From Saprospiraceae bacterium (GTDB lineage Bacteria; Bacteroidota; Bacteroidia; Chitinophagales; Saprospiraceae), in the NCBI GenBank assembly GCA_027488935.1, contig JAIYAP010000033.1, forward strand, positions 1 through 64,000: a stretch of 64,000 nucleotides of DNA, read 5' to 3'. The notes beneath the pieces were generated by a model. That model was not told the DNA's origin, did no database searches, and was given only the letters and a program-made list of their open reading frames with translations. Position numbers and translations under genes: made by a program. Within the stretch, counting starts at the first letter, position 1. Each line of letters starts with the position of its first letter. This document shows positions 1 to 64,000 of the stretch, one piece after another.

Positions 1-112
1 CATCTCCCCGAGGTGTCATCTCCCCGAGGTGTCATCTCCCCGAGGTGTCATCTCCCCGAGGTGTCATCTCCCCGAGGTGTCACCTCCCCAAGGTGTCACC
101 TCCCCAAGGTGT
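1..112. repeat. 16-bp tandem repeat array, at least 7 units
   Basis: Seven uninterrupted 16-bp units. The first five read CATCTCCCCGAGGTGT and the next two read CACCTCCCCAAGGTGT; an eighth degenerates after CACCTCC. The array begins at base 1, so it may continue beyond the window. Each unit is a small imperfect palindrome (CACCTC, three bases, GAGGTG). It lies 12 bp past the leuB stop codon and would be transcribed as a string of short hairpins at the end of the leu operon. It does not look like CRISPR because there are no spacers. Confidence 0.9.
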
Positions 113-123
113 CACCTCCAAAA

Positions 124-1191
124 TCAAGCAACCACCGCTGCTCTCAATACCAATTCCGTAACATGATCGCCCATTTCCGAGCATCCCAGCAATTTAGCCG
201 CCTGCAAATCGGAGGTGCCAAAGCCAGCCTCCAAGGTTTCTCGAACTGCTTCTCGGATGGTCGTCGCAGCAGCGGAATAATGCAAATGATCCAGCAACAT
301 GGCCGCCGATAAAATGGCAGCGATCGGATTTGCAATGTTTTTACCCGCCGCCTGCGGGTAAGAACCATGAATCGGCTCAAACAATGCCGTGTGCGCACCC
401 ACCGACGAGGAAGGTAACATACCCAACGAACCAACCAACACACTGGCTTCGTCGGATAAAATATCGCCAAACATATTTTCAGTCAGCACCACATCAAAGT
501 GGGCTGGATTTTGAATCAATTGCATCGCGGCATTGTCGACATACATCCAATCCAGGGTGATATCCGGGTAATTTACCGCGATTTCTTGTACTACAGAACG
601 CCATAAACGGCTGGTCTCCAGTACATTGGCTTTGTCCACCAGGGTAACTTGTTTCCGGCGTTGACGAGCAGCCTCAAATGCCAAATGGGCGATGCGCGCA
701 ATTTCCACGGCCGTGTACACACAATGGTCGAAGGCCTCGTGCTGATTGCGACCTTTTTCACCGAAATAAATGCCGCCTGTCAGTTCGCGGTACACCACCA
801 TGTCTACGCCTTCCACTTTTTCGGGTTTGAGCGGAGACAGATGGGCGAGGGTAGGGTAGAGCGTCACCGGACGAATATTGGCAAACAATCCCAGCGATTT
901 GCGCAAGCGAAGCAATCCTTGCTCCGGCCGCACCGGCGCACTCGGGTCATTGTCGTATTTTGGATGCCCGATCGCGCCGAATAAAATGGCGTCCGAATCA
1001 AGGCAAAGTTGTAAAGTAGCTTCCGGCAGCGGATCGCCGTGCTTGTCAATCGCAATCGCGCCCACATCAGCAAAATGATATTCAAAGGAAAGATCGAAGC
1101 GGCTACTTACCGCATTCAATACCTTCAAGGCTTGTTCTGTTACTTCCGGGCCAATGCCATCGCCAGGCAAAACTGCTATTTTCTTGCTCAT
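124..1191 (-). CDS. leuB: 3-isopropylmalate dehydrogenase LeuB
   Basis: NAD-dependent oxidative decarboxylation of 3-isopropylmalate to 2-ketoisocaproate, the third step of leucine synthesis, in the cytoplasm. The 355-residue length is normal for the family. Visible motifs are GDGIGPEV near residue 10, the substrate loop LLRLRKSLGLFANIRP near 93-108, RELTGGIYFGEKGR near 135-148, the metal-binding NMFGDILSDEAS near 240 and the NAD-binding EPIHGSYPQAAGKNIANP. It is the last gene of leuA-leuC-leuD-leuB and starts 11 bp after leuD. Its stop codon is followed directly by the tandem repeat array. Identity is certain from motifs and operon context. Confidence 0.97.
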   Translation of the reverse strand: MSKKIAVLPGDGIGPEVTEQALKVLNAVSSRFDLSFEYHFADVGAIAIDKHGDPLPEATLQLCLDSDAILFGAIGHPKYDNDPSAPVRPEQGLLRLRKSLGLFANIRPVTLYPTLAHLSPLKPEKVEGVDMVVYRELTGGIYFGEKGRNQHEAFDHCVYTAVEIARIAHLAFEAARQRRKQVTLVDKANVLETSRLWRSVVQEIAVNYPDITLDWMYVDNAAMQLIQNPAHFDVVLTENMFGDILSDEASVLVGSLGMLPSSSVGAHTALFEPIHGSYPQAAGKNIANPIAAILSAAMLLDHLHYSAAATTIREAVRETLEAGFGTSDLQAAKLLGCSEMGDHVTELVLRAAVVA

Positions 1192-1202
1192 ATTGGTGCT
1201 TA

Positions 1203-1784
1203 TTATGCGTGTTCGAACGCTTCAATTTCTGATTTCAAACTCAGGAGATAATCAATATCGTCGTATCCGTTGATCATGCAGATTTTCCGAAATGGATCGA
1301 TATCAAACGTGGCTTCCAAACCTGTCGCGGGTAAGGTAAATGTCTGATTTTCAAGGTCGACTTCAAACGTAGTTTCAGGATCCTGCTCAATGGCCTGCAA
1401 GATTGCATGCAATGCCTCAGGCGTAACTTGTACCGGAAGCAATCCATTATTCAGCGCATTGCCACGAAAAATATCGGCGAAAAAACTCGAAACCACCACG
1501 CGAAATCCGTAATCATACAAAGCCCAGGCTGCATGCTCGCGGCTGCTGCCACAACCAAAGTTTTTACCTGCAACCAAAATTTGCCCCCGGTAGGTAGGGT
1601 TGTTTAGCACAAAATCGGTTTTCTGCTGTCCGTCGCTGGTGTAGCGCCAATCGCGGAATAAATTATCACCAAATCCTTCTCGTGTGGTCGCTTTTAAAAA
1701 ACGCGCAGGTATAATTTGATCGGTATCAACATCTTCAATCGGCAATGGGATGGCCGTACTGCGTATTTGTGTGAACTTTTCCAT
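1203..1784 (-). CDS. leuD: 3-isopropylmalate dehydratase small subunit LeuD
   Basis: Small (swivel-domain) subunit of isopropylmalate isomerase, which with LeuC converts 2- to 3-isopropylmalate. The 193-residue length is typical of the bacterial LeuD type. The conserved opening [19 protein letters not shown] and the signature [15 protein letters not shown] (around residues 73-87) are present. The gene lies 2 bp after the leuC stop and 11 bp before leuB, so the three are almost certainly cotranscribed and LeuC/LeuD are made together. Confidence 0.97.
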
Positions 1785-1786
1785 GC

Positions 1787-3190
1787 TTAGTTTTGATTAA
1801 AATGTACGCGAACATCTACAATTTTACCCGCTAAGGCTACTGCGGCGGCGGTGAGCGGACTGGCTAAAATGGTGCGCGCGCCCGGACCTTGTCGACCTTC
1901 GAAATTTCGGTTGGAGGTGCTCACGCAATAGGCACCTGCTGGTATTTTATCCTCATTCATGCCCAAACAGGCCGAACAACCGGGTTCCCGAAAATCAAAC
2001 CCCGCATCGGAAAATATCTTATCCAAACCCTCCGCAATCGCCTGTTGCGCAACCTGTTGTGAACCCGGTACCACCATCACCTGCACATGCCCCGCCTTTT
2101 GTTTTCCCTGAATAAATTGGGCCACCAACCGTAGATCTTCAATCCGCGAATTGGTGCAAGAACCAATAAACACATGGTGAATGGTTTTTCCCAACAAACT
2201 TTCGCCTGCCTTGAAACCCATGTACGTCAAGGACTTATCAAAAGAAACAGGACTGTCGCCCGGCAAAGCCATATCGGGAACATGCTCCGATACCGAGATG
2301 CCCATACCCGGATTGGTACCATAGGTCAACATGGGGCCTATTTCGGATGCATCAAAATGATATTCCAGGTCAAATTGGGCATCCACATCGGTGTACAATT
2401 GTTCCCATTTGGATAGAGCTGCTTCAAAATCAGCACCTTGTGGTGCAAATTTTCTGCCCCGCACATATTCAAATGTGGTCGCATCCGGTGCAATCAAGCC
2501 GCCCCGGGCTCCCATTTCTATACTCATATTGCAGATCGTCATGCGTGCTTCCATGGATAAGGCACGAATGGCGCTGCCCGCATATTCTACAAAATACCCC
2601 GTTCCACCTGCTGCGGTGAGTTTGGAAATGATGTACAAAATGATGTCTTTCGACAAAACACCGTCCTGTAAAGCACCATCTACGGTGATGCGCATACATT
2701 TTGGTTTGCGCTGCAACAAGCATTGCGTGGCCATCACCTGCTCTACCTGGCTGGTGCCAATACCAAACGCGATGGTGCCAAAAGCGCCATGTGTGCTAGT
2801 ATGACTGTCGCCGCACACGATGGTCATTCCAGGCTGAGTAATACCCAATTCCGGTCCGATTACGTGTACAATGCCCTGATAAGGATGCCCCAAATCATAC
2901 AGTTCCAGACCGAATTCCCGACAGTTTTCGCGCAGTTTTTCCACCTGATCGCGGGAAAGTTTTTCTTGAATGGGCAAATGTTGGTCCTTGGTAGGAACAT
3001 TGTGATCGGCCGTTGCAATCGTTTGTAAAGGACGAAAAACAGGCAGATTGCGTTGTTTTAAGCCATCAAATGCTTGTGGACTGGTCACTTCATGGATGAA
3101 ATGCCGGTCGATGTACAACACATCCAGGCCGCCTTCCGCAATTTTGATGACGTGTGCGTCCCAGATTTTATCAAATAATGTTTTAGACAT
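1787..3190 (-). CDS. leuC: 3-isopropylmalate dehydratase large subunit LeuC
   Basis: Aconitase-family large subunit holding the 4Fe-4S cluster of isopropylmalate isomerase. The 467-residue length matches bacterial LeuC. Cluster ligands are visible as the Cys of [11 protein letters not shown] (around residue 347) and the CxxC in [13 protein letters not shown] (around 407-410). The N-terminal DKIWDAHVI and the [14 protein letters not shown] motif are also intact. It follows leuA by 8 bp and precedes leuD by 2 bp. Nothing looks unusual. Confidence 0.97.
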
Positions 3191-3198
3191 GTTTTTTC

Positions 3199-4365
3199 TT
3201 AAAGTGCAGTGACAGGAATACCCACAGGTTTTAACAATTCAAGCAAATCTGCATCCACCACTTCTTTTTTATGGTCAGCAATGATCAAAAACGCAGCATA
3301 GACCTCGTCCAGCGCATCTTTGGTGAGGTTAAAACCGATATTTTTGGCCCGATAGGCGAGTGCGGCACGTCCACTGCGGGCGGTGAGTATTATTTGCGAA
3401 TGATCTACACCCACTTCCAATGGATCAATGATTTCGTAGGTTTCGCGTTTTTTAATTACGCCATCCTGGTGGATACCCGAGGAGTGTGCAAACGCATTTC
3501 CACCCACGATGGCTTTGTTGGGCTGCACCACAACCCCCATTTTTTCAGAAACTAATTGACTAATCGGATTAAGTAAGCGTGTGTTGATGCCGGATACAAA
3601 TCCGAGATCGGCATGTTGGCGCAAAATCATCACCACTTCTTCAAGGGCGGTGTTGCCCGCGCGTTCGCCAATGCCATTAATCGTGCATTCTATTTGTCGG
3701 GCGCCGTTCGTAATACCTGCGATAGAATTGGCCGTGGCCAATCCGAGGTCATTGTGGCAATGGGTAGAAAGGATGGCTTTTTCGATGCCTTTTACGTTTT
3801 CATACAGGTATTTGATCTTGGCACCGTATTGATCGGGCAAGCAATAACCCGTTGTGTCTGGAATATTTAGCACGGTCGCCCCGGCTTTAATCGCAACTTC
3901 CAGCACCCGAGCGAGGAATTCATTGTCAGCCCTGCCTGCGTCTTCTGCGTAAAATTCTACGTCTTCTACAAATGATTTTGCGAGTTTTACAGCCGCAGCC
4001 GCGCGTTCGAGAATACCTTCGGGTGTGGTGCATAATTTGTAGCGAATATGCATTTCCGAAACGCCGATGCCCGTATGGATGCGCGGACGCAAGGCAGGCT
4101 TCAACGCTTCTGCCGCAACACGAATGTCTTGTTCCACCGCGCGGGATAAGCCACAGATGATGGGATTTTTAATCGCAGCAGCAATGGCGCGTACGGATTC
4201 GAAATCGCCCGGACTGGAAACCGGGAAACCAGCCTCAATTACATCCACGCCTAAGGTTTCGAGCGCCAATGCAATTTCTATCTTTTGCGCCGTATTGAGT
4301 TTGCAGCCAGGTACCTGTTCGCCATCGCGCAAAGTGGTGTCAAATATTTGAATTCGGGTCGCCAT
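3199..4365 (-). CDS. leuA: 2-isopropylmalate synthase LeuA, short form without regulatory domain
   Basis: Condenses acetyl-CoA and 2-ketoisovalerate, the committed step of leucine synthesis. The TIM-barrel motifs are DTTLRDGEQ (9-17), the metal-binding [12 protein letters not shown] (around 202-213) and [12 protein letters not shown]. At 388 residues the protein ends where the C-terminal LeuA dimer (leucine-binding) domain would begin in the roughly 510-residue enzymes, so classical feedback inhibition through that domain is not possible. The short form overlaps in length with homocitrate and citramalate synthases. The leuCDB operon makes isopropylmalate synthase the natural reading, but substrate choice is an inference. 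Confidence 0.88.
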
Positions 4366-4412
4366 TATTTTGGTGTAGGTAAAATGAAATAAGCACAGAA
4401 TCTTTGTGGAGC

Positions 4413-4420
4413 CAAATGTA
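4413..4420 (-). promoter_or_regulatory. Candidate -7 box of the leu operon promoter
   Basis: On the minus strand TACATTTG matches the Bacteroidota -7 consensus TAnnTTTG exactly, and TTG-containing sequence lies roughly 22 bp upstream. It would put the transcript start about 40 nt before the leuA ATG. No tRNA-like or T-box structure was recognised in the leader. This is a motif match only. Confidence 0.4.
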
Positions 4421-4534
4421 GAAGCCCGTGTTGCCTATTGCACAATCAAAAAAAATGGGGATTACGAAGCCAAAAAAACCATTTTATAATGCTAAATCGT
4501 TAAAAATCAATATCTTATTTCAATTAAAATTACG

Positions 4535-6094
4535 ATGCCCAAGAAGAAAAAAGATGACCTCGTGCTCCTGATTGACTCGCTCACCAAAGCGGAAAAACGC
4601 CATTTTCGGCTGTTTGTCCAACGCAACCATGCAACGGAGGATCGACTTTTTTTGCAATTGTTCGATCATTTGGACAAACGCGGAAGTTTGGAAGAGGCAG
4701 ATGTATTGAAAAAAATACCGGCTATTAAGAAGGCGCAATTGCCCAATTTGAAGGCGCATTTGACCAAACAATTGCTCACAAGTATGCGCATGTTGAGCAA
4801 AAACCAGCAGGAAGACATTCAAATTCGGGAGCAAATTGATTACGCCCGGGTGCTGTACAATAAGGGCTTATACCAACAAAGCCTCGATTGGCTCGCGCGG
4901 GCGAAGGAGCGCGCGCTCGTAGGGGCGTTTTCGAGCCAAGCCCTTGAAATTGTAGAGTTTGAAAAACTAATTGAAAGTCAATACATTACACGAAGTTTTG
5001 AAGGCAGGGCGGAAGAATTATCAGCACAATCGGCCCGACTGAGCCAGCAGGTAGCGCGTTCCAATGAAATGTCCACCTTATCTTTGCAGATGTACGGCTT
5101 GTACCTCAAAACCGGTTTTGCCCGTAACCAGAAGGATTATTATTTCGTGCGCGCGTTTTTTCATAGTCACCTGCCTGATACACCATTTGATACCTTGGAT
5201 TTTTGGGGTAAAGTATATTACTACCAGGCCCATGTTTGGGTGTACCATATTTGCCAGGAATTCGCGCTTTGTTACCGGTATGCACAAAAATGGGTCGATC
5301 TGTTTCAAGATAATCCAGGCATGATCACCCTAAATCCACCTTTGTACCTCAAGGGTTTACATAATTTATTGGGAGCCTTGTTTAATAGTTTGTCTTACGA
5401 GCGTTTTGCGGATGCGCTTGAAATGTTGGAGCAGTTTCCGAATAACCACACATTTACCTACGATCGCAATATTTCTGGCTTGTACCATTTGTACCTGTTT
5501 TTGCACCGCATCAACAAACATTACCTCGAGGGTTCCTTTGAAGATGGCTTGCAGTGGTTGCCTCAACTTTCTGAATACATCGATTCGGAAATGTACCCCT
5601 GGGATCGGCACCGCATCATGGTGTTTCATTATCGGACGGCCTGCTTGTATTTTGGCGCTGGAGATTTTAACCAGGCTATTCATTTTTTAAATTTAGTCAT
5701 CAATCAAAAAAATCCTGATTACCGGGAAGATATTCAAGGTTTTGCGCGCATTTTGAATCTGATTGCGCATTTTGAACTCGGAAATGAACAATTGGTGGAG
5801 TACCAAATCAAAAGCGTTTACCGATTTTTATTACAAATGGAGGACTTACATGCCGTGCAAAAAGAGATTTTTCGTTTCTTGCGCCGCACACCGGGCATGC
5901 GAAAAAATGTGCTGATGGATGAGTTTCGAAATTTACATACCAAACTGAGCAAACTGCAGGAAGATCAGTTCGAAAGACGCCCGTTTTTATATTTGGATAT
6001 TTTATCGTGGCTGGAAAGTAAATTAGAAAACCGCCCCGTAGCGGATATTATCCATGAGAAATTTTTAGAAAGATTACGGCCCTTTAAATTTTAG
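4535..6094 (+). CDS. Conserved Bacteroidota helical protein of unknown function
   Basis: A 519-residue protein with no signal peptide or membrane segment. It is rich in Leu, Tyr, Phe and charged residues and looks like a long alpha-helical repeat (TPR-like) scaffold. The N-terminus has a Lys-rich start followed by LLIDSLTKAEKRHFRLF, an opening found in a Bacteroidota family without assigned function (from memory, not searched). The ATG at 4535 is the first in frame. It diverges from leuA over a 169-bp gap and is followed by a GNAT gene 148 bp away. No catalytic motif could be identified, so no function is proposed. Confidence 0.75.
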   Translation: MPKKKKDDLVLLIDSLTKAEKRHFRLFVQRNHATEDRLFLQLFDHLDKRGSLEEADVLKKIPAIKKAQLPNLKAHLTKQLLTSMRMLSKNQQEDIQIREQIDYARVLYNKGLYQQSLDWLARAKERALVGAFSSQALEIVEFEKLIESQYITRSFEGRAEELSAQSARLSQQVARSNEMSTLSLQMYGLYLKTGFARNQKDYYFVRAFFHSHLPDTPFDTLDFWGKVYYYQAHVWVYHICQEFALCYRYAQKWVDLFQDNPGMITLNPPLYLKGLHNLLGALFNSLSYERFADALEMLEQFPNNHTFTYDRNISGLYHLYLFLHRINKHYLEGSFEDGLQWLPQLSEYIDSEMYPWDRHRIMVFHYRTACLYFGAGDFNQAIHFLNLVINQKNPDYREDIQGFARILNLIAHFELGNEQLVEYQIKSVYRFLLQMEDLHAVQKEIFRFLRRTPGMRKNVLMDEFRNLHTKLSKLQEDQFERRPFLYLDILSWLESKLENRPVADIIHEKFLERLRPFKF

Positions 6095-6242
6095 CCATCC
6101 TCCTGTATTTCAAAAAAAAACACCCTTTGAAAATTCAATATAAAAGGCAAGCAAACGAATTTAAAATAATTATCAATTTGGTAATATTAGATTTGAGCAG
6201 TAGAAAAAATAAGTCCTTATATTTGAGGAAGTTTTCTTAAAT

Positions 6243-6857
6243 TTGAAAGGTTCCGTGTCAGAAAAAGCGCTTGATCTTGTAGTTATCCGTGTTGCGACCC
6301 TTGATGATGCCCATTATGCGCATCAAATTGTAGAAGAAATGGCTTCCTCCGCGGCGGCCAGGGGAACGGGCATTGCGCGAAGATCACCTGATTATATTGT
6401 ACAAAAAATGCAGGAAGGCAAAGCGGTGATCGCTTTGGGTGCAGATGGTGCCTGGGTTGGATTCTGTTATATCGAAACCTGGGATCATGGTCAGTTTCTG
6501 GCCAATTCCGGGCTGATTGTCAACCCTGCTTTCAGAGGGAAAGGCATCGCGCGCGCCGTAAAGCGCCGTATTTTTAAACTTTCCCGCGATACTTTCCCGG
6601 ATGCCAAAATTTTCGGTCTCACAACAGGCCGGGCAGTCATGAAAATCAATTCCGAACTTGGTTATGAGCCAGTTACCTATTCCGAACTTACCCAAAGTGA
6701 AGCGTTCTGGAAAGGTTGTCAGAGTTGTGTGAACTATGAAATTTTGCAAAGTAAAAACCGCAAAAACTGTATGTGCACGGCCATGATGTTCGATCCCCTC
6801 AAAATGGGCGACGAAGCCGAAGAAGCCGATGGCGAAATGCTGCTCGTGGTAGAATAG
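6243..6857 (+). CDS. GNAT-family N-acetyltransferase with Cys-rich tail
   Basis: The GNAT fold is supported by VIRVATLDDAHYAHQIVEEM at the N-terminus and the acetyl-CoA loop VNPAFRGKGIARAVKRRIF near residues 97-115. The C-terminal part carries four cysteines in two CxxC/CxC-like pairs (KGCQSCVNYE and KNCMCTAMMFDP). From memory, proteins with this tail sit beside arginine biosynthesis genes in other Bacteroidota and may act as N-acetylglutamate synthase; here no arg gene is nearby. The start is unclear: TTG at 6243 gives 204 residues and GTG at 6255 gives 200. Acetyltransferase is solid; the substrate is inference. Confidence 0.8.
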   Translation: MKGSVSEKALDLVVIRVATLDDAHYAHQIVEEMASSAAARGTGIARRSPDYIVQKMQEGKAVIALGADGAWVGFCYIETWDHGQFLANSGLIVNPAFRGKGIARAVKRRIFKLSRDTFPDAKIFGLTTGRAVMKINSELGYEPVTYSELTQSEAFWKGCQSCVNYEILQSKNRKNCMCTAMMFDPLKMGDEAEEADGEMLLVVE

Positions 6858-7273
6858 AACGCACGTTTTCCCCCGCTTGGTTGCGATTTTTTATTCCAAT
6901 GGTCGCTAAAATATTTTTTCACCTTTTTTGCCATCTACTCAAATCCTGAATTCGGAATTATATTCTGAGTTCAGGATTTTTTCTATTAATAAGTATTTTG
7001 AAACACCCATTTAGGTATATTATTTTATTGTTTTGCAAAAAGTCGAATTCACATAAATGATACCGCAAAATTCAGGTTATTAAAAATTATCATTGGCTTA
7101 TTTTGATTTATCTAAAATAAAAAATATTTTTGTCTTGAAACGAAAGGCGTTTTGCCCTGGTTTCAGCCCGCCACCTATTTGCCAAAGCGCATTTCCATTA
7201 CCCCAAATGCCAGTCTGACAAAATAAAATTTTTAGTACACTTCAAATTCATTCATTTTTTTCTTTTTCAGGAT
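6858..7273. other. Gene-free region between GNAT gene and amt
   Basis: Holds a terminator for the GNAT gene (6941-6982) and about 290 bp of AT-rich sequence before amt, which presumably contains the amt promoter. TTTTGCAAA near 7032 resembles a Bacteroidota promoter element, but no convincing complete promoter or PII/NtrC-type operator was found. Confidence 0.6.
6941..6982 (+). terminator. Rho-independent terminator after the GNAT gene
   Basis: A perfect 10-bp stem, AAATCCTGAA (6941-6950) pairing with TTCAGGATTT (6970-6979), is followed by a run of T to 6982. Confidence 0.75.
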
Positions 7274-8659
7274 ATGAAGAAGCAATGGCTCATCCCATTT
7301 TTGATTTTGACGCTGATCGCATGCGCCGCCATTTTTGCACCCGCCAGTGTGGCAACGGAATCCAGTTTGCAGGCCCTCAACACTGCTGATACGGCCTGGA
7401 TGTTGATGGCTTCTGGATTGGTATTATTGATGACCCCCGGATTGTCGTTTTTCTACGGGGGCATGGTAAGTTTCAAAAACGTAGTATCCACGATGTTACA
7501 GAGTTTTATATCGCTGGGCGTTGTCAGCATGCTTTGGGTGGTGGTTGGTTTTAGCCTGGCCTTTGGCGATAGTATCGGCGGGCTTATTGGCAATCCCACT
7601 ACTTTTTTTATGTTTCGCAACGTGCATCTGGGCGCTGATCCAACCCTGGCTCCTACGATTCCGTTGTTGTTGTTTGCGCTGTTTCAACTCAAATTTGCCA
7701 TCATTACCCCCGCTTTGATCACCGGTAGTTTTGCCGAACGGATCAAGTTTTCAGGGTATTTGCTGTTTATTGTTTTGTTTACGCTCTTTATTTATACGCC
7801 TTTGGCCCATTGGACCTGGCATCCCAACGGCTTTTTGCGCAAATGGGGCGTGCTCGATTTTGCAGGCGGCACGGTGGTACACATGAGCGCGGGTTTTGCA
7901 GCCCTCGCAGGCGCGGTTTTTTTGGGTAAACGCCATAATTTCACCCAGGGGCACGCCGCTGCTCCAGCCAACATTCCTTTTGTGGTGTTGGGAACCGGAC
8001 TACTTTGGTTTGGCTGGTTTGGCTTCAATGCCGGTTCGGCGCTGGCCGCTAATGGAACTGCCACCCTTGCTTTTGCCACGACCAATTTCGCCTCGGCAGC
8101 AGCCATGATCAGCTGGGTGTTTTGGGATGCACTTAATGGACGTAAAATATCCGCTTTGGGTGCTTGTATTGGTGCAGTCGTTGGTTTAGTCGCTATTACG
8201 CCCGCTGCGGGATACGTAACCATCGGACAAAGTTTGTTTATCGGTTTTGCTTCTGCAATTATCAGCAATGGGGTAGTGTACCTTTTCAACAATAAAACAG
8301 GTATTGACGATACCCTTGATGTGTTTCCCTGTCATGGGGTGGGCGGCATTGCAGGCATGTTGTTTACAGGCATTTTTGCCAATGGGGTAGGGCTTTTTTA
8401 TGGACAAACGACTACTTTTTTGCTTCATTTGCTGGCACTGGTGCTTGTAGGCGCTTTCACTTTTGGAGGCTCTTACCTGTTGTTGATGCTGACCAATGCT
8501 ATTGTTCCCTTGCGTGTTTCTCGGTCGGAAGAAAAACAAGGGCTGGATATTTCACAACACGACGAACGCATGACCAGTTTGGAAGAGCGTATTGCCGAAT
8601 TTTTAAAGACGCAAACGCAGGGCAACGGGCATGTTAAAACACCCGTAAACCCGCTTTAG
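7274..8659 (+). CDS. amt: Ammonium transporter Amt
   Basis: An inner-membrane ammonium channel of 461 residues with a cleavable-looking hydrophobic N-terminus and about eleven further membrane segments. Family hallmarks are SFFYGGMV near residue 59, the Phe-gate segment LKFAIITPALITGSFAERI, the Asp of LDFAGGTVVHMSAG (around 195), and the twin pore histidines in TVVHMSAG (around 202) and FPCHGVGG (around 354). The C-terminal cytoplasmic tail is extended and charged. It sits 70 bp upstream of gltBD on the same strand, linking ammonium uptake to glutamate synthesis. No glnK (PII) gene accompanies it here. Confidence 0.96.
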   Translation: MKKQWLIPFLILTLIACAAIFAPASVATESSLQALNTADTAWMLMASGLVLLMTPGLSFFYGGMVSFKNVVSTMLQSFISLGVVSMLWVVVGFSLAFGDSIGGLIGNPTTFFMFRNVHLGADPTLAPTIPLLLFALFQLKFAIITPALITGSFAERIKFSGYLLFIVLFTLFIYTPLAHWTWHPNGFLRKWGVLDFAGGTVVHMSAGFAALAGAVFLGKRHNFTQGHAAAPANIPFVVLGTGLLWFGWFGFNAGSALAANGTATLAFATTNFASAAAMISWVFWDALNGRKISALGACIGAVVGLVAITPAAGYVTIGQSLFIGFASAIISNGVVYLFNNKTGIDDTLDVFPCHGVGGIAGMLFTGIFANGVGLFYGQTTTFLLHLLALVLVGAFTFGGSYLLLMLTNAIVPLRVSRSEEKQGLDISQHDERMTSLEERIAEFLKTQTQGNGHVKTPVNPL

Positions 8660-8735
8660 GCGCATTTTATCAAATTTCATCTACTTTTTTCATTTGTTCA
8701 ATGCGCATTTGCATTGACCTTAAGTTTTCGTGCCC

Positions 8736-11700
8736 ATGCAACATATTGCAGATGAAAATTCCGTACAACACGGATTGTATGTGCCCCAATTCGAATCGGA
8801 TGCCTGTGGTACCGGTTTTATCACGCAATTAACCGGCGAAAAAAGCCATGCTTTGGTGGCAGATGCCCTCACGCTTTTGGCCAACATGGAACACCGCGGG
8901 GCGACTGGATGTGAAGAAAATTCGGGCGATGGAGCGGGTATTCTGGTTCAATTGCCCCATGATTTTTTAAAAAGTGAAGTTAATAAACACGGGTTCGATC
9001 TCCCGGCGCCTACATCCTATGGCGCCGGGATGGTCTTTTTCCCGCAAGCTGCCGATTTGCGTGCCAGTTGTCGTCAAATGCTCAATGATTATGCCGACGA
9101 AATCGGTTTTGAGGTGCTCGGTTATCGTCCTGTACCGGTTGATAATACGGCACTGGGCGCCACCGCCCGTTCTACAGAGCCGGTGATGGAGCAAATTTTT
9201 GTGCTCCCCCGCACGGCCCTCGATCGGAAAGCACTGGAAAGGCGTTTGTATGTGTTGCGCAAATGTGCCCACCACTATATTCACCGCATTCTGCCCCAAA
9301 CGATGGATGATTTTTACATCGCCTCCCTTTCCTGTACGACCATGGTGTATAAGGGACAACTCACGGCTACGCAAGTGCGCGGGTATTTTCCCGATTTACA
9401 GGATCCTCGTTTTTCGGCCGCAATTGCCGTAGTGCATAGCCGTTTTTCTACCAATACGACCCCTAAATGGCGCTTGGCCCAGCCTTTTCGCTACATCGCA
9501 CACAATGGTGAAATCAATACCATTCAGGGAAATATTCGTTGGTGGGAGGCCCGGGAACCGCTGTTGCAAAGTGCTGATTTTACCGCCGAAGAATTAGAAA
9601 AGCTCATGCCCGTTTGTGGTAAAGGCCTATCCGATAGCGGTATTTTTGATAATGTGCTGGAGTTTTTACACCTCGCAGGCCGTTCCATTCCCCATGCTTT
9701 GATGATGATGATTCCGGAAGCCTGGCAGCACGATGCCGCCATGGAGGAACATAAACGCGCTTTTTATGCTTACCATGCCATGCTCATGGAGCCTTGGGAT
9801 GGTCCGGCTTCCATTTGTTTTAGCGATGGCATTGTTGTAGGCGCGCTGCTGGATCGCAATGGCTTACGTCCGGCCCGCTATTGTTTGCTCGATGACGGGC
9901 GACTGATTGTGGCTTCGGAAGCAGGCGCCTTACCCGTTGATCCTGCTAAAATTGTACAAAATGGTCGATTACAACCCGGGAAAATGCTGATTGCCGACCT
10001 GGATCAACAACGGATCATCGGAGATACCGAAGTGAAGTCTTTGATTTGTAAGCGCTTCCCGTATCAAAGCTGGTTGGATGCGCATACTTTAGCCTTAGAC
10101 GATTTGCCCGATGCCGAAGCGCCCCAAGTATTAGATGCAGGTCGTTTGCTGCGATATCAACGGCTTTTTGGATACACCCGCGAAGATTTGGAGCAAATTC
10201 TCGAACCAATGTGTACCCAAGGAGAGGAACCGATTGGCAGTATGGGCGTTGATACACCTTTGGCGATTCTATCGAACCGCCCACAACATTTAGCCGCCTA
10301 TTTTAAACAATTATTTGCCCAAGTCACCAATCCGCCCATTGATCCAATTCGGGAACGCTCGGTGATGGCTTTGTTCAGTCCGCTGGGGGGCGCCATCAAT
10401 CCGCTCGACCTGGATTCGGAACATCCACGCTGTATTCAATTAGAAGCACCGGTTTTAAGCGACCTGGATCTGGCTCGGTTGAAGCAATTGAGTCGACCAC
10501 CCTTTAAAACAGGGGTGTTAGAACTGCTTTTTCGGGCAGATCGGCAAAAAGGTAGATTGCGCGCTGCTTTGGATCAATTGTGTGCGGGCGCGGAAGACTT
10601 TGTGCGCAATGGCTGTAATTTGTTGGTTTTGTCCGATCGAAATGCTACGGCGGATTGGGCACCCATTCCTGCTTTATTAGCCACTGGTGCCATTCACCAA
10701 CACCTGATTCGGGTGGGATTGCGTCATGCCGCCTCTTTGGTGCTCGAAACGGGCGCTGTGTTGGAAGTACACCACATGGCCGTACTTTTTGGGTTTGGGG
10801 CAAATGCCGTAAATCCGTACCTCGCGCTTGCTTCCTGCCAACCGGCCACTGAAAAGGCCCAACTGTTATTAATTAAGGCGTACAACAAGGGTTTGCTCAA
10901 AATTATGTCAAAAATGGGGGTTTCAACCTTGCAATCCTATATTGGCGCACAACTTTTTGAAGCATTGGGCATTGGACCGGAAGTGATGCAACGCTGCTTT
11001 TCTGGTACGGTTTCGCGTTTGGGCGGGCTCGGATTTGACGATATTGCTGCGGAAGGAATCCAATGGCACGAAGCAGCCTTTGCCCTGCCGGAAGATGCAG
11101 ATGCCCTGCTGCCCCACGGCGGTGTATATCAGTGGAAACGCGGCGGCGAAACACACCTAATGAATCCCAAAACCATCCATTTGCTGCAACATGCGGTGCG
11201 CTCAGGCAGTTTTGAAACCTATCAAAAATACGCAAAAGACATCGATCATCCAGGACAGGCACCTCTTACTTTACGCAATTTGTTGACGTTCAGAAAAGGT
11301 AATCCTATTCCAATCGAATCCGTAGAGCCTGTTGAGTCCATTTTAAAACGCTTTTCCACCGGCGCCATGTCTTTCGGTTCTTTATCGAAAGAAGCCCACG
11401 AAACCCTGGCGATTGCAATGAACCGCATCGGAGCCAAAAGCAACAGTGGCGAAGGCGGCGAAGATTCAGCGCGTTATATCCCGCTGCCCAATGGCGATAG
11501 TACCCGCAGTGCTATCAAACAAGTCGCTTCTGGCCGCTTTGGCGTTACCAATTATTATTTGAATAACTCCGATGAAATCCAAATAAAAATGGCACAAGGC
11601 GCAAAGCCTGGTGAAGGTGGACAATTACCCGGCCATAAAGTAGATGCTGCGATTGCAAAAGTACGCAACGCGACACCCGGTGTTGGCCTGATATCCCCGC

Positions 11701-13262
11701 CGCCCCACCACGATATTTATTCGATTGAAGACCTCGCGCAACTCATCTATGACCTTAAAAATGCCAATACACGGGCGCGCATTAGTGTAAAATTGGTTTC
11801 AAAAGCGGGTGTAGGCATTATTGCAGCAGGTGTTACCAAAGCACGCGCCGATATCATTATGATTTCGGGCCACGATGGCGGTACGGGCGCTTCGCCTTTG
11901 GGCAGTGTGCAACACGCAGGTTTGCCTTGGGAAATGGGCCTGGCCGAAACCCACCAAACCCTCGTGCGCAATGGCCTGCGCGACCGCGTGGAACTGCAAA
12001 CCGATGGGCAAATTCGGACTGGCCGCGATTTGGCCATCGCAACTTTGCTGGGCGCCGAAGCATGGAGCGTTGCCACGGCCGCCCTGGTGGCTGAAGGCTG
12101 TATTATGATGCGAAAATGCCATTTGAACACTTGTCCGGTGGGAATTGCGACCCAGGATCCTGTTCTTCGCCAACGTTTTACGGGAAAGCCAGAGCATATC
12201 ATCCATTTTTTTACCTTTTTAGCCCAGGATTTACGGCTGATTATGGCCGAATTGGGGTTTCGTACCGTTGCCGAAATGGTGGGTTGTGCGGAAATGTTGA
12301 AAAAACGGAATGATTTGCCGGTCGGGAAAGTGCGTTTGTTGGATTTGGGAGCGCTCGTCGGGGCGGCCCTTGCGGCCGCCCAACCAATCGAGGAAAGGGC
12401 GACCGCCCAATCTCTTAAAGAAAGGGCGGCCGCGAGGGCCGCCCCAACGATCGACCATAAAATCGCCCAACGAGCATACCTAGCCCTAAACAACGCAGCC
12501 TATTATCAATCCGCTTTCCCTATCTGCAATACCGATCGGGCGGTAGGTACCTTATTATCCGGGCTCATCAGCCAGCGCTGGTTGGAACAGGGTTTGCCGG
12601 ATGGCTGCATCGACCTAACGTTTACGGGATCTGCCGGACAAAGTTTTGGTGCATTTGGGGTAAAAGGTTTGCATTTTGTCCTGCGTGGTGAGGCCAATGA
12701 CTATTTTGGAAAAGGGCTCTCCGGCGCGCGCCTGATCGTGCTGCCTCGGCGCGAAGCCAAATTTGAAGCCTCCGAACAAATCATCATTGGCAATGTGGCA
12801 CTGATGGGGGCCACCTCCGGCGCTGTATTTATCCGTGGATTGGCGGGCGAGCGTTTTGCGGTGCGCAACAGCGGCGCAACGGCGGTCGTGGAGGGCTTAG
12901 GCGACCATGGTTGCGAATACATGACAGGTGGTACCGTGGTGGTGTTGGGCCAATGCGGACGCAATTTTGCGGCAGGGATGACCGGTGGCCAAGCTTTCGT
13001 GTTCGATCCGGAAGCGGTGTTCCCGGCCCAGTGTAACCGGGATCAAGTTGATCTGGACCCACTAAGTGCGCAGGATCTGATTGAACTGCGCCAGATGATC
13101 CGCAACCATTTTGTATACACCGGAAGCACCAAAGCATTATTCATTTTGCAGGATTGGGCGGAACAAACTGCCCATTTTGTTAAAATAATGCCCCGCGACT
13201 ACAAAAACGTGCTGGCAAAAACAAAGTCTGCGCCGCTACTTTCACCTTCAACTGCTGCATAA
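8736..13262 (+). CDS. gltB: Glutamate synthase large subunit GltB with in-frame palindromic insertion
   Basis: Transfers the glutamine amide to 2-oxoglutarate; partner of GltD. The ATG at 8736 gives 1508 residues; an in-frame GTG at 8730 is an alternative. The class II amidotransferase nucleophile is the Cys in FESDACGTGFI (residue 24), implying propeptide removal. The order is amidotransferase (about 24-430), central domain, FMN synthase domain with the 3Fe-4S ligands C1122, C1128 and C1133 (spacing x5, x4), then the GXGXG domain (about 1240-1490). Between the last two, about 30 Ala/Arg-rich residues are encoded by a GC-rich triple hairpin (12360-12445), read through without a frameshift. 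Its stop overlaps the gltD start. Confidence 0.97.
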   Translation: MQHIADENSVQHGLYVPQFESDACGTGFITQLTGEKSHALVADALTLLANMEHRGATGCEENSGDGAGILVQLPHDFLKSEVNKHGFDLPAPTSYGAGMVFFPQAADLRASCRQMLNDYADEIGFEVLGYRPVPVDNTALGATARSTEPVMEQIFVLPRTALDRKALERRLYVLRKCAHHYIHRILPQTMDDFYIASLSCTTMVYKGQLTATQVRGYFPDLQDPRFSAAIAVVHSRFSTNTTPKWRLAQPFRYIAHNGEINTIQGNIRWWEAREPLLQSADFTAEELEKLMPVCGKGLSDSGIFDNVLEFLHLAGRSIPHALMMMIPEAWQHDAAMEEHKRAFYAYHAMLMEPWDGPASICFSDGIVVGALLDRNGLRPARYCLLDDGRLIVASEAGALPVDPAKIVQNGRLQPGKMLIADLDQQRIIGDTEVKSLICKRFPYQSWLDAHTLALDDLPDAEAPQVLDAGRLLRYQRLFGYTREDLEQILEPMCTQGEEPIGSMGVDTPLAILSNRPQHLAAYFKQLFAQVTNPPIDPIRERSVMALFSPLGGAINPLDLDSEHPRCIQLEAPVLSDLDLARLKQLSRPPFKTGVLELLFRADRQKGRLRAALDQLCAGAEDFVRNGCNLLVLSDRNATADWAPIPALLATGAIHQHLIRVGLRHAASLVLETGAVLEVHHMAVLFGFGANAVNPYLALASCQPATEKAQLLLIKAYNKGLLKIMSKMGVSTLQSYIGAQLFEALGIGPEVMQRCFSGTVSRLGGLGFDDIAAEGIQWHEAAFALPEDADALLPHGGVYQWKRGGETHLMNPKTIHLLQHAVRSGSFETYQKYAKDIDHPGQAPLTLRNLLTFRKGNPIPIESVEPVESILKRFSTGAMSFGSLSKEAHETLAIAMNRIGAKSNSGEGGEDSARYIPLPNGDSTRSAIKQVASGRFGVTNYYLNNSDEIQIKMAQGAKPGEGGQLPGHKVDAAIAKVRNATPGVGLISPPPHHDIYSIEDLAQLIYDLKNANTRARISVKLVSKAGVGIIAAGVTKARADIIMISGHDGGTGASPLGSVQHAGLPWEMGLAETHQTLVRNGLRDRVELQTDGQIRTGRDLAIATLLGAEAWSVATAALVAEGCIMMRKCHLNTCPVGIATQDPVLRQRFTGKPEHIIHFFTFLAQDLRLIMAELGFRTVAEMVGCAEMLKKRNDLPVGKVRLLDLGALVGAALAAAQPIEERATAQSLKERAAARAAPTIDHKIAQRAYLALNNAAYYQSAFPICNTDRAVGTLLSGLISQRWLEQGLPDGCIDLTFTGSAGQSFGAFGVKGLHFVLRGEANDYFGKGLSGARLIVLPRREAKFEASEQIIIGNVALMGATSGAVFIRGLAGERFAVRNSGATAVVEGLGDHGCEYMTGGTVVVLGQCGRNFAAGMTGGQAFVFDPEAVFPAQCNRDQVDLDPLSAQDLIELRQMIRNHFVYTGSTKALFILQDWAEQTAHFVKIMPRDYKNVLAKTKSAPLLSPSTAA
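12360..12445. repeat. GC-rich palindromic element inserted in frame in gltB
   Basis: Three hairpins in 86 bp. The first is GGGCGGCC (12361-12368) with GGCCGCCC (12374-12381). The second is GGGCG (12397-12401) with CGCCC (12404-12408). The third is GGGCGGCC (12424-12431) with GGCCGCCC (12437-12444). The outer hairpins are also inverted copies of each other, 21 of 22 bases matching between 12360-12381 and the complement of 12424-12445. Translated in the gltB frame it gives a stretch of Ala, Arg and Gln unlike GltB proteins in general. It resembles a REP- or RPE-like dispersed palindrome inserted in a tolerant linker. Confidence 0.8.
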
Positions 13263-14707
13263 TGGCCGATCCAACAGGTTTTCTGAAATATCCCCGCGCT
13301 GTACCAACCTATCGTCCGGTAGAAGTGCGTACCCTCGATTTTTGTGATGTTACCGACGAACAGTCTTTCACGCCCAATACCACCCAGGAGCAGGCCGCCC
13401 GTTGCATGGGTTGTGGCGTGCCCTTTTGCCACGATGCTTGTCCGCTGGGTAACCTTATTCCGGCATTTAATGATGCCGTGCAGCGCGAAAACTGGCAGCA
13501 AGCCTATCGTTTGTTGCAGGAAACCAACTATTTTCCCGAATTCACCGGCCGTATTTGCCCGGCACCCTGCGAACACGCCTGCGTATTGGGCATCAACCAG
13601 CCAGCCGTTGCCATCGAGCATATTGAACGCACGATTTCAGATATTGCCTTCGAAAAAGGATATGTGAAAGCCCAAATCCCTACCCGAAACACCGGCAAAA
13701 AAGTAGCCATCGTGGGCGCTGGTCCGGCCGGACTGGCTGCTGCCCAACACCTCAACCGCCAGGGCCATCACGTCACGGTGTTTGAAAAAGATACCCATCC
13801 GGGCGGACTTTTGCGGTTCGGAATTCCTGATTTTAAACTGGAAAAATGGATCGTAGAGCGGCGCATCGCACTTTTAGAAGCAGAAGGTGTTTATTTTCAA
13901 TGTAATACAAATGTTGGTGTGGATATTACAGGAGCAGACTTGTGCACCCAACACGATGCGGTGCTCCTGTGCGTAGGTGCAGCACACGCGCGACCCTTGT
14001 CTATTCCGGGGGCGGACTACGCCGGGGTGTACCCTGCGATGGACTACCTTACCCAAAGCAATCGACGCGTAGCAGGCAACTTGATTCCAAAAGAAACCAT
14101 CATCCATGCCCGCGGCAAACATGTGGTCGTCATCGGCGGCGGCGATACCGGGTCCGATTGTGTAGGAACGGCCAATCGGCAAGGCGCTTTATCGGTAACG
14201 CAATTGCAATACCGCACCCGTCCGCCCGAAACACGCCCGTCGGAAACACCTTGGCCCCTGACGCCCATGATCTTTCAAACCTCCTCGTCCCACGAAGAAG
14301 GTTGCGATCGTATGTTTGAAGTGCAAACCAAAGCCCTGGTTGCCCATGAAAACGGACAGGTAAAAGGCTTGTTAATCAGTAATTTAGCCTGGGAACGTGA
14401 TCCTGAAACCGGAAAGTACCAATTTCAGGAAATACCAGGTTCGGAGCGGGAAATTCCCTGCGACCTCGTACTCATCGCAATTGGTTATAACGGCGTGGTA
14501 CCCAATCCTTTGTGGGCGCAATTAGGCATTCAAATGAATGAAAAATCCTGTATCCCCGATTTAGGGAACTTTCATACCCAGCAGGAAAAAGTTTTTGTAG
14601 CCGGAGATGCACGCCGCGGTCAGTCTCTCGTAGTATGGGCAATTGCCGAAGGAAGGGATGCTGGCATTGCGATGGATCAATATTTGCAGAAAAAAGATAA
14701 TATTTAG
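13262..14707 (+). CDS. gltD: Glutamate synthase small subunit GltD
   Basis: FAD- and Fe-S-containing subunit that passes electrons from NAD(P)H to GltB. Length is 481 residues. The N-terminal 4Fe-4S cysteines are visible in AARCMGCGVPFCHDACPLG (about 46-64) and GRICPAPCEHACV. FAD binding is shown by VAIVGAGPAGLAAAQHL (about 146) and nucleotide binding by VVVIGGGDTGSDCVG (about 288), with the C-terminal FAD motif VFVAGDARRGQSLVVWAI. The ATG overlaps the gltB stop by one base, indicating coupled translation. It converges with the next gene, overlapping it by 4 bp at the stop codons. Confidence 0.96.
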   Translation: MADPTGFLKYPRAVPTYRPVEVRTLDFCDVTDEQSFTPNTTQEQAARCMGCGVPFCHDACPLGNLIPAFNDAVQRENWQQAYRLLQETNYFPEFTGRICPAPCEHACVLGINQPAVAIEHIERTISDIAFEKGYVKAQIPTRNTGKKVAIVGAGPAGLAAAQHLNRQGHHVTVFEKDTHPGGLLRFGIPDFKLEKWIVERRIALLEAEGVYFQCNTNVGVDITGADLCTQHDAVLLCVGAAHARPLSIPGADYAGVYPAMDYLTQSNRRVAGNLIPKETIIHARGKHVVVIGGGDTGSDCVGTANRQGALSVTQLQYRTRPPETRPSETPWPLTPMIFQTSSSHEEGCDRMFEVQTKALVAHENGQVKGLLISNLAWERDPETGKYQFQEIPGSEREIPCDLVLIAIGYNGVVPNPLWAQLGIQMNEKSCIPDLGNFHTQQEKVFVAGDARRGQSLVVWAIAEGRDAGIAMDQYLQKKDNI

Positions 14708-15048
14708 GTGCAAGGCCGAATTTGCACATTTACCGAACTGGTAATCGTACACCCGCCTTTGGTTTTTACCGTCACTTCATAAATGCCTTCTTCCTTCACT
14801 TTCAGGAAGCGGCCTGTTACGCCATTGTTCCATTCAAAACTTTCATAATCGCCTTCCACTTTGAGGGTGGTTTCGCCGCCCTTACAAATCCAGGTGATCC
14901 CCGAAATTTCCACGCCTTTCGCAACGGGTGCTTTTGGATCATTCAGTCCCGATTGAATAACAATTTGAGCAGAAAGTGCTTGCGGGGCGATACAAAGCAC
15001 TGCTTGAAGAAGCGCAAAAACAAAGAAAAAACGCAATTTTGAACGCAT
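14704..15048 (-). CDS. Small secreted protein with Ig/PKD-like fragment
   Basis: 114 residues when started at the ATG at 15048, which immediately opens a signal peptide (MRSKLRFFFVFALLQ to ALSAQ); an upstream in-frame start at 15096 is less likely because it would bury the signal peptide. The mature part contains ITWICKGGETTLKVEG, YESFEWNNGVTG and GIYEVTVKTKGGCT, a pattern seen in the short beta-sandwich modules of Bacteroidota surface proteins. The cysteines may form a disulphide. There is no sorting domain. Its 3' end overlaps gltD by 4 bp. The function is unknown. Confidence 0.65.
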   Translation of the reverse strand: MRSKLRFFFVFALLQAVLCIAPQALSAQIVIQSGLNDPKAPVAKGVEISGITWICKGGETTLKVEGDYESFEWNNGVTGRFLKVKEEGIYEVTVKTKGGCTITSSVNVQIRPCT

Positions 15049-15104
15049 AGTGTTACCTTTTAAGACCAAAAATAAGGGAAAAAATGCAAACCACAAATTG
15101 GGTT

Positions 15105-16334
15105 TTAAAGACCATTTACCTCAATCGGTTTTTCAAATGCCGTTTTGAGCCACCCACCTACGCGGCGCTGAAAGGACCATTGAAAAATCGGGTTCGGGGC
15201 CAATATATTTAAACCAAAATCATACAAACGCGGCGAAACACCCATCATCAGCCGATACAACCGTATTTCACCTTCCAAACGCCGGTATATCTCCCGGTCA
15301 TAATGCTCAAAGGTTTGCGCATCAAAACGTTTCAATTTTAAGGCTTTTTCGATAAATTGGGCTGCGACAAACCCCGAAATCATGCCCGTTCCAATGCCTT
15401 CTCCACTAGTCGGACAAACCAGCGATGCCGCATCACCCACCAATAAATAGCCATCGCCTGAGGCTTTTCGACGCAAAGATGCCAACGGAATGCCCCAGCC
15501 CACGGGCTGCTCCAGCGGGCTGGCATGCGCAAATCGAGGAGCCATCACCTGATCCGATTCTAACAATTGCTGAAACAACTTGCGCAGATTGTATTTTCCC
15601 TTGGAAATCAGCGAACTAACCATCCCATAACCTACATTGGCTTCGCCGTTGGGTAAAGGAAAAATATAAAAATATGACATGGGCAAATTTTTCGGGAAAT
15701 ACACCTCAATCAGATTTTTGGGATGCAAATCGGCGATGCCTTTCCAGTATTGCCGCAAGGTCCCCGCATAATGCTGCCGATCTATGCCGCGTTCGCCCAA
15801 GGCCCGCAACACCACCGAGTGGTCGCCATCCGCGCCAATCAGCAATTTGCAGTGAATCTCCAACGCACCCGCAGGCCCCTGTGCTTCCAGGCGCCATCCA
15901 TCCACCGTCTTTTCAACTTTATTTACCAGCACCCCACTGCGAAAATCGGCAAAAGCGGGATTTATTTTTTTTACCAAATAATGGTCAAAATGCAAGCGTT
16001 TGGACACTAAAAAAATAGGGTGGGGGTGCGGATCTCCTGGTTTGGGGGTATAAATAAAATCGGTGCTGCGGCCGTTCTGGGTAAAAAAACGGGTGCCCCA
16101 GGAAGCCACAAACGCTTCATTTTCAAAAATCTCCGCCTCTGTAAACGACGGGTCTAACTGCCGCAATACCCGCATCACTTTTAAATCCAGTCCATCGCCA
16201 CATATTTTATCCCGCGGAAAAACAGCCGCATCCAAGATCAAATGCGAAATGCCTTTTTTGGATAAAAACAAAGAAGTTGTTGCGCCGGCCGGACCTGCGC
16301 CAATGATACAAACATCTACTTTTTCTAGGACCAT
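15105..16334 (-). CDS. FAD-dependent oxidoreductase, geranylgeranyl reductase family
   Basis: A 409-residue flavoprotein. The N-terminal Rossmann motif is VDVCIIGAGPAGATTSLFL (about 6-24), followed by DKICGDGLDLKVM, the GD motif LLIGADGDHSVV (about 164-175), and the C-terminal FAD motif GYLLVGDAASLVCPTSGEGIG (about 283-303). This order is that of the geranylgeranyl reductase/RebH-like group that reduces isoprenoid chains or lipids. The hydrophobic C-terminal part suggests a lipid-like substrate. The substrate cannot be told from sequence. It follows the transporter gene by 13 bp and may be cotranscribed with it. Confidence 0.8.
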   Translation of the reverse strand: MVLEKVDVCIIGAGPAGATTSLFLSKKGISHLILDAAVFPRDKICGDGLDLKVMRVLRQLDPSFTEAEIFENEAFVASWGTRFFTQNGRSTDFIYTPKPGDPHPHPIFLVSKRLHFDHYLVKKINPAFADFRSGVLVNKVEKTVDGWRLEAQGPAGALEIHCKLLIGADGDHSVVLRALGERGIDRQHYAGTLRQYWKGIADLHPKNLIEVYFPKNLPMSYFYIFPLPNGEANVGYGMVSSLISKGKYNLRKLFQQLLESDQVMAPRFAHASPLEQPVGWGIPLASLRRKASGDGYLLVGDAASLVCPTSGEGIGTGMISGFVAAQFIEKALKLKRFDAQTFEHYDREIYRRLEGEIRLYRLMMGVSPRLYDFGLNILAPNPIFQWSFQRRVGGWLKTAFEKPIEVNGL

Positions 16335-16347
16335 ACGTGTTCTATGA

Positions 16348-17988
16348 TTAATACCCGGCTATTTTTAAAACCTGCCACAGCATTTGTACAAATACAATTT
16401 TTCCAATCAACAACAAGGGATAAACCAACGCATACCCATACGTCGGAATTTTGTTTTGGGCCTGATTATTGGCAAAATCCAGGTTGGCCGGATGGTGGCT
16501 GATCATACCAATCAACAAGACATAAGGTATTTTAAACAACTTGTAACCCGCCCAAATAATCAAAATACTGCCAAAAATACTCACCACCGCGCTGGAAATG
16601 AACATCAAAGGCCCAGTAGCACTCAACATCGTACTTAAAAATGTTGCCCCCGAATTAATACCGATCGCTGCCAGCATAAGCATCAGGCCAATTTGCCGCA
16701 AAGTCAGGTTGGCCGAATAAGGCAAACTCCAAACAATCGGCCCCGAACGGCGTAAATACGATAAAATCAGGCCCGCGACCAAAGGGCCACCAGCAAATCC
16801 TAAACTAAATAATATGCCGCCGGGTAAGGTCATCTGAATCGACCCGATTAAAATACCCAAACCCATGCCCAGGCCAAAAGACATCAAATCTATATGACTC
16901 AAATGCTCGTACGAATCGCCAAACATTTTTTCCAAAGCCGGCAAATCTTCCTCGCGCGCAAGCACCCGCACCCGATCTCCCAGTTCCAACACGGTTTGGG
17001 CATTCACCAAAGCATCCGCATCGCCGCGTTTGATTCTTGTTAAAATGACCGGATATTGCTCACTTAAATTGAGCTCCGCAACCGATTTTCCCGCTATTTC
17101 CGGGTTGGATACAAAAATCCGGCGCATGTGGAATACCGAGCGGTCGTCTGATAAATCACGATGTACCGTTTTGCCCAATATTTGTGCCACCCGCCCCAAT
17201 TCATCTGCCTCACCCGTAATCGCAACCAAATCACCATCTTCAAAAATGGTTTCCAAATGGCAAAGGGTTGGTTGCTCGTTGCGGTACATCCGACCGAAAA
17301 TAACCTGAGCACCAATGCGGTTTTTCAAATCCCGAAGTGTGACACCTATATAATCCGGATTGTTTATTTCGATGGTTTGCTGCAAAATGGGCTGTCCACC
17401 TGGAAATTCATTCCCCAATTTCTTGGTTTCTGCCGCGTAATCTATCCGAAATACCCGCTGCATGAGGGCCATTGCAATCATCAAACCTAATACACCCATC
17501 GGATAGGATATGGAGTAACCCACCACTGCACTGTTGGAAAATGCCTCTGATTGCGCTTCCGGACTCGATTGAATGGCATCCAGCAAACCCGCAAGTGCCG
17601 GCGTGTTGGTGGTAATACCCGCCAATAAACCAGCAGCCGCCGCCGCACTAAAGCCAAATAATATGGCAAAACCGCCTATAAATACCGATAAAATGCACAA
17701 AACCAACAAGGCTAATACCAAATTGGTGGCACCCCGCGATTTGAGGGAGGCGAAAAAGGAAGGCCCCGAACTCAACCCAATGCTGTATACAAAAATGGAA
17801 AGGCCTAATAATTTCAGGATATCCGGTATTTTCACATCCGGCCTGAGGGCACCAATGGCGAGTCCAACAAATAACACTGCAGCCACCCCTAATCCGTTGC
17901 CGCGCCATTTCAAATTGCCTAAAAACGACCCGCAAGCTGCTGCCAAAAACAGGTACAAAAGCGCTTCTTCACTGCCACTGTGTTGCAT
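16348..17988 (-). CDS. AspT/YidE/YbjL-type antiporter with two TrkA_C domains
   Basis: A 546-residue inner-membrane protein. It has about five N-terminal membrane segments including GLSIFVYSIGLSSGPSFF, a central cytoplasmic pair of RCK_C/TrkA_C-like domains (about 200-370, with EFPGGQPILQQTIEINN and VFVSNPEIAGK-like starts), then a second membrane half including GIGINSGATFLS-type sequence. This duplicated layout is that of the aspartate:alanine exchanger family. Substrates for most members are unknown, so only a transporter role is claimed. It precedes the FAD reductase by 13 bp. Confidence 0.85.
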   Translation of the reverse strand: MQHSGSEEALLYLFLAAACGSFLGNLKWRGNGLGVAAVLFVGLAIGALRPDVKIPDILKLLGLSIFVYSIGLSSGPSFFASLKSRGATNLVLALLVLCILSVFIGGFAILFGFSAAAAAGLLAGITTNTPALAGLLDAIQSSPEAQSEAFSNSAVVGYSISYPMGVLGLMIAMALMQRVFRIDYAAETKKLGNEFPGGQPILQQTIEINNPDYIGVTLRDLKNRIGAQVIFGRMYRNEQPTLCHLETIFEDGDLVAITGEADELGRVAQILGKTVHRDLSDDRSVFHMRRIFVSNPEIAGKSVAELNLSEQYPVILTRIKRGDADALVNAQTVLELGDRVRVLAREEDLPALEKMFGDSYEHLSHIDLMSFGLGMGLGILIGSIQMTLPGGILFSLGFAGGPLVAGLILSYLRRSGPIVWSLPYSANLTLRQIGLMLMLAAIGINSGATFLSTMLSATGPLMFISSAVVSIFGSILIIWAGYKLFKIPYVLLIGMISHHPANLDFANNQAQNKIPTYGYALVYPLLLIGKIVFVQMLWQVLKIAGY

Positions 17989-18046
17989 AGGGTGTTTTGA
18001 TGAATCGTAAGATTATAGGCAACGAAGGTACATCATCTGCCCGAAT

Positions 18047-18970
18047 TTATCCTTTCACTTTAGCGATCAGATTCGGATAATCTGTAATGATGCCGTCCAC
18101 CCCCAGGTGAATCAAACTGCGCATCGTTTCTACATCATTGACTGTCCAGGGGATTACCTTGAGACCACGTTCCTTGCATTTACGCATCATTTTTGGGGTA
18201 ATTAATTGATAATAAGGACTATACACGGAGGGTGTAAACCCGAGTTTATCGATATTCGTTTCAAAACCCCAAACATTTTCTACCAGAAAAACCAAAGGAA
18301 TTTCGGGGGCCAATTGGTGCATGGCGATCAAGGCCCGGGTATCAAACGACTGTACAGTGGTATTTTTTTCCAGTCCCAGCGCGCGCAATTGCTGGATCAC
18401 CAATTTGGCAAAATCTTCCACATTGGGTGTTCGCAAACTATCCCATTCCGGGTCGGATTTTATTTCCATGTTCCAGCGGATATTTTGCAGGCGTTCGGGG
18501 CGTTGTGCGCGCAGCGTATCCACCAATTCTTGTAACGTCGGTTTCCAGGTTTTTACTTTTTGCTGTTCCGGGAAACGGCTATTCCCCCAGGATCCGCAAT
18601 CAAAACCGCGTATCTCGGCGGCCGTATAATGGCGAATCAGGTATTTTTCGGCATCTGATTTAGCAATAGAATCGCCATTGGGCAAATGACAAATACCCGG
18701 ATTAAACCACGGCTCATGGCTCACAATCAATTGGTTGTCTTTCGAAACGGCTAAATCTAATTCTAGGGTTGTTACCTCCGGAATATCCAGCGCTTTCAAA
18801 AAAGCCGGAATACTGTTCTCTGGCATTAACCCGCGACAACCGCGGTGGCCTTGCCAATCAAAGCCCGGCGGCGCTGCAATGGGTGAAGTGTTGCGTTGAT
18901 AACAGGCCCACAGTGCGTTTAAAACAAACAACAAGAGGATGGATGATTTAAGTGAAAAATGCCTATACAT
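18047..18970 (-). CDS. Glycerophosphodiester phosphodiesterase, lipoprotein
   Basis: A GDPD-family enzyme that hydrolyses glycerophosphodiesters to glycerol-3-phosphate and alcohol. The N-terminus has a lipoprotein signal ending LNALWAC, so it is probably anchored facing the periplasm. The TIM-barrel motifs are QGHRGCRGLMPENSIPAF (catalytic His-Arg and Glu-Asn), ELDLAVSKDNQLIVSHEPW (metal-binding Glu/Asp and catalytic His), and the closing VIPWTVNDVETMRSLIHLGVDGIITDYP. Length is 307 residues. It stands alone on the minus strand, divergent from the SCP2 gene. Confidence 0.92.
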   Translation of the reverse strand: MYRHFSLKSSILLLFVLNALWACYQRNTSPIAAPPGFDWQGHRGCRGLMPENSIPAFLKALDIPEVTTLELDLAVSKDNQLIVSHEPWFNPGICHLPNGDSIAKSDAEKYLIRHYTAAEIRGFDCGSWGNSRFPEQQKVKTWKPTLQELVDTLRAQRPERLQNIRWNMEIKSDPEWDSLRTPNVEDFAKLVIQQLRALGLEKNTTVQSFDTRALIAMHQLAPEIPLVFLVENVWGFETNIDKLGFTPSVYSPYYQLITPKMMRKCKERGLKVIPWTVNDVETMRSLIHLGVDGIITDYPNLIAKVKG

Positions 18971-19056
18971 ATTCGATTGCTGATTTTACCTTTGGGCGAA
19001 AATACCGTGGCGCAAGTTAAGCCAGTGTAAATTTTAAACCGCTAAAAAGTAAAAAC

Positions 19057-19371
19057 ATGATCGACGTTAAAACATATTTGTTGTCTTTGCCCGCAAAAGT
19101 AAAGCCTGAAGTGATTGAAGGCGAAAATACTGCATTTCATTTCGATATCGGCGATGCGGGTACCTTTACCCTGCGCATTGTGGATGGCGTAATGACGGCG
19201 GCAGAAGGGCTGGAAGGTGATGCCAAATGTAAAGTAACAACCTCCGCTGAAAATTTCTCCAAACTCATTGAAGGCGATCTCAACCCGATGATGGCCATGA
19301 TGACCAGCAAGTTGAAAATCAGCAACCCCGGCGAGATGCTGAAATATGCTAAAATGTTCGGGTTGATGTAG
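19057..19371 (+). CDS. SCP2 sterol-binding domain protein
   Basis: A 104-residue cytoplasmic protein consisting of one SCP2 domain. Family features are the VEGENTAFHFDIGD-like beta strands, the LEGDAKCKVTTSAENFSKLIEG segment, and the end LKISNPGEMLKYAKMFGLM, in which the last helix closes the lipid tunnel. Such proteins bind lipids or acyl-CoA. It is a single gene converging with the S4-domain gene 5 bp downstream. Confidence 0.88.
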   Translation: MIDVKTYLLSLPAKVKPEVIEGENTAFHFDIGDAGTFTLRIVDGVMTAAEGLEGDAKCKVTTSAENFSKLIEGDLNPMMAMMTSKLKISNPGEMLKYAKMFGLM

Positions 19372-19376
19372 GTATT

Positions 19377-19784
19377 CTATTCGGCATCTCCCCAGTCGAA
19401 TTGTATACCTTTATATTCTTCAATTTCCCGCCGTTCTTTTTTGGTGGGTCGGCCTGTGCCACGTTCGCGTTTTTCGGCACTTGGGGTCGCATTGAGGAAC
19501 CATGCGTTGTATTTGTTGCGCTCCTCCTCGCTCGTTACATCTTCGTAACAAGTGACCGCTATGGCCGCACCTACCCGCTTTTCAAGGAGTTGCAATACTT
19601 TAAACTGAAAATTAAAACCATCTTTTTTCACCGTAACCACGTCACCCACTGCGATTAAGGTAGAGGGCTTGGCCTGATCCAAACCAAGTCGCACTTTACC
19701 CGATTTGCAAGCGTCGGTGGCCAGGGTGCGGCTTTTAAAAATACGGATACTCCAGATCCATTTATCAATACGAACTTTGCTCAT
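19377..19784 (-). CDS. S4-domain RNA-binding protein, Hsp15-like
   Basis: A 135-residue basic protein. The S4 domain occupies the N-terminus: MSKVRIDKWIWSIRIFKSRTLATDACKSGKV, then AVGDVVTVKKDGFNFQFKVL. The C-terminal tail is charged (GTGRPTKKERREIEEY), as in HslR/Hsp15, which binds stalled 50S subunits carrying peptidyl-tRNA. Assignment to Hsp15 is by domain and length; function in this organism is inferred. Confidence 0.85.
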   Translation of the reverse strand: MSKVRIDKWIWSIRIFKSRTLATDACKSGKVRLGLDQAKPSTLIAVGDVVTVKKDGFNFQFKVLQLLEKRVGAAIAVTCYEDVTSEEERNKYNAWFLNATPSAEKRERGTGRPTKKERREIEEYKGIQFDWGDAE

Positions 19785-19802
19785 GCTGCAAATAAAAACA
19801 AA

Positions 19803-19838
19803 AAGCGACCAAAAAGTTCAAAAACCTGTTGGCCGCTT
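19803..19838 (-). terminator. Terminator of the lipocalin-like lipoprotein gene
   Basis: AAGCGACCAA (19803-19812) pairs with TTGGCCGCTT (19829-19838) with one mismatch. On the minus strand the stem is followed by TTTTTG. It lies 20 bp after the stop at 19859. Confidence 0.7.
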
Positions 19839-19858
19839 CCATATTTGTTTTGAAATCC

Positions 19859-20251
19859 CTACTTTTTAAACACAATCGTAAAGCGTTTTCCACCCAGCAC
19901 CGTTTGCGCTGTCATATTGGTTTCGCTCAGCTCGATCACGTCATATTTTGCTTTGGCCGAGCCATCATCAAAGGTCAGGGTGATTTCTTTTGTGCCTTCA
20001 TTGGCGGCCCAAATGCCCGTTTGCACGGTTTTTGATATAAGGGTGGTTTGCGTTAAATCAAATTCTTTGGTTGCCTCCAAGTGAAGGTCAAATTTGTACA
20101 AATCGGTGCCGTCTTCCTCGCCATAGGTAACTTTGGTCGAAACCCAGTTGCCGCTCAGTTGCTCGTCATAGCTGGGGTCTTTTTTGCAAGATGTAAACAG
20201 GATTAAACCGGAGAAGAGGATGGCTGTGAAACTAAAGATGGAATTTTTCAT
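19859..20251 (-). CDS. Lipocalin-like lipoprotein
   Basis: 130 residues. The lipoprotein signal MKNSIFSFTAILFSGLILFTSC ends in a clear lipobox (LFTSC). The mature part contains LSGNWVSTKVTYGEEDG and alternating strands (FDLTQTTLISKTVQTGIWAANEGTKEITLTF), typical of the small lipocalin-like families of Bacteroidota. It probably sits in the outer membrane or periplasm. No ligand can be inferred. It has its own terminator and is divergent from the outer-membrane protein gene at 20507. Confidence 0.75.
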   Translation of the reverse strand: MKNSIFSFTAILFSGLILFTSCKKDPSYDEQLSGNWVSTKVTYGEEDGTDLYKFDLHLEATKEFDLTQTTLISKTVQTGIWAANEGTKEITLTFDDGSAKAKYDVIELSETNMTAQTVLGGKRFTIVFKK

Positions 20252-20506
20252 CGTTGAAGAATCGTTTAACAGTTTTGGAATGGATTGAAAAAGTGTTTGT
20301 TTCGCGACATTTAAGCGCTTATTTGCCTTTAAATGCCCATAATGGCTGGTTTATTGTTGCTGTTAAAAATGTTATAAAATAATTATTCACAAAAAATGTA
20401 TATTTTCGCACTATCATCCGTCATAATCCGTGTTTCCCGCTATTTTGATGAAAATGCTGCTCGAAACTTTAACTTTTTCACAACATCGCTATCTACTTTG
20501 CCGATT

Positions 20507-21268
20507 ATGAAATTAAGCGGATTTACCATCTTCGTTTTTTCCTTCTTTTTTATTGGAAGCCTGTCTGCTCAACGCAATTTTCACCTTCAAGTGGGGATGA
20601 ATATGGGCGCTTCCAGGTTGTACCACAACACCAATTTCCAAACTTCAAAATTGATCCCGCTTTATAAAACCATTGAGATTACCCACAAGGATGGGTACTC
20701 TTGGGAACAGTTTGAAGAAGATTTTGGCCTGCGCCAGGCATACAACCAGCCGCGTTTCGGATTTTCTGGTACGCTGAGCTACCGCAATTGGCCAGTTTGT
20801 GTCATAGGCGAATTAATGAGTTCGCCATCCTCTTACACCAAAACGGCATATTCTGTCACAGTTGCCCTGGGCAAAAACTTTGATTTGGGTGATTCCGGTT
20901 TTTTTGTCACCGGCCTGGGTGGATACCAATTCGTAAAAGATTTGGGATTTGGCTCTGAAACCTTGGTCAACAGCATCGGTGATGATGAACTGCGTGGCCT
21001 GGTATCAGAATACTTTGCACCAGAAAAACCGTTGGGGAACCAGTCGGCCCAAATGTTTACAATCAAAGCCGGAATAGGAAAAATGTACGGAATGGACGAT
21101 CAACTTAGTGTTGGCCTGGAGTCTTTTGGTGCTCTTGATTTGACCGACCGAAATGTGCGGCAGGCGCGCATGACCAATATTGGCATACAGGCGTATGCAC
21201 GTTTTCAACTTGATTTTGGATTGCGCCGTTACGACGATCGCTTTTATCCGAGTCCAAACGGAAAATAA
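20507..21268 (+). CDS. Outer-membrane beta-barrel-like protein, unknown function
   Basis: 253 residues from the ATG at 20507, which opens a signal peptide (MKLSGFTIFVFSFFFIGSLSAQ). An upstream ATG at 20396 in the same frame would add 37 residues before that signal and is unlikely. The mature protein alternates polar and hydrophobic residues and ends in an aromatic-rich strand region (FQLDFGLRRYDDRFYPSPNGK), resembling the porin-like beta-barrels of Bacteroidota. No named family was recognised. Its upstream region is 255 bp and AT-rich. Confidence 0.65.
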   Translation: MKLSGFTIFVFSFFFIGSLSAQRNFHLQVGMNMGASRLYHNTNFQTSKLIPLYKTIEITHKDGYSWEQFEEDFGLRQAYNQPRFGFSGTLSYRNWPVCVIGELMSSPSSYTKTAYSVTVALGKNFDLGDSGFFVTGLGGYQFVKDLGFGSETLVNSIGDDELRGLVSEYFAPEKPLGNQSAQMFTIKAGIGKMYGMDDQLSVGLESFGALDLTDRNVRQARMTNIGIQAYARFQLDFGLRRYDDRFYPSPNGK

Positions 21269-21330
21269 TGGTCCTCCGTTTTATTCGAAGACTATGCGCA
21301 AAATGAAACAGCGCATAGGAAAAGTAAATA

Positions 21331-21367
21331 TGCCACCCTTGTTCAATTTATTTGGGCAAGGGTGGCA
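21331..21367. terminator. Bidirectional terminator hairpin
   Basis: TGCCACCCTTG (21331-21341) and CAAGGGTGGCA (21357-21367) form a perfect 11-bp stem between converging genes. The right arm lies inside the last codons of ppk2, so the hairpin partly overlaps that gene. Confidence 0.7.
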
Positions 21368-22097
21368 TTTTCATATGCAACTGCTCCAGTTCTGCTGCTA
21401 AGGTCTTGGCAATAAAATAGTTACGATACCAACGATTGTCTACCGGACAAATATGCCAAGGAATTACGCTGTTGTTGATCGCGTACTCGTAGGCCTCCAT
21501 GTACTTGGTCCATAATTTGCGCTCTTCCCAATCACCCGGATTGTGTTTCCAGAATTTTTTCGGATCTTCCATGCGTTGGCGCAGTTGTTTTTCCTGCTCG
21601 TCCAATGAAATATGCATGTAAAACTTGAAAATGTGTGTCTGGTTGTCTTGTTCCAGCATGGTTTCAAAGGCATTGATGGCCTGCATCCGCTGGTCGCGTT
21701 TGGCATCGTCGATCCAGCCATGTACCCATTGAACCAAAATATCCTCGTAGTGGCTCCGATTGAAAATGGCCAAAGTCCCTTTTGCAGGCACCACTTTATG
21801 AATACGCCATAAAAAGTCGTGGGCAAATTCTTCTTCTGTGGGCTTTTTAAAGGCAGTCAGCGACAAACCCGTAATGCGACAGGCATCAAATACATCATGC
21901 ACGGCACCGTCCTTACCACTTCCATCCATTCCCTGCAAAACAACAATGACCGAATGCTTGCGTTCGGCATACATCCGTTGTTGCAAATCGCCGATACGCT
22001 CCACCAACTCCTCGGTTTCGGCTTTTATGTCCTTTTCTTTTAAATCATCGGGTGCCGTGGTAGAGAAATCCGCAAGCCGTATCAGTTTCTTCGTCAT
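21348..22097 (-). CDS. ppk2: Polyphosphate kinase 2 family protein
   Basis: Transfers phosphate between polyphosphate and nucleotides. Length is 249 residues. Walker A is VLQGMDGSGKDGAV (about 53-66), Walker B/lid sequence is LAIFNRSHYEDILVQWV (about 111-127), and the family signature KLWTKYMEAYEYAINNS with W-x-I-x-P-x-DNRWYRNYF follows near the C-terminus. The length is that of single-domain PPK2 enzymes that phosphorylate nucleotides; the nucleotide preference cannot be read from the sequence. It lies 36 bp after the DUF58 start and shares its strand. Confidence 0.93.
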   Translation of the reverse strand: MTKKLIRLADFSTTAPDDLKEKDIKAETEELVERIGDLQQRMYAERKHSVIVVLQGMDGSGKDGAVHDVFDACRITGLSLTAFKKPTEEEFAHDFLWRIHKVVPAKGTLAIFNRSHYEDILVQWVHGWIDDAKRDQRMQAINAFETMLEQDNQTHIFKFYMHISLDEQEKQLRQRMEDPKKFWKHNPGDWEERKLWTKYMEAYEYAINNSVIPWHICPVDNRWYRNYFIAKTLAAELEQLHMKMPPLPK

Positions 22098-22129
22098 ATT
22101 TTAGATTGATTATCAATAACTTGTAATGT

Positions 22130-23068
22130 TTAACCCATGCGCTGGCGTTTCACCATCCAGGTTTGCAAAATCGGCGCAAATCCTTTGTTAATATCCGCTT
22201 CTACAAAATCAATTTTATATTGCAAACATTTCATTTTCAATTGGGCCGTAAATTCTTGGACCTGTTTGGTATAAAATTCCTTGATTTGGTTGGGCATCAA
22301 TCGCACTTCTTCCCCGTTTTCCATGTCAACAAAAATATAGGGCCGGTTTTCAAACTCAAAATCCATTTCCTTGGCCTTATCGGTTACATGAAAAAGGATT
22401 ACCTCGTGCTTGTTGTGGCGCAAATGCTGTAAAGCCGAAAACAGTGCTTCAGATTGCTCGGGCCGTTCCATCACATCGGTAAAAATAACGACCATTGAAC
22501 GCCGGTGCATCGCATCAGCCACCTGGTGCAAGCTGGCGGCTAAACTGGTGCCCTGGTTGAGTACCGGTTTTTCGATGCGTTCAATCAACTGATTGATTAA
22601 CAATCGATAATGCATGGTGCTTGATTTGCACCCGGTATGGCTTTTTACCCCATCATCAAATAAAGTAAGCCCGAATGCATCCCGTTGGCGTTTGAGTGCA
22701 TTCATCAATACTGCAGCCGATTGTGCGGCGAAGCAAAACTTGTTTAGGTACTTTGTTTTCTCCGGGTTTTTCGCATCCCAGGGATAATACATGGTGGAAG
22801 AGGCATCCACGACAATTTGGCAACGCAGGTTGGTTTCTTCTTCAAAACGTTTTACAAAAACCTTATCGGTGCGGCCAAAGACCTTCCAATCGATGTTTCG
22901 GGTGCTTTCTCCAGCATTGTATAGGCGGTGTTCGGCAAATTCGACCGAAAAACCATGAAAAGGGCTGCGGTGCAATCCTACAATGAAACCTTCCACAACC
23001 TGTTGCGCGAGCATATCGAGGTTGCTGCCCAGCGAACGAATATCTTGTCCCTCTAAAACGTTTGTCAT
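22130..23068 (-). CDS. DUF58 domain protein
   Basis: 312 residues from the ATG at 23068 (MTNVLEGQDIRSLGSNLDMLAQQVVEGFIVGLHRSPF...). An upstream in-frame start at 23149 is less likely. The family signature is GESTRNIDWKVFGRTDKVFVKRFEEE, followed by a von Willebrand A-like core with VDASSTMYYP (a DxSxS-type MIDAS) and FTDVMERPEQ. DUF58 proteins often occur with MoxR ATPases and BatA/BatB-type proteins in cell-envelope stress complexes; none is adjacent here. No signal peptide or membrane segment is seen. Confidence 0.88.
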   Translation of the reverse strand: MTNVLEGQDIRSLGSNLDMLAQQVVEGFIVGLHRSPFHGFSVEFAEHRLYNAGESTRNIDWKVFGRTDKVFVKRFEEETNLRCQIVVDASSTMYYPWDAKNPEKTKYLNKFCFAAQSAAVLMNALKRQRDAFGLTLFDDGVKSHTGCKSSTMHYRLLINQLIERIEKPVLNQGTSLAASLHQVADAMHRRSMVVIFTDVMERPEQSEALFSALQHLRHNKHEVILFHVTDKAKEMDFEFENRPYIFVDMENGEEVRLMPNQIKEFYTKQVQEFTAQLKMKCLQYKIDFVEADINKGFAPILQTWMVKRQRMG

Positions 23069-23168
23069 ATCTTGAATTGAGTAGGCAAATGTACAATGCC
23101 TGCAATGAAACGCCAAAATTGCTTTTTTGTGGCCAAACTTTGGATACAATTAGACCAAATACCGGTTT

Positions 23169-24038
23169 TTATGATCCGTGGTAAACGGGGCCAAGCACAA
23201 AATCGAAGATGGTTTCCAAAACTTTAGGTGCCGTAAGCCCATGGCCATATCCCTCCGTGGTAATAAGTTGCGCATTAGGCCAGGCGGCCGCTAAGCGTAC
23301 ACTGTGTTCGTAATGGGTCACTGCGTCGTTGCGGTCGTGTATGAGTAAAGCCGATACATCCCCCAATTGTGCTGCTACCCGTTCGATGGAAAAATGGGCT
23401 ACCGGATGCTTAAATTTATGTTCAAACTGCTGATGGAGCAATTGCATTGCCCGCCCGGAGATGCCCACGCGGGTGCGCGCTTGTTCAAAAATGGAATCCA
23501 GGGTGCTAAATGCGGCCATAATGACGGCTTTTTTGGGGCGCATCGCCGGACTAACGGTGCCCATTGCCCAAATTGCAGCAGCGCCACCCACCGAATGGGC
23601 AATGACGGTATCGATCGGGCCAAGGCGCTGGTACAGGGTGCGCAACACCTCTGCGTAGTGAATCATGGTAAAACGCCGACCCGAAGAACGCCCGTGTCCA
23701 GGAGCATCCACGGCAACTACTTGATAACCAGCCTGTACTAACATAGGCGCTACTTTGCGCCAACGGCCCGAATGACTCTCCCAGCCATGTGCAAGTAGTA
23801 CAATCGGACCTTTAAAACCCCAGTGATATACCGCAAAGGCCTTACCTGCAATCAACTCGGTATGGCGGTCGGCGGTTGCTAAAAATGCAATTTCTTCCGA
23901 TTTTACGGCTTTTTTGCGCGGTGTGCAAAATAAATCAAATGCGATGCGGCCCGCCATTTTGGGCGATAATTCGGACAAGGTGTTGATGCCTTTTCCGATG
24001 AATCGAACGAAGATCGCATTTTTCTTTGACGTGCTCAT
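23169..24038 (-). CDS. Alpha/beta hydrolase
   Basis: 289 residues. The alpha/beta-hydrolase fold is shown by GPIVLLAHGWESHSGRW (oxyanion HG), VVAVDAPGHGRSSG, the nucleophile elbow VIAHSVGGAAAIW (Ser about 152), the acid in LLIHDRNDAVTHYEHS, and the His of GYGHGLTAP. The triad is therefore complete. The substrate is unknown. The gene follows the TetR gene by 35 bp on the same strand and is probably controlled by it. Confidence 0.88.
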   Translation of the reverse strand: MSTSKKNAIFVRFIGKGINTLSELSPKMAGRIAFDLFCTPRKKAVKSEEIAFLATADRHTELIAGKAFAVYHWGFKGPIVLLAHGWESHSGRWRKVAPMLVQAGYQVVAVDAPGHGRSSGRRFTMIHYAEVLRTLYQRLGPIDTVIAHSVGGAAAIWAMGTVSPAMRPKKAVIMAAFSTLDSIFEQARTRVGISGRAMQLLHQQFEHKFKHPVAHFSIERVAAQLGDVSALLIHDRNDAVTHYEHSVRLAAAWPNAQLITTEGYGHGLTAPKVLETIFDFVLGPVYHGS

Positions 24039-24073
24039 ATTTATGTTGTGTTTAATATGAAATTCGTGGAAAA

Positions 24074-24694
24074 TCAGCCAGCCTGCTGAATTAAATGATG
24101 GATAGCCGCAGGGTGGATGGAATATGTTTTATGCGGGGTAAATCCGAGGGAGTGTACCGAGCGGTTTATAAAATCTTCTAAATAGCTTTCATCGCCACTG
24201 ATTTTATAAAACAAAATGGCCCCTTCATATTCCATAATCAGGCGTTGTGCCTTGATTTCGGCTTCTGCGACGGGGAAAAAAGCTTCCATGATTTGGGTCA
24301 TACTTCGTTTCCATTCCAGAAACGCATCGTGTAAAACTTCGTTAAACAAAGCTTCCCGCCCGGTTTCGAGGGCAATGTTGGCAAAAAAGCAACCCCGGCG
24401 GTGTAAGGTGGCCAGGCGTTTATTGCGCCGCAGCATTTTTTCGAGCCTTTGTTCGGGCGGAATGGTATGGTCGTCGGCAACCGAAAGCACATAACTACGA
24501 AATTGTTCGCGGGCAAATTCAATGACCCGTTCCATCAAGACCTGTTTGGTCGGAAAATGGTGGTACAAGCCCGCTTTTTGCAAGCCCGTGGCTGTGGCAA
24601 GATCTTGCATGCTCGTGTGGTGGTAGCCATTTAAATGGAAAACCTCCCAGCATTGCAGTAAAAAACCGTCTATTTTGACCTTTTTAACCGGCAT
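24074..24694 (-). CDS. TetR/AcrR-family transcriptional regulator
   Basis: 206 residues. The N-terminal helix-turn-helix is GYHHTSMQDLATATGLQKAGLYHHFPTKQVLMERV (about 23-57). The C-terminal ligand domain contains CFFANIALETGREALFNEVLHDAF, a TetR_C pattern. A palindrome lies 25 bp upstream of the ATG (24720-24735), so it likely represses itself and the hydrolase gene that follows. The ligand is unknown. Confidence 0.92.
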   Translation of the reverse strand: MPVKKVKIDGFLLQCWEVFHLNGYHHTSMQDLATATGLQKAGLYHHFPTKQVLMERVIEFAREQFRSYVLSVADDHTIPPEQRLEKMLRRNKRLATLHRRGCFFANIALETGREALFNEVLHDAFLEWKRSMTQIMEAFFPVAEAEIKAQRLIMEYEGAILFYKISGDESYLEDFINRSVHSLGFTPHKTYSIHPAAIHHLIQQAG

Positions 24695-24719
24695 TGTATG
24701 TGTGTATGAATAATTTACC

Positions 24720-24735
24720 TACCGAACGGTCGGTA
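24720..24735. promoter_or_regulatory. TetR-type operator upstream of the regulator gene
   Basis: TACCGAACGGTCGGTA has half-sites TACCGA and TCGGTA separated by four bases, a common TetR operator shape. It lies 26 bp upstream of the regulator's ATG, where it could block transcription of the TetR-hydrolase pair. ATTTACC and GGTAAAT on the two sides extend the symmetry. Confidence 0.7.
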
Positions 24736-24768
24736 AATGTACGCGCATTTTTACATTTTACAAAAAAA

Positions 24769-24807
24769 AGCGGCTGTTTTGCAGGATTTCCTGACAAAAC
24801 AGCCGCT
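24769..24807 (-). terminator. Rho-independent terminator of the small cytochrome gene
   Basis: AGCGGCTGTTTTG (24769-24781) and CAAAACAGCCGCT (24795-24807) form a perfect 13-bp stem. On the minus strand it is followed by a T run (24761-24769). It starts 22 bp after the stop of the gene at 24829. Confidence 0.88.
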
Positions 24808-24828
24808 CGAAAAAGCAAAAAACAGTAA

Positions 24829-25170
24829 TTACTCTTTGTAACCCTTATCTGCCCAGCATTGAATCAAATCCAATTGCGCATCGGTCAATTTTTTTGGGCC
24901 AGTTGTATTGGAAGGTGGCATGTCTTTCAAGTCCAGTACACGGTTTTTAAATTTACCATTGTCGGCTACCTTCTTAATATCCGCAAACGTACGGTAATCG
25001 CCAGGCGAAGAAGAACCCGCGGCACCATCATGGCAGCCAGAAATAGCACAGGTAGCGTTGATGATTGGCTTGATGTCATTGGTATAAGTAACCGAATCGG
25101 CACATTTGTTTTCGTCCTTGCAGGCAAAGAAAACAGTCAATAAAAAGGCACTAAAGAGCAATTTTTTCAT
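24829..25170 (-). CDS. Small c-type cytochrome-like lipoprotein
   Basis: 113 residues from the ATG at 25170 (MKKLLFSAFLLTVFFAC), with lipobox VFFAC; an upstream ATG at 25194 is less likely. The mature part has a haem-like motif with an expanded spacing, C-x4-C-H (CAISGCH), instead of CxxCH, plus a distal Met in LKDMPPSN as possible axial ligand and the end QLDLIQCWADKGYKE. This resembles the cytochrome domains of Bacteroidota and Planctomycetes with unusual haem spacing. It is 133 bp downstream of, and collinear with, a dihaem peroxidase. Confidence 0.8.
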   Translation of the reverse strand: MKKLLFSAFLLTVFFACKDENKCADSVTYTNDIKPIINATCAISGCHDGAAGSSSPGDYRTFADIKKVADNGKFKNRVLDLKDMPPSNTTGPKKLTDAQLDLIQCWADKGYKE

Positions 25171-25202
25171 TTTTTCGTAATTATTTTGAAGCATAAAAAG
25201 CA

Positions 25203-25229
25203 GCGACGAGGCTCAGAGAGCCTCGTCGC
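25203..25229 (-). terminator. GC-rich hairpin between the two cytochrome genes
   Basis: GCGACGAGGCTC and GAGCCTCGTCGC form a perfect 12-bp stem with a 3-base loop, followed on the minus strand by TGCTTTTTATG. It may terminate the peroxidase transcript or reduce read-through into the small cytochrome gene. Confidence 0.7.
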
Positions 25230-25332
25230 ACCCCAAGTGTGGGAACTTATGAGCAAAGTTATAGCAAATTTTAATTGCACGTTTGATTTTCGAAACTAAA
25301 ATTCAGTCTATCACCTGCCTTTTATGTTTTAA

Positions 25333-26679
25333 CTACTTACAGCCCAGGTCAATTTGCGATTCCAGGTCATTGTCCGGGAAGCAGAAGCCCGACATGGTGA
25401 AATCAGGTGCATAACGCAACAAATTGGCATCATACAAGCCGTTTTCCAAAAATTCAACCAGGTCCACCACTTCTTTTTCGCTCAAATTCAATGGGTGGAA
25501 ATTTCCTGCAATCTGGCTGCTGGGCACCAGTGCATTCTCCGGAATACCTGCATTAAAGTAGTCTACCACTGCACGCAAACTTGTTTTACTGGCACCGTGG
25601 AAATAGAATCCAACATCTTTCAGGTTGTACAGCTGTGGCACTTTAAACTTGTGCATATCTTCCGCACGGCCCGTGAAGCCACCGCGACCGAGGTTGCGTT
25701 TGTCGCTCGCATTGGTACGGAATACTTCATAAGGTCCTTGATATAAGTTATTGACGCCCAGCGCAAAGAACTTCATATTGTTGAGGGAAGGACTGTTGTG
25801 GCAATTGTAACAACCTGCTTTTCCGAAAAACAAGGCCGCGCCTTTTTTCTGTTGGTCGGTCATTGCATCGGTGTTTCCTTGCAACCACAGCTGGAAAGGT
25901 GCCTCATTGGTAAAGATGGTGCGGAAATAAGCCGCAATTGCAAAGGCAGTGGTTTTGATATTATAACGTTCGCTTTCCGGGAAGTCTGGGAAAGCAGCGT
26001 CAAACATTTCTTTGTAGCCAAGGGTATCTGCAATGGTGCGGTTCATCATTTGGCGATGTACTTGCAGCGCACGCATATTGTTGGCTTCCAGGCCTTCCAA
26101 CTCCAAAAAGTTGATTTCCAGCAAGGTATCCGAATGCCAAACGGATTCGGTACCAACATTGACGTTAAAAGAACCAAAAGAGCCCGCCCACAACGCGTTG
26201 GTCACATAAGCCAAATTGATCACAGGCAACGGACGTGCACCCTGGGCATCTACCATATCGCCTGTGTAACTATTGTTCTTGGTGCGGCCTTCTCCACTGT
26301 GACCAAAGCCCACCGCACCATCTGCGATGCCCTGAAAACGGCCTGCGGTGAAACTTTTAGCCGGAATGTGGCAGCTGCTGCAGGAATAAGTGGATTTTGA
26401 TACCTTCTGGTTGGGCATTAGTCCAATGCCGGTTTCGAAAAACAGCATTTTACCCAAGGCTACTTTCGCAGCATTAATCGGGTTTTTAGGGTCTTGGTTG
26501 GGAATTTGACTGTAATCAATGCTCCTTGGCATTTTGTAAAAATCAGCGGCACCGGTTGGAGAAGCATTTTTTACCGCCTCGGTGAGCGCCTGATCGGGAT
26601 TAACTTCAGTTGTGTGTTTGTCGCAGGCAACAAAGTAAAAACTTCCAACGATGGCTGCAAAGAGGATCCATTTTTTCAT
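25333..26679 (-). CDS. Dihaem cytochrome c peroxidase-family lipoprotein
   Basis: 448 residues with lipoprotein signal ending FYFVAC. Two haem-binding motifs are visible: CSSCH (SYSCSSCHIPAKSF, about residue 109) and CYNCH (AGCYNCHNSPSLNN, about 288). Between them lie the family sequences AALGKMLFFETGIGL-like and ALWAGSFGS. The C-terminal region has the MauG/CcpA-like KVPQLYNLKDVGFYFHGASKTSLRAVVDYFNAG with a His-Gly motif. It would reduce hydrogen peroxide or oxidise a periplasmic substrate. The neighbouring small cytochrome gene on the same strand is a plausible electron partner. Confidence 0.92.
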   Translation of the reverse strand: MKKWILFAAIVGSFYFVACDKHTTEVNPDQALTEAVKNASPTGAADFYKMPRSIDYSQIPNQDPKNPINAAKVALGKMLFFETGIGLMPNQKVSKSTYSCSSCHIPAKSFTAGRFQGIADGAVGFGHSGEGRTKNNSYTGDMVDAQGARPLPVINLAYVTNALWAGSFGSFNVNVGTESVWHSDTLLEINFLELEGLEANNMRALQVHRQMMNRTIADTLGYKEMFDAAFPDFPESERYNIKTTAFAIAAYFRTIFTNEAPFQLWLQGNTDAMTDQQKKGAALFFGKAGCYNCHNSPSLNNMKFFALGVNNLYQGPYEVFRTNASDKRNLGRGGFTGRAEDMHKFKVPQLYNLKDVGFYFHGASKTSLRAVVDYFNAGIPENALVPSSQIAGNFHPLNLSEKEVVDLVEFLENGLYDANLLRYAPDFTMSGFCFPDNDLESQIDLGCK

Positions 26680-26964
26680 GAGAAATCAGCAAAAGGGTAT
26701 TAGGTGAAGAAATAAAGTGACAGTTGCCTTTTGGGCCAGTCAAAAGATTTCGAAATCTTTAATAAAAAAACAATCTGTTGGGTAGGATAGAACTAAAGGC
26801 AAAATTACAGGAGTATCAGACTTTTTTTACATGAATTTTATAAAAAAACACTTAAAGCAATCAATTTGTCAGGTAGAGGCCAGTTTCTAAATAAAATTAA
26901 TTGTATTACTATTTGGGTTGAGCGTCATAGTATTGAAGGAAGCGTGTTGCGCTCAACCATCGTG

Positions 26965-27000
26965 GTGATATGCGTCATCCCCGCTTGTGATATGCGTCAT
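26965..27000. repeat. Two 14-bp direct repeats, 22-bp period
   Basis: GTGATATGCGTCAT occurs at 26965-26978 and again at 26987-27000. A 22-bp period puts both copies on the same face of the helix. It is about 285 bp upstream of the peroxidase start. It could be a regulator site or a repeat remnant. Confidence 0.6.
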
Positions 27001-27063
27001 GCGATGCTTAATGATTTATTATTAAGGGTTTAATCACTCACAGAGTTTGCGTTTGCCAAAACA

Positions 27064-27100
27064 AAGGCTGCCTCAAAATCTTCATGTTGAGACAGCCCTT
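27064..27100 (-). terminator. Terminator of the pentose phosphate operon
   Basis: AAGGCTG with CAGCCCTT and CTCAA with TTGAG form a stem with small bulges, 24 bp after the pgi stop. The opening AAGGCTGCCTCAAA is shared with the terminator at 61842, suggesting a common terminator type in this genome. Confidence 0.7.
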
Positions 27101-27123
27101 ATGGATATCGAAATGCCCGAAAA

Positions 27124-28740
27124 TTAGCCGCGATAATATTCAATCAACGCATTGGTGGAACTATCGTGCTGCAAAGGCTTGTTCGTGTCTTGCAACTCTG
27201 GAATAATATTCTGCGCCAAAACTTTACCCAACTCTACGCCCATCTGGTCGAACGGATTGATGTCCCAAATAACGCTTTGCACAAATACACAGTGCTCGTA
27301 CATGGCAATCAGTTTGCCTAAGTTTTTCGGATTTAATTGATCGATAAAAAAGGTTGAAGAGGGCCGGTTGCCTTCAAATACTTTGTGCGCAACCAAGTCA
27401 TCCGCCACGCCTTCCGCTTTTACGGCTTCGGCTGTTTTTCCAAATGCCAACGCTTCCCCCTGGGCAATCATGTTGGCAATCAAATAATCCTGGTGCGGCG
27501 GTAATACATTCAACGGCTTTTTAAAACCGATAAAATCGCAAGGAATCAACAAAGTACCCTGGTGTACTAACTGGTAAAATGAGTGTTGGCCGTTGGTGCC
27601 CGGTTCGCCCCAGTACACCACACCGGTCTGATAGTGGATGTTCTCACCGCCCAGGGTAACATGTTTGCCATTGCTTTCCATCGTAAGTTGCTGTAAATAA
27701 GCCGGAAAGCGTTTCAAATAGTTTTCATACGGGAAAATGGCCTGGGTTTGTACGCCAAAAAAATCGGCATACCAGATCCCCAGCATCCCCATGATCACTG
27801 GAATGTTTTCGTTCAAAGGGGCTGTGCGAAAATGCTCATCCATTTCGTGCAAACCTGCCAGCATTTCATAATAATGCTCCGAACCAATCGCAAGCATGGT
27901 CGACAAACCGATCGCCGAACTCATAGAATAGCGTCCGCCAACCCAGTCCCAAAACCCAAACATGTTTTGGGTATCTATTCCAAACTGACTTACGGCCTTT
28001 TCATTGGTAGAAACGGCCACAAAATGCTTGGCCACCGCACTTGCATCGCCGCCCAACTGCTCCAGCAACCAGGTTCTGGCGGTTTGGGCATTGGTCATGG
28101 TTTCTAAGGTAGAAAAGGTTTTGGAAGAAATAATAAACAGGGTTTCTTCTGCAGAAATGCCCTCTACCGCTTCTGCAAAATCATTGCCGTCTACATTGGA
28201 TACAAATCGGAAACTCAAATTGCGCTGACTGAAATGTTTTAAGGCCTCATATGCCATCACCGGACCCAAATCGGAGCCGCCAATGCCAATATTCACCACA
28301 TATTTAATCGATTTGCCGGTATGTCCTTTCCAGGCACCGCTGCGTACCTGATTGGAAAATTCGGTCATTTTTTCGAGCACGGCATGCACATCAGGCACTA
28401 CGTTGTGACCATCCACTAAAACCGTAGCGCCTTTGGGTGCGCGCAAGGCGGTATGCAGCACCGCGCGATTTTCCGTGCTATTGATTTTTTCACCTGAAAA
28501 CATGGTAGCGCGGCGTGCTTCCAATCCACGTTCTTCAGCCAGACCCAATAACAGCGACAAGGTTTCTTCGGTAATACGGTGTTTGGAATAATCGAAATAG
28601 ATGTCCGATACCTTCAAGACAAAACGTTCGCCGCGGGTACTGTCTTTTTTAAACAGGTCCTTAAGTTGCACGTTTTTTATTTCCCCGAAATGCGATTCGA
28701 GTGATTTCCAATGGTTTAAGCTTGTTAATAAAGCGCTCAT
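27124..28740 (-). CDS. pgi: Glucose-6-phosphate isomerase
   Basis: Interconverts glucose-6-phosphate and fructose-6-phosphate. Length is 538 residues. Signatures are the phosphate-binding [20 protein letters not shown] (about 150-169), [17 protein letters not shown] (about 263-279, with catalytic Arg), the Glu/His in MESNGKHV, and [19 protein letters not shown]. It is the last gene of the seven-gene operon, 30 bp after rpiB, and is followed by a terminator. It lets sugar phosphates from the pathway return to glycolysis. Confidence 0.97.
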
Positions 28741-28770
28741 GTGAACGGATTTAGCATTGATTTAATTTAT

Positions 28771-29226
28771 TTACTTCCTTTCGGCGGCAATATACAACTC
28801 GATTTTGCCCAGTCTTCGTAGATGCCTTTCCGCGTGCGTAAATTTTGCGTTAAGAAATTCAAAAATAATTTCCGTGGCAGTTTCTATGCCAATAATCCGA
28901 CCGCCCAGACATAGCAAGTTCATATCATCGTCTTCCACGCCTTGGTGGGCCGAAAAGTGATCATGCACCAGCGCCGCCCGTACCCCCAACACTTTATTGG
29001 CGGCAATAGAGGCACCCACACCGCTGCCGCATACAGCAATACCTCTTTCTACTTCTCCGCGCGCAATAGCCTGCGCAAGCGGGAGCACATAATCCGGGTA
29101 ATCATCGTCCACATCGAGGGTGTGATTGCCAAAGTCGATGACTTGAAAACCTTTTTGAGACAAGCGTTCGATTAAAATTTGTTTTAATGCATAACCGCCA
29201 TGATCTGCTGCAATTCCGAGCTTCAT
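28771..29226 (-). CDS. rpiB: Ribose-5-phosphate isomerase B
   Basis: Interconverts ribulose-5-phosphate and ribose-5-phosphate. 151 residues, the usual RpiB length. Visible features: IAADHGGYALKQ at the N-terminus, VIDFGNHTLDVDDDYPDY, the catalytic Cys in GIAVCGSGVGASIAANK (about 65-72), and DDMNLLCLGGRIIG. It sits between tkt (10 bp) and pgi (30 bp) on the minus strand. Confidence 0.96.
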   Translation of the reverse strand: MKLGIAADHGGYALKQILIERLSQKGFQVIDFGNHTLDVDDDYPDYVLPLAQAIARGEVERGIAVCGSGVGASIAANKVLGVRAALVHDHFSAHQGVEDDDMNLLCLGGRIIGIETATEIIFEFLNAKFTHAERHLRRLGKIELYIAAERK

Positions 29227-29236
29227 TTTTGTTTTT

Positions 29237-31243
29237 TTAGGATTTTTGAAGCAATGCCTTGGCGGCTTTTACCGTCGCTTCCGTGGTCAAGCCAAATTCT
29301 TCCAGAAGGCTGCTCACTTTCCCGGAAGCGCCAAAGGTGTGCATGCCTAATACCACGCCATCGCCTGGCAATCCCACAAATTTGCTCCAACCAAATGTCG
29401 AGCCAGCTTCAATGGCTACCCGGGCACGTACTTTATTGGGTAAAACGGATTCCATGTACTCCGGACTTTGACGTTCGTACAAATTCCAGTTCGGCATGCT
29501 GACTACTCGTGCCCGAATGCCTTCCAATTGTAATTGCTCATAAGCGGCTACCGCAAGTTGTAGTTCAGAGCCGGTTGCAATCAGAATTATATCGGGTGTG
29601 CCTTCACTATCGGCCAAAACGTAAGCACCTTTCAAAGCCCCTTCTGCGGAAGCATAACGGGTGCGATCCAATACGGGTAAATCCTGGCGACTCAACATTA
29701 AAGCAGTGGGCGTGTGTTTCATCGCCATAATATAGCGCCACATCACCGCCACTTCATTCGCGTCGCCGGGCCGGATTACCTCCAGGTTGGGCATTGCCCG
29801 CAGCGATGCAATATGTTCAATCGGCTGGTGGGTGGGTCCGTCTTCACCTACACCGATACTGTCGTGGGTGAAAATGTAAGTTACCGGCAAATTCATCAAT
29901 GCGGAAAGTCGAATCGACCCACGGCCATAATCGGAAAAGACCAAAAACGTGGAGGCGTATGTTTTTAAACCACTGATTGCCAATCCGTTGGCAATGGCGC
30001 CCATGGCATGCTCGCGAATCCCGAAGTGGATATTTTTACCTTCAAAATGGTCTTTTTCGAAGCTGGTTTCCTTTTTCAGGTCGGTTAGGGTAGAAGGAGC
30101 AAGATCTGCCGAACCACCGAGCATAAATGGAATATTAGCAGCAATAGCATTCAATACTTTTCCGCTGGCTACCCGTCCAGAAACGTTGATACCGGCCTCA
30201 AACGTTGGAATGGCAGCATCCCATCCATCGGGCAGATTACCGCTTTGGATCAGTTCCAATTCGACGGCTAAAGCAGGAAATGCCTTTTTATAAAGTTCAA
30301 ATTGGTCATTCCAGGCAGATTCTTGTTGTTTCCCACGCGCTGCGATGGTTTGCGTGTATTCGTTAACTTCATCTGGAACAAAAAACTTTTTTTCCGGGTC
30401 CCAGCCGTAGAAAATTTTAGTTGCTTTGATTTCTTCTTCTCCCAGGGGCGCTCCGTGTGCGCCGTGCGTATCCTGTTTGGTGGGTGCTCCGTATGCAATA
30501 TGGCTATCCACGATGATCAGAGTAGGGCGGCTTTCCTCTTTTTCGGCAATGCGAATGGCGCGACTCAACATTTCCTGGTCGTTGGCATCTCCTACGCGTT
30601 GCACATTCCAGCCATACGCGATAAATCGAGTAGCAACATCTTCACTAAAGGCCAGGCTGGTGCTGCCTTCAATCGTAATTTTATTGTTATCGTAGATCCA
30701 GATCAAATTATCTAGGCCCAAATGGCCCGCTAGTGAAGCAGCCTCGCTGGATATACCTTCCATCATGCAACCATCTCCGCCTAAGGCAAATACTTGATAA
30801 TCAATCAAATCAAAACCGGGTTGGTTGTATCGGCTGGCCATCCATTTTTGCGCCATCGCAAAACCTACGCTGGTCGCAAATCCCTGGCCCAAAGGACCTG
30901 TGGTGGTTTCCACGCCCGGTGTATGGCCATGTTCGGGGTGACCAGGGCATTTGCTGTGGATCTGACGAAATGCTTTAATGTCATCAAGGGTTACATCAAA
31001 TCCTGTAATGTGTAAAATACTGTAAAGCAACATAGAAGCATGTCCGGCCGACAAAACAAAACGATCACGGTTCATCCACGTCGGGTTGGCCGGATTGAAT
31101 TTCATAAATCGATCAAAAACGGTAAAGGCTACAGGGGCAAGTGCCATGGGCGTGCCGGGATGTCCCGAATTGGCAGCCTGTACCGCATCCATGGAGAGGG
31201 TGCGCATGGTATTGATACACAATTGATCGAGTGTCTGATTCAT
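29237..31243 (-). CDS. tkt: Transketolase
   Basis: Thiamine-diphosphate enzyme that exchanges two-carbon units among sugar phosphates. 668 residues, full length. The N-terminal domain has ANSGHPGTPMALAP, ECCTGGPLG-like TTTGPLGQGFATSVGFAMA, and the TPP/Mg motif ALGGDGCMMEGISSEAASLAG. The pyrimidine domain has NIHFGIREHAMGAIANGLA and the active-site region FTHDSIGVGEDGPTHQPIEHIA, followed by the C-terminal domain. It follows glk by 4 bp and precedes rpiB by 10 bp. Confidence 0.97.
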   Translation of the reverse strand: MNQTLDQLCINTMRTLSMDAVQAANSGHPGTPMALAPVAFTVFDRFMKFNPANPTWMNRDRFVLSAGHASMLLYSILHITGFDVTLDDIKAFRQIHSKCPGHPEHGHTPGVETTTGPLGQGFATSVGFAMAQKWMASRYNQPGFDLIDYQVFALGGDGCMMEGISSEAASLAGHLGLDNLIWIYDNNKITIEGSTSLAFSEDVATRFIAYGWNVQRVGDANDQEMLSRAIRIAEKEESRPTLIIVDSHIAYGAPTKQDTHGAHGAPLGEEEIKATKIFYGWDPEKKFFVPDEVNEYTQTIAARGKQQESAWNDQFELYKKAFPALAVELELIQSGNLPDGWDAAIPTFEAGINVSGRVASGKVLNAIAANIPFMLGGSADLAPSTLTDLKKETSFEKDHFEGKNIHFGIREHAMGAIANGLAISGLKTYASTFLVFSDYGRGSIRLSALMNLPVTYIFTHDSIGVGEDGPTHQPIEHIASLRAMPNLEVIRPGDANEVAVMWRYIMAMKHTPTALMLSRQDLPVLDRTRYASAEGALKGAYVLADSEGTPDIILIATGSELQLAVAAYEQLQLEGIRARVVSMPNWNLYERQSPEYMESVLPNKVRARVAIEAGSTFGWSKFVGLPGDGVVLGMHTFGASGKVSSLLEEFGLTTEATVKAAKALLQKS

Positions 31244-31247
31244 TTTT

Positions 31248-32249
31248 TTATGGATGGTTTATTTCAAACGCAATTTGAGCGGCACCTTTCAAGGCAGCCT
31301 GGTTATTGGTGATTACATGTACTGGAATGCTATCCAATACCCATTGCATCCTCCCTTTATTGAGAAAACTGCGCACAAAGGCACCGTCGGATAATTTCGG
31401 TAAAATTTTATAGGGAATGCCGCCACCCAGGTACACGCCGCCATCTGAAAGAAAATTGAGCGCCAAATTGCCCGCTTTTGTGCCTAAAATGGATACAAAA
31501 ATGTGCAAGGCTTCTTCGCAAACAGGATCCAGGGCATCTAAAGCCATGGCTGAAATAACTGCCGCTTTATCCTGGGTCTGCATTTGTTCCAGGGTTGCTT
31601 TGGATGGTTTGGCATTTTTTATATCTACCAAAAAATCGAAAATATTGGGTAATCCGCTGCCAGAAATGGTTCTTTCATAACTGACATGTCCGAATTTTCT
31701 ATATAAATAAAGGTACAATTCGGCCTCCACTTCATTGGCTGGCGCAAAATCCGTATGTCCGCCTTCGGAGGCAATTACAATCGATTTACCCCGATGGCGC
31801 ATCAAAAAGGATTGTCCTAAACCCGTGCCGGGTGCCAATACGACATACCGTTCGGGATGTGCCGGCGTTTCTCCATTTTTAATCGTAACCAATTCATCCA
31901 CAGTGAGCGATGGCAAGGCATGCGCGGTGGCAGCCAGGTCATTTACAAGTTTAACATGTGGAATTTGCACATGTTGGCTCAGCGTTTTTTCCTCAATCAC
32001 CCAAGGTAAATTGGTCGATCGAACTACGCCATCCACCACCGGACCGGGAATACCAAAAGCGGCTGCGGTGGGTCGGCCCGTTTCACCCGCAAGAAAAGCT
32101 TCAATGATGTCTTCCAGTCGTTCATAATCCCGGCTGTTGAAATGCGCTTTTTTAATTTCTTTCCGCTGGCCATCTTGCGCTTCATACAAAGCAAGCAGGG
32201 TTTTGGTGCCGCCAGTATCGCCCGCTAATACCGTATTTTCTATGTTCAT
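31248..32249 (-). CDS. glk: Glucokinase
   Basis: ATP-dependent phosphorylation of glucose at C6. 333 residues, Glk-type. The N-terminal phosphate loop is VLAGDTGGTKTLLALYE, then AAFGIPGPVVDG, NLPWVIEEKTL, LVNDLAATAHALPSL (catalytic Asp), VLAPGTGLGQSFL and ASEGGHTDFAP. The C-terminal GGIPYKILPKLSDGAFVRSF is characteristic. The 3' end of pgl and the 5' end of glk overlap by 4 bp. It supplies glucose-6-phosphate to Zwf. Confidence 0.95.
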   Translation of the reverse strand: MNIENTVLAGDTGGTKTLLALYEAQDGQRKEIKKAHFNSRDYERLEDIIEAFLAGETGRPTAAAFGIPGPVVDGVVRSTNLPWVIEEKTLSQHVQIPHVKLVNDLAATAHALPSLTVDELVTIKNGETPAHPERYVVLAPGTGLGQSFLMRHRGKSIVIASEGGHTDFAPANEVEAELYLYLYRKFGHVSYERTISGSGLPNIFDFLVDIKNAKPSKATLEQMQTQDKAAVISAMALDALDPVCEEALHIFVSILGTKAGNLALNFLSDGGVYLGGGIPYKILPKLSDGAFVRSFLNKGRMQWVLDSIPVHVITNNQAALKGAAQIAFEINHP

Positions 32250-32989
32250 ACCTTTGAGTTGTGCGAGAGATGTTGTCCAGCGGCTTCATCCAGCAACCAT
32301 AATAAATTTCCATTAACAGGGCGCACGTATGCGGCAGGTAGTGCTTCCCAACCCGTTTGGTGCTCCACCACCGTAACTACTTTTTCGGCTTTCCCGGCAC
32401 CAGTTGCCAAAAACGCCACCGTATGCGCTTGATTGATCAAAGTTCCGGTGAAGGTGATACGTTGCTGTTTCGTTTGTGGGTGTATGGCAACTTCCACGCT
32501 TTTGGCACTTTGAAATGGCGCTAAATTGCCCGGAAAAATAGAAGCGGTGTGGCCATCATCGCCCAATCCGAGCATTAAAAGGTCGAATGCCGGCATCGCA
32601 CCTGAACCCGGAATATTTTCCTGCAACACTTGTTCGTAGCGCTCGGCTTCTGCTGCTGGATCATTTTCACCCATCATGCGGAAAATTTGCGCAGTTGCGA
32701 TGGGAACATGGTTCAGTAAATTTTCTTTCGCCATGTGGTAATTACTTTCGGCATTTTCGGGTGGTACACAACGCTCGTCACTCCAAAAAATGCGCACTTT
32801 CGACCAATGAATGGTTTCCTTAAAATGTTGTGCCAGGTAGACAAACACGGCTTTAGGCGTAGATCCACCGGAAAGTGCGATGGAATAAAACTGGCCTTCC
32901 GGGGTGTTTTGGAGGCCGTTTTGGATGAATTGGCCCAAAAAATGCGCCAATTCATCCGTATTGTTGAAAATTTTAACGGTTGTTTGCAT
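32246..32989 (-). CDS. pgl: 6-phosphogluconolactonase
   Basis: Hydrolyses 6-phosphogluconolactone made by Zwf. 247 residues, DevB/SOL type. Visible motifs: ALSGGSTPKAVFVYLAQ (about 39-55), VRIFWSDERCVPPENAESNYHMAKENLL, and FDLLMLGLGDDGHTASIFPG (about 137-156), the signature of this family. It starts 2 bp after zwf and overlaps glk by 4 bp, so the first oxidative steps are translated together. Confidence 0.95.
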   Translation of the reverse strand: MQTTVKIFNNTDELAHFLGQFIQNGLQNTPEGQFYSIALSGGSTPKAVFVYLAQHFKETIHWSKVRIFWSDERCVPPENAESNYHMAKENLLNHVPIATAQIFRMMGENDPAAEAERYEQVLQENIPGSGAMPAFDLLMLGLGDDGHTASIFPGNLAPFQSAKSVEVAIHPQTKQQRITFTGTLINQAHTVAFLATGAGKAEKVVTVVEHQTGWEALPAAYVRPVNGNLLWLLDEAAGQHLSHNSKV

Positions 32990-32991
32990 CT

Positions 32992-34512
32992 TTATAGTTC
33001 ACAATAGAGGCCATCATCAGCTAGGTTTTTACACGGATAACGCCAGGTCATGTTTTTATCTTCAATGAGTTCATCGGCCATTTCTGGTCCCCAGGTACCC
33101 GCAGGATATCCATGCAAGGGCACGGTTTTATCATTTTTCCAGGCATCTAATACCGGCGAAAGGAATTTCCAGGCTTCAATAACTTCTTCCGTACGCGCAA
33201 ATAGGGTAGAGTCACCTTTCATCGAATCGTAAATCAGCCGCTCATACGCAGAAGGAATGCGTTGGTTGGTAAGGTCTGAATAGTGGAAATCCATGTTTAC
33301 CTGTTGCACCTCAAATCCGGCACCGGGTGTTTTCATGCCGAATTTAAACAAAATACCCTCATCCGGCTGGATTCTAATCACCAATTGATTGTGGGTTTGG
33401 GCTTCCTGGTTTTGGACAAACAGGAAATGCGGTGTTTGTTTGAAATGCACCACTACCTCCGTCACGCGCGTAGGCAGGCGCTTGCCCGTGCGTATGTAAA
33501 ACGGCACTCCCCCCCAGCGCCAGTTGTCGATATAAAATTTCAAGGCAGCATAGGTTTCCACCATAGAATTGGGATCAACCCCTTCCTCTTCGCGGTATCC
33601 CGCAATTTTCTCTTTTTTAATGACCGACGATACATACTGTCCGCGAATGGCATGGGTTTTCACATCTTCTGGCAAAATAGGCCGTAAAGACTGAAACACC
33701 TTTAATACTTCATTGCGAATCGCGATGGGTTCCAGCGAAGAAGGTGATTCCATGGCGGTAATAGCAGCCACTTGCAACAGGTGATTTTGTACCATGTCGC
33801 GTAAGGCGCCAGCGGTTTCGTAATACCCACCGCGTTTTTCAACCCCCAAACTTTCAGCCGCTGTAATTTCTACATGATGGATATAATTGCGGTTCCAAAG
33901 CGGCTCAAAAATACCATTGGAAAAACGCGTAACCAACAGATTCTGAACGGTTTCCTTGCCTAAATAATGGTCGATCCGAAACAATTGCTCCTCTTTCCAG
34001 TCTTTCAACAAGACCTCCTTTAAATCCGTAGCGGATTGCAGATCGTACCCGAACGGCTTTTCAATAATCAGGCGTTTCCAGCCATCGTCCTCGGTATTGA
34101 GCCCAACGGATGCCAAATGTTTAGGAATGACGCCATAAGTACTAGGGGGAGTCGACAAATAGAAAACCGTGTTACCGCCGATACCTTTTTGTTCCCGCAA
34201 TGCCTCTAATTGCTTTCTAAAAGGTTTATAAGCTGCTGCTTCCTCAAATTGGAGCGGGATATAGTGGATTTTTTCTACAAATTCATCTACCCGCGATGCG
34301 TCTTCAATTTCTTTAAATTCGAGAATGGCTGCTTTCATGGCCACCCGATAGTCCGCATCCGAATAAACCGTACGGGATACGCCCAGGAATACAAATTTTT
34401 CGGGCAATAGGTTTTGGACAAACAGGGCGTATAAAGCCGGCACTAATTTGCGTTTGTTTAAATCGCCGGAAGCGCCAAAAATTACATATAAATGATGATC
34501 GTTCTGATTCAT
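32992..34512 (-). CDS. zwf: Glucose-6-phosphate 1-dehydrogenase
   Basis: Oxidises glucose-6-phosphate to 6-phosphogluconolactone with NADP. 506 residues. The dinucleotide fold is YVIFGASGDLNKRKLVPALY (about 9-28), the active-site signature is LFRIDHYLGKETVQNLLVTRF (about 178-198), and IEKPFGYDL precedes it. C-terminal beta domain present. It lies 7 bp after gnd and 2 bp before pgl on the minus strand. Confidence 0.97.
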   Translation of the reverse strand: MNQNDHHLYVIFGASGDLNKRKLVPALYALFVQNLLPEKFVFLGVSRTVYSDADYRVAMKAAILEFKEIEDASRVDEFVEKIHYIPLQFEEAAAYKPFRKQLEALREQKGIGGNTVFYLSTPPSTYGVIPKHLASVGLNTEDDGWKRLIIEKPFGYDLQSATDLKEVLLKDWKEEQLFRIDHYLGKETVQNLLVTRFSNGIFEPLWNRNYIHHVEITAAESLGVEKRGGYYETAGALRDMVQNHLLQVAAITAMESPSSLEPIAIRNEVLKVFQSLRPILPEDVKTHAIRGQYVSSVIKKEKIAGYREEEGVDPNSMVETYAALKFYIDNWRWGGVPFYIRTGKRLPTRVTEVVVHFKQTPHFLFVQNQEAQTHNQLVIRIQPDEGILFKFGMKTPGAGFEVQQVNMDFHYSDLTNQRIPSAYERLIYDSMKGDSTLFARTEEVIEAWKFLSPVLDAWKNDKTVPLHGYPAGTWGPEMADELIEDKNMTWRYPCKNLADDGLYCEL

Positions 34513-34519
34513 AAAAGGT

Positions 34520-35419
34520 TTATTCTTTGGTTTTTACAGCATGTCCGCCAAATTGATTGCGCAATGCCGCCACCATTTTCATAGCAAACGATTCATCCTG
34601 ACGCGATTGGAAGCGGGTGTACAAAGAAGCCGTAATTACGTGGGCAGGTACGTCAAAATCGATCGCTGTTTGGATGGTCCAACGTCCTTCACCGCTGTCT
34701 GACACATAATCTTTCAGGGATTCCAGTTTTGGATCTTCTTTCAGGGCATTTACCGCCAGTTCGAGCAACCACGAACGCACCACGCTGCCATATTGCCAGG
34801 CATCCGCGATTTTGGTCAAATCAAGGTCGTACGGTGATTTTTGGAGAATTTCGAAACCTTCTGCATACGATTGCATCATACCGTATTCGATGCCATTGTG
34901 CACCATTTTTACCATGTGCCCGGTGCCGGATGGGCCGCAATACACATAGCCGCTTTCGGGTGCAAGAGACTTAAATATCGGCTCCATATAGGAAGTGGCT
35001 TCCTGCGCGCCCCCGTACATGAGGCAATAGCCATTTTTGAGGCCCCAAACACCGCCGCTGGTACCACAATCGACAAAATCTACGCCTTTTAGGGCTGCTT
35101 TTTCGGCACGTTGCTGTGTTTCGCGCCAGAAAGAGTTACCTCCATCAATAATAATATCGCCTTTGTTGAGGATCGCGAGCAGGGCATCGAGGTTTTCATC
35201 CACCGGTTTGCCGGCAGGTACCATGAGCCATACGATTTTGCGGGCGGGGAGTTTTTCCACCAGATCCTGCAAAGAAGTAGCACCTTCTGCGCCGAGTTTT
35301 TCAATTTCTTCGATCGCTTCCGCCGAGCGGTCCCAAACCACCACTTCATGGTGATGGTCTAACAAACGGTGGACCATGTTAAAGCCCATTTTTCCAAGTC
35401 CGATGAATCCTATTTTCAT
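34520..35419 (-). CDS. gnd: 6-phosphogluconate dehydrogenase, short (NAD-type) form
   Basis: Oxidative decarboxylation of 6-phosphogluconate to ribulose-5-phosphate. 299 residues, the short GndA/YqeC-like form. Signatures: MKIGFIGLGKMGFNMVHRLL, WLMVPAGKP, IIIDGGNSFWRET, DCGTSGGVWGLKNGYCLMYGG, GTGHMVKMVHNGIEYGMMQSYAEGFEIL, and the end SRQDESFAMKMVAALRNQFGGHAV. Short forms often prefer NAD, which is known for the family but not provable here. It is the first gene of the operon; the promoter should lie in 35420-35520. Confidence 0.95.
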   Translation of the reverse strand: MKIGFIGLGKMGFNMVHRLLDHHHEVVVWDRSAEAIEEIEKLGAEGATSLQDLVEKLPARKIVWLMVPAGKPVDENLDALLAILNKGDIIIDGGNSFWRETQQRAEKAALKGVDFVDCGTSGGVWGLKNGYCLMYGGAQEATSYMEPIFKSLAPESGYVYCGPSGTGHMVKMVHNGIEYGMMQSYAEGFEILQKSPYDLDLTKIADAWQYGSVVRSWLLELAVNALKEDPKLESLKDYVSDSGEGRWTIQTAIDFDVPAHVITASLYTRFQSRQDESFAMKMVAALRNQFGGHAVKTKE

Positions 35420-35887
35420 TTTTGTGTGTAAGATTGATTGAGCGAATGCGATTGGTTGTTTAATTCGAGTGTAAAATTAGATTTAATCTGGTTGAAGTGG
35501 GGTAAAGTGGGCAAAATATCCTATTAAAATGTCCGTAGTAAAACAATGCTTATGAGGCTAAGTTTGAGTCCATTGTTTTTTCTCGGAAAAAGATGGAAGC
35601 GTGTTAAAAAAACTTTTCTAATTTATGGTCAACGCAAAGCGGTTATGAAAACAGATGACTTCTAATCCATTGAAAATCAATTTTTTTATCCATCCATCCT
35701 TAAAATCCATTTAAATCTGGGTATAAAATGGAATAAACCGCCAGCGCTTTACCAAAGCCCGACTTTTTTTGTTAATTTCGCGGTACATGTCATTTGTCAC
35801 GGGAAAGGCTCCCCAATTTAGGAGCCAGTTGTTTGAATCGTTCACTCGAATTCATCCTGGAGGCATTTGCTTGTTAAAAAATGGATC
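35420..35887. other. Divergent promoter region between gnd and mgtA
   Basis: 468 bp without a gene. It must contain the promoters of the minus-strand pentose phosphate operon and of mgtA. A 6-bp hairpin, GGCTCC (35807-35812) with GGAGCC (35821-35826), lies 62 nt upstream of the mgtA ATG. No M-box-type Mg riboswitch was recognised. GGAGG at 35859-35863 is too close to a TTG and too far from the ATG to decide the start. Confidence 0.6.
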
Positions 35888-38590
35888 ATGGAAACCAAAG
35901 TTAAGTCTACTACTACCAAAAGCGCAACCATTTCACCCAAAACGGGCTTTGACGAAACCGTTATCAAGCGGCTGAAAACTTTAGCAACATCCGACAATCC
36001 GGCCTGTTTGAAAATATTGGATAGCACCACTAGCGGTTTATCCGAACAGCAGGCCGCTGCACGGTTCAAAAAATACGGGCCTAACGAAATTCACCATGAA
36101 AATGCCCCCGCCTGGTACTTCCAATTATTAGCCGCCTTTTTAACACCTTTTAATGGCGTGTTATTTATTGTCGCACTGGTTTCTCTGCTTACGGATGTTT
36201 TTTTGGTCTTACCTGCGGAACGGGAATACAAAACGGTAATTTTGTTGACCTTGATGGTTTTATTGAGTTCCTTACTTCGTTTTTGGCAAGAATATAGAAG
36301 CAACAAAGCCGCAGAAGCCTTAAAAAGCATGATCAAAACCACGGCTACGGTATTGCGTAAGCCGGGAGAAAAAAAGGAAATTAGTTTTAAAAAATTAGTG
36401 CCCGGCGATCTGGTGTTGTTATCGGCCGGAGATATGATCCCAGCCGATTGTCGCATTCTACAATCAAAAGATCTATTCATTATCCAATCTTCCCTTACCG
36501 GGGAGGCAATGCCCATCGAAAAATCGGAAGCAGTGCTGGGCGATGTAAGCAAAAAGTCGAGCATAGAGTTGGATAACATTTGTTTTATGGGAACCAATGT
36601 GGAAAGTGGGGCTGCAACGGCGATGGTGGTACATACCGGCAATCAGACCTATTTGGGGTCGGTGAGCAAAGCCATTACCGGCAAACGTTCGGAAACCAGT
36701 TTTGACAAAGGGGTTACCAGCGTGAGTTGGTTGTTGATTCGTTTTATTATTGTGATGGTTCCTATGGTGTTCTTAATCAACGGTTTCACGAAAGGGAACT
36801 GGCTGGACGCTTTCCTTTTCGCGCTCACGGTCGCGGTCGGACTTACCCCGGAAATGCTGCCCATGATCGTTACGACCAACCTGGCAAAGGGCGCCTTGAA
36901 CATGAGCAAGGAGAAGGTAATTGTAAAACGCCTGAATGCGATTCAAAATATTGGGGCCATGGATGTGCTTTGTACCGACAAAACAGGCACGCTTACGATG
37001 GATAAAATTGTGCTCGAATTGCATTTGAATGTTTTTGGCGAAAACGACGATGAAGTGCTAAAATGGGCCTACCTCAATAGTTTTCACCAAACCGGCCTAA
37101 AAAACCTGCTCGATATCGCCGTCCTGGAGCATTCCGAAGTGCATGGATTGCTCGAAATTGAAGAAAAATACACCAAAGTAGACGAAATTCCCTTCGATTT
37201 CCAGCGTCGGCGCATGTCGGTTGTGCTGCAGCAACATACTGGCAAACATTTGCTGATATGTAAAGGCGCTATGGAAGAATTACTCCCGCTCTGCACGCAG
37301 GCCTTCGATCCGGGGGACGATCGGCAGTTGCACATCGAAAGCGATGCGGTAGTGCCGATGGATGCCAAAATGCATCAAACCGTGATCGATACCTGCCAAA
37401 CCTTAAACCGCGATGGATTACGGGTATTGTTGGTGGCGATCAAAGAATTTGAGAACCGGGGCACGGACTATTCAGTAGCCGATGAAAAAGATCTGATTTT
37501 TTCGGGCTTCATCGCATTTTTGGATCCGCCCAAAGCCTCCGCGAAAGCATCCATTGCTGCCATGCAAGAGTTGGGCGTTTCGATCAAAGTATTAACTGGT
37601 GATAATGAGATTGTTACCCAGAAAATATGCAAGGATGTGGGTATTGAGGTAACGCATATTTTACTGGGTGCCGAAATAGAGCAAATGAGTGATGCCGACC
37701 TCAAAGGAAAGTTGGAGGAGACCAATATTATGGCCAAAATTAATCCGCTCCAAAAATCCCGGATTGTGAAACTGCTGCAGGAACTGGGGCACACGGTTGG
37801 GTTTATGGGCGATGGCATCAACGACGCTTCCGCCTTAAAAGACGCTGATGTGGGTATTTCCGTGGATACTGCGGTGGATATTGCCAAAGAAAGCGCCGAT
37901 ATTATCCTGTTGGAAAAAGATTTGATGGTGCTGCGCAGTGGCATTATTTACGGCCGACAAACCTTCGGCAACATTATCAAATATATTAAAATGGCCGCCA
38001 GTAGTAATTTTGGCAATATGTTTAGTGTGTTGGGCGCCAGTGCGTTATTGCCATTTTTGCCCATGTTACCCATTCAAATTCTTACCCAAAACCTGCTCTA
38101 CGATATTTCCCAAATTGCCATTCCCTGGGACCAAATGGACAAGGAATTTATTGAAAAACCACAAAAATGGGCGTCCACCGGTATTACGCGGTTTATGTTG
38201 TTTATTGGCCCCATCAGTTCCATTTTTGATTATGCCACTTTTGCGGTGTTGTATTTTGTTTTTCAGGCCAATACCATCGAAAAACAATCCCTGTTTCAGA
38301 GCGGCTGGTTTGTGGAAGGTTTATTGTCTCAAACCCTGATCATTCACATGATTCGGACCCGGAAAATTCCGTTTTTTCAAAGTTGGGCCACTGCGCCGGT
38401 ATTGGCATTAACTACCCTCGTGATGGCGATTGCGGTGTATATTCCATTTTCACCCTTTGCCGCTGATTTGCGGATGCAGCCCTTGCCGTTGGCCTTTTTC
38501 CCTTGGTTAATCGGTATTTTGTTGTGCTATTGTTTGTTGACGCAATGGGTGAAGGTTTGGTTTATTGGGCGGTTTGCTTATTGGTTGTAG
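35888..38590 (+). CDS. mgtA: Mg2+-importing P-type ATPase MgtA
   Basis: P-type (P3B) ATPase that imports magnesium across the inner membrane. 900 residues from the ATG at 35888; an in-frame TTG at 35867 would add seven. The N-terminus has the domain LSEQQAAARFKKYGPNE, the actuator TGE motif is in QSSLTGEAMPIEKSE, the fourth membrane segment carries GLTPEMLPMIVTT (typical of MgtA), the phosphorylated Asp is in CTDKTGTLTMD (about 364), and the hinge motif is FMGDGINDASALKDADVGISVD. Six C-terminal membrane segments follow. A two-component system lies 66 bp downstream; whether it responds to magnesium is unknown. Confidence 0.95.
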   Translation: METKVKSTTTKSATISPKTGFDETVIKRLKTLATSDNPACLKILDSTTSGLSEQQAAARFKKYGPNEIHHENAPAWYFQLLAAFLTPFNGVLFIVALVSLLTDVFLVLPAEREYKTVILLTLMVLLSSLLRFWQEYRSNKAAEALKSMIKTTATVLRKPGEKKEISFKKLVPGDLVLLSAGDMIPADCRILQSKDLFIIQSSLTGEAMPIEKSEAVLGDVSKKSSIELDNICFMGTNVESGAATAMVVHTGNQTYLGSVSKAITGKRSETSFDKGVTSVSWLLIRFIIVMVPMVFLINGFTKGNWLDAFLFALTVAVGLTPEMLPMIVTTNLAKGALNMSKEKVIVKRLNAIQNIGAMDVLCTDKTGTLTMDKIVLELHLNVFGENDDEVLKWAYLNSFHQTGLKNLLDIAVLEHSEVHGLLEIEEKYTKVDEIPFDFQRRRMSVVLQQHTGKHLLICKGAMEELLPLCTQAFDPGDDRQLHIESDAVVPMDAKMHQTVIDTCQTLNRDGLRVLLVAIKEFENRGTDYSVADEKDLIFSGFIAFLDPPKASAKASIAAMQELGVSIKVLTGDNEIVTQKICKDVGIEVTHILLGAEIEQMSDADLKGKLEETNIMAKINPLQKSRIVKLLQELGHTVGFMGDGINDASALKDADVGISVDTAVDIAKESADIILLEKDLMVLRSGIIYGRQTFGNIIKYIKMAASSNFGNMFSVLGASALLPFLPMLPIQILTQNLLYDISQIAIPWDQMDKEFIEKPQKWASTGITRFMLFIGPISSIFDYATFAVLYFVFQANTIEKQSLFQSGWFVEGLLSQTLIIHMIRTRKIPFFQSWATAPVLALTTLVMAIAVYIPFSPFAADLRMQPLPLAFFPWLIGILLCYCLLTQWVKVWFIGRFAYWL

Positions 38591-38615
38591 GAGGGGGATT
38601 GGCGTACAAAGCCAG

Positions 38616-38636
38616 CCTCCCAAATGCCTCCAAAAT
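38616..38636 (+). promoter_or_regulatory. Candidate response-regulator binding site 1 (before the regulator gene)
   Basis: Two direct repeats, CCTCCCAAAT (38616) and CCTCCAAAAT (38627), start 11 bp apart. TATTTTT follows with its T run at 38648, 21 bp after the start of the second repeat. This is the first of four sites with the same spacing. The regulator ATG at 38657 lies so close that the transcript may be almost leaderless. Confidence 0.6.
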
Positions 38637-38656
38637 TAAAATCGTATTTTTACCAA

Positions 38657-39340
38657 ATGAAAATTTTGCTCATCGAGGATGAACTCGAACTTGCTACTTC
38701 TGTCTTGGATTTCCTAAAAAGTGAACACTACCTTGTTGAACTCGCATCGGACTTTCCGACCGCTTACGAAAAAGCAATAGTCTATGAATACGACTGCCTC
38801 ATCGTGGACATCAACTTGCCCGGCGGTGGCACAGGACTGGACGTTATTCGCGCCCTGAAAAAATTGCATCCAGAATCTGCAGTCATCATCATCAGCGCAC
38901 GAAATGGGGTTGAAGACCGTATTGTTGGGCTTGACCTCGGTGCAGATGATTACCTAACCAAACCCTTCCATCTTTCTGAACTAAACGCACGGCTTAAAGC
39001 CCTTTTACGACGGAGACATTTCGGTGGCAGTTCGGATATAGTTTTCCACGAGATTAAGATTAAACCTGCTGAGCGAAACGTTTATATTAAGGAGAACCTA
39101 CTTGACCTCACCCCAAAAGAATATGACCTTTTGCTCTATTTTTTATCAAACCAGCATCATGTACTGCGCCGCGAGAGTATCGCGGAACACCTGCTCGGCG
39201 ACGATGCCGACCAAATGGACGATTTCAATTTCATATACTCGCACATCAAAAACCTGCGTAAGAAACTGATTGACCGGGGCTGCCTTGATTATGTAAAAGC
39301 GGTGTACGGTATCGGGTACAAATTCACCGACAAAAAATGA
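38657..39340 (+). CDS. OmpR-family response regulator
   Basis: 227 residues from the ATG at 38657 (MKILLIEDELELATSVLDFL); an upstream in-frame start at 38624 would add a tail before the receiver domain and is unlikely. Receiver domain: acidic pocket E8/D9, phosphorylated Asp 51 in CLIVDINLPGG, Ser 80, Lys 102 in DDYLTKPF. The C-terminal winged helix has LLDLTPKEYDLLLYFLSNQ and YSHIKNLRKKL with AVYGIGYKF. Its stop overlaps the start of the histidine kinase gene by 4 bp. It is the natural candidate to bind the 11-bp direct repeats found four times in this locus. Confidence 0.94.
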   Translation: MKILLIEDELELATSVLDFLKSEHYLVELASDFPTAYEKAIVYEYDCLIVDINLPGGGTGLDVIRALKKLHPESAVIIISARNGVEDRIVGLDLGADDYLTKPFHLSELNARLKALLRRRHFGGSSDIVFHEIKIKPAERNVYIKENLLDLTPKEYDLLLYFLSNQHHVLRRESIAEHLLGDDADQMDDFNFIYSHIKNLRKKLIDRGCLDYVKAVYGIGYKFTDKK

Positions 39341-40608
39341 AACTGCTTCATCAAACACAACGACTTTTTTTTCGAGGTGTACTTCCGGTTTTCATCGCAG
39401 CTGGAATCGTTTCTTTTTTCACGCTGCGTTGGGTTTTCGACCATGAAACGGATGAAAAACTATTGGGGGTGCAGGCCGAAATCGAATCCTATGTGCGGAT
39501 AAATGATACGCTTCCTACCTTTTTTCAGACTGTTTTCGACCGATGGTATGCCGAACCGATGCCTACCGGCTCTATGACGAATCTGAAAGCTTATACTTTT
39601 TCGGACACGATGCTTTTCAACAAGTTTGAGAACGAAATAGAACCCTTCCGGCAATTGCGTTTCCCGGTAAAGATGCGCGGGCAGATATGGATGGTGTCTG
39701 CACTTACCAGTACAGTCGAACACCATGACCTTGTATTGATATTGGCCGTGCTACTCGTAACCATGTTCGGACTGTTGCTTCTGGTGATGCTCTGGGTCAA
39801 CCGGATTGTGTCGCGACAGGTTTGGCAGCCGTTTTTTGAAACCTTGGAAAAAATGCGTCGCTTCCGACTGGCCGACCACGCCCTCCTAACACTCCCCCCT
39901 TCATCGGTCGAGGAAATTCAGGAACTCAATACAACACTTGAAAATCTTGCCTATCAGGTGCGACAGGATTATCAAACGGTCAAAAAATTTACTGAAAATG
40001 CCAGTCACGAACTGCAAACCCCGCTTGCTATCATTCAAGGCAAAGTGGAAATATTATTACAAAACGATACCCTTAGCGAAACGCAAGCTCAGCAAATAAA
40101 CATCATCGGTCAAAGCACCCGACGCATGGTGCGACTCAATCAATCCCTTTTACTGCTCTCAAAAATCGAGAACAATCAGTTTTTGGAACGAAAGCCAGTT
40201 GCATTGAAACCACTTCTGGAAAAAAGATTGGTATGGCTAGAAGATTTCATCGCTGAAAAAAAACTGGAATTAGAGACCATTTTAGTAGAAATATCGCTCG
40301 AAATCAACCCTTTTTTGGCGGAAACACTCATGACCAATTTGCTCACAAATGCGGTAAAGCACAATATCCAAGGCGGTTTTCTGCGCGTGATCTTGAATGA
40401 AAACTACCTGATCGTAGAAAACTCAGCCGCCCTGCCAGAAGCCTCGGTGAAAGATTTGACTGCCCGTTTTGCGCGCGGAAATCCGCATTCGGAGGGTGTG
40501 GGACTGGGTTTAGCAATGGTCGTGGAAATTTGCGAACAACAAGGCTTCGGGCTTGAAATATCGTTTGAACAGGGCATTTGGCGCGTGCAGCTGCGTTTTA
40601 GGAAGTAG
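39337..40608 (+). CDS. Sensor histidine kinase
   Basis: 423 residues. Two membrane segments (about 12-32 and 132-154) enclose a periplasmic sensor region of about 100 residues without a recognised domain. The phosphorylated His is H224 in NASHELQTPLAIIQGK, the N-box is LMTNLLTNAVKHN, and the G2 box is GVGLGLAMVVEI. The usual DxGxG box is weak here (LIVENSAALPE), as in several Bacteroidota kinases. It overlaps the response regulator by 4 bp. The signal is unknown; the neighbouring receptor suggests something transported or sensed at the outer membrane. Confidence 0.93.
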   Translation: MKLLHQTQRLFFRGVLPVFIAAGIVSFFTLRWVFDHETDEKLLGVQAEIESYVRINDTLPTFFQTVFDRWYAEPMPTGSMTNLKAYTFSDTMLFNKFENEIEPFRQLRFPVKMRGQIWMVSALTSTVEHHDLVLILAVLLVTMFGLLLLVMLWVNRIVSRQVWQPFFETLEKMRRFRLADHALLTLPPSSVEEIQELNTTLENLAYQVRQDYQTVKKFTENASHELQTPLAIIQGKVEILLQNDTLSETQAQQINIIGQSTRRMVRLNQSLLLLSKIENNQFLERKPVALKPLLEKRLVWLEDFIAEKKLELETILVEISLEINPFLAETLMTNLLTNAVKHNIQGGFLRVILNENYLIVENSAALPEASVKDLTARFARGNPHSEGVGLGLAMVVEICEQQGFGLEISFEQGIWRVQLRFRK

Positions 40609-40623
40609 TCTTCTGAAACCCAT

Positions 40624-40644
40624 CCTCCCAATTCCCTCCAAAAT
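40624..40644 (+). promoter_or_regulatory. Candidate response-regulator binding site 2 (before the receptor gene)
   Basis: CCTCCCAATT (40624) and CCTCCAAAAT (40635), 11 bp apart. TTTG of a -7-like box (GACTTTTG) begins at 40656, 21 bp after the second repeat starts. The receptor ATG is at 40678. Confidence 0.7.
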
Positions 40645-40677
40645 CAACCCAGACTTTTGCCTCAAAATGAATAAAGA

Positions 40678-43110
40678 ATGACAATACAAAAATTGCTTGT
40701 CCTGCTACTTTTCGCTGCTTTTTGCACACCGCAAATCATCGCCCAAAGCCCATCGGGTAATGGCATCACCCTTTCCGGTAAGGTACTAGACGCACAGACA
40801 AAAGCCCCACTTGCCTTTTTAAGCATCGTTTTGAAAACCGAAAAAGACAGCGCATTCGTCGCCGGGTCCTTGACCGACGAGGCGGGTTCTTTCACATTGT
40901 CAGGTTTGAAAAAAGGGAATTATCGTATTGAAGCCTCTTATGTGGGTTACCAAATCCTGCGACAACGGATCGTAATAGGTGAATTAAGCACATTTTTGGA
41001 TGTGGGTGTATTGCAAATGCAGGAAGACGCAAAGGCTTTGGACGAAGTAATGGTCTCCGCAAAAGCCGACGAGGTTTCCAGTAAAATGGATAAGAAAACC
41101 TATGCTGTCAGCGACAACATCAGCCAATCGGGTGGCTCGGTTTTGCAGGCGATGACCAATTTGCCGGGTGTTACCATCAGTGAAGAGGGCAAAGTCCAGT
41201 TGCGGGGCAGCGACAAAATTGTCGTCCTGATGGACGGTAAACAAACCGCTCTTACGGGGTATGGATCGCAAAAGGGCCTAGACAATCTGCCAGCCTCTGC
41301 GATCGAACGCATCGAAATTATCAACAACCCTTCCGCTAAATACGATGCCAATGCCAGTGCGGGCATCATCAACATCATTTTTAAAAAACAGGAACAACAT
41401 GGTTTCAATGGCAAAGTCGGCATGATGGCAGGCGCGGGCGCACTCTGGGAAAAGCGGGAAAACCTGCCGACCATCCGACCGCAGTTTCAGGCTACGCCTA
41501 AACTAAATCCGTCTATTTCAATAAATTATCGGAAAAAAGAAACCAATCTTTATTTTCAAGGCGACTGGCTTTATGCACCTACTTTGAACAAAAATGAGTT
41601 TTCGACGCGCACGTATGAGGATGGCACTGTTATTTTTCAGCAGGTAAAACGAAACCGAAGAACAGACTATGCCACCGCTAAAATAGGACTAGATCATACC
41701 TTTAATGACCGCAATACCCTGACTGTTTCGGGGCTGTTTAACCGCGAAAAAATCCTGGACAACGGAGACGAACCTTTCTTTTTGGATAGCCCAGAAGCGC
41801 AAAACCGCTACCGTCTTTGGCAATTTTTGGAAGATGAAGTGAAATACACTGCGTTTGGCACGACGGTTTTTACGCATAAATTTCGCCAACCGGGCCACAA
41901 CGTAATCTTTACAGGAAACTACTCTTTTCACCGGGAAGATGAGCAGTATTTTTTCACCAATACACTGCCTGATTTTATCGGGAAAGACGCTTTTAAACTG
42001 CTTTCTGACGAACACGTCTGGGATTTTAATGTAGATTACTCGAAACCGCTCCGACATGGCCGTGTCGAGGCGGGATTCAAGGGTCGATTCCGCTCCATTC
42101 CGGTAAACATGCAGTTCTTTCCAGGACAAAATTCTCCGATTGACGTCGGTGCAGGTGGTTGGGCGAATTATGATGAAAAAATCCCGGCGCTGTATTCAAA
42201 TTATGTTTTTGAAAATGAAAAATTTGAAATGGAGGGTGGCTTGCGGGTTGAATATGTGGAGGTAGACTACCAAGTGAATCCCGATCATAATACCTATAAA
42301 AGCGACGGTTATCGCTATTTCCAACCTTTCCCCAACCTGCGTGCAGCGTACAAACTCAATGACCGCAACAAAGTTTCCCTCTTTTTCAACCGCCGGGTCG
42401 ACCGTCCGAACGAAGTGGATATCCGCATTTTTCCAAAATACGACGAGCCGGAACTCATAAAAGTGGGCAATCCGGCGCTACAGCCGCAGTTTACCATGTC
42501 CGCCGAATTGGGTTTCAAAAGTGCATTCAAGCAGGGCAGTTTGTTTACGGCGATTTACCATCGCATCATTGATGGCACGATTACACGTATTGCTACACAG
42601 GCACCAGGTAGTGTGTTGCTCTACAATGTTTTTCAAAATGCCGGACGTAGTTGGAATACGGGCGCTGAGGTTGTTTGGCAGCAAAAAATAAATAGTTGGT
42701 TTTCTTTGACGGCCAACGCAAATATTTATCAGAACACATTCGCTGCATTTACAGTGGTCAATCGATATCCCGTTCCGACGACTTATTCGGCTGAAAAACA
42801 GCAACTTGTATCTGGAAATTTCAAATTGATCGCTTCTGTGAAAATGGCAAAAAATTGGGAGGCGCAAATTTCCAGTATATGGCTTGCACCGGACCTAATC
42901 CCGCAAGGGCGTATCGGCAGTCGGTACGCGCTGGATGCAGGGCTAAAAAAAATCGTCCAGAAAGGCCGGGGGGAATTGGTGTTCAATGCGACCGATTTGC
43001 TGAATACGATGCAAATCAGAAAAAGCATACGCGGGTCAGATTTTAAATTGGAAAGCACGGATTATTATGAGACGCAGGTAGTCCGGATGGGGTATCATTG
43101 GAAGTTTTAA
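40678..43110 (+). CDS. TonB-dependent receptor family outer-membrane protein
   Basis: 810 residues. Signal peptide (MTIQKLLVLLLFAAFCTPQIIAQ), then a carboxypeptidase-regulatory-like domain (ITLSGKVLDAQTKAPLAFLSIVLK, about 30-110), a plug domain (VLQAMTNLPGVTISEEGKVQLRGSDKIVVLMDGK, about 155-188; IERIEIINNPSAKYDANASAGIINIIFKK), and a long outer-membrane beta-barrel ending in Phe (YETQVVRMGYHWKF). This is the receptor type without a classical TonB box but with the barrel-3 family. Substrate unknown. It lies 69 bp after the kinase and is preceded by its own regulator-like site. Confidence 0.9.
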   Translation: MTIQKLLVLLLFAAFCTPQIIAQSPSGNGITLSGKVLDAQTKAPLAFLSIVLKTEKDSAFVAGSLTDEAGSFTLSGLKKGNYRIEASYVGYQILRQRIVIGELSTFLDVGVLQMQEDAKALDEVMVSAKADEVSSKMDKKTYAVSDNISQSGGSVLQAMTNLPGVTISEEGKVQLRGSDKIVVLMDGKQTALTGYGSQKGLDNLPASAIERIEIINNPSAKYDANASAGIINIIFKKQEQHGFNGKVGMMAGAGALWEKRENLPTIRPQFQATPKLNPSISINYRKKETNLYFQGDWLYAPTLNKNEFSTRTYEDGTVIFQQVKRNRRTDYATAKIGLDHTFNDRNTLTVSGLFNREKILDNGDEPFFLDSPEAQNRYRLWQFLEDEVKYTAFGTTVFTHKFRQPGHNVIFTGNYSFHREDEQYFFTNTLPDFIGKDAFKLLSDEHVWDFNVDYSKPLRHGRVEAGFKGRFRSIPVNMQFFPGQNSPIDVGAGGWANYDEKIPALYSNYVFENEKFEMEGGLRVEYVEVDYQVNPDHNTYKSDGYRYFQPFPNLRAAYKLNDRNKVSLFFNRRVDRPNEVDIRIFPKYDEPELIKVGNPALQPQFTMSAELGFKSAFKQGSLFTAIYHRIIDGTITRIATQAPGSVLLYNVFQNAGRSWNTGAEVVWQQKINSWFSLTANANIYQNTFAAFTVVNRYPVPTTYSAEKQQLVSGNFKLIASVKMAKNWEAQISSIWLAPDLIPQGRIGSRYALDAGLKKIVQKGRGELVFNATDLLNTMQIRKSIRGSDFKLESTDYYETQVVRMGYHWKF

Positions 43111-43131
43111 CCTCCAAAGTTTCTCCAAAAT
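43111..43131 (+). promoter_or_regulatory. Candidate response-regulator binding site 3 (before the PepSY gene)
   Basis: CCTCCAAAGT (43111) and TCTCCAAAAT (43122), 11 bp apart, starting right after the receptor stop codon. TTTG of AACCTTTG begins at 43143, 21 bp after the second repeat starts; AACCTTTG matches TAnnTTTG at 7 of 8 positions (first base A instead of T). The ATG is at 43180. Confidence 0.7.
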
Positions 43132-43179
43132 CGAAACAAACCTTTGACACATCTTTCATTCAAACATAAATTCTTGATC

Positions 43180-43578
43180 ATGAAAAAAATCATGCTATTA
43201 AGCCTGTTTGCGCTCGTTTCTTGCGCGACGGCATTTTCCGCAAACCCGCCGCAAGCGGTGCTGGCAGCGTTCCAGCAAAAATTCCCCAACGCACAAGATG
43301 TGGATTGGTCGAAGGAAAAAAACGGAGAATGGGAAGCTGAGTTTGAACTGACAGGCAGTCAGGAGATGTCCGCCAATTTTTCTTCCGACGGCCGCTGGCT
43401 CGAAACGGAAACCGAAATCGCATTTTCGGAGCTGCCCGCGCCCATCCGGACCGCCTTACAAGGCAAAAAAGTGAAAGAAGTCGCCCGCATAGAAAAAGCC
43501 GACGGCTCAACCGTGTACGAAGCCGAAGTCAAGCGGAAAGATTTGATTTTCGATGCTTCCGGCAAAATGTTGAATTGA
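43180..43578 (+). CDS. PepSY-like periplasmic protein
   Basis: 132 residues from the ATG at 43180. Signal peptide MKKIMLLSLFALVSCATAFSA; the Cys at residue 15 gives only a weak lipobox. The rest holds two PepSY-like repeats: VLAAFQQKFPNAQDVDWSKEKNGEWEAEFEL and PAPIRTALQGKKVKEVARIEKADGSTVYEAEV. Such small periplasmic proteins of Bacteroidota are often coregulated with two-component systems. It has its own candidate regulator site and a strong terminator after it. The function is unknown. Confidence 0.82.
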   Translation: MKKIMLLSLFALVSCATAFSANPPQAVLAAFQQKFPNAQDVDWSKEKNGEWEAEFELTGSQEMSANFSSDGRWLETETEIAFSELPAPIRTALQGKKVKEVARIEKADGSTVYEAEVKRKDLIFDASGKMLN

Positions 43579-43658
43579 AAAGACCCTATTTGTACCATGA
43601 AAATGAATGCAATAAAGGTTTGATGAATCAATGGAAGGAAGAGACAATCCGATAAAAA

Positions 43659-43704
43659 AGCTGGACTTCTCATAGGTTTTGAACTAAGAGAAGTCCGGCT
43701 TTTT
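43659..43704 (+). terminator. Terminator after the PepSY gene
   Basis: AGCTGGACTTCTC (43659-43671) pairs with GAGAAGTCCGGCT (43688-43700) with one T-G wobble, then TTTT follows. It closes the receptor-PepSY transcription unit. Confidence 0.85.
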
Positions 43705-43734
43705 CATTGCTGGTTTGTAGTTGTCACGTCCCTT

Positions 43735-43755
43735 TCTTCCCCATCCCTCCAAACA
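43735..43755 (+). promoter_or_regulatory. Candidate response-regulator binding site 4 (before the receptor fragment)
   Basis: TCTTCCCCAT (43735) and CCTCCAAACA (43746), 11 bp apart: a weaker first half and a good second half. CTTG at 43767 stands where TTTG stands at sites 2 and 3, again 21 bp after the second repeat starts. It leads directly into the receptor remnant. Confidence 0.5.
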
Positions 43756-43772
43756 TCGGCGTAAGGCTTGCT

Positions 43773-43892
43773 ACCGATTTGCTGAATACCATGCAAATCA
43801 GAAAAAGCATCCGCGGGTCAGATTTTAAATTGGAAAGCACGGATTATTATGAGACGCAGGTAGTCCGGATGGGGTATCATTGGAAGTTTTAA
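43773..43892 (+). pseudogene. 3' remnant of a duplicated TonB-dependent receptor gene
   Basis: These 120 bases match the end of the receptor gene (42991-43110) at 118 positions, including the stop codon. The two differences, at 43790 (G to C) and 43811 (A to C), are both synonymous in the receptor frame. It encodes TDLLNTMQIRKSIRGSDFKL to the terminal MGYHWKF, the last barrel strands only. No signal peptide or plug precedes it; an in-frame TTG at 43707 could start a 61-residue peptide but this is doubtful. A diverged copy of the locus's regulatory site lies 18 bp upstream. Confidence 0.85.
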
Positions 43893-43902
43893 GTTTTCCA
43901 AT

Positions 43903-44169
43903 TTAGGCAACCTCTCCTAACCGCGCTTTTACCATCGCCACCATGAATGCACGTATATCTGCCGAATGTTGCACCAAGTTATAAGGTAAACGAATGATAA
44001 ATTGGTGCCTTCCTTTTTCGTCTACCCACTCGTCTTCATCTTGATCGTTTTCGTCTTGGGTACACAAAAAGGTAATACCTACATTAGGTAAATGAGGGAA
44101 TTGTGCAGCAACGTATTGTGTATCTACCTTATCTGCAATTGCTTGTTCTACAATTTTTACAACTTTCAC
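43903..44169 (-). CDS. Small protein of unknown function
   Basis: 88 residues from a GTG start at 44169. It contains KVVKIVEQAIADKVDTQYVA, an acidic stretch (DENDQDEDEWVDEKG) and a helical C-terminus. No signal peptide or known domain was recognised. It lies 41 bp after the DUF1016 gene on the same strand, so the two may be cotranscribed, but no pairing with that family is known to me. Confidence 0.5.
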   Translation of the reverse strand: MKVVKIVEQAIADKVDTQYVAAQFPHLPNVGITFLCTQDENDQDEDEWVDEKGRHQFIIRLPYNLVQHSADIRAFMVAMVKARLGEVA

Positions 44170-44210
44170 GGGTTGGATTTTTTGTTAAAGTTAAAGTAGG
44201 GGGAAACTCA

Positions 44211-45260
44211 TCATTGGTTGGGACTAATTTTTTTAGGTTTTGCCATATCTAGTTCTGCGAGCATACGCTCCCGTTCCAATTCAGCTTTTAATTCGGCCTC
44301 GGAGGGCAGGAACTTGGAAGCGAACAATTGCGGATTGTCTTGCAAAACAGAGTATTTTACCACTGCTTCAGTTTTTTCTGAACAAAGGATAATGCCAATG
44401 GTGGCTTGATCTCCCGGGAGGCGGAATTTATCGTCATACATCCGCACGTACATGTCCATTTGGCCGATGTCCTGATGTTGGAGTTTCCCAATTTTCAAAT
44501 CAATCAGGACGAAACAGCGCAGTAGGAAATGATAAAAAACAAGGTCAACATAAAAATGCTCACCGCCCGCATCAATGTGTTTTTGCCGGTCCACCAGCGC
44601 GAAGCCTCGTCCCAATTCAAGGAGGAACATTTGCAAGTTGTCGAGCAAACGTTGTTCGAGTTCTTTTTCAAAGAGTTTTTCACCGGGTTTTAGGTCTAAA
44701 AACTCAAGTACGTACGGGTCTTTGATGAAATCGCGGGGCGAAGCAGGAAGGCTTTCTGTATTATTGTGTGCCTCTTGGCGTAATTCCGGGGCGTTTTGGC
44801 TGGCAAGTAACCGTTCGTAGTAAAAAGTGTGGATTTGACGTTCGAGGGCGCGCGTGCTCCAACCACTTTCAACTGTTTCGTTTTCATAAAAAGCGCGAGC
44901 ATTGTCGTTTGTAACGCGCATCAGCAAGCGATAGTGCGTCCAAGTCAATTCCCGACGCAGTGCGTCGGGAATTGGAAAGACGAGAAAAAACTGTCGCATA
45001 AGTAACAAATTGTCTTCACCAAATCCTTTGCCAAACTCTTCCGTCAATCGCGCTGCAAGCCCGGCAATAAGTTCTGCGCCGTAGCGTGCGCGTTGTTGGC
45101 CTTGTTGTTCGTGTTCGACTATACGCTGGCCGATTTGCCAATAGGCAGAAACCATCGCAGCATTGGCCGCCCGGTACACCGAGGCGCGCGCAGAATGAAG
45201 GATTTGCCGGATTTCTAAGAACACGGCTTCTATTTGTAGCGATTCGGGTTTCATGGACAA
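44211..45260 (-). CDS. DUF1016 (YhcG) family PDDEXK nuclease
   Basis: 349 residues. The N-terminal DUF1016 domain includes AANAAMVSAYWQIGQRIVEHEQQGQQRARYG, LRRELTWTHYRLLMRV and GWSTRALERQI-like sequence; the C-terminal PDDEXK nuclease domain includes DFIKDPYVLEFLDLKPGE, GGEHFYVDLVFYHFLLRCFVLIDLKIG (the D...xLK catalytic pattern) and KFRLPGDQATIGIILCSEK. YhcG proteins are widespread and often mobile; roles in DNA repair or phage defence are proposed but not settled. A 29-bp perfect palindrome lies inside the coding sequence (44946-44974). Confidence 0.93.
   Translation of the reverse strand: MSMKPESLQIEAVFLEIRQILHSARASVYRAANAAMVSAYWQIGQRIVEHEQQGQQRARYGAELIAGLAARLTEEFGKGFGEDNLLLMRQFFLVFPIPDALRRELTWTHYRLLMRVTNDNARAFYENETVESGWSTRALERQIHTFYYERLLASQNAPELRQEAHNNTESLPASPRDFIKDPYVLEFLDLKPGEKLFEKELEQRLLDNLQMFLLELGRGFALVDRQKHIDAGGEHFYVDLVFYHFLLRCFVLIDLKIGKLQHQDIGQMDMYVRMYDDKFRLPGDQATIGIILCSEKTEAVVKYSVLQDNPQLFASKFLPSEAELKAELERERMLAELDMAKPKKISPNQ
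44946..44974. repeat. 29-bp perfect palindrome inside the DUF1016 gene
   Basis: CAATTCCCGACGCA (44946-44959) and TGCGTCGGGAATTG (44961-44974) are perfect inverted copies around a single G. The encoded FPIPDALRREL looks normal for the family, so this may be chance codon choice or an old palindrome insertion. Confidence 0.8.
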
Positions 45261-45447
45261 CTGAAACTTTCTGAAATGATATTATCGGCTCAATGAATTC
45301 TTTTTCTATAATACCATAAAATGGTTTAGTAATTCTCCCCAACCTATATAAACGTCATCCGGGTTAGCCTATCCAACCTTTTCCCATTCAACTACAAAAG
45401 TCAAAGAAAAAGCCTGATCTAAACTAACCCGAAACAACAAATTTGGG

Positions 45448-45845
45448 TGGAGCTGGCGGGATTCGAACCCGCGTCCGGACAAAGCGTCAAAACGCCTTCT
45501 ACATGCTTATTTACTGATTGGTTTTTCGAGTACGGGTTGGTTCAGCAACAGACACTTCCGCACCTTATCCTCTGTGTTTCACCCGCCGATCGAGGCATCT
45601 CTTTGGGCAATCCTACTTTTTTGATGATACGCGGCGGCTTATATAGCAGGCATCAAAACGAAGAGGGGGACGCTTGGCGTCGCCCTCACGCGGCGCAAAG
45701 GCTTTCTAATTCTTTAGAACTAGGCAGCCATGGCATACTGAGTGTTGCCAGTCAATTGTTGAACGTTGTTTTTTACAGAGTAACCGCCCATGCTCTGGCA
45801 TGCTTACAAATCAACTGCACTTTCCCGTCGATACCAGACAGCCCC
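45448..45845 (-). ncRNA. ssrA: Transfer-messenger RNA (tmRNA)
   Basis: Rescues stalled ribosomes. The minus strand starts GGGGCTGTCTGGTATCGACG (5' tRNA-like half, from 45845) and ends with the T-arm GCGGGTTCGAATCCCGC and AGCTCCA, whose stem pairs with GGGGCT. The CCA is not encoded (CCC follows). The tag is read from GGC at 45749 to TAG at 45720-45722, giving GNTQYAMAA. Such GxxxYAMAA/YALAA tags are typical of Bacteroidota. The encoded length is 398 nt. The open reading frame on the opposite strand is an artefact. Confidence 0.95.
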
Positions 45846-46036
45846 ATGTTAATTTTCATGTTTCTACCACCCTGGCTTCCACATGAATCCGCAAAGTTAA
45901 ACCATTTTTTACTTAGTTTAGTTCCAAATATCGAAGTCAATGTTTTGTTAAGGCAAATTGGCGATCCCCCGTCCTTCTTTACCCGCCAAAATGACGTACC
46001 TTTGACCCAGTTGCCCAACCATTAAAATTCAAGATT

Positions 46037-47257
46037 ATGTTAAAAATCGGCATCATCCGGGAGCGTAAGCAACCATCCGATGCACGAGCGCCCCTGACGC
46101 CCGCACAATGCGCCAGTGTGCAAGCGCTATGGCCCGTTCAAGTGGTCGTGGAACCATCGCCCGTCCGTGCGTTTAAAGATGCAGAATACGCCCAACTCGG
46201 CATCGCCCTCCAGGAAGATTTGAGCGATTGTGATGTATTGCTCGGGGTGAAAGAAGTGCCAGATGTACACCTCATTCCCAATAAAACCTACCTGTTTTTC
46301 TCCCATACCATCAAAAAACAGGCCTACAACCGGCATTTACTGCAAACGGTGCTCGAAAAAAAGATCCGCCTCATCGATTATGAAGTGCTTACCGATGCAC
46401 ATGGCGATCGACTCATTGCCTTCGGCTTTTACGCTGGCGTGGTAGGCGCACACAATGGCATCTGGGCTTACGGGCAGCGCACAGGCGCATACACCCTCCC
46501 GCGTATGTACGCTGCACACGACTATGCGGAAGTGAAAAAGGCATACCCGACGACCAATTGGCCGCCACTGCGCATTGTACTCACCGGTAGCGGCCGGGTA
46601 GCAGCAGGCGCGATGCGCAACCTGCATGATATGGATATTCACCAGGTGTCGCCCCGCGATTTTTTACATAAAACGTATGATAAACCGGTGTTTACCCAAC
46701 TTTTTGCACACGATTATGTGCAACACCAAGCGGGTATTCGGGTTTTTGACAAAGCGCATTATTATAAAAATGGCGCAGAATATGTCAGCACATTTGCCCC
46801 CTTTTATCGAGGTGCCGATATTTTTATCAATGGCATTTTTTACGACCCCAGCGCACCCAAGTTTTTTACCCAATCGGAAATGCGCCAACCTGATTTTGCC
46901 TTGCAGGTAATCGCAGATGTAAGTTGTGATATCGCCCCCGATGCTTCAGTGCCTTGTACCTTGCGCCCAAGTACCATTGCCGATCCGGTGTATGGTTTTG
47001 ACCCAAATACTGGACAGGAGACCAGGGCGTTTCAAAAAGAGGCGATAGATGTAATGGCTATTGATAATTTGCCTTCTGAACTGCCCCGCGATGCGTCCGA
47101 TTTTTTTGGTAAACAATTGATTGATAATATTTTACCAGAATTGCTAAAAGGCGCCGAGAGTGCGGTAATTCAGCGTGGTATGATTGCTGAAGATGGACAT
47201 TTAAAGGAGTCCTTCCAGTATTTGCGGGATTATGTTTATGAATCAGTTTCTGTGTAG
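46037..47257 (+). CDS. Saccharopine dehydrogenase-like NAD(P)-dependent enzyme
   Basis: 406 residues, related to the alanine dehydrogenase/PNT and lysine-forming saccharopine dehydrogenase group. N-terminal part: IGIIRERKQPSDARAPLTPAQ (like the AlaDh/PNT N-terminal domain) and LGVKEVPDVHLIPNKTYLFFSHTIKKQA. The nucleotide domain has IVLTGSGRVAAGAMRNL (GxGxxA-type, about 180). The C-terminal part has DVSCDIAPDASVPCTLRPSTI and FGKQLIDNILPELLKG. Substrate is uncertain: saccharopine (lysine degradation or formation) is the best family match. It is monocistronic and ends at a strong bidirectional terminator. Confidence 0.85.
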   Translation: MLKIGIIRERKQPSDARAPLTPAQCASVQALWPVQVVVEPSPVRAFKDAEYAQLGIALQEDLSDCDVLLGVKEVPDVHLIPNKTYLFFSHTIKKQAYNRHLLQTVLEKKIRLIDYEVLTDAHGDRLIAFGFYAGVVGAHNGIWAYGQRTGAYTLPRMYAAHDYAEVKKAYPTTNWPPLRIVLTGSGRVAAGAMRNLHDMDIHQVSPRDFLHKTYDKPVFTQLFAHDYVQHQAGIRVFDKAHYYKNGAEYVSTFAPFYRGADIFINGIFYDPSAPKFFTQSEMRQPDFALQVIADVSCDIAPDASVPCTLRPSTIADPVYGFDPNTGQETRAFQKEAIDVMAIDNLPSELPRDASDFFGKQLIDNILPELLKGAESAVIQRGMIAEDGHLKESFQYLRDYVYESVSV

Positions 47258-47280
47258 CGGTTTATCACAGATTAGATTTA

Positions 47281-47341
47281 CCACGGATTACCCAGATTAA
47301 CACAGATTAAAAAAATCTGTGTTAATCTGGGTAATCCGTGG
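47281..47341. terminator. 28-bp perfect hairpin, bidirectional terminator
   Basis: CCACGGATTACCCAGATTAA (continuing to 47308) is the exact inverse of 47314-47341, with a 5-base A loop. It separates two converging genes: the saccharopine-dehydrogenase-like gene ends at 47257 and the RND permease ends at 47351. The core resembles intergenic repeats found widely in Bacteroidota. Confidence 0.85.
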
Positions 47342-47350
47342 TGGAATATT

Positions 47351-50300
47351 TTAAGCAGATGCGGTGGTTTCTGAACCCGGTAAAGCACCCATATTTTCAG
47401 TGGTTTTAACCACAATTTTGGGCGCCAGCAGTTTGTACAACACCGGCGTAACAATCCGCGACAAAAGGGTAGAGGAGATCAAACCGCCGATCAATACATA
47501 CGAAAGCGGTGAATACAACGGGTTTTCCTCAATGGCCAGGGGAATCAAACCGCCAATGGCCGTGAGGGAGGTCAATAAAATCGGGACAAAACGGATCTCG
47601 CCCGCTTCCTGAATGGCATCGTCCAAACCGCGCCCTTCTTCGCGCAACTGGTTGGTAAAATCGACCAGCAAAATGGAGTTTTTTACCTCAATCCCCATGA
47701 GTGCAATCAAGCCGACCACGGCCGTGAAGGAAAATGGATAACCCGTGGCCAACAACATCAGGATCGCGCCGATTATACCCAACGGAATAACCGATAATAC
47801 CACAAATGTGCTCCTGAAAGTGCCAAATTCGAGCAACAAGACCGCCAAAAGCCCAAAAACCGTGATCAGAATAATGGTGCCCATGCCGCCAAAAGAGCGT
47901 TGACTGCTTTCTACCTCGCCCGCGATAGTATATCCGTATCCTTTCGGGAAATCAATTTTTTGGAGGTCGGTGGCGATTTGTGCATTCAGATTGCTGGCCA
48001 AAAAACCACTTTTCACAAAGGCGCTTACCCGCGTAAAACGGTCTTTGTTGTAATGGGTAATGGTATTGGGCGAACGTTTGAATACCAATTCGGCCACCTG
48101 ATTGAGCGGCACCGAACCGCCATTTAAACTATTGACAAACAAATTGTCGAGGATTTTCAAATCCGCAAAGGTTTTGCCATGCGGCAAGGTCACGGTGATA
48201 TTATAGGCGTCTCCATCTTTATTGGTAAATGCACCCACATTGTAGCCAGCGAGCGCCAAACGCACCATTTTATCTATCTCCACCACTTGCACACCCATGC
48301 TCGTGGCTTTGTCCTTGTTGATGTTGATTTGCAAATCGGTTTTGATGGACGCAATCGGATTGTCTACATAAATGGTGCCCTCAACACCATCCAACATCGT
48401 TTCTACTTTAGCCGCTACAGCACGCAAAGTATCCAAGTTATCACCTTTAATGCGCAAGGAAATGGGCGCTTCGATCGGCGGACCTTGTTCAAAATTCTTG
48501 ACGTTGATGGTGGCACCGGCTACCAGTTTGAATTTTTCACGCAATTCGTCAATCAATTGGAGTTTTACGGGCGGCGGGGTTTCTTCCTGCAATTGCACAA
48601 ATACTTGTCCAAAATTGGGGCTTTCATTGCGCGGAATCACGTTATAATAGATCCGTGGATTGCCCCGGCCAGTATTAGAGGCATAAGAAATCACCTTGGG
48701 CGGCGCGCCATGGCCAGGATATTTGAGTACATTGGGTTCCATATAAGTCGCCAGTACACTATCCACCATTTGGGTCACTTGTAGGGTTTCTTCAATGTTG
48801 GTGCCAGGGGCGGTTTCTACGTCAATATAAAACATTGGGCGCTCGCTGGCCGGGAAAAGCGCAAAACCGGCACGTCCAGCCAAACTCAACACCCCAAAAA
48901 AGATCAAACCTGATATTACCATGGTCCAGCGTGGGTATTCCAATGCACGGTGCAACAAGGGCGCATAAGATTTGGAAATACCCCATTTCATACCGCGCAA
49001 AAACATGTTCCCTTCCGGATTTTCATGTTCGGCCAACACGCGGCTTCCCAAAAAGGGTACAATGGTGAGCGATACAAATAAAGAGGCTAAAACGGTACAA
49101 ACCACGGCCATCGGCAAACTCCGAATAAAATCGCCCGAGGCTTCCGGCAAATATAATAAAGGTAAAAATGCCAACAACAGGGTAGCGGTACAGCCCAAAA
49201 CGGCTAAACCAATCTGTTTGGTGGCTAAAATGGCAGCATCCTTCCGGTTATAACCTTCGCGCAACCAACGTTCAATGTTTTCAACCACCACAATACTATC
49301 GTCTACCAGGATACCCAACGCGATGATCAGGCCTACAATGCTCAACTGGTTCAACGAATAACCCAATTGATCAAGCGCAAACAAACCAATCGCAATCGAC
49401 AATGGAATAGAAATCATCACCACAAGGGATGCACGCCAGCCCAGCGGCAACAAGGTGAGTAAGACCAACAATATGGCAATGCTAAAATCTTTCACAAAAC
49501 GAGCCAGGCGCTTTTGTACCGAATCTTCCTGGTCAAACACTTTTTTAAAATCGATGTTATTCGGCAAATCGGCTTTAAATGCATCAATCGCTGCATTTAC
49601 CCCTTTTCCAACTTCCGTGATGTTTTGGCCATTTTTCATTTTAGCCGTAACAAACACGCAGCGGGTACCATTGAACTGGGTATAATGACGCGGCTCTTCA
49701 TACGCAAATTCTACTTGCGCTAAATCTTTTACATATACAATTTTCCCGCCATTTGCAAACACAATGGTATTGCGAATTTCTTCTAAATTTTCATAGTCGC
49801 CACTGGTTTCTACAAAAAACTGACGTTCGCCTACATTCACGGAACCGCCGGGAATCGCTACATTTTCTCCTTGTAATGCACCGATTACCCGCTCAACCGG
49901 TATTTTTTCAGCGGCCATTTTGGGCAAGTTCAGGCTGACACGCACTTCTTTTTTAGGAAACCCCCAGGTTTCAGCGCCTTTAATGCCATTTAGTTTTTCA
50001 AAAGACTCCTCCAAGGCTTCCGCTTCCTGACGCAATTGCTCCCAAGAGGCATTTTCAGAAATCAGTGCCACCTGCATAATGGCTACATCCGACGAAGAAA
50101 ACTTCTGAATTTGGGTGCGGTACAAGTCTTGCGGCAATTCAGGACGCAAGGCATTTACTTCGCGGACCACCTCTTCATACTTTTTTTCGGGGTCGTTGCC
50201 GTGTTTGAATTCGAGGGTAAGCACCATCACCCCGTTGGCCGAAAAGGAGGTCATCCGGTCGATATTTTCAAGTTCGCCCAGTTTGGATTCTACCTTATCG

Positions 50301-50491
50301 GTAATTTTGTCCTCCACTTCGGCCGGACCAGCACCGGGCCAAACCATAATTATGGAGTAACCGGGGGCTTCAAATTTGGGGTCTTCAGCCCTGGGCATAT
50401 TAAAGAGGGAGCCAATACCTAAAGCCATGACGGCCAAAAAGATAATAAAGGTAAATTGGCTATTTTTGACGGAAAATTCTGTGATACGCAT
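47351..50491 (-). CDS. RND efflux permease (AcrB-like)
   Basis: 1046 residues, the inner-membrane proton-driven pump of a tripartite efflux system. Twelve membrane segments are laid out in the usual 1+5/1+5 pattern with two large periplasmic loops. The relay region ALGILVDDSIVVVENIERWLREG in the fourth segment holds the conserved paired aspartates, and MVISIPLSIAIGLF, GIEVKNSILLVDFTNQLREEG and the opening RITEFSVKNSQF are also present. It is the last gene of tolC-adaptor-permease, 28 bp after the adaptor, and ends at a strong terminator. The substrate is unknown. Confidence 0.95.
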   Translation of the reverse strand: MRITEFSVKNSQFTFIIFLAVMALGIGSLFNMPRAEDPKFEAPGYSIIMVWPGAGPAEVEDKITDKVESKLGELENIDRMTSFSANGVMVLTLEFKHGNDPEKKYEEVVREVNALRPELPQDLYRTQIQKFSSSDVAIMQVALISENASWEQLRQEAEALEESFEKLNGIKGAETWGFPKKEVRVSLNLPKMAAEKIPVERVIGALQGENVAIPGGSVNVGERQFFVETSGDYENLEEIRNTIVFANGGKIVYVKDLAQVEFAYEEPRHYTQFNGTRCVFVTAKMKNGQNITEVGKGVNAAIDAFKADLPNNIDFKKVFDQEDSVQKRLARFVKDFSIAILLVLLTLLPLGWRASLVVMISIPLSIAIGLFALDQLGYSLNQLSIVGLIIALGILVDDSIVVVENIERWLREGYNRKDAAILATKQIGLAVLGCTATLLLAFLPLLYLPEASGDFIRSLPMAVVCTVLASLFVSLTIVPFLGSRVLAEHENPEGNMFLRGMKWGISKSYAPLLHRALEYPRWTMVISGLIFFGVLSLAGRAGFALFPASERPMFYIDVETAPGTNIEETLQVTQMVDSVLATYMEPNVLKYPGHGAPPKVISYASNTGRGNPRIYYNVIPRNESPNFGQVFVQLQEETPPPVKLQLIDELREKFKLVAGATINVKNFEQGPPIEAPISLRIKGDNLDTLRAVAAKVETMLDGVEGTIYVDNPIASIKTDLQININKDKATSMGVQVVEIDKMVRLALAGYNVGAFTNKDGDAYNITVTLPHGKTFADLKILDNLFVNSLNGGSVPLNQVAELVFKRSPNTITHYNKDRFTRVSAFVKSGFLASNLNAQIATDLQKIDFPKGYGYTIAGEVESSQRSFGGMGTIILITVFGLLAVLLLEFGTFRSTFVVLSVIPLGIIGAILMLLATGYPFSFTAVVGLIALMGIEVKNSILLVDFTNQLREEGRGLDDAIQEAGEIRFVPILLTSLTAIGGLIPLAIEENPLYSPLSYVLIGGLISSTLLSRIVTPVLYKLLAPKIVVKTTENMGALPGSETTASA

Positions 50492-50518
50492 GGAAAAAGA
50501 ATGAAGGGTAAAAGGGAA

Positions 50519-51601
50519 TTATTGTTTTACAACTTTCGACTTTTCAGTCAGGTAGGGAGCGCCGCTGGTAATTACTTCGGTAACCCCCTCCAATCCGCCA
50601 CCGATCATCACTTGCTGACCATCAATGAAGGCAATTTGTACCGGAATTTTGCGCACGCTGGCACCGTCGGGTTGTAAGGCATAAACAAAAGCCGATTTCC
50701 CATCACCTTCAATAATGGCCTCCATGGGTACTAGGGTGTATGGCCGGGTTTGGGATGGGCTCAAATCTACTTCTGCAAACAGGCCGGGGGCGAAGCGTTT
50801 TCCCTGGGGTTTGACGCTTATTTCCACCGGGTAAAGACCGCTGCTGGGGTCGGCTGCGGGCGCGAGTTCGCTTACTTTTCCGGTAAATACCTGATCCGGG
50901 TAAGCATCCATCCGCACTTTTGCGGGCATACCCAGGTTGATACGCGCCCAATCGCGGTCGCTGGTATTGATTTTTACGACCCAGTCATCATTACCGTTTT
51001 CAAACAATATAAATGCCGGGGTGCCTGGGCCGGTAATTTCCCCTTCATTGATGAATTTTTTGATGATTTTACCGCTGCGGGTTGCGCGTATTTCGGCATA
51101 TTGCTGATTAAACGTGGCAATGCGCGCCGATTCTTTAGCCACATCGCGTCCGGTGGTGGCATTTTGGACCAATTCGAGCGTGGCGCTGCTGTCGCGGTAC
51201 AGCGATTCTACCCGTGCCAGGTCTCTTTCCGATTTGGTCAAACCTTCCTGCGCCTGCCGCACTTGCGCATCAATTTCGGTTTTATCCAAAACGGCTAATA
51301 ATTGTCCGGCGCGTACAACATCGCCTTCATCCACATAAATTTTGCGAATAATGCCCCCAATTTTGAAGGAAAGACGCTGTTCAGCCGAAGTATTTAGAAA
51401 ACCGCTGCTGTGGATGGGCAGGGCGATGTTTTTTTGTTGTACGGGCGCGGTTTTAACCGGAATTAGGCCCGCCACCGTGTTGGTGGTTTCTGCTTTTTTG
51501 GCCGGGGCGGCATTGCCGCAACCTAAGAGGTAGGCGAGTCCAACCAAAGCAAAAGCAACAAGCGATAAGGGAGCGAGGGATCGAATGCTGAAGTGTTTCA
51601 T
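50519..51601 (-). CDS. RND efflux periplasmic adaptor (membrane fusion protein)
   Basis: 360 residues. Signal sequence with a lipoprotein-like end (LVGLAYLLGC), then a lipoyl/barrel-sandwich domain (INTSAEQRLSFKIGGIIRKIYVDEGDVVRAGQLLAVLDKTEIDAQVRQA), a short coiled-coil hairpin, and beta-barrel (AKVRMDAYPDQVFTGKVSELAPAADP). It links the RND pump to the TolC-like channel. It follows the tolC-like gene by 67 bp and precedes the pump by 27 bp. Confidence 0.95.
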   Translation of the reverse strand: MKHFSIRSLAPLSLVAFALVGLAYLLGCGNAAPAKKAETTNTVAGLIPVKTAPVQQKNIALPIHSSGFLNTSAEQRLSFKIGGIIRKIYVDEGDVVRAGQLLAVLDKTEIDAQVRQAQEGLTKSERDLARVESLYRDSSATLELVQNATTGRDVAKESARIATFNQQYAEIRATRSGKIIKKFINEGEITGPGTPAFILFENGNDDWVVKINTSDRDWARINLGMPAKVRMDAYPDQVFTGKVSELAPAADPSSGLYPVEISVKPQGKRFAPGLFAEVDLSPSQTRPYTLVPMEAIIEGDGKSAFVYALQPDGASVRKIPVQIAFIDGQQVMIGGGLEGVTEVITSGAPYLTEKSKVVKQ

Positions 51602-51668
51602 GCTATTTTTTTGTAGAAAAACATCCGAATGGGATGTAAATGAGGAGGATCGTTTTTAATCAATGGTT

Positions 51669-53021
51669 TTATAGTCCGGCTGCTTTGCGTAGTTCGGCTT
51701 CCTTGATGAGGACATCATTCCAGGCCAACAACACTTGTAATTTGCTGGTGGTTACGCGGTTCTGGGCGTCGAGCAGTTCGAGCAGCAGTACCTGGTTGGC
51801 TTTGTATTTATTGGCAATAATTTTATAGGCCACTTCGGCGGAATATTGGCCATTTTGGGCACTGCGCCAGCCATTTCGGGCTGCATCCAGCGCATTAAGG
51901 CTTTGGGTAATTTGAAGCGCGATTTGTTGTTGGGTGTTGTCATATTGCGCCTGCAACTTCTGACGTTCGATTTTGGCTTCCTGAATTTTGCTTTTTTGAA
52001 GTCCGCCGTCGTAAATGTCATAGGTGATGCCAACTTGGGCCAACACAAAGGCTTGGGTGCCGTTAAACCAATTGTAGCCAAAACCCTGAAACCCGGTTTC
52101 GCCCCCAATAAAGGCATCTGGCAGGCGTTTGTTGGCTTCTTGTAGTTTTACAGCGGTGCTGGAAGCGTCCATACCTGCCTGTAAGGCCGCAAATTCCTGG
52201 CGTTTTTGGGTGGCTTGTTGTACCAATTCGGGGCCATTATACACCTGGGCAGTAGCTTTCAGTAAAAGCGTATCGACTATAACATCTGCCTGTAAATCCT
52301 TGTTAATCAAAAAGTTAAAATAGGCGCGTGCGGTATTTTGGTTGCTTTTTAATTGAAAGAGCTCATTGTCTACTTTGCTGAGTTCATAATCGGCCGATGC
52401 AACGATATCGCGGGTGGCTACATTATTGCGCACCAGGCTTTCATTAAACCGTTTGAGTTCGGCGTACACGGTTTGGGCGCTGTACCATATTTTTTCTGCT
52501 TCCAGCGCTTTGAGGTATTGCAGGTAGGCACCGGTCATTTCGTAGCGCAATTCCTGTTCGTAGGCATTGCGTTGGGCTTCTTTGGATTGCACGAGCAATT
52601 CTTTGATTTGGCGGTTGAATTTCAAATCGCTGTTGTACAGTGGGTAGGCAAATTTCAGCTTGGTTTCCTGAAAGTTATTCGGAAGAAACTGGATGACCTG
52701 GTTTTCCACTTGAGGAAAGGCGCTGGTTTGGGTAATCTGGTTGAGGGTGCTGTACACCGGATTCAGCAGATCGCCGATGGGTAAGCTGGACTGACGACCA
52801 CCTGCGGCCAAGGTGTAGGAAGCATTAAAACTCAGGGTAGGGTAAAAAAGCGCTTTTGCCTGGCGCACGGCCTCCATACTTTTCTGGATATCGAGGTTTT
52901 GTTGCTTTAGCACAAGGTTATTGCGCAGGCCTTCCTGGATGTAGGCATCTAAAATGGCCGATTGACCGAAGGCACTTCCCAAAAAGAAGCATAAAAAGAG
53001 TGACAAGGGTATGTTTTTCAT
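51669..53021 (-). CDS. TolC-family outer-membrane efflux channel
   Basis: 450 residues from the ATG at 53021 (MKNIPLSLFLCFFLGSAFGQ signal peptide); an upstream in-frame start at 53096 would precede the signal peptide and cross the operator. The OEP repeats are visible: LDAYIQEGLRNNLVLKQQNLDI and SMEAVRQAKALFYPTLSFNASYTLA in the first half, and KIQEAKIERQKLQAQYDNTQQQIALQITQSLNALDAA in the second. First gene of the efflux operon. A TetR operator lies just upstream of its start. Confidence 0.94.
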   Translation of the reverse strand: MKNIPLSLFLCFFLGSAFGQSAILDAYIQEGLRNNLVLKQQNLDIQKSMEAVRQAKALFYPTLSFNASYTLAAGGRQSSLPIGDLLNPVYSTLNQITQTSAFPQVENQVIQFLPNNFQETKLKFAYPLYNSDLKFNRQIKELLVQSKEAQRNAYEQELRYEMTGAYLQYLKALEAEKIWYSAQTVYAELKRFNESLVRNNVATRDIVASADYELSKVDNELFQLKSNQNTARAYFNFLINKDLQADVIVDTLLLKATAQVYNGPELVQQATQKRQEFAALQAGMDASSTAVKLQEANKRLPDAFIGGETGFQGFGYNWFNGTQAFVLAQVGITYDIYDGGLQKSKIQEAKIERQKLQAQYDNTQQQIALQITQSLNALDAARNGWRSAQNGQYSAEVAYKIIANKYKANQVLLLELLDAQNRVTTSKLQVLLAWNDVLIKEAELRKAAGL

Positions 53022-53040
53022 TATAAAACAAGTTTCAAAA

Positions 53041-53057
53041 ACTAAACAACGTTCAGT
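53041..53057. promoter_or_regulatory. TetR operator upstream of the efflux operon
   Basis: ACTAAACAACGTTCAGT lies 20 bp upstream of the tolC-like ATG. It matches the reverse complement of the site at 53794-53810 at 16 of 17 positions, with half-sites ACTAAAC and GTTCAGT. The two are the only strong copies I found in the window. Confidence 0.75.
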
Positions 53058-53156
53058 AGGTGGTACAAAAAAACGCAGGAATGAACTGCGTGGCAATATT
53101 TAAACGATGAATGGTCAAATTAACAGGATGAACAGTGCGGGTAACTTGTTCAATCG

Positions 53157-53768
53157 TTAAAGGCTCTCTGCCATTTTGATGATCATTTCAAAAGATTTCG
53201 CAGCAAGTGCCTGTCTTTGATCTTCGGGGTACATGCGCATACGCTCGCGGATGAACAGCGACACCAGGCCATGCGCATGGCACCACAGGGTGTAAGCAAT
53301 CGTGGCTGCATCGGTGCTTTTAAAATACCGCTGGTCAATACACGCTTGCACGGTTTCTACAAAAAAAGTGTGGGTGGCGATCCCTAAAGCCCAACATTCC
53401 TGGTTTTCAATGTGTTCCATGGGGGCTTTGGTGATAAATAACAGGTCATATAAGTCGGGATGTTTAAATCCAAAATCGATATACCGGCGACCAAATTCAA
53501 CCAAACGCTCCATTGGATCCAGTACTTCCATAGCAGGAAGCAGGTGGTCTCTTTTTGCCGCAGCGGCTTCAAACTGCAGGGCAAAATACAACTCATTTTT
53601 GTCTTTATAATAAAGGTAAAGGGTGGCCGCACTATACTCAATAGCCTCCGCGATGTTGCGCATGTTGACGCCCTCGTAGCCTTTTGTCCGAAATAAATGA
53701 AGGGCAGCGTCTAGAATCAGACGACGCATTTCCATTTTTTCGCGTTCTTTTCTTTGTGATATTCCCAT
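53157..53768 (-). CDS. TetR/AcrR-family regulator of the efflux operon
   Basis: 203 residues from the ATG at 53768 (MGISQRKEREKMEMRRLILDAALHLF); an upstream start at 53816 lies across the operator. HTH: GYEGVNMRNIAEAIEYSAATLYLYYKDKNELYFALQFEA. The ligand domain is typical but unassigned. Nearly identical palindromes lie in front of this gene and in front of the efflux operon. It likely represses both, as AcrR-type regulators do. Confidence 0.93.
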   Translation of the reverse strand: MGISQRKEREKMEMRRLILDAALHLFRTKGYEGVNMRNIAEAIEYSAATLYLYYKDKNELYFALQFEAAAAKRDHLLPAMEVLDPMERLVEFGRRYIDFGFKHPDLYDLLFITKAPMEHIENQECWALGIATHTFFVETVQACIDQRYFKSTDAATIAYTLWCHAHGLVSLFIRERMRMYPEDQRQALAAKSFEMIIKMAESL

Positions 53769-53793
53769 TGTAAACGATAAACGATGCAAATTT

Positions 53794-53810
53794 ACTGAAC
53801 ATTGTTTAGT
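53794..53810. promoter_or_regulatory. TetR operator upstream of the regulator gene
   Basis: ACTGAACATTGTTTAGT, with outer TTTACT/AGTAAA symmetry, lies 26 bp upstream of the regulator's ATG. Its reverse complement matches 53041-53057 at 16 of 17 bases. Confidence 0.75.
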
Positions 53811-54414
53811 AAACAACTATTTTTCAAAATTTCCCTTGCGTTTTGAAAGATGGCTGACATTTCCGTGGTATTTTAGCGGATGGAACACTTCATTTTAATG
53901 TACTCATTTTATTGGCCCGCTTTTTGAAAATGTTAAATAGTATTTTTGTACTATTGACTTGTTCAATTTGAATATGAAACTGGTACTGAATATTTGTTTA
54001 AGTTTTTAAAAAAAATAAAATTTAGGCAAAATGAAGCTTGCACAGATGGAATCCCCTCAGTACATTTGTGTGTAGTTTTTTTGGTTGAGTTTTACTCTTC
54101 CCTTTTTTGACGCTTTTTACGTCCAAACACTAGCCGGACGGCATGATGAACCTCAAGTAAATTCACGCTCGTCAAATCCAACCGATAACAATTTTTTTTA
54201 ATTTATCCGCTTCTGCGGATAGCCATATGTATACCCGAACTCTGAAAAAAACAATTTTTGTTGGGCGAATTTTAATCCTCAATACACGCTGAATTCATTT
54301 ACGCTGATCTTAATCATTCATTTTAATCCATCAGTGAAACATTTGCTCAATTTTTTCTTCCTATACAGAGGGCCGCTGAAATATTGCGGCCCTCTGTTAT
54401 ATATATCTGTTTTA
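53811..54414. other. Gene-free region between the TetR gene and polX
   Basis: About 600 bp without a gene. It is AT-rich with only very short open frames (11-14 codons). A small hairpin (TATCCGC/GCGGATA, 54204-54221) and the larger terminator-like hairpin at 54365-54397 are present. The bulk is otherwise featureless. Confidence 0.6.
54365..54397. terminator. GC-rich hairpin after polX
   Basis: ACAGAGGGCCGC (54365-54376) and GCGGCCCTCTGT (54386-54397) form a perfect 12-bp stem. It is 18 bp after the polX stop but has no T run on that side. The plus side is followed by TTATATATATCTGTTTT. Confidence 0.65.
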
Positions 54415-56070
54415 TTATTTATTTATGTAATTTTTAAAACCTTCTAAATCAAGATTGTTAAGGCACTGGCTTGCAGTTAGCGCACCTTTCCGTGCACACA
54501 GTACGCCATACCGAATATCATCATACCCAGCGCGGCTATGCGCATCCGGGTTGATGGCAATCGGAATTCCCCGCTTGGTGGCTTCGGGTATTAAAGTCCA
54601 ATCGAGGTCTAACCGATACGGGTTGGCATTGAGTTCAATCGCTACGTTGTGTTCAGCACAAGCATCCAAAATGACCTCCCAATCTAATGGATATCCTTCC
54701 CGGCTCAACAATAGCCTTCCGGTAGGGTGCCCTAAAATGGTGGTGTACGGGTTTTCAATGGCGCGCAACACCCGGGCGGTCGCTTTTTCGATGCTCATTT
54801 TCAAATTGCTATGCACGGAAGCAATGATAAAATCAAATTTTTCAAGAATCGCCTCCTCATAATCGAGTGCGCCATCATTCAATATATCGCTTTCAATGCC
54901 TTTGAAAATGCGAAACGGTGCCAATTTTTCATTCAACGCATCGATGGCTTCCATTTGTGCCAACACCCGTTCTACTTGCAAACCATTGGCATAAAACGCA
55001 CTTTTACTGTGGTCGGTAATGCCAATATATTGATAACCAAGTTTTTGAGCATAGGTGCACATCTCTTCCAGGCTATGCAGGCCATCGCTCCAGGTCGTAT
55101 GTACGTGCAAAATGCCTTTTATATCCTCGTCCTCTATTAAGGTTGGAAGTTTACCTGCCTGCGCACGTACGAGGATGTCGGCTTGTTCGCGCAATTCAGG
55201 TGCGATAAAGGGTAATCCAACTTTTTCGAAAACCGCCGCTTCGGTATTTATTTGACTAAAATCAATACCCGGTGCCGCTTTTACAAAAGCCTGCACGAAA
55301 GCCGGCGCACCACTTAGCAAAAATTGTTTAGAGCCAAATTCCTCCAGCGCACATTGGTAAATCGTAATGGGTGTGTTGTTTTCCAGCCGCGCCCGGTACA
55401 CCCCATTTTCTTGCCCGTCTAAACGCAATACGGTTTCGTCAAACGCAACAGCAATATCGCCCGCCATGGCTACCAGAATTTCTATTTTTTCTACCACCGA
55501 GCAACGTCGGCGTACTTGTCCGACCACCTCAATTTGCGCCTCGGGCAAGGCCGCAGATAACCGGCTCACCGCAAAATCGGCCTCTGCTTCTGCCGCATCA
55601 TAATGCAACTGATCGCGGCTTCTTAAAAAATATTCCAGTTTCGTTTTCAGGTCTTCCTGCGTTTTCAAACCAAACCCTTTGAACTCCACCAAACGGTTTT
55701 CATTGCAGGCATACCACAACTCACCAATGCTTTCAATACCCATGTCTTGCCAAACCACGCGCACTTTTTTAGGCCCAAAACCATTCACATCCAACATTTC
55801 CACAACACCTGGCGGGGTTTTGGCGCGGTATTTTTCCAAAGCAGGCATTTTTCCGGTTTGGAGCAGGCTGTGGATTTTTTCGGCGATGGCATTTCCAACG
55901 CCTTTAATGGCTAGAATCTCTAGGTCGCTCATTTCTACCAACGGGCGCTCCACTTTGCGCAACGTGAGGTAGGCATTGCGGTAAGATTTGATGCGAAAAC
56001 CATCTTCTTCATGGAGTTCCATCAGGTTGGCCAATTCGTCGAAGGCGTAGGCAATTTCTTTGTTTGACAT
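54415..56070 (-). CDS. polX: PolX-family protein: degraded polymerase site, intact PHP domain
   Basis: 551 residues from the ATG at 56070; an upstream start at 56112 is less likely. Domains: N-terminal helix-hairpin-helix (KEIAYAFDELANLMELHEEDGFR; LEILAIKGVGNAIAEKI), nucleotidyltransferase region (about 100-310), then a PHP domain from LHVHTTWSDGLHSLEEM (His 322 and 324) through ITDHSKSAF, FDFIIASVHSNL, ILGHPTGRLL and INPDAHSRAGYDDIRYG. In the polymerase site the usual metal-binding DxD (as in GDIDIL) is replaced by EKIEIL (194-199), so polymerase activity is doubtful. The PHP nuclease residues look complete. Confidence 0.9.
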   Translation of the reverse strand: MSNKEIAYAFDELANLMELHEEDGFRIKSYRNAYLTLRKVERPLVEMSDLEILAIKGVGNAIAEKIHSLLQTGKMPALEKYRAKTPPGVVEMLDVNGFGPKKVRVVWQDMGIESIGELWYACNENRLVEFKGFGLKTQEDLKTKLEYFLRSRDQLHYDAAEAEADFAVSRLSAALPEAQIEVVGQVRRRCSVVEKIEILVAMAGDIAVAFDETVLRLDGQENGVYRARLENNTPITIYQCALEEFGSKQFLLSGAPAFVQAFVKAAPGIDFSQINTEAAVFEKVGLPFIAPELREQADILVRAQAGKLPTLIEDEDIKGILHVHTTWSDGLHSLEEMCTYAQKLGYQYIGITDHSKSAFYANGLQVERVLAQMEAIDALNEKLAPFRIFKGIESDILNDGALDYEEAILEKFDFIIASVHSNLKMSIEKATARVLRAIENPYTTILGHPTGRLLLSREGYPLDWEVILDACAEHNVAIELNANPYRLDLDWTLIPEATKRGIPIAINPDAHSRAGYDDIRYGVLCARKGALTASQCLNNLDLEGFKNYINK

Positions 56071-56275
56071 GGCAGTTTTACTTGTGAAGCGGCTTTTTGT
56101 TTGGTTTTGCACAAAGGTAGGGTAGGGATTTTAAAATTTAGGCGGAACCTTCTGGTCGCTTTGCACGGTTTTTAAATTAAGCGCGTGTATTTTTGCGGCC
56201 GAAAAAGTCGCCCCGGGCTTTTTATTTTCTGAAAATCAACTTGTAACAAGGCGCTTTGGGCGCTCCCCGCAATTT

Positions 56276-58129
56276 ATGACCCAACTGATTCAACATTTAC
56301 AACAGTCTGTACAAGACGCCGTTGCACATTTATATGGTGAAACCGTCGCATCGAGCAAGGTGCAAATTAATCAAACACCCGCCGAATTCACGGGCGACTA
56401 CTCGGTGGTGGTCTTTCCTTATGTGAAATTGGCCAAAAAAGCACCCGATCAAGTAGCCAACGAAATTGGGACCTATCTTCAGGAGAACCGCCCGGAAGTG
56501 GCCGCGTTTAATGTCATCAAAGGCTTTTTGAACCTCGAAATCGCGAACTCGTTCTGGCAGCAGTTTCTCCAATCCGTATTGGCAGATGCCGCTTTTGGCC
56601 GGCAGCCGCGTTCTGGCCGCAAGGTGATGGTGGAGTTTTCGTCCCCCAATACCAACAAACCCTTGCATTTGGGCCATATTCGAAACATCCTCCTCGGCTG
56701 GTCTTGCAGTAAAATTTTGGACGCCGCCGGTTATGATGTCGTAAAAGTGCAGATTATCAACGACCGCGGTGTGGCCATTTGCAAAAGTATGGTGTCCTGG
56801 CTAAACTGGGGCGAAGGCAAAACGCCGACTTCCGAAAATATCAAGAGCGACCATTTTGTAGGCGATTATTACGTGCTTTTTGAGCAAAAATCAAAAGTGG
56901 AATACGAAACCTGGCAACAAACGGACGTCGCAAAAGCAATTTTTGAAGAAAAACGCAAACCTACCCAGGACGAAAAAACGTTTTTTAAAGACTATAAAAA
57001 CAAGTGGTTCAATGACTTCTCGGTTTTCGGCGCCGAAGTACGCGAAATGTTGCTGAAATGGGAAGCCCACGATCCTGAAACCCTGGCGCTTTGGAAACAA
57101 ATGAATGGCTGGGTATATGCAGGCTTTGAGCAAACCTACAACGACTTGGGGGTTTCCTTTGAAAAGTTGTACTACGAAAGCGACACCTATTTATTAGGGA
57201 AAGATATTGTGGAAGACGGTTTGAGTAAATCAGTATTTTTCCGCAAAGAAGACAGCTCGGTTTGGGTAGACCTCACCGATGCTGGTTTTGACCAAAAAGT
57301 GGTGCTCCGGGCCGATGGAACTTCGGTGTACATCACCCAGGACTTGGGCACGGCGCGCATGCGGTACCAGGATTTCAATTGTGAAAAAATGGTATATGTG
57401 GTAGCAGATGAGCAAAATTACCACTTTTCGGTGCTCTTCGAAATCCTCAAACGCCTGGATGAGCCGTATGCAGCAGGCTTGTACCATTTATCATACGGCC
57501 TGGTAGAATTGCCAACCGGACGTATGAAAACGCGGGAAGGTACGGTCGTAGATGCCGATGACCTGATTACTGAAGTACGGCGCCTCGCCCTCGAAAGCAT
57601 TGAATCTCAAGGAGAAAGCGCGAATGCGGAAGAATCAGTGCGCCTGGATGTAGCCAATAAAGTAGGCATGGCCGCCTTGAAGTATTTTATCATTAAAGTG
57701 CACCCGCACAAAAAAATGATCTTCAATCCGGAGGAATCGGTAGATTTACAAGGTCAAACCGGCCCATACATTCAATATAGTTATGTGCGGATCAATAGTT
57801 TGATGCAGCGGGTGGCCCTGGAAAATATCAACTTGACGATGGCTGACCAGTACCTTGATTTACAGGACGCAGAAAAGGAATTGCTGGTGGCTTTGCACGA
57901 ATATCCAGGTATTTTGCAAAATGCAGCCAACAACTACGATCCATCCCTGATTGCCAATTTCAGTTATAGTTTGGCCAAAAGTTTTCACAAGTTTTGGCAC
58001 GATGTGCGGGTATTTAGCGCCCCAACACCAGAAGCCCGGGCGTTCCGACTTCAATTGAGCAAAGCCGTTGGCCAGGTTTTACAGTCTGCCATGGATTTGT
58101 TGGGCATTGAAATGCCGGAACGTATGTAA
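56276..58129 (+). CDS. argS: Arginyl-tRNA synthetase
   Basis: Class I aminoacyl-tRNA synthetase charging tRNA-Arg. 617 residues. N-terminal Arg-tRNA-synthetase domain, then FSSPNTNKPLHLGHIRNILLG with the HIGH-like HLGH (about 131-134), the KMSKS-equivalent region GRMKTREGTVV, typical of ArgRS, and the C-terminal anticodon-binding DALR domain (SLAKSFHKFWHDVRVF). Single gene in front of glnS (44 bp). Confidence 0.97.
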   Translation: MTQLIQHLQQSVQDAVAHLYGETVASSKVQINQTPAEFTGDYSVVVFPYVKLAKKAPDQVANEIGTYLQENRPEVAAFNVIKGFLNLEIANSFWQQFLQSVLADAAFGRQPRSGRKVMVEFSSPNTNKPLHLGHIRNILLGWSCSKILDAAGYDVVKVQIINDRGVAICKSMVSWLNWGEGKTPTSENIKSDHFVGDYYVLFEQKSKVEYETWQQTDVAKAIFEEKRKPTQDEKTFFKDYKNKWFNDFSVFGAEVREMLLKWEAHDPETLALWKQMNGWVYAGFEQTYNDLGVSFEKLYYESDTYLLGKDIVEDGLSKSVFFRKEDSSVWVDLTDAGFDQKVVLRADGTSVYITQDLGTARMRYQDFNCEKMVYVVADEQNYHFSVLFEILKRLDEPYAAGLYHLSYGLVELPTGRMKTREGTVVDADDLITEVRRLALESIESQGESANAEESVRLDVANKVGMAALKYFIIKVHPHKKMIFNPEESVDLQGQTGPYIQYSYVRINSLMQRVALENINLTMADQYLDLQDAEKELLVALHEYPGILQNAANNYDPSLIANFSYSLAKSFHKFWHDVRVFSAPTPEARAFRLQLSKAVGQVLQSAMDLLGIEMPERM

Positions 58130-58173
58130 CCCAATCTAACACAACACAAAAGGGGCTTGCCCCGCACCCGTTT

Positions 58174-59841
58174 ATGAAAGAACATGTAGCGCCCGAACAA
58201 ATGCACTTTTTGGAGGAAATTGTGGCCGCCGACTTAGCTGCGGGCAAATATGAATCCATTTTAACACGTTTTCCACCTGAACCCAATGGTTATTTGCACA
58301 TTGGGCACTCCAAGAGTATATGCCTGAACTTCGATTTGGCGGCCAAATTTGGTGGAAAAACCAACTTGCGGTACGACGATACCAATCCAAGCACCGAAGA
58401 AACCGAATACGTTGAAAGCATCCTGGCTGATATCCGCTGGCTGGGCTTCGAACCCGCCAATATCTTTTATGCCTCCAATTATTTTGATCAATTGTACGAA
58501 TATGCCAAGCAACTGATTGCTGCAGGCAAAGCATACGTCGATTTTTCAAGTCCGGAGGCGGTTGCATCCATGAAAGGAACACCCACCGAGGCCGGTAAGC
58601 CCAGTCCATACCGCGATACCACCGTGGAAGAAAATCTGGCGCAATTTGAACGGATGAAAAACGGGGAATATCCAGACGGGCATTGCACCTTGCGTGCAAA
58701 AATTGACATGGCAGCGCCCAACATGCACTTGCGCGACCCTTACCTCTACCGCATCAAACACGCACACCACCACCGCACTGGCGACAAATGGTGTATCTAC
58801 CCAATGTACGATTGGGCGCATGGACAAAGCGATAGTATTGAACAAATTACACATTCAATTTGTACGCTGGAGTTTATTCCGCACCGCGATTTGTACAATT
58901 GGTGTATTGAACAATTGGGTATTTTTCCGTCTAAACAATACGAATTTGCGCGTTTGAACCTCACTTATACGGTGATGAGCAAGCGTAAATTGTTGCAATT
59001 GGTGAAAGAAAACTACGTATCCGGCTGGGATGATCCGCGCATGCCGACCATTTCCGGGTTGCGTCGCCGAGGTTTTACCGCCGATAGTATCCGCGACTTT
59101 GCGCGCCGGATTGGGGTGGCCAAACGCGAAAATTTGATCGAATTGTCTTTGCTGGAGTTTTGTGTACGCGAAGATTTGAATAAAAAGGCGTTGCGTCGAT
59201 TTGCGGTGTTAAACCCGATAAAAGTGGTGCTCACCAATTTTCCAGAAGGACAAACCGAGTGGCTGGAAACCGAAAACAACCCGGAAGATCCCGAAGGAGG
59301 CAAACGGCCCCTAGCATTTACCCGCCATTTATGGATAGAGCAGGATGATTTTATGGAAAATCCGCCGCCCAAATATTTCCGCTTGTCACCTGGCGGCATG
59401 GTGCGTTTAAAATCGGCTTTTATCATCAAATGTGAGGACCTCGTAAAGAATGACGCTGGTGAGGTCGTTGAAATTCATTGTTCCTACGTACCTGAAAGCC
59501 GCTCTGGGTCCGATACCAGCGGATTAAAAGTGCAAGGCGTTATCCATTGGTTGGCAGAAGGACATACTGAAACGGCCGAAGTGCGTATGTACGATCGTTT
59601 GTTTCAGGTGGAAGACCCTGCGGCAGAGGAAGATTTCAAGTTGGCGATTAACCCTAATTCGCTGGAAATCATACACAATGCGTTGATTGAACCCGCGTTG
59701 CATACCGCACAGGCGGGGGCGCATTTTCAGTTTACCCGCCTGGGTTATTTTTGTGCAGATCCGGATTCGACCGACCCAAAAAAGGTGTTTAATCGGACCG
59801 TAACCTTAAAAGATTCTTGGGCAAAAGGTCAGAAGAAATAG
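58174..59841 (+). CDS. glnS: Glutaminyl-tRNA synthetase
   Basis: Class I synthetase charging tRNA-Gln. 555 residues. HIGH motif in FPPEPNGYLHIGHSKSI (about 30-46), KMSKS-like VMSKRKLLQLV, and the GlnRS-type beta-barrel anticodon domain with KVVLTNFPEGQTEW and SHSVCP-free length typical of GlnRS. A true GlnRS means this organism does not need the Glu-tRNA(Gln) amidotransferase for glutamine, though such a pathway could coexist. It is followed by a terminator. Confidence 0.96.
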   Translation: MKEHVAPEQMHFLEEIVAADLAAGKYESILTRFPPEPNGYLHIGHSKSICLNFDLAAKFGGKTNLRYDDTNPSTEETEYVESILADIRWLGFEPANIFYASNYFDQLYEYAKQLIAAGKAYVDFSSPEAVASMKGTPTEAGKPSPYRDTTVEENLAQFERMKNGEYPDGHCTLRAKIDMAAPNMHLRDPYLYRIKHAHHHRTGDKWCIYPMYDWAHGQSDSIEQITHSICTLEFIPHRDLYNWCIEQLGIFPSKQYEFARLNLTYTVMSKRKLLQLVKENYVSGWDDPRMPTISGLRRRGFTADSIRDFARRIGVAKRENLIELSLLEFCVREDLNKKALRRFAVLNPIKVVLTNFPEGQTEWLETENNPEDPEGGKRPLAFTRHLWIEQDDFMENPPPKYFRLSPGGMVRLKSAFIIKCEDLVKNDAGEVVEIHCSYVPESRSGSDTSGLKVQGVIHWLAEGHTETAEVRMYDRLFQVEDPAAEEDFKLAINPNSLEIIHNALIEPALHTAQAGAHFQFTRLGYFCADPDSTDPKKVFNRTVTLKDSWAKGQKK

Positions 59842-59891
59842 CTTTTTGGGCAATTACAAGACGGTTTAAATGATTTTATTCTGAAAATAAC

Positions 59892-59924
59892 GCAAGTGGC
59901 CTTACCTTGGCCTTGCTTTTTTTT
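59892..59924 (+). terminator. Rho-independent terminator of glnS
   Basis: GCAAGTGGCC pairs with GGCCTTGC (one bulged base), followed by T8. It lies 51 bp after the glnS stop and ends before the next gene's start. Confidence 0.85.
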
Positions 59925-59940
59925 GTTTCTAAACTCAATT

Positions 59941-61791
59941 ATGATGAAGTTTTCAATGTACAAATCAATTTTAACTGCGTTGTTGCTGTGGGCTGGAATG
60001 CTGCATGCGCAACAACCCGTTCCATTCTGGTCGCAAGATTTTGCTGGTGGTATTCCAGCAGGTTGGACGACAACAGATGCTTCTAACCAGGGTGTATTGT
60101 GGACCTGGTGCTCTAATCCGGAAGCGGGCAACACCGAAGCAGGTTGTTCCCCAATTTTCGATGACGCTTTGAATCTGCAAATTCCTTTTCAGGCTACAAC
60201 TGCAGCAAATGGCTTCATGACGCTTGATTCAGACGAACCGGGTCAATTGTCAACCAACCACAGATCACGCCTGACTACATCCGTAATCGATTGCTCTGGC
60301 AAACCAGCAGTATTCGTTACGTTTCAAACGCATGCTGGTCGTTTTGTGGTGGATTTGGCCGATGGCGCCTTGTTGCAAGTAAGCAATAACGGTGGTACTA
60401 CTTGGACCGATTTTGCTGTATTCCCTGAATTCCGGGAGCGTTGGACACCAAACCCGACTGAGCCTGTAATTGACATTTCTTCTGTAGCGGCAAATCAATC
60501 AAACGTTCGTTTGCGTTGGCAGTGGGAAGGTAACTGGGAGTACTACTGGAACATTGATGATGTTGCACTGTACAACCAAAATCCAACGCCACGAAACAAC
60601 ATTGTTTTAGGCGAGTTTTTCTACCCTGCATCCAGCTTTGCTTCGCCAGTTTCGCAAATTGCCGCAGATACGTTCGGTTTTTATGCTTATTTGTCGAACC
60701 CAGGTTTGTTGACGCAAACCAACGTGACCTTGAAAGCATGGGTTGAAGAAGAAGGTGGCAACATCATTTATCAAGACAGTGTGGTCGTGCCTGGTTTGGC
60801 ACCCGGCGTAGTAGACAGCGCAATTATCCTGAACAATGTGTTTGCACCTGAGTTGTCAGTTGGTTTATACTACATAAATTATAGTGTACGTGCCGATTCA
60901 GCAGACCAGCGTCCATTGGACAATGGCGGAAGAACCCCATTTGTGGTAACGGATAACACATTTTCAAAAGAAAATGTGCCAGAAACTGCAACACGTACCG
61001 GTCAGGATATTGCCTGGAGTGTTGGTAACAACTACCGCATCACTTCTGGTTTGTTGGAAAAATATGTAGCCCAAACGGCTTCGTTCTCTTTCGGTACCGA
61101 TCCAGCCGAATTGCCTATTGAAAGTGTAAAAGGTACTGTTGAATTATTTAAAGTAAACGACGATGTACCAGCAAACTTTGCCGGTTTTGACCGCACGCAA
61201 TTGTTTAGCGGTAGTTTGACTTGGGTTGGTTATGCCGACTACGTTGCACCTGCTGGTATCCAAAATGGCGATTTACAAACCATTGATTTGTTGGACCTGA
61301 ATACAGGTTTGACTGGCATTGAACTGGAATCTGGTGCGCGCTATTTCTTGATGATGGATTACCCAACAGAATCAAGACAGGTTAACCACTTCTTTAACAA
61401 AACGATCAAGTATGTAGACGTGGTAAGCACCATGGTGTTTACGGACCAGTGGTACTTGGCAGGTTTCGGTAACGACTTTGCTGCCGTAATGCGCATGGAC
61501 ATTGCCTTGTCTTCTTCAACGGATGAAAAAGCATTGGCAGATAACGTGATGAACGTTTTCCCGAACCCGGTAAATGACGTTGTACGTTTGAAAGTTGAAT
61601 TCGAACAAGCGACCGATGCAACCATCACCATCGCACAGTTGGATGGCCGTGTGATTCGTTACGAAAACCGCGAAGGTTTGACCAACGAAACATTGAGCTA
61701 CGAATTGCCAAGTTTGGCTTCAGGTACTTACCTGGCGCGTATCGCTACAAAAGAAGGTACAAAAACCAAGAAATTTGTAGTGTTGCACTAA
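59941..61791 (+). CDS. T9SS-secreted multidomain protein
   Basis: 616 residues from the ATG at 59941 (59944 also possible). Signal peptide MMKFSMYKSILTALLLWAGMLHAQ. The first part (about 30-210) is a jelly-roll-like segment (WSQDFAGGIPAGWTTTD; VFVTFQTHAGRF) as in MAM/adhesin domains. A central beta-rich region follows. The C-terminus is a type IX secretion sorting domain: VFPNPVNDVVRLKVE, ELPSLASGTYLARI and KTKKFVVLH. It should be exported across the outer membrane and anchored or released. The ligand is unknown. Confidence 0.88.
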   Translation: MMKFSMYKSILTALLLWAGMLHAQQPVPFWSQDFAGGIPAGWTTTDASNQGVLWTWCSNPEAGNTEAGCSPIFDDALNLQIPFQATTAANGFMTLDSDEPGQLSTNHRSRLTTSVIDCSGKPAVFVTFQTHAGRFVVDLADGALLQVSNNGGTTWTDFAVFPEFRERWTPNPTEPVIDISSVAANQSNVRLRWQWEGNWEYYWNIDDVALYNQNPTPRNNIVLGEFFYPASSFASPVSQIAADTFGFYAYLSNPGLLTQTNVTLKAWVEEEGGNIIYQDSVVVPGLAPGVVDSAIILNNVFAPELSVGLYYINYSVRADSADQRPLDNGGRTPFVVTDNTFSKENVPETATRTGQDIAWSVGNNYRITSGLLEKYVAQTASFSFGTDPAELPIESVKGTVELFKVNDDVPANFAGFDRTQLFSGSLTWVGYADYVAPAGIQNGDLQTIDLLDLNTGLTGIELESGARYFLMMDYPTESRQVNHFFNKTIKYVDVVSTMVFTDQWYLAGFGNDFAAVMRMDIALSSSTDEKALADNVMNVFPNPVNDVVRLKVEFEQATDATITIAQLDGRVIRYENREGLTNETLSYELPSLASGTYLARIATKEGTKTKKFVVLH

Positions 61792-61841
61792 GCACCTATT
61801 TCGACTAGGCACTACTTGGTGCCAGCCGCTTAATAATACTT

Positions 61842-61905
61842 AAGGCTGCCTCAAACATAATTCAGATCCTAAAAATCTGGCTTGTGTTTGGGCCAGCCTT
61901 TTTTT
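61842..61905 (+). terminator. Terminator of the T9SS gene
   Basis: AAGGCTG pairs with CAGCCTT and CAAACA with TGTTTG, with small internal loops, followed by a T run. The start AAGGCTGCCTCAAA is shared with the terminator at 27064. Confidence 0.8.
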
Positions 61906-61930
61906 GAGTTTCACCCTAGGAAAGTAGTAC

Positions 61931-61969
61931 AAAAAAAAAGTCCCCCTCCAAGCTTTCTCGGAGAAGGAC
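61931..61969 (-). terminator. Orphan terminator on the minus strand
   Basis: On the minus strand GTCCTTCTCC (from 61969) and GGAGGGGGAC form a 10-bp stem with two T-G wobbles, followed by T9 (61939-61931). No coding gene precedes it on that strand, so a short minus-strand RNA may end here. Confidence 0.8.
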
Positions 61970-62403
61970 GTCATCAAAACACGCTTCATTTATCTTAAGC
62001 CATATCACTAGATGGCATCATATCGAATTCACATTTGCAAAGGTAAGTGTGTTTCGCATTTTTTCACAACCATGACTTGAAAAAAAATTACATATTTTTA
62101 ATCAATATTTAAATTGAATTGTAAATCACATGGTAACATAACAATAGTCTTGTAAAAAACATGACTATGTCGTGCATTTTAAAACCCTTAATTGCCTGTT
62201 TTTTATGTAATATGTCGCTAATCTTGCAAATTCGTACCGTTTAGTAGCAATACTACACATCTTTGGTGACACATTTATGTCAAAATAAATTCCTCTATTT
62301 CTAGTATCAAACTCTTTGCGAACTTTGGCACTTCAATGTTATACTTTCATCGCACTGGATTTATAAAACGATCTTATTCGTTTCAAATAATCCAATTCAA
62401 TTT

Positions 62404-63747
62404 ATGCATCCTATGAAATCCATTCTAATTCGAAATGGCAAAATTGTACACCACGGTACAATCCTCGAAGCCGATATTTTTGTAAAAAATGGTCGGTTTG
62501 AAAAAATAGCATCCTCCATTTCCATTCAAGCCGACCAGGAAATTGATGCTGCAGGGAAATATATTTTCCCGGGCATCATTGATGATCAGGTGCATTTTCG
62601 CGAGCCTGGCCTCACCCACAAAGCCACCATCGCCACCGAGAGCAGGGCGGCAGTGGCGGGAGGTGTTACCTCTTTTATGGAAATGCCCAATGTCAATCCG
62701 CCCTCAGTGACGCAGGAGCGCCTCGAAGAAAAATACCAAATTGCGGCGCGCACCTCGTTGGCCAATTATTCCTTTTTTATGGGTACCACCAACGATAATT
62801 ATGAGGAGGTAATGCGTACCAACCCACATACCATTTGTGGGGTGAAAATTTTCATGGGGAGCAGCACCGGTAATATGCTGGTTGATAATCCAGGCACCCT
62901 CGAACGGATTTTTGCCAATACGCCTATGTTGGTTGCTACCCATTGTGAAGATGAAGCGACCGTGCACCGGCTCCTCGATTATTATAAGGCGCGCAATGGC
63001 GATACCATGACTGCCCGCATGCACCCTAAAATTCGTCCTACCGAAGCTTGCTATTTGTCCTCCTCCTTTGCAGTGCAATTGGCGCAAAAGCACAATACGC
63101 GCTTGCATGTATTGCATATCAGCACCCAAAAGGAACTGGAACTATTCCAAACGGGTATTCCATTGGCTCAAAAACGCATCACCGCAGAAGTTTGTGTGCA
63201 TCACCTGTATTTTTACGACCGTTATTACCGCAGTCTGGGCAACCAAATTAAATGCAATCCCGCCATCAAAACCAAAGCTGACCGGGACGCACTTTTGCCT
63301 GCCCTGCTGGATGACCGGCTGGATGTAGTCGCAACCGACCACGCGCCCCATACCTGGGAAGAAAAATCAAAGCCATTTTTGGATGCGCCATCCGGTTTGC
63401 CGCTGGTGCAGCATAGTTTGTCGATCATGCTCGAATTTTACCACCAAGGGAAAATTAGCTTGGAAAAAAAAAAAAAAAAAATGAGCCATGCTCCAGCCAT
63501 CGCTTTTCAAATAAAGGATCGTGGATTTATTGAAGAAGGATATTGGGCCGATTTTTCGGTGGTAGACGTGCACGCACGGTATAAAGTAACCCCTCAAAAC
63601 GTTTATTACAAATGTGCCTGGTCGCCTTTCATGGGCAAAACCTTATACGGGAAAGTGGAGAGTACCGTCGTCAGCGGGCATCTTGCTTGGCATGAAGGCC
63701 AGTTTTATGACACCAAAATGGGCGAACGTATATTGTTTGATCGTTAA
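62404..63747 (+). CDS. pyrC: Dihydroorotase with an A18 run in its coding sequence
   Basis: Converts carbamoyl-aspartate to dihydroorotate in pyrimidine synthesis. 447 residues, class I length. Visible: IDDQVHFREPGLTHKA (the first metal His of HxH is Gln here), the carbamylated Lys in GVKIFMGSSTGNML, ATHCEDEATVH, LHVLHISTQKEL and the catalytic Asp in VATDHAPHTWEEKS. Near the C-terminus, GKISLE-KKKKK-MSHAPAIAFQIKDRG is encoded by 18 consecutive A (63464-63481), where the family normally has mixed residues. The reading frame is kept. Start ATG at 62404; an in-frame ATG at 62413 is an alternative. Confidence 0.95.
   Translation: MHPMKSILIRNGKIVHHGTILEADIFVKNGRFEKIASSISIQADQEIDAAGKYIFPGIIDDQVHFREPGLTHKATIATESRAAVAGGVTSFMEMPNVNPPSVTQERLEEKYQIAARTSLANYSFFMGTTNDNYEEVMRTNPHTICGVKIFMGSSTGNMLVDNPGTLERIFANTPMLVATHCEDEATVHRLLDYYKARNGDTMTARMHPKIRPTEACYLSSSFAVQLAQKHNTRLHVLHISTQKELELFQTGIPLAQKRITAEVCVHHLYFYDRYYRSLGNQIKCNPAIKTKADRDALLPALLDDRLDVVATDHAPHTWEEKSKPFLDAPSGLPLVQHSLSIMLEFYHQGKISLEKKKKKMSHAPAIAFQIKDRGFIEEGYWADFSVVDVHARYKVTPQNVYYKCAWSPFMGKTLYGKVESTVVSGHLAWHEGQFYDTKMGERILFDR
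63464..63481 (+). repeat. A18 homopolymer in pyrC
   Basis: Eighteen uninterrupted A inside the dihydroorotase coding region, from GAA through five AAA codons to the A of ATG. Any change not divisible by three would shift the frame about 90 codons before the end. Confidence 0.95.
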
Positions 63748-63868
63748 AAATCGTTTTGAGCATTCCTTTGGTAGAATCCTGCTTTCATCTTCCCTAAAAA
63801 GTGAGAAATTCGCGCCAGATTTTTAAGCCACCCATGCGGGTCGCGCTTTTTTAAACATTTACACCACC

Positions 63869-64000
63869 ATGAAAGAATTAAACCAATACCTGAACGAGCA
63901 CAAACAGCGCTTTTTAGACGAATTACTCGCCCTGCTGCGCATTCCATCCATTAGTGCCGATCCAAAATATGCGGATGACGTGCGTACCATGGCATACGCA
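63869..64000 (+). CDS. M20-family dipeptidase, partial at the window end
   Basis: Only the first 44 residues are in the window (MKELNQYLNEHKQRFLDELL, then ALLRIPSISADPKYADDVRT). ALLRIPSISADP and the following charged segment are typical of the N-terminus of M20 dipeptidases (metallopeptidases that cleave short peptides). The metal ligands lie beyond the window, so the assignment rests on this segment only. It is 121 bp downstream of pyrC. Confidence 0.75.
   Translation, partial: MKELNQYLNEHKQRFLDELLALLRIPSISADPKYADDVRTMAYA

Follow-up and report, generated by a model that had tools for sequence, protein, structure and literature searches.

Three elements in the window (the whole 64-kb stretch of DNA analysed here) are very likely operators of the response regulator (RR) encoded at 38657-39340, through which the RR would activate its own operon and the genes for an outer membrane receptor and a PepSY-like protein. 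In the mechanism that we propose from sequence comparison, the adjacent PorY-family kinase would phosphorylate the RR, and an RR dimer would then lie head to tail on two 11-bp direct repeats at about -38 to -17. The promoter would retain its -7 element, chiefly TTTG, with the repeats replacing the -33 box, and the bound dimer would assist initiation by RNA polymerase. The RR would switch on its own operon via a message that may well be leaderless, and would also activate the receptor and PepSY-like genes. Activator sites in the Bacteroidota are poorly known and promoters there are unlike those of E. coli. For this RR the DNA code can be read, a regulon is predicted and the proposed geometry is explicit, with the regulator in place of the -33 box.

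All features described here lie on the forward strand. The RR is of the OmpR/PhoB type that a first-pass annotation had placed in the locus; its receiver (Response_reg) and winged-helix (Trans_reg_C) domains scored 80.2 and 63.4 bits with Pfam, both above cutoff. Its start was set at the conserved MKILL. A longer open reading frame starting at 38624 was rejected; that start would fall inside operator 1. The RR gene is followed by a sensor histidine kinase of the NCBIfam PorY family (39337-40608; 401.5 bits, cutoff 350), a TonB-type outer membrane β-barrel receptor with CarbopepD_reg_2, Plug and OMP_b-brl_3 domains (40678-43110), and a PepSY-like protein (43180-43578), the sole PF11396 gene found in the genome.

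A profile was seeded with a half-site picked by eye, trained on loci other than the window, and run on both strands of the 64 kb. The highest score belonged to operator 2, before the receptor (40624-40645; 27.8 bits), followed by operator 3, before the PepSY-like gene (43111-43132; 27.0 bits), and operator 1, before the RR-kinase operon (38616-38637, with half-sites 38616-38626 and 38627-38637; 25.2 bits). The best score after these three was 12.7 bits. The two-repeat pattern CTCCNAADNNNCTCCAAAA had three matches in the 6,277,322-base genome, all within the locus, and the reversed pattern had 0 matches in the same genome. When the family consensus plus the TTTG box was searched with up to one mismatch, the identical three sites were returned. 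A genome of the same genus shares the position of operator 1 (23.5 bits there), and its receptor gene has its own operator copy (26.4 bits). Hundreds of unlinked copies would have spoken against the self-contained regulon suggested in the first-pass annotation; there are three good copies genome-wide, all in the locus. Together with the repeat spacing kept in relatives, they support that reading, and the predicted regulon in this genome probably comprises three units: the RR-kinase operon, the TonB-type receptor and the PepSY-like gene. Its role would be in envelope homeostasis.

RR loci in relatives were sampled as 80 regions from the top of a ranked match list down, omitting rows with in-frame stops or contig ends and the weak tail, and ten further loci were added as the best rows of a second match list. 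Upstream sets, restricted to matches starting within the first 8 residues, held 95 RR, 28 PepSY, 66 kinase and 20 receptor sequences. RR homologues share the element YTYCARAWTY-N-YTYCARAATY-N10-TTTG. One homologue (L014) belongs to a Chitinophaga type strain. The repeat spacing is kept in these related loci, as a peak of direct repeats at offset 11 upstream of RR homologues (25/95, against 1.45 in shuffled sequence). The 11-bp repeat was also found upstream of PepSY homologues (7/28, against 0.35 shuffled). Control sequences upstream of kinase genes gave 2/66 against 0.85 shuffled, and had a peak of their own at offset 12 (8/66). In 24 of 47 sites TTTG lay at one exact distance from the repeats, and any other offset occurred at most twice. 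No site above 6 bits was present in 36 of the 121 training upstream sequences.

Relative to TTTG, the repeats occupy the place of the -33 box and the spacer. This position is compatible with an activator that replaces the -33 contact, and since the repeats stand where the -33 box and spacer would be, activation by the RR at these sites is likely. The presumed -7 elements lie at 38648-38651 for the RR-kinase operon, at 40656-40659 for the receptor and at 43143-43146 for the PepSY-like gene. The first is at the fixed operator distance and reads TTTT, an imperfect match to TTTG; the other two are TTTG. Columns 27-28 of the family profile show the TA of TAnnTTTG, the -7 motif of Bacteroidota sigma-ABfr promoters. 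This TA is absent at the receptor and PepSY sites, where GACT and AACC precede the box. The RR start codon is only 5 nt past the TTTT box, and the RR-kinase message is perhaps leaderless.

Repression would use the same operator and the same RR, which over -38 to -17 would block RNA polymerase, phosphorylation lifting or setting the block. A predicted site across the -33 region and spacer is also compatible with a repressor. Such a site would overlap the core promoter, which is the usual place for a repressor. A repressor, however, would require neither a precisely fixed spacing from the -7 element, such as the single offset found in 24/47 sites, nor repeat sequence in place of the -33 box, and we consider repression unlikely. 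The absence of a -33 box is itself weak evidence, because none could be made out in F. johnsoniae promoters either (PMC7366714).

Pattern matches were found in 43/50 RR-positive genomes and in 5/20 RR-negative genomes. The RR-negative set is made up of listed genomes that all belong to the same family as the window and count as RR-negative at a threshold of E 1e-55 only. In the RR-positive genomes 55 of 80 matches had an RR homologue no more than 15 kb away. Site sequence also follows protein sequence. A C at repeat column 2 was present in 9/11 representatives with S195 or Q196 and in 0/35 without them, under a grouping picked after inspecting the data; among loci outside the training set the counts were 4/4 and 1/16. 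Covariation with the site is no weaker at residues 152 and 179 than at 196, so shared descent contributes. Because the recognition-helix residues 195 and 196 covary with the repeat, these data point to the adjacent RR as the binder of the three elements.

A different regulator might instead own these operators. It would accommodate the 25/80 matches in RR-positive genomes that lie away from any listed RR homologue; in 20 regions examined around such matches, some sites precede PepSY, TolC, PAP2 or receptor genes and others no sensible gene. It would also accommodate two good sites (28.7 and 22.7 bits) among the 9 matches in RR-negative genomes. Against it stand the linkage to the RR, the helix covariation and the placement of a site ahead of the RR gene itself, which suits autoregulation; together they make this explanation improbable.

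The first-pass annotation had counted four copies. All four strings occur where it placed them, with the 11-bp and 21-bp spacings correct, and three of them, at 40624, 43111 and 38616, hold up as probable operators (25.2-27.8 bits). The fourth, at 43735-43770, is unsupported as an operator. It was rejected: the full profile gave it 3.8 bits and rank 34, the 22-bp part of the profile put it at rank 182, and in leave-one-out scoring it reached rank 132, compared with rank 4 for the other three sites. It lies past a strong hairpin followed by a T run (43650-43712; -31.9 kcal/mol, z -8.1), a probable terminator after the PepSY gene, and immediately upstream of a duplicate of the receptor 3' end that has no start of its own (43773-43892; 98.3% identity over 120 bp to 42991-43110). 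That all four copies arose by chance or by duplication, which as far as can be told does hold for 43735 before its duplicated receptor fragment, is hardly credible for the others, given three exact genome matches all in the locus and none reversed, their conservation in relatives, and a blastn comparison of 43601-43920 with 38501-43600 that returned the 120-bp receptor duplicate plus 9-10 bp matches and nothing else.

The geometry can be compared with that of known systems. In the Pho box, 11-bp direct repeats likewise stand in lieu of the upstream promoter element, farther from the -10; here about 6 bp separate the end of the repeats from the -7 element. The RR scored 138.0 bits against the NCBIfam PhoB model, below its cutoff of 296.2. 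PhoB Val197, in the recognition helix, is reported to contact thymines (PMC3973317), and its position aligns by eye with RR residue 195 here. PmrA/BasR and QseB (PreA) of enterobacteria are likewise OmpR/PhoB-type regulators, and BasR is the second-best solved relative of the RR; the RR did not reach either NCBIfam cutoff (142.6 bits against 330 for PmrA/BasR, 125.9 against 345 for QseB). PmrA is reported to bind a pair of head-to-tail half-sites with 5 bp between them, their starts lying 11 bp apart (PMC3973317). The half-site here is YTYCARAATY rather than CTTAAT/CCTAAG, and the promoter is presumably of Bacteroidota type. PreA is reported to activate the operon that encodes it as well as the ygiW operon next to it (PMC2653508). 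HaeR, the RR of the P. gingivalis two-component system HaeS/HaeR, binds its own and haem-uptake gene promoters in gel shifts (PMC3764172); that text does not contain the words "direct repeat", "footprint" or "consensus". Among titles and abstract openings, mostly of non-subscription literature, we found no described Bacteroidota regulator with such a motif.

Relatives add TolC, PAP2, DegP-like, sulfatase-fold and BOF genes to the predicted targets. These come from 58 of 68 "other" targets scanned, the 10 omitted being mainly short, in a survey of 187 sites; its regions share a little sequence with one another and some are training loci, so a few sites may have been counted twice. BOF proteins made up 2/58 of the scanned targets; YgiW is presumably also a BOF protein.

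The kinase belongs to the same NCBIfam family (NF052314) as PorY of Porphyromonas gingivalis, whose system is defined by PorX as the partner and by control of type IX secretion. In P. gingivalis the porX and porY genes are reported to be unlinked and without autoregulation (PMC8050853), whereas here the partner is the adjacent OmpR-type RR. An NCBIfam scan covered 21 of 67 kinases plus the window's kinase. Across the phylum, an RR homologue adjoins the kinase in 30/30 PorY-family loci examined, which makes the adjoining OmpR-type RR the likely partner for PorY-family kinases. An operator above 12 bits was present in 23/30 of these loci and absent from 7/30; once the window and the loci overlapping the training set, four in all (L285, L290, L298, L301), are set aside, 20/26 reach 12 bits. 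We tentatively suggest, as a possibility short of an expectation, that PorY-family kinases and their OmpR-type RRs use a promoter class of their own throughout the Bacteroidota, in which an RR dimer would occupy the -33 region together with the spacer that leads up to the -7 element, and the RR message would be leaderless, P. gingivalis PorY being a kinase that lost its RR partner. If true, this loss could account for the differing porX and porY mutants.

At exactly two mismatches the family consensus had 21 additional matches in the genome. All scored 18.4 bits or less except two, at 21.8 and 19.2 bits. Those above 18 bits (L266, 21.8; L271, 19.2; L318, 18.4) are without CTCC-type half-sites and are weak candidates for further targets. 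L271 does not lie directly before a sizeable open reading frame; L266 does.

The locus encodes an OmpR/PhoB-type response regulator (RR, 38657-39340), a histidine kinase (39337-40608), an outer-membrane receptor (40678-43110) and a PepSY-like protein (43180-43578), the sole PF11396 match in the genome, with a strong hairpin plus T run (-31.9 kcal/mol, z -8.1) 3' of the last gene. The first-pass annotation described four copies of a direct-repeat element, at 38616, 40624, 43111 and 43735, and all four strings are present, with repeat starts 11 bp apart and a T-rich box 21 bp past the second start. A profile, seeded with a half-site picked by eye, was trained on upstream regions of homologous genes in other genomes with the window left out. 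When both strands of the window were scanned, 40624 (27.8 bits), 43111 (27.0 bits) and 38616 (25.2 bits) were the top three sites. The next-best position scored 12.7 bits. In a leave-one-out test the three copies each ranked 4 among 127,930 positions, with their own training sites ahead. The string at 43735, which stands 5' of a duplicated receptor fragment, scored 3.8 bits (rank 34) by the external profile and ranked 132 in the leave-one-out test; it was dropped as a genuine copy, leaving three of the four. The fragment itself (43773-43892) is a 120-bp duplicate of the receptor 3' end (98.3% identity) that lies alone behind the PepSY gene, past the hairpin.

A search for unlinked copies found the exact two-repeat pattern 3 times in the 6.28 Mb genome, every time at this locus, and the reversed pattern 0 times. 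The family consensus plus TTTG with at most one mismatch recovered the same three sites only from the whole genome, and exactly two mismatches gave 21 additional matches (top profile scores 21.8, 19.2 and 18.4 bits). On these profile ranks and pattern counts, three of the copies are genuine and, so far as the searches show, confined to this locus. Immediately upstream lies a gene (35867-38590) for a magnesium-translocating P-type ATPase (TIGR01524, 1261 bits); since nothing else in the window profile scan exceeded 12.7 bits, no site above that score precedes it.

RR homologues (E up to 1e-55) occur in 82/298 genomes of the order. Near-perfect direct repeats were counted in their upstream regions without a motif model. 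Offset 11 was found in 25/95 regions (shuffled mean 1.45) and each other offset from 9 to 23 in at most 7 of 95, so the 11-bp spacing is kept in related loci. Upstream regions of PepSY homologues gave 7/28 at offset 11 (0.35 shuffled). Kinase-gene upstream regions, a mostly coding control, gave 2/66 (0.85 shuffled) and peaked instead at offset 12 (8/66; 1.15 shuffled). The derived profile, YTYCARAWTY-N-YTYCARAATY-N10-TTTG with a faint TA four bases 5' of the TTTG, scored >6 bits in 85/121 upstream regions. Among held-out sequences 196/304 exceeded 12 bits, compared with 12 on the reverse strand and 0 after shuffling. At >15 bits the full profile identified 60/94 RR, 22/27 PepSY, 11/19 receptor and 0/65 kinase upstream regions, all held out. 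A 22-base model of the repeats only placed TTTG at a single offset in 24/47 sites and in at most 2 at every other offset. In G270, a genome of the same genus, the element occupies the corresponding position before the RR (23.5 bits), and a separate copy (26.4 bits) accompanies the receptor-PepSY pair, ~10 kb away.

Bacteroidota promoters carry TAnnTTTG at -7 and TTTG near -33, the latter not identifiable in F. johnsoniae, according to the portion of PMC7366714 drawn on here. With the element's TTTG taken as the -7 box, the repeats would reach from about -38 to -17 and cover both the -33 region and the spacer. A TTTG in the -33 region is absent from the family profile. The simplest reading of this geometry is that an activator would take the place of the -33 element; a repressor bound over the same promoter region is possible. 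The TA of TAnnTTTG is missing at the window receptor and PepSY sites. In 33/61 loci from related genomes (RR upstream regions of L124-L203) the box is followed after 3-9 nt by the RR start codon; the distance is 5 nt in the window (38648-38657) and at most 9 nt in 12/20 loci outside the training set. PepSY starts lie 10-95 nt past the box (18-46 nt in 19/23). In B. thetaiotaomicron ~3.7% of 5' UTRs are <10 nt (PMC7366714). Judged from these distances, a leaderless RR message would appear to be characteristic of the system.

With at most one mismatch, the pattern matched in 43/50 RR-positive genomes (80 matches; reversed pattern 5) versus 5/20 RR-negative genomes (9 matches; p 1.9e-6). 55/80 matches, spread over 34 genomes, are ≤15 kb from a listed RR homologue. 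Of RR-positive matches made into loci, 26/30 scored >18 bits; in the RR-negative group 2/9 were clearly higher (28.7 and 22.7 bits) and one was at 18.0. Both high-scoring sites (L275 and L278) belong to one genome, G057, which lacks an RR homologue at E 1e-55 and may have a more distant RR. Across 1.41 Mb of locus sequence 187 sites exceeded 18 bits (reversed control 0); the gene following the site was RR (55), PepSY (34), receptor (26), other (68) or none (4). Scanning 58 of the other targets identified TolC-type OEP (13), PAP2 (11), DegP-like trypsin-PDZ (4), sulfatase (3) and BOF (2) proteins; the predicted regulon looks like an envelope-stress regulon. The single Trans_reg_C match (1/58) is taken to be a short protein resembling a lone DNA-binding domain (L135:8591-8908). 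Another operator in a relative precedes an AraC-type regulator (L243:8192-9079), and both proteins are possible second-tier regulators.

Among proteins of solved structure, DrrD and BasR/PmrA are the closest to the RR. PmrA binds two head-to-tail half-sites with 5 bp spacing, and PhoB Val197, with which RR residue 195 aligns in our own alignment, contacts thymines in both half-sites (PMC3973317, in part). Covariation was examined among RRs with a site, using representatives of <75% identity; residues 195 and 196 are in the recognition helix. Profile column 2 was C in 9/11 representatives with S195 or Q196 and 0/35 others (p 5e-8), and column 13 in 9/11 versus 1/35 (p 4.7e-7). This grouping was picked after the alignment had been viewed, and was hence retested on loci outside the training set, which gave 4/4 versus 1/16 for column 2 (p 1e-3) and 3/4 versus 0/16 for column 13 (p 3.5e-3). 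The window RR has S195, and C at the matching column of its half-sites. In an open scan of RR residues the strongest signals were at 152, 179 and 196, and therefore shared descent contributes to the covariation. The RR stayed below the cutoff of every one of the 25 NCBIfam regulator models among the matches listed. A literature search, which missed most subscription papers, found no description of such a motif or regulon; the PepSY-like genes BT0922-BT0923 of B. thetaiotaomicron are listed as iron-responsive in the part of PMC10434189 cited. The regulatory logic is shared with PhoB and PmrA.

The window kinase scored 401.5 bits against the NCBI PorY family (cutoff 350), and 22/22 kinases scanned, the window's plus 21 of 67 from related loci, matched this family at E up to 1e-60. 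Searching 118 genomes across the phylum with this family gave 27 positive genomes; 34 matches were listed, 30 of them given as loci (L281-L310). An operator >12 bits was found in 23/30 loci, or 20/26 once the 4 overlapping the training set are set aside. In P. gingivalis, as far as the cited part of PMC8050853 goes, PorY and its partner PorX are not linked, the pair lacks autoregulation, and the two mutants are not alike; our conjecture is that this PorY could be a kinase of the system described here that has lost its RR. The family takes its name from a type IX secretion regulator, and with an OmpR-type RR homologue of >35% identity in the flanks of 30/30 loci the name may mislead. In L307 this homologue has 38% identity and a clearly different recognition helix.
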